Positions 1 through 16,468 of a DNA stretch of 16,468 nucleotides are shown here, piece after piece (position 1 is the first letter of the stretch; every line of letters begins with the position of its first letter). Made by a program: the position numbers and the translations under genes. Source of the DNA: Flavobacteriaceae bacterium (GTDB lineage: Bacteria > Bacteroidota > Bacteroidia > Flavobacteriales > Flavobacteriaceae); NCBI GenBank assembly GCA_023301205.1, contig JALZVC010000248.1, forward strand, positions 1-16,468, given 5' to 3'. The notes under the pieces are model-generated. The model searched no databases. It worked only from the letters and a program-made list of their open reading frames with translations, and was not told where the DNA came from.

Positions 1-118
1 CATAATCCCCTAACAAAATAATGCTAAGAAATGTTCTTGTTGAAATTAAATTTAAAACGCAATATAATAAATTAATTAACACATTCTTGTTGTTTTTATA
101 TGTTTTTTAAGGTACAAC
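1..118. other. Left flank, no gene seen
   Basis: This is AT-rich sequence outside the insertion sequence. The nine-base string TTCTTGTTG occurs twice (about 33-41 and 85-93), which I take as chance. AGGTA at 110-114 also occurs at 1526-1530, just outside the right end of the insertion sequence, so it could be part of a target-site duplication. No coding signal is visible. Confidence 0.4.
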
Positions 119-137
119 CACAGCCATCCGAAAGTTT
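119..137 (+). repeat. Left terminal inverted repeat of the IS
   Basis: The 19-base sequence CACAGCCATCCGAAAGTTT matches the reverse complement of 1507-1525 at 18 of 19 positions. The single difference is T versus C at the ninth base. Similarity stops immediately inside the repeat, which marks it as a defined end. Confidence 0.85.
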
Positions 138-196
138 ATAATTTATAATAGTTTGAGAATCCCTTATTTTTGGTTTGCAGACTAAAAATAATTTTC

Positions 197-1432
197 TTGG
201 GACTCTTCAAGCATACTAAGAATACGAACATACTTTTAATCCGTCAAATTATTAATTTAGTACCTCGATGGATGCTTACCCGTTGTGGTGAAATATATGA
301 TTCAGACAAAGGTTATAGCAAATTTTAAGACCTATGACCAATTTGTAGCTTTAACTTTCGGACAGCTTAATAAATGTTTTACATTGAACGATATTTCTAC
401 TGGTATTGGGGTGTCTCAAACCTTTATAGCAGACCTAGGTCTTTCTCAAAGTCCAGCACGCTCTACGATGAGCGATGGCAATAAAAAGTGTAATTATAAA
501 GTATTTTAGATGCTCTCCCTTAGGCTGTTAAAACACTATGGTACTATTTTATCTAAGCGTCATAAAGGTTATATCATAGAAGAAATTTAAGAACAAAGTA
601 TAAAACTGATCGACAGTAGTATCATAAGTCTATATTTATCAATAATTAATTGGGCAAAGTTTCGGACAGCTAAAGGCGGAATTAAAATACAGACCTATTG
701 GGGTGATAGTATGATGCTAACCAGCGTTTTAAATATAACAGAAGCTAAACTTCACCATAGATATGGTTTAAAGCAATTGATATTTACTAAAGGTACTATA
801 ATAGTAGAAGACAGAGCCTATTTTGATTTTGATTTAATGCTGCAAAGAATAAAGGCCGAAATTCTTTTTGTAACACTAATAAAGACAAACACAGTGTATC
901 AAGCCATAAAAGAACTAGAGCTCCTTGAGTGTTCTGATCAAGACATACTCAAAGACGAAATCATAAGCTTAACAGTTTATAAAGCAGTAGATGTAAGCAT
1001 CAATAATGAGTTTTTACTAATAGTTCACGGATATAAAGAGGATTAAAACAAAGTGATTATTATTACTAATCAGTTAGATTGGACAGCTAGAACTATCGCA
1101 GATTTATATAAGAAACGCTGGGATATAGAGCGTTTCTTTAAAGCTGTCAAACAACATTCACAAATAAAAACATTTATAGGTACAAGTGAAAACGCAGTAA
1201 AATCACAGATATATATATTGCATTAATGTACTATTTTTTGCATCAACTCATCGAAAGAACTATAGCAAATAAAAATTACGAGTTTTTAAATTTTGTAGAG
1301 AAAATAAGAATTTGCCTTAGTTTTTACTTCACCTTAGACTATGCCTGCAATCACGTAGGAGAAAGGGCTAAAAAAGTAATGCAAAAAACACAATCAGAAC
1401 TAAACTATCAAACAGACTTATTTTCTGGCTAA
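197..1432 (+). pseudogene. IS4-family (DDE) transposase, multiply disrupted
   Basis: Read across frames this is one transposase of about 410 codons. The N-terminal part (GLFKHTKNTN... VPRWMLTR) begins at a TTG at 197 where an ATG is expected. An extra T in the T-run at 323-326 shifts the frame before FKTYDQFVALTFGQL, a region resembling the DUF4372 N-terminal domain. In-frame stops follow at 507-509, 588-590 and 1044-1046, with homology continuing in the same frame past each. About two extra bases in an AT run near 1209-1220 shift the frame again, and the C-terminus ends at 1432. The catalytic triad is still encoded: Asp at 612-614 (LIDSS), Asp at 810-812 (VEDRAY) and Glu at 1128-1130 (YKKRWDIERFFKAVK, an exact Y-2-R-3-E-6-K spacing). 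The pattern is point decay of a once-intact gene. Family assignment is secure; subgroup is not. Confidence 0.88.
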
Positions 1433-1441
1433 TTTTAAAAG

Positions 1442-1481
1442 TAACCCCTATATATATATATATATATATATATAGGGGTTA
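1442..1481. repeat. 40-bp perfect palindrome with (TA)13 core
   Basis: TAACCCC, then thirteen TA units (1449-1474), then GGGGTTA. All 40 bases are self-complementary. It begins nine bases after the transposase stop and lies inside the IS right end. As RNA it would fold into one long hairpin capped by a CCCC/GGGG clamp at the base, on either strand. A T-run typical of an intrinsic terminator is absent. It could insulate the element from neighbouring transcription or be a slippage-expanded version of a shorter IS hairpin. Confidence 0.8.
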
Positions 1482-1506
1482 TAAAGAGTTTATGCGGAAA
1501 GTTGAA

Positions 1507-1525
1507 AAACTTTCGGGTGGCTGTG
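1507..1525 (-). repeat. Right terminal inverted repeat of the IS
   Basis: Reverse complement of the left repeat with one mismatch. It overlaps a small local hairpin (GAAAGTT at 1497-1503, loop GAAA, AACTTTC at 1508-1514). The IS ends 74 bases before the stop codon of the neighbouring minus-strand lipoprotein gene, so the insertion did not damage that gene. Confidence 0.85.
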
Positions 1526-1599
1526 AGGTATAAGTAAACTTATTCTATTCAATTATCTGTCTCTTTTATTAAACCGTAATTTTCATGATTTTTAAAGAA

Positions 1600-4500
1600 T
1601 TAATTGATTTTAAATAATTGAATTGGCGCATTATTATTTATAGCTACAAGATAAAGTTGATTAGCTATTTGAAGTTCTTCAAGATCGGTGACATTATGAG
1701 GTACAGATAGCCCACTTTTTAACATGGAAACGGCTTTAAAATCACCTTTCCCGTCATTGATTAAAACTAATCCATTACTTGCATCATTACGGGGTGTTTC
1801 TACTTCAGAGTCATACAGATTTCCGGCAAGAATAATATCAAGATAGCCATCCTTATTTATATCTTTAATGATAAAATCATTTATGGAAGATATTTGCGCT
1901 AGTCTTGGGAGCGGTGTTGTTTTCCATGTTTCGCTTCCTCTATTCTCAATATACACACTTGCAAATGTTTGCGCTTTTAAATGGAGGGCCTCATCAAGTT
2001 TTTGTTTTCCTAAGATGTCTACTAAACTTGCTTTAGCAAAAGCGTCATAGGTTTCAAATTTTTCCTTAATAAAAGGCATTTGTTGTGAAGAACATTCTCG
2101 CCCTCTTAGCGGATATTTTTCTCCATCATCTTCATAGGTAAGTATAATATCGCCGGTATTATTTTTGTCAAAATCATCATAATAAAGATCGAAAGTTGTC
2201 TCTGGGGTAGCTTTGTATTTGTAATTTAAACCTAAATTACCAGCAATATAATCCATATCGCCATCTCCATCAAAATCACCTTGAGCAATACTATACCACC
2301 AGCCATGGGTGTCTTTTAAGCCCAATGTTTCTGAAATATCTGAAAACTGTCCATTGTTATTTTTTAAGACTAATAAAGGCATCCATTCACCACTCACTAA
2401 TAAGTCTTTAGCTCCGTCTTGGTCGAAGTCTGTCCATAATGCAGTTGTAACAAGACCAGGTGTTAGTAATTGTGGAGCTAAATCTTGGGTTACATCTGTA
2501 AATTGCCCTTCGTTATTCTGTAATAAATAGCTTCTAGGTGCTTTTGGGTAAGAGCCTGGTACAATACGCCCCCCTATAAACAGGTCTATGTCACCATCAT
2601 TATCATAATCTTCAGGTGCTAGTGTGCCTCCACTTGTGAGCATTTTTGGTAAAGCATTAGTCGTTTTGTTAAAAATGCCACTACCGTCATTAAGGTAGAG
2701 GCGGTCATGTAGTGCTGGATCATCCAGCGCAAATTCATTTCCACCACTTACCACATAAAGGTCTTGATCTCCATCGCCATCTGCGTCAAAAAACGCGGCG
2801 TCAATATCTTCAGTATTACGATCAGCACTCCAAGTTTTATCGCTTTGGTTCACAAATGTTCCATCAACTTGTTGCATATAGAGTTTAGCTGTAAAGCCTT
2901 TTGCTCCTCCTATAAATAGATCGTCTAGTCCATCTGCATTGACATCTCCTTTTGCTGAGGCAGGCCCCAAGGTTGACATTTTGTGAGGTAATAAAATTTC
3001 TTTTTCAAAATCATTGTATTCATTTTCTTTATGCTCGTGCTGTAGCGTTTTAATGGCTACTTTAGTAAACCACTGGTCTTTATTTTTATCTTTACTATAC
3101 GTGTCCTTTTTTCTATCTGTATAGGAAACTTTTAATGTTTGATTTCCCTGTACATTGTTTAATTGTTGTTTCGTTCCATCTGGCCATAAAATGGTTACTT
3201 TCTTAATGGGTTTATTACTTTGTAATCCAAAATGGACTACATCTGCAACAGAGGATAAATACCCTCTAGTGAGGTAATGCTCTTGCATTTGTAGGTTGTT
3301 TTCTTCTTCGATAATAATTCGTGTTCCTAGACCTGATTTGTTTTTTGGTCCCCCATCTATTTTTATATTTAAAAAATTATTTGAATCTTGTTTTTCTTGA
3401 TTATTTTGATAGATAAAAGTTTCGTTGTCAATATTAGAGATTACAATATCAAGATCTCCATCATTATCTAAATCTCCATATGCAGCTCCGTTTGAAAAAG
3501 ATGCTTCTGTAAATCCCCAGTCTGCAGATTTATTTTCGAAGCCAAGGTCTCCTGTGTTTCTAAATACATAATTTTTAACCGGAACTTCTGGCATTTCAGC
3601 AAGTATTTTTCGCATATACTTAATTTGCTTTTGTGGGTCCTGTTCTATCGAATCAAGCAACATTTTTTTACGTTTAATAAAATCGTTGTTACGTGCTTCT
3701 TTGCGCAAACCATTAGTCATTAATAGATCCTTTTTACCATCGTTATCAAAGTCTGCCCAAAGTGGCGACCAACTCCAATCTGTACTGGACAGTCCAGTAA
3801 GTTGAGACACTTCGCTAAAACTACCGTCTCCGTTATTCATCTGTAAGGTGTTCATCATATACTGATGATGTAGGCCATTATCTACCGCTTTGTAAAATCG
3901 TTCTGTACTCATTCCGGACATATTTGTTTTTATACGGTAGTTATCTTCTGCCACCATATCTGCTACCATAATATCAAGATGTCCATCATTATTAAAATCT
4001 GCAATATCAGAACCCATTGAGAAATTAGAGATGTGCTTAACGCGCTCCTTTATTTGTTCGCTAAACGTTCCATTTTGGTTGTTTATGTAGAGGTAGTCTT
4101 TTTCTTGAAAATCATTGCATACATAAAGATCTGGCCAGCCATCATCGTTTACATCGCCGGTAGAGACACTTAAACCATAGCCTATACTATTGCCTATAAT
4201 ACCTGATTCTTCACTAATATCTTTATAAAAACCGTCGTCGTTTCTATATAACTTGTCTCCCGTTAGTGGATTACGATTAGCGATAGCGTCAAAAAAAGTA
4301 TTTTTTAGGATGGGGGTAATAGAGTGGTTGAGTAAAAATAGGTCTAAATCACCATCTCTATCAAAATCAAAAAAGGAAGCTTGTGATGAATAACTAGGGT
4401 CATCAATGCCGTATTCTTTTGCACGTTCAGTAAAGGTAAGGTTGCCATTATTTACAAAAAGCTCATTACGCCTTTTTTGATCATTAAATTTTCCTGAATA

Positions 4501-4932
4501 ACTTACGTAAATATCAAGAAAACCATCATTGTTAATATCTACCATCGTGGTACCTGTATTCCAGGATCTTTTTCCGCCTACACCCGCTAAGCGACCTATT
4601 TCTTCAAACTCCATATTACCCTTATTAAGGTACAAATGATTAGGTCCAAAATTTGCCGTAAAATATAGATCTATTAATCCATCATTATTTATATCTCCCA
4701 GAGAAACGCCACCTCCGTTATGCAGGTATTGATAGGTTAAAATATTCATCTGTTTATTTTCTGGAACAGTGTTATTAAAAACAACCCCAGATTTATCTGA
4801 TGATACCTTGTTAAATAATGGGGTGGACGCTAATGCAGTATCTTGCTGAGCGTTTTTCTTTTCTTCTGGTGAGGAACAACTTATTAGGGGTATTACCAGT
4901 AATAAAAAATAATATTGTGTGTGAATTTTCAT
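1600..4932 (-). CDS. VCBS/FG-GAP repeat lipoprotein with ASPIC/UnbV domain (CRTAC1-like)
   Basis: 1110 residues, probably a surface-displayed, calcium-binding outer-membrane lipoprotein. A signal peptide II ends at a lipobox (LISC, Cys19), followed by SSPEEKK, an acidic start of the kind that sends Bacteroidota lipoproteins to the surface. Seven DxDxDG-type FG-GAP motifs start near residues 80, 132, 189, 260, 312, 394 and 487. An ASPIC/UnbV domain spans about 518-604 (GLGTRI, RGYLSS, HFGL, WPDGT). Six more motifs follow near 663, 716, 775, 835, 886 and 1024, plus a weaker one at about 920. This suggests two beta-propellers around the ASPIC domain. The RGREC-SSQQMP stretch (943-953) is, as I recall, typical of large Bacteroidota members often found beside SusCD pairs; none is adjacent here. 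The start lies 31 bases after the HTTM gene, so the two are probably cotranscribed. The molecular function is unknown. The ATG is fixed by the signal peptide; no Shine-Dalgarno is visible. Confidence 0.9.
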   Translation of the reverse strand: MKIHTQYYFLLLVIPLISCSSPEEKKNAQQDTALASTPLFNKVSSDKSGVVFNNTVPENKQMNILTYQYLHNGGGVSLGDINNDGLIDLYFTANFGPNHLYLNKGNMEFEEIGRLAGVGGKRSWNTGTTMVDINNDGFLDIYVSYSGKFNDQKRRNELFVNNGNLTFTERAKEYGIDDPSYSSQASFFDFDRDGDLDLFLLNHSITPILKNTFFDAIANRNPLTGDKLYRNDDGFYKDISEESGIIGNSIGYGLSVSTGDVNDDGWPDLYVCNDFQEKDYLYINNQNGTFSEQIKERVKHISNFSMGSDIADFNNDGHLDIMVADMVAEDNYRIKTNMSGMSTERFYKAVDNGLHHQYMMNTLQMNNGDGSFSEVSQLTGLSSTDWSWSPLWADFDNDGKKDLLMTNGLRKEARNNDFIKRKKMLLDSIEQDPQKQIKYMRKILAEMPEVPVKNYVFRNTGDLGFENKSADWGFTEASFSNGAAYGDLDNDGDLDIVISNIDNETFIYQNNQEKQDSNNFLNIKIDGGPKNKSGLGTRIIIEEENNLQMQEHYLTRGYLSSVADVVHFGLQSNKPIKKVTILWPDGTKQQLNNVQGNQTLKVSYTDRKKDTYSKDKNKDQWFTKVAIKTLQHEHKENEYNDFEKEILLPHKMSTLGPASAKGDVNADGLDDLFIGGAKGFTAKLYMQQVDGTFVNQSDKTWSADRNTEDIDAAFFDADGDGDQDLYVVSGGNEFALDDPALHDRLYLNDGSGIFNKTTNALPKMLTSGGTLAPEDYDNDGDIDLFIGGRIVPGSYPKAPRSYLLQNNEGQFTDVTQDLAPQLLTPGLVTTALWTDFDQDGAKDLLVSGEWMPLLVLKNNNGQFSDISETLGLKDTHGWWYSIAQGDFDGDGDMDYIAGNLGLNYKYKATPETTFDLYYDDFDKNNTGDIILTYEDDGEKYPLRGRECSSQQMPFIKEKFETYDAFAKASLVDILGKQKLDEALHLKAQTFASVYIENRGSETWKTTPLPRLAQISSINDFIIKDINKDGYLDIILAGNLYDSEVETPRNDASNGLVLINDGKGDFKAVSMLKSGLSVPHNVTDLEELQIANQLYLVAINNNAPIQLFKIN

Positions 4933-4963
4933 TAGTATAAAATTTAATCTTTATTATGTGTTG

Positions 4964-6304
4964 TTATTGTTTAATTTCTTCGAGAGGTGCTACCCAATGT
5001 TCGGTATCGAAAGGATTCAGGTTTAACGAGGTAATATCTATAGTACTGTCAAAAATATATTGAGCAGGTCTTCCATTTAAAGAAACTTTTAATTTAGATT
5101 TTATTTGTACAGTGTCCATTTTTTTATTTGTCAAGGAGTGTTCTTTAAGAAATTCTGCAAATTGAAATGCAGCTTTAGGATCATAGCCTAATAATGTTAT
5201 CTGGTCCTTGTTCATGTTATAACTTCTAAAATCTGTGGGATAAATAATTTTATTTTTAATATCCCATACCTTAAATTCAAGGGTGTCTAGCAAACGTGCT
5301 TGAATTTTCATTCGCCAAGCAAATCTTTGCCCATGTGCTGTCCATTCTACATTTCCTGGAAATAAATTATGCCTTAGGGGTAATGCTAACTGTAAAAAAA
5401 AATAAGCAGCAAAGCCAAAAATAAGCGTTTTTGTAAGAACAGAATCTTCTTTTTTGCTGGCAATCTCATAGGTAGGTTTGTTAAATAGTTTTCTTGATAC
5501 ATATTTTGCAACCTGGTGTGGGTCTAAAAAGACTACTAGTGCTACCATCATTAAGTAGGGAAAAATATTGATATCATCAAAAAGCCACGCATTTGTTATA
5601 TTAAAAAATATAGCAGCCGCTACTCCTATCTTTCTAAATTTTGGACTAAACAAAACTAAACCAATGCAAATGTCAAAAAATAACCCACCATAAGTAACAA
5701 AATAGACCATAAAATCTGAAGTAAGAAAAGATCCCAAAAAGCTATGTTCTGCTTTGTTTCTTAAAAAGATGCGAGCCGGTTGTTGTGCAAAAAGCCAGTC
5801 ACTATTAAGTTTTGCAATGCCACCAAAAAAGTAAACAATTACTAGCTGCAATTTTAATAGTAGTAAATGCCAGTATCGCACTGGATTTTTTTCAGTGGGT
5901 TCCGTTTTTTTAATTGATAATTTATGGTCAGCTGGAATAAAAATCATCAAAAAAGATAATAAGCATACTAGATACAAATGGTTGTTGTAATAGGCTTTGT
6001 CTAATAGGAAAATGTAGGTGAAACCGATGAAGAAAAACAGTGTGGCTTTAAGGTAATGCTTGCCTAAAGTAATAAGGATGCTTGCCACTAGAAGTCCTAT
6101 AATTAGTGCAACCATAAAGAATTTTGGGAGCGGTTTTAAAAATGGTGCAAATTCATAATAAAATTGTACTTCAGGGTTTAAAAGGAAAATATCCACAAAA
6201 TCTATGCGCAGCAGATAAAGCATTTCCCAAATCATAGATAACCCAAAGCCAATTCTGAATATTGCCAGTGAACTTCCATTAATTTCTAGGTTAAGTATTT
6301 TCAT
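4964..6304 (-). CDS. HTTM-domain membrane protein, vitamin K-dependent gamma-carboxylase homologue
   Basis: 446 residues. The N-terminal two-thirds hold several hydrophobic segments (roughly 12-32, 62-80, 86-101, 108-124, 146-162, 199-219, 226-242, 248-260, then 292-310), followed by a soluble C-terminal part. Landmarks of the carboxylase/HTTM family are present: DKAYYNNHLYL (His109), aligning from memory with the human Asn159/His160 region; GGIAKLNSDW (Lys165), aligning with the region of the human catalytic base Lys218; and WTAHGQRFAWRM (321-332), a conserved motif after the membrane domain. The human enzyme uses vitamin K hydroquinone, CO2 and O2 to carboxylate glutamates. Flavobacteria make menaquinone, so a quinol is available. 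Bacterial homologues are mostly uncharacterised, and a Leptospira relative has been reported with altered activity, so carboxylation is only an inference. The gene precedes the ASPIC/VCBS lipoprotein gene by 31 bases. No clear promoter is seen upstream. Confidence 0.85.
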   Translation of the reverse strand: MKILNLEINGSSLAIFRIGFGLSMIWEMLYLLRIDFVDIFLLNPEVQFYYEFAPFLKPLPKFFMVALIIGLLVASILITLGKHYLKATLFFFIGFTYIFLLDKAYYNNHLYLVCLLSFLMIFIPADHKLSIKKTEPTEKNPVRYWHLLLLKLQLVIVYFFGGIAKLNSDWLFAQQPARIFLRNKAEHSFLGSFLTSDFMVYFVTYGGLFFDICIGLVLFSPKFRKIGVAAAIFFNITNAWLFDDINIFPYLMMVALVVFLDPHQVAKYVSRKLFNKPTYEIASKKEDSVLTKTLIFGFAAYFFLQLALPLRHNLFPGNVEWTAHGQRFAWRMKIQARLLDTLEFKVWDIKNKIIYPTDFRSYNMNKDQITLLGYDPKAAFQFAEFLKEHSLTNKKMDTVQIKSKLKVSLNGRPAQYIFDSTIDITSLNLNPFDTEHWVAPLEEIKQ

Positions 6305-6749
6305 GCTTACAATATATAAAAATCCTGTAAATCATCAAGAGTTAAGTTTGTAATTGACGCCATATATTTGATAACGTTCTTTAGAAAATAGATAGCTCTT
6401 GATAGTTTTACAAGTTACGACATTGTAGTTATAGCAGAGATGTTTTCTTATTAAGAAATAGAAAAGTGAATAGGCATTTGTTGTAAGATTTAAATAAAAA
6501 CTTAATAAAGTATTTAGACCTGCGTAGATGAAAAATTTAAAAGAGATGATTAATAACTTAAAGCACTTTTTATACTATACAGCCTAATGCATTTGCGGAT
6601 GCCCAAAATATTCTAAGCTACAGAGAAAAATGGCAAACAAAAAGCATCCTTAAAATAATACCGTTTCTATAAATAGCTCGGTTATATTTTTTAAGGCTAA
6701 ATGCTTAAAAAATTAGTGATAATACTTTAAGGATATGAGAAATTTGTTT
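6305..6749. other. 445-bp intergenic region, promoter side of the HTTM unit
   Basis: This AT-rich stretch must hold the end of the 530-residue protein's transcript and probably the promoter of the HTTM-lipoprotein unit. No TAnnTTTG-type flavobacterial promoter element is found on the minus strand. ATCAAGAG at 6334-6341 is repeated inverted at 6396-6403, 30-100 bases before the HTTM start. A 9-bp A/T-rich hairpin (TTTTTTAAG 6687-6695, CTTAAAAAA 6704-6712) lies 38 bases after the stop at 6750 and is a weak terminator candidate. A 19-codon plus-strand reading frame at 6528-6587 is too short to support as a gene. Confidence 0.4.
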
Positions 6750-8342
6750 TTACTGAATATTGAGTTTTTTGATAACCGTACCTGCGTCGCTATTAATTTT
6801 TAAAAAATAAACTCCAGAGGAAGTTTGCGACTGTATATTAAGTGTGACCGTATTTGTATTTAAGTTTTCTATATTTTTTGTATACACAATTTTACCAGAA
6901 ACATCGTAAATTTCCATTGCTAAAGCTCCGTAAAAAATGGAATTTAATGAAAGATTAAAAACTCCATTACTTGGGTTAGGAAAAACAGAAACATTGTTTT
7001 CAGTGGTATCACTTACGCTTAAAGTAGGAGAGTCTTGCATTAAAATTCTATATCCATCACAAGTACCTAATATGAGATCCATAAATCCATCATTGTTTAT
7101 ATCTATAAATTCTTGATCATAATTAGATATATGCCAATCTTGATCATTTCCTGCGTATGGGTCAACTAGATTTCCAGAGTTTAAGCCTTCGTTCTCAAAA
7201 AGAACAAAAGTTCTTACGCCTCCAGCTTGTCCAGTATCTGTAGATGTCTCACAAGGTGGCTCATCTGTGTCCACGCTAGCAATAGTAACATCTAGATCTC
7301 CATCACCATCCAGATCAACCATTTTAACATTACCACCCCAAACATTAGTTCTGCTAGATGATATGATTTGTTGGTCCATTTCAACGCTTATGTCTTGAGT
7401 AGCGCCAGTAATAACATTTACATAATCCTGGCCGTCATCAACTTCATAAAAATCAAGTAGCCCATCATTATTTAAATCACCAGCTGTAAACATATAAGGA
7501 GTAGCTCCAGGGAATTTAAAAAAGTTTGTAAAAGTTCCATCTCCATTATTAAATAATGCAATGGTACCTTGAACATTAAATGGAGCAATTGGGCCAAGAC
7601 CAAGGTTTTTGATAATATCTAAATCATCATCACCATCTACATCGTGAAATTCAACGCCTGTGCCAAAACTTGAATTTCTTAAATCTCCCATTCTAGTTTC
7701 AGATTCTTCTGTAAAAAATCCAGTACCATCATTTATAAATAAAACGTCTCTAGCTAAACCTGAACTTGCATAATTTACCATATATAGATCATTTGCATTG
7801 TTTCCAGTTAAATCTCCAGCCCAACCTGCGCAAAATTGAATAATTTCTGTAGTGACAATTGGTAATCTTGTAGCGGACTCATCAATAAATCCTTGCCAGT
7901 TACCAAAACCATTTTCTCCTTGATTTATAAATAGTTTAGGTTGGTTCTCAAAGGTGTTAATTACAAATATATCTAGCCATTCATCTCCATTTACGTCTAC
8001 AGCGATTACATCTCTTGCGTCTGTATTACTTGATAAGAACTCAGGTGCAAGTGTGTCAGTTCGATCTGTTAAAGTGCCATTTTCATTAATAAAAAGTAAA
8101 TCTGTTTTTGCACCCGGCGTAGAAAAAGGTATCTTTCTAACAACAATCATATCCATGAGCCCGTCTCTGTTAAAATCTCCAATTACTAGATCTTTTTCCA
8201 TGTCATCCACGAGATTAGTATCGTCATTGTCATTTACATTAGTAACAACGATACGTTGATCTGTTTGGTCAATAAAGTCAATCCATTGTGAATAACCCGT
8301 CATTGAAATTAGTAGAAGCGAAAGTAGTAAAATATGTTTCAT
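6750..8342 (-). CDS. Secreted FG-GAP/VCBS seven-repeat propeller with T9SS type A sorting domain
   Basis: 530 residues. A cleavable signal peptide (MKHILLLSLLLISMTGYSQ, cut at about residue 19) leads into a protein built on seven FG-GAP/calcium-loop motifs at about 56, 116, 177, 234, 289, 343 and 414. That count equals the blades of one seven-bladed propeller. The third (DLTGNNAND) and second (DVNGDEWLD) are the most degenerate. The last 80 residues are a T9SS type A sorting domain: VFPNPSNG at 453-460, then YDVSGK, then SGVYFLKI, ending KKLNIQ. The protein should cross the inner membrane by Sec and the outer membrane by T9SS, ending secreted or anchored at the surface. No enzyme domain is visible, so a binding or scaffold role is the simplest reading. 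It is separated from the HTTM unit by 445 bases and is likely its own transcript. Confidence 0.92.
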   Translation of the reverse strand: MKHILLLSLLLISMTGYSQWIDFIDQTDQRIVVTNVNDNDDTNLVDDMEKDLVIGDFNRDGLMDMIVVRKIPFSTPGAKTDLLFINENGTLTDRTDTLAPEFLSSNTDARDVIAVDVNGDEWLDIFVINTFENQPKLFINQGENGFGNWQGFIDESATRLPIVTTEIIQFCAGWAGDLTGNNANDLYMVNYASSGLARDVLFINDGTGFFTEESETRMGDLRNSSFGTGVEFHDVDGDDDLDIIKNLGLGPIAPFNVQGTIALFNNGDGTFTNFFKFPGATPYMFTAGDLNNDGLLDFYEVDDGQDYVNVITGATQDISVEMDQQIISSSRTNVWGGNVKMVDLDGDGDLDVTIASVDTDEPPCETSTDTGQAGGVRTFVLFENEGLNSGNLVDPYAGNDQDWHISNYDQEFIDINNDGFMDLILGTCDGYRILMQDSPTLSVSDTTENNVSVFPNPSNGVFNLSLNSIFYGALAMEIYDVSGKIVYTKNIENLNTNTVTLNIQSQTSSGVYFLKINSDAGTVIKKLNIQ

Positions 8343-8801
8343 AGCAATATTTATAAAAATAGTTAAGTAAATTTATCGATTTTTTAATGAATATTTCGTT
8401 TATATTAGAATTTTGTTAGAGTTATATATAATATTGGTGCTCGAATATAAATTAATAAGATGATGCAAAAGCTAATTTAAATCAATAATTTAGAGATTTA
8501 GCACTACAATTAAATAATGGAAATTAAACGACTCTCAGGGAAACATAAAAATAGCAAGGTTCTTATACTACCTAAAAAATTACTGGCAGATCTTACTTTC
8601 TAAAAGTTATTTCAGAAAAGAAATACAAGAGAATAATAACGCTAGCATTACTCCATAGATCACGGATCGAGTTGCATATTACATTCCATTTAATAGTACA
8701 TACCAGATATTTTAAATCTTCTTTAAAACTATTCTATTTATTTACTGATATCATTTGGTTCTCAAAAAGTACTTTGTGCTATCTGGACAATTATAAGATT
8801 A
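8343..8801. other. 459-bp intergenic region
   Basis: The left part is the 5' side of the secreted propeller gene, and the right part is the 3' side of the DUF6095 gene. I see no convincing promoter or GC-rich terminator. A 28-codon plus-strand reading frame (8517-8603, MEIKRLSGKHKNSK... ADLTF) has natural-looking composition and is followed by more lysine/arginine-rich sequence interrupted by stops. It could be a small gene or a relic, but I recognise no family. AAAGTACTTT at 8766-8775 is a short palindrome. Confidence 0.4.
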
Positions 8802-9023
8802 TTAAAAAATGGCCTTCATAAATGTTTTAAGCGCTTTAAAAATGCAGAAAATAGCACCAGCGCCCAATAGTATTCCAATACTAAAGAAAAGATAAAATGA
8901 CCAATGTCCTTTATTCAAGAAAGACAAGGTTAACAAATATGGGCTTAAAAACAATAGTGGTAACGCAATAGCTAGGAATTTTATTCCCTTAGCAAGAAGT
9001 TGTTTATCTGAATGTTTAGTCAT
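8802..9023 (-). CDS. DUF6095 family small membrane protein
   Basis: 73 residues with two hydrophobic segments (about 14-34 and 42-64) separated by a short polar loop (NKGHWS) and flanked by basic ends (KHSDKQ, KALKTFMK). This is a typical small two-pass inner-membrane protein. Sequence and position directly after murQ match the flavobacterial DUF6095 family, whose function is unknown. The start codon lies inside the end of murQ (8-base overlap), which supports translational coupling and this ATG. It is the last gene of the receptor-DUF4249-murQ run. No clear terminator follows. Confidence 0.8.
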   Translation of the reverse strand: MTKHSDKQLLAKGIKFLAIALPLLFLSPYLLTLSFLNKGHWSFYLFFSIGILLGAGAIFCIFKALKTFMKAIF

Positions 9024-9831
9024 TTTTAACGGTATTAATTGCTGCTCTTACACTTTTATGGGTCTGCAATAAATTTGTCGCAGTTGCCTTATCTACATTA
9101 ATTTCGCCCATAATCATACGAATACCGCGGTCTACTAGTTTATTATTACTCAACTGCATATCGACCATTTTATTTCCTTTAATACGATCTAGTTGGATCA
9201 TCGCGGTTGTAGAAATCATATTCAATACTAATTTTTGAGCCGTACCCGCTTTCATTCTTGAGCTACCTGTAACAAATTCTGGCCCCACCACTACAACTAC
9301 TGGAAAAGTTGCGGTACGTGCTAACGGACTACCTTCATTGCACGTAATACAGCCCGTAGCAATACCATTGCTATTACACGCTTTAAGAGCACCTATTACG
9401 TATGGGGTGGTTCCAGAAGCAGCTATACCAATAACAATGTCTGCTTCGGAAATGTGCTGGACTTGCAAATCTAGCCAACCTTGATTGGCACTATCTTCTG
9501 CAAATTCTACAGCTTCTCTAATAGCGGTGTCACCTCCTGCAATAAGTCCAACTACTAATCCGTGGTCTACACCAAAAGTAGGAGGGCATTCGCTTGCATC
9601 TACAATACCAAGTCTTCCGCTAGTGCCAGCTCCAATGTAAAAGAGACGGCCTCCATTCTTTAATTTTTCAGAAACTATTGTAGTTAACTTTTCAATCTGC
9701 GGAAGTGCCTTTTCTACGGCTAAAGGAACGGTTTTATCTTCTGTGTTGATAGCAACTAGAATTTCTTTTACGCTCATTTTTTCAATCGCAGTATAATGAG
9801 AATCAGCTTCAGTGGTTTTTGTGAATTCCAT
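9016..9831 (-). CDS. murQ: N-acetylmuramic acid 6-phosphate etherase
   Basis: 271 residues. MurQ cleaves the lactyl ether of MurNAc 6-phosphate, giving GlcNAc 6-phosphate and D-lactate, in cytoplasmic recycling of the cell wall. The SIS sugar-phosphate fold is clear: YIGAGTSGRLGIVDASECPP at 65-84 is the family signature, with ASGTTPYV (138-145) and VTGSSRMKAGTAQK (187-200) further on. Glu81 (in ASECPP) and Glu112 (in FAEDSANQG) align with the catalytic glutamates described for E. coli MurQ (Glu83 and Glu114, from memory). The length is slightly below the E. coli enzyme (about 298) because of a shorter C-terminal tail. It starts 22 bases after the DUF4249 gene and overlaps the DUF6095 gene, so it appears to be third in a four-gene operon. 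The kinase and anhydro-sugar enzymes that would feed it are not in this window. Confidence 0.96.
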   Translation of the reverse strand: MEFTKTTEADSHYTAIEKMSVKEILVAINTEDKTVPLAVEKALPQIEKLTTIVSEKLKNGGRLFYIGAGTSGRLGIVDASECPPTFGVDHGLVVGLIAGGDTAIREAVEFAEDSANQGWLDLQVQHISEADIVIGIAASGTTPYVIGALKACNSNGIATGCITCNEGSPLARTATFPVVVVVGPEFVTGSSRMKAGTAQKLVLNMISTTAMIQLDRIKGNKMVDMQLSNNKLVDRGIRMIMGEINVDKATATNLLQTHKSVRAAINTVKND

Positions 9832-9853
9832 AAGAAATAAGAAAGATAATAAA

Positions 9854-10660
9854 TTATTGAACAGTGTAAGTTAAGGTATCTCTTTCTGAAACTCTGAAAT
9901 ATCCTAATGGAAAATTATCTGGATTTGTTACATTAATAACGTTCCCTCTTACTGTTGCGGGCTGTGTCTCAAAAGGACCTCCTCCATCGTCTGAGCCTTG
10001 TTGTAGCAAAACGAACTGAAAATCATAATAATTTCTATCCACACCATCTATTTCAAACAAAACTTGATCACCTGGTTGTAAATCATCTGCTGTATATAAT
10101 GCAAAAATTCGATTACCATCAAAAAATTCGTCTGAAGCGATATCTATATTTCTTCCTCTGATAGAAGAAATCTGAAAGAAATAAAAATTATCTTCATCTG
10201 CTGGATCATTAAAGAAGGCCTTTAGTTCAATTTCGTCTCCAAAAAAGCCACCTTCATTATCTTGTTCTACGATATCCTCCCATGGTACTACACTTTCTAT
10301 TTGCTCTGTGGCTGTAAAAGTTTCGCCTTGATAGCTAATTGTAATTGTGTAGTCGACATTGTCTTCTGGTATTAGGTTGGTATCAGTAATGTACCTGCCA
10401 TTTCCAGTATGCGTAAATGAGAACACGTTGTTATTGCTATCTGTAATGATGACAAGGGCGTCCGTTACGGGAGGGATTTCGTTATCAAAAAACGGACTTG
10501 TTAGTGATAAGGTGATTTCTGTGCTCCCTCCTTCATTGTTTAACAGACGAAACATAGTAGCTTCTACTACAAGTTTTGGTTCACCTTCATTTAAGTCTAA
10601 GTCAATGACGTCCTCACAAGAGAGTAGTAATAGGCTAAAAAATATAAGTAGTATTCTCAT
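9854..10660 (-). CDS. DUF4249 domain outer-membrane lipoprotein
   Basis: 268 residues. A short lipoprotein signal (MRILLIFFSLLLLSC, lipobox LLSC, Cys15) is followed by the acidic CEDVIDLDLNEGEPKLVVEA, the usual opening of DUF4249 proteins. The first half (about 30-125) looks like an Ig-like beta domain with repeated strand patterns (VTDALVIITDSNNNVFSF, YTITISYQGETFTA). The second half is acidic and carries aromatic-rich strands ending in GYFRVSERDTLTYTV. DUF4249 lipoproteins pair with TonB-dependent receptors and are thought to act like SusD, capping or feeding the channel; no ligand can be read from sequence. The gene starts 3 bases after the receptor's stop, so the two are cotranscribed and probably form one complex. 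It is the shorter type of DUF4249 protein and looks intact. Confidence 0.88.
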   Translation of the reverse strand: MRILLIFFSLLLLSCEDVIDLDLNEGEPKLVVEATMFRLLNNEGGSTEITLSLTSPFFDNEIPPVTDALVIITDSNNNVFSFTHTGNGRYITDTNLIPEDNVDYTITISYQGETFTATEQIESVVPWEDIVEQDNEGGFFGDEIELKAFFNDPADEDNFYFFQISSIRGRNIDIASDEFFDGNRIFALYTADDLQPGDQVLFEIDGVDRNYYDFQFVLLQQGSDDGGGPFETQPATVRGNVINVTNPDNFPLGYFRVSERDTLTYTVQ

Positions 10661-10663
10661 AGC

Positions 10664-13045
10664 TTAAAATTTAAAATTGTAAGTAATTGCTGGGATGATA
10701 CCAAAAATGGATAATCGTATTGCTTCATTTTGACCAGTACTTGTATTTTCTCTAAAGGATATTGAAGCTGCATTTCTTCTATTGTATATATTATAAGCAC
10801 TAAACACCCACTCGCTTCTCCAAGCTTTTTTTCTAGAACTATCAAATTGTCTACTCTTTTTTGGTATATAGGTTGCAGATATGTCCATTCTATGGAAAGA
10901 AGATAATCGACTTGCATTCCTAGCTTCGAAAACTGGGATAACTTGACCTTCAAAGATATATTGCCCTTCGGGAAATGTAAATGGTAAGCCTGATTGAATA
11001 ATGAAATTAGCGCCAAAAGACCATTTTTTAGAAAATTGGTACTGGGCCGTAACCGAAATGTCATGTGTTTTATCCCAAGCCGAATTATACCATTCCCCAT
11101 TATTAATTCCTATTTCTTGTGGCGATCTTCCTGGGGTGCGTTGTTCACTTTTTGAAAGTGTATATGAAAACCAGCCAGTCAATCTTCCTTGTGTTTTTCT
11201 AGCTAAGAATTCTATTCCATAAGATCTTGCTTCTCCGCTAAGTAAAATTTGTTCCACGGCGTCGTTTGCTATTAAGTCTGCACCATCCACATAATCTAAT
11301 CTGTTTTGTGTTTTCTTATAGTAGCTTTCTACTTCAAAAGTAAAATCTTTAAAGGTTTTAAAATAGCCAAGAGCAACTTGATCTCCTATTTGTGGATCTA
11401 TAAATCGACCACTTGGGGCATAGATGTCAAATGGGGTAGGGGATGTTGTATTACTTATTAAATGGATGTATTGGGCTGTTCTATTATAGCTTGCCTTTAT
11501 AGCAGCGTCATCTGCTAGTAGATAAGAAATTGCTAAACGCGGTTCGAGATTAGCAAATGCTTTTATAGTTTCAGTCCTATCAAAACTTTCTGTACCAATA
11601 GGCTCTGCATCTTGATAAATATCTAAATTTTCATCATAAAGAATAGGGTTGTTGTCAGCATAGATATTTAGCGAATCTTGACCTAATCTATTAAAAGTAG
11701 ATAAACGGAGACCTGCTTGTATGTTTAAACGATCGTTAATTTCTAATTCTCCATCTATATAAAATGCGTTTTCAAAACCGAATTTCTTAGTAAGTGAAAA
11801 AGGGTTTATTCCAGAAGATGCTGTTGTGGGCTCTATATCACCTGGATTAAAAGAATAATAAATACTATTTAATCCATATTGTAATTTTGTTTTTTCTGAA
11901 ATGTAATGGGTAAAGTCATATTTGAGATTTAAGTTTTGAATCCCACTGTCAAATTGAAATTCTACAAATTTTAATTGGAGGTTGTAAAAATAATCTGAAT
12001 ATATGGCAGAAAGATTACTGAAGAGCTTATCTGAAAACAAATGGTTCCATCTTAAATTTACTGTAGAATTTCCGAAGATATTTTCAAAACTATCTGAAAT
12101 TTCAAACTTGTCTCTACCAGAGTATCCAGAAAGAAATAGTTTGTTCTTGTCATCTATTTTGTAGCTTACTTTTGCATTTAAATCAAAAAACTTGGCAATG
12201 TTGTCATTGTCAAATAAAGGCAAAAATAGATGGGCATAACTGCTACGACCACCTACTAAAAATGAAACTTTATCCTTTACTATTGGACCTTCTATAAGCA
12301 ATCTGCTCGCTACTAAGCCAAGACCCCCTGTAATTTTCAATTCTTTACTATTTCCATCCTTTTGGTAAATATCTAATACAGACGCGATCCTGCCACCAAA
12401 ACGTGCTGGGATTCCTCCTTTATAGAGGGTTAAATCTTTTATGGCGTCTGGATTAAATACAGAGAAAAAACCAAAGAGGTGCGAAGAATTGAATAAGGTA
12501 GCTTCATCTAATAAAACTAAATTTTGACCTGCGCCACCACCTCTTACATTAAATCCACTAGCGCCTTCACCAGCGTTAGTGACGCCAGGCAGTAAGGTGA
12601 TTGCTTGAATAACATCTGCTTCGCCTAAAACTACTGGAATTTTTTTTATGCTGGAAGATTTGAGTGTGTTGGCACTCATTTGAGGATCTCGAATATTCAG
12701 TTTTTCACTGTCTGTTGTAATAATTACTTCAGTTAGCGATTCTAAATTTTCTGAGAGTGATATGTTTTTTGTTATAGAAGCCTGTAAGTCAATCGTTAAA
12801 ATTTCCGAAGTGTAGCCAATGCTACTGTATTGAATTTTATGGCTTCCTGCGGGTAAAGTCATGGAGTAAAAACCATAGACGTTCGTAACAGTTCCTGCGT
12901 TTTGTGAAGGTACTAGCACATTGATGCCAATAAGTGTCTCCCCCGAATCTTTATCTGATACTGTGCCGCTTATGGTAAATTTCTCTTGTGCAACAGCGGT
13001 TATTGAAGAAATAATAAATAGAATGGTAAAGAAATAATATTTCAT
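10664..13045 (-). CDS. TonB-dependent receptor with carboxypeptidase-regulatory-like domain
   Basis: 793 residues, an outer-membrane active transporter. The signal peptide ends near residue 19 (ITAVAQ). A CarboxypepD-reg-like domain fills about 22-105 (ISGTVSDKDSGETLIGINV, then GFYSMTLPAG, then SSIGY). The plug domain follows at about 115-235, with VIQAITLLPGV (145-155), GFNVRGGGAGQNLVLLD (164-180) and GGIPARFGGRIASVLDI (210-226). The rest is a 22-strand-type beta barrel ending in aromatic NFKF. Plug residues are close to the class paired with DUF4249 lipoproteins, and that partner follows after 3 bases. Energy comes from TonB-ExbBD encoded elsewhere. The substrate is unknown; murQ downstream allows a guess at a peptidoglycan fragment. 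The start is set by the signal peptide and is only 5 bases from the icd terminator hairpin. A 147-codon overlapping frame at 10657-11100 on the same strand is a shadow. Confidence 0.93.
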   Translation of the reverse strand: MKYYFFTILFIISSITAVAQEKFTISGTVSDKDSGETLIGINVLVPSQNAGTVTNVYGFYSMTLPAGSHKIQYSSIGYTSEILTIDLQASITKNISLSENLESLTEVIITTDSEKLNIRDPQMSANTLKSSSIKKIPVVLGEADVIQAITLLPGVTNAGEGASGFNVRGGGAGQNLVLLDEATLFNSSHLFGFFSVFNPDAIKDLTLYKGGIPARFGGRIASVLDIYQKDGNSKELKITGGLGLVASRLLIEGPIVKDKVSFLVGGRSSYAHLFLPLFDNDNIAKFFDLNAKVSYKIDDKNKLFLSGYSGRDKFEISDSFENIFGNSTVNLRWNHLFSDKLFSNLSAIYSDYFYNLQLKFVEFQFDSGIQNLNLKYDFTHYISEKTKLQYGLNSIYYSFNPGDIEPTTASSGINPFSLTKKFGFENAFYIDGELEINDRLNIQAGLRLSTFNRLGQDSLNIYADNNPILYDENLDIYQDAEPIGTESFDRTETIKAFANLEPRLAISYLLADDAAIKASYNRTAQYIHLISNTTSPTPFDIYAPSGRFIDPQIGDQVALGYFKTFKDFTFEVESYYKKTQNRLDYVDGADLIANDAVEQILLSGEARSYGIEFLARKTQGRLTGWFSYTLSKSEQRTPGRSPQEIGINNGEWYNSAWDKTHDISVTAQYQFSKKWSFGANFIIQSGLPFTFPEGQYIFEGQVIPVFEARNASRLSSFHRMDISATYIPKKSRQFDSSRKKAWRSEWVFSAYNIYNRRNAASISFRENTSTGQNEAIRLSIFGIIPAITYNFKF

Positions 13046-13050
13046 ATAAG

Positions 13051-13080
13051 AAAGGCCTCCAATTATAACTGAAGGCCTTT
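13051..13080 (-). terminator. icd intrinsic terminator, abutting the receptor start codon
   Basis: On the minus strand AAAGGCCTTC (13080-13071), a 10-base loop, and GGAGGCCTTT (13060-13051) form a 10-bp stem with one G-U pair, followed by CTTAT. It lies 7 bases after the icd stop. The receptor start codon at 13043-13045 begins 5 bases after the hairpin. It should end icd transcripts; any read-through message would carry the hairpin right at the receptor's ribosome-binding region. Confidence 0.75.
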
Positions 13081-13087
13081 GGGTTTA

Positions 13088-15793
<2,706 letters not shown>

Positions 15794-15828
15794 AAAAAAA
15801 GCGTCCTTCATATAAGATGAAGGACGCT
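15794..15828 (-). terminator. Strong intrinsic terminator after rplS
   Basis: On the minus strand AGCGTCCTTCAT (15828-15817), a 5-base loop (CTTAT) and ATGAAGGACGCT (15811-15800) form a perfect 12-bp stem running directly into a seven-T tract (15800-15794, sharing the last stem base). It begins about 21 bases after the rplS stop. A shorter T-run on the other side (15832-15836) gives weak bidirectional potential. Confidence 0.93.
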
Positions 15829-15849
15829 GAGTTTTTAACAAATATGCTA

Positions 15850-16200
15850 CTAGTATCTTTGTTCTTTGATACGAGCTTTCTTACCTGTAAGGCCTCTAAA
15901 GTAGTATATACGTTTTCTACGTACACTACCTTTTTTATTGATTTCAACTTTCTGTAATGCTGGCATATTCACTGGGAATATACGCTCAACGCCTACAGTA
16001 CCAGACATTTTTCTGATAGTAAAGGTCTTTAATAATCCAGTACCTCTTACTTGAATTACAACACCTCTAAAAAACTGTGTTCTTGTTTTTTCTCCTTCAC
16101 GAATCTCATAAAACACAGTGATAGTATCACCTGCAGAGAATTCTGGAAAATCTTTTTTGGTTACAAATTCGTCTTGAACAAATTTTACTAACTCTTCCAT
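15850..16200 (-). CDS. rplS: 50S ribosomal protein L19
   Basis: 116 residues, matching the usual bacterial L19 length (about 115). L19 sits at the interface of the large and small ribosomal subunits. Recognisable blocks run through the whole protein: FSAGDTITVFYEIREGEKTR (21-40), QFFRGVVIQVRGTG, FTIRKMSGTVGVERIFPVNMP, and the basic C-terminus SVRRKRIYYFRGLTGKKARI. The gene is complete, with a strong terminator 21 bases downstream. In many bacteria rplS sits with trmD or rpsP; neither is adjacent here, and the gene upstream ends in a T9SS-like sequence, so rplS appears to be transcribed alone. The start follows an AT-rich leader without a Shine-Dalgarno sequence near the ATG, as usual in this group. 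Confidence 0.98.
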   Translation of the reverse strand: MEELVKFVQDEFVTKKDFPEFSAGDTITVFYEIREGEKTRTQFFRGVVIQVRGTGLLKTFTIRKMSGTVGVERIFPVNMPALQKVEINKKGSVRRKRIYYFRGLTGKKARIKEQRY

Positions 16201-16296
16201 GATTAATAATTTATTATTTACTCTCTAACAACATTCACGATTCTCGCCAGAGGTTGGAACAAAGGATTGCTTTTTCTTCTAAAAGTTAAGCGGCTG

Positions 16297-16304
16297 CAAA
16301 AATA
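16297..16304 (-). promoter_or_regulatory. Candidate rplS promoter -7 element
   Basis: TATTTTTG on the minus strand matches the Bacteroidota consensus TAnnTTTG. No TTG -33 element lies at the expected spacing upstream. If used, transcription would start about 90 bases before the rplS ATG, leaving a leader long enough for a regulatory structure. Confidence 0.35.
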
Positions 16305-16355
16305 AGTAATTTTATGAGTTATTAGCTGTGAGTTGTGAGTTTTTTTTCTGAAATA

Positions 16356-16468
16356 TTATTCTTTAATAAGTTGCATACTATGCACACCTAAGTTTGTTTC
16401 TATAAAGACAAAATAAGTAGCGCTTGCCATTTCAGAAACAGAATAGTAATTCTCTTGTATTTCTGAAA
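16356..16468 (-). CDS. Partial CDS: C-terminal end of a probable T9SS-exported protein
   Basis: An open frame enters from the right edge and ends at TAA (16358-16356), leaving 36 residues. They read SEIQENYYSVSEMASATYFV, then FIETNLGVHSMQLIKE. The pattern (V/L)S-x-(L/M)-ASATYFV-(I)-x-T-x-x-G-x-x-S-x-x-(L/F)-IK is that of the last two strands of a T9SS type A sorting domain. The sorting domain directs transport across the outer membrane; the cargo lies outside the window, so its function is unknown. The gene ends 156 bases before the rplS ATG, with no strong hairpin between them. The fragment is short, so the assignment is moderate. Confidence 0.65.
   Translation of the reverse strand, partial: SEIQENYYSVSEMASATYFVFIETNLGVHSMQLIKE

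Follow-up and report, generated by a model that had tools for sequence, protein, structure and literature searches.

The question raised by this locus is whether a bacterial membrane protein related to the human vitamin K-dependent gamma-carboxylase, GGCX, acts on the exported lipoprotein encoded beside it and, if so, through which chemistry. The locus lies in a window, meaning here the whole stretch of DNA analysed, of 16,468 nucleotides from a Flavobacteriaceae bacterium (assembly GCA_023301205.1, contig JALZVC010000248.1). On its minus strand, a gene for an HTTM, or vitamin K gamma-carboxylase-like, membrane protein of 446 amino acids (4964..6304) is followed, 31 bp after its stop (4933..4963), by one for an FG-GAP/ASPIC lipoprotein of 1110 amino acids (1600..4932), and the two are probably cotranscribed. 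An earlier note on this DNA had given the same strand, the same 31-base spacing and a 445-base gap before the pair, and re-deriving the coordinates returned these values. The 445-bp non-coding stretch 5′ of the HTTM gene (6305..6749, minus strand), presumably the promoter region, gave no match above chance in promoter scans (34 found, 36.2 expected), with Bacteroidota-type promoter patterns likewise at chance level. Beyond it, a 530-amino acid FG-GAP protein with a T9SS C-terminal signal (6750..8342, minus strand) is no conserved part of the pair, as it is absent beside it in the five tandem relatives described below. Directly downstream of the lipoprotein gene are insertion-sequence-like fragments (285..1432, plus strand; DUF4372 at E 2.6e-6 and a weak DDE match below the cut-off), and the sole match in an Rfam scan was an L19-Flavobacteria ribosomal protein leader (RF03130; 16229-16256, minus strand) preceding the L19 gene.

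The HTTM protein, which the earlier note took to be a vitamin K carboxylase homologue, is indeed a member of the GGCX family, with the catalytic base and the checked quinone-pocket residues intact. It combines the two parts found in GGCX, an HTTM membrane domain (PF05090, E 1.7e-59) and a VKGC lumenal domain (PF22777, E 6e-30), and it matches human GGCX, the solved relative returned by both sequence and fold searches, at E 5.8e-31; NCBIfam held no family for it or for the lipoprotein at E 0.01. Lys218, the catalytic base of GGCX, and His160 are present as K165 and H109, and N158/N159 as N107/N108, with W170, F234/F242/F248 and M332 as further key residues. Six positions of the naphthoquinone pocket have been named for GGCX (V210, W223, F286, F294, F299 and M401; PMC12589487), and all six are identical in the window protein. 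Equivalents of K165 and H109 are kept in 78 of 78 HTTMs, a set from which ORFs shorter than 380 amino acids and duplicates were dropped and in which two groups discussed below, the imelysin and ribF ones, were assigned by neighbour lengths, with Pfam run on a few members. The 49 HTTM loci counted below were retrieved by searching for Q[RY]F[AS]WRMK and [YIL]YNNHLYL, which biases them towards Q326, M332, K333 and the NNH motif; neither pattern includes K218, W223 or the Phe pocket. The evidence from alignment and model is strong that the enzyme fold and active site look competent. Such an enzyme would sit in the inner membrane, its active site facing the periplasm, and its chemistry would be driven by menaquinol and O2, menaquinol use being suggested because the pocket is conserved and Flavobacteriaceae use menaquinone. 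A membrane protein with a lumenal-type domain whose gene directly precedes that of an exported protein could also help the lipoprotein to be exported or to fold, with no covalent change, but this is very unlikely given that the catalytic Lys and the quinone-pocket residues are strictly conserved in 78/78 HTTMs, which points to chemistry.

Less of the human enzyme is retained around the substrate. In the pocket for the Glu side chain (N159, H160, Y395), N108 and H109 are kept and Y395 is replaced by Q326; nearby, Q326 and K333 are unlike their human counterparts, as is R331, found in 75 of the 78 HTTMs, and the window protein further differs from GGCX in M402 to K, K217 to A and D220 to N. Since its model aligns to residues 52-512 of GGCX only, the propeptide-binding part beyond residue 512 and the arch appear to be missing; the full propeptide-binding domain and arch described for GGCX (PMC12589487) are not present in the 446-residue protein. 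These altered surroundings would suit a different kind of link, in which the enzyme uses menaquinol to drive a reaction on a lipid or small molecule and the lipoprotein, not itself the substrate, binds or handles this compound afterwards. Two further observations lean the same way, the lack of a private Glu excess in the lipoprotein and the placing of an imelysin-type HTTM within an iron-regulated TonB receptor gene group (both below), but human GGCX, the solved relative, acts on proteins and the lumenal domain is kept, and we regard this alternative as possible, if somewhat unlikely.

The partner, called an ASPIC/VCBS lipoprotein in the earlier note, has all that marks the ASPIC/UnbV FG-GAP lipoproteins of Bacteroidota, whose length and domains it shares: FG-GAP_3 repeats (10 stretches), a UnbV_ASPIC domain (E 3.7e-19) and, read in the sequence, an N-terminal lipobox LISC followed by SSPEE. 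At least 13 acidic calcium-loop motifs had been claimed for it; 13 loops of the form D.[DN].[DN]G were counted, whereas 1000 shuffled sequences gave 0.36 on average and never more than 3. A lipobox followed by acidic residues is the rule for surface export, so the lipoprotein is probably exposed at the cell surface. Its structure model is moderate (pLDDT 69.6) and too uncertain to place Glu residues. Lipoproteins of this kind are common, at least one being found at E 1e-200 or better in 251 of 397 family genomes.

Counted from the HTTM side, the pairing is tight among close relatives and loose beyond them. A lipoprotein-type gene is immediately adjacent in 8 of the 49 HTTM loci and near in 9, the ninth (L045) having one gene between. 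At 52% identity or more to the window HTTM, all five loci (a Dokdonia MAG, two Ulvibacter, Altibacter and a Flavobacteriaceae MAG) have the HTTM and then the lipoprotein on one strand, 5-58 bp apart from stop to first in-frame ATG; the tandem pair is carried by Ulvibacter litoralis, Ulvibacter antarcticus and Altibacter lentus. At 37-45% identity adjacency falls to 2 of 15 (L042, L081), with L045 near, and among 38 less similar whole-genome loci with flanks of up to 1.5 kb (L001, L002, L007-L033, L083-L091) it is nil, so pairing with a lipoprotein of this type is not a general property of HTTMs. One of these loci (L089) has a neighbour of 468 amino acids carrying 4 motifs; this protein failed to match the lipoprotein at the cut-off applied. 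Outside the tandem form, the lipoprotein gene lies upstream on the same strand in L042, is divergent in L053 and L081, and in L179 a VCBS gene is convergent with a distant HTTM. Within the 49 loci, such a gene neighbours 7 of the 47 ORFs that match HTTM at E 1e-40 or better and 9 of the 547 other ORFs (p 8e-5), a comparison of related sequences that is indicative only; binomial estimates for the pairing carry no weight here, since they assume a gene density and use genomes chosen for the pair. In two further loci (L069:7672-9951, L071:7702-9951) an FG-GAP protein of about 750 amino acids, with a T9SS tail by Pfam on L069 only, ends 4 bp before another HTTM gene.

The clade of close HTTMs is rare. 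In the phylum sample, the window's own genome was the only one of 395 with a match at E 1e-60 or better; the order sample matched in 10 of 395, the nine others at 31-35% identity. The HTTM tree omits L039 and further short ORFs, L081 is filled to 44% in it, and L179, L053 and L045 sit on long branches. In this tree the window protein and its five close relatives form one clade with support 100/98, and explaining the adjacency label takes six changes, five of them forced by well-supported branches, implying repeated gain or repeated loss of adjacency. One adjacent case, L081, joins a lipoprotein of the window clade, divergently, to an HTTM grouping with those of Kordia, Lacinutrix and Gilvibacter, this HTTM being a 204-amino acid fragment at a contig end.

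A similar gradient is seen from the lipoprotein side. Across the 397 family genomes, with two candidates scored per genome to give 30 loci, the lipoprotein occurs at 59% identity or more in six places, the window included, and five of the six have an HTTM within about 1.5 kb. Lower-identity loci had none within that distance (0 of 53: 24 from the same search and 29 more, with L122 and L123 in the locus set repeating L094 and L098), a figure valid for loci not picked for HTTM proximity, as three less similar lipoproteins (L100, L102, L117) do adjoin an HTTM in genomes picked for having one near. Linked genes among these lipoproteins belong mainly to one clade, which in a tree built with FastTree only has ten members, eight adjacent to an HTTM, one a gene apart and one with no HTTM beside it; its sister group has 0 of 12 linked, and the linkage label as a whole needs seven changes.

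An exception to the linkage is seen in a single-contig genome (G078), where, at locus L178, two divergent VCBS genes stand downstream of a yaaA-like gene with no HTTM between them, at a place that in Altibacter reads VCBS, HTTM, VCBS. This genome keeps the lipoprotein ortholog and has three HTTM matches elsewhere, so the linkage is not obligate. In L034 and L035 yaaA precedes the pair, a Pfam match identifying the YaaA protein of L034, and the same order is read from gene lengths in L036. Downstream of the VCBS gene in L034-L037 and L178 are proteins of 300-1367 amino acids; those 3′ of the lipoprotein in L034-L037 have similar starts, and in L034-L036 the ends resemble T9SS tails by eye. The window genome carries yaaA on a separate contig, where about 600 bp downstream of it contain no HTTM, and its pair adjoins an IDH-TBDR-DUF4249-MurQ-DUF6095 block; behind the same block, Ulvibacter antarcticus has three other VCBS genes. 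It therefore seems that the two genes moved as a unit, staying intact while changing locus.

Evidence for linkage among close relatives is good. The earlier note had made a lack of conserved adjacency in related genomes the point on which its proposal would fall; adjacency is in fact conserved in close relatives from several genera, 5/5 at 52% identity or above, and what does not stand is any notion of obligate pairing, given G078 and the 2/15 at 37-45%. The same two facts fit a conserved neighbourhood with no biochemical link, arising from shared regulation or from co-travel as one block, as does the possibility that the tandem clade, being small and related, reflects one event, along with the insertion-sequence-like pieces adjoining the window pair. 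This explanation is unlikely, however, because other arrangements recur (lipoprotein first in L042, divergent in L053 and L081, convergent in L179), HTTMs from different parts of the tree are involved, and the pair is intact at a different locus.

The wider HTTM family is common, with matches in 115 of 149 family genomes. Three HTTMs occur in the window genome, about 60% complete: the window's own, one between imelysin and TonB receptor genes (L182) and one adjacent to ribF (L183). The ribF-adjacent subfamily (L002/L183 and, by neighbour starts and lengths, L011, L012, L017 and others), beside which the relatives have a gene that is presumably serS, indicates that an exported partner is not universal. 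The imelysin-HTTM-TonB receptor arrangement (L001/L182 and, by neighbour lengths, L009, L010, L013, L015 and others) resembles the window pair in placing the HTTM beside an exported lipoprotein; its partner is instead imelysin, and it has Y/F at 395, V at 401 and M at 402 where the window protein has Q, M and K. A GGCX homolog of Leptospira is said to be altered in activity. Like the window HTTM it is a bacterial member of the family, mentioned in PMC4555120 and likened here by description alone, and the imelysin, HTTM and TonB genes of Riemerella appear in a table of Fur-regulated genes under iron restriction in PMC5609570. Of seven genomes searched for VKOR, two gave matches (G872, G876) and five gave none: the window genome (G000), the 99-100% complete G063, G101 and G078, and G873. 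The pair occurs with no VKOR match in G063, G101 and G873 and with one in G872, and its one-gene-apart form with one in G876.

If the lipoprotein were carboxylated, its linked forms might carry Glu residues of their own. The earlier note had pointed to residues 541-551 and 632-645 as possible substrates; these glutamate stretches exist, but they are rejected as pair-specific substrates because paralogs with no HTTM conserve them (E551 in 89%, E636 in 98% and E645 in 68% of 66). The comparison set seven linked orthologs against these 66 paralogs, whose fetched flanks hold no HTTM (L099, L102 and L117 were left out of the alignment, L124 was kept apart and L100 was not included), and it found no excess of pair-specific Glu: 14 are fully conserved in the orthologs and two are private (E111 and E344), 2/14 versus 51/464 for conserved positions of all kinds. 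Of the 66 paralogs, 63 have Asp in place of E111, and the G078 lipoprotein, with no adjacent HTTM, keeps both private residues. The test counts against the specific claim, and a substrate Glu common to all paralogs would remain compatible with it.

Our tentative preference, held at rather less than even confidence, is for a two-gene module in which a menaquinol/O2-dependent enzyme of GGCX fold acts on its exported partner lipoprotein while this is still on the way to the cell surface; the likeliest reaction would turn one or a few Glu into Gla by gamma-carboxylation. It draws on homology together with the fold predicted, on the retention of catalytic and quinone-pocket residues, on adjacency that is conserved among close relatives and on the pair being intact at a different locus. 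Against it we count the lack of a private Glu excess, the changes Tyr395 to Gln, Met402 to Lys and Lys217 to Ala, the absence of GGCX beyond 512, no VKOR match in five of seven genomes, the unlinked G078, adjacency in 2/15 at 37-45% identity and the ribF-adjacent HTTM subfamily. A fuller version, a bacterial Gla system in which calcium-loop surface lipoproteins would be gamma-carboxylated with menaquinol by enzymes without the full human propeptide-binding domain, apparently independent of VKOR and diversified by partner (VCBS, imelysin, FG-GAP/T9SS), is distinctly doubtful.

Neither a substrate for bacterial GGCX homologs (searched in abstract openings) nor a paper linking HTTM with ASPIC/VCBS proteins was found in the open-licence papers searched. 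Our reading of the window HTTM, from its sequence, is that of a modifying enzyme which depends on menaquinol and is linked to the lipoprotein, with carboxylation as its candidate chemistry. The pair gives a bacterial GGCX-family enzyme a concrete, genetically linked and exported candidate partner, whose presence in named strains (Ulvibacter litoralis, Ulvibacter antarcticus and Altibacter lentus) makes the question of its substrate testable, and the answer would bear on the origin of vitamin K-dependent carboxylation.
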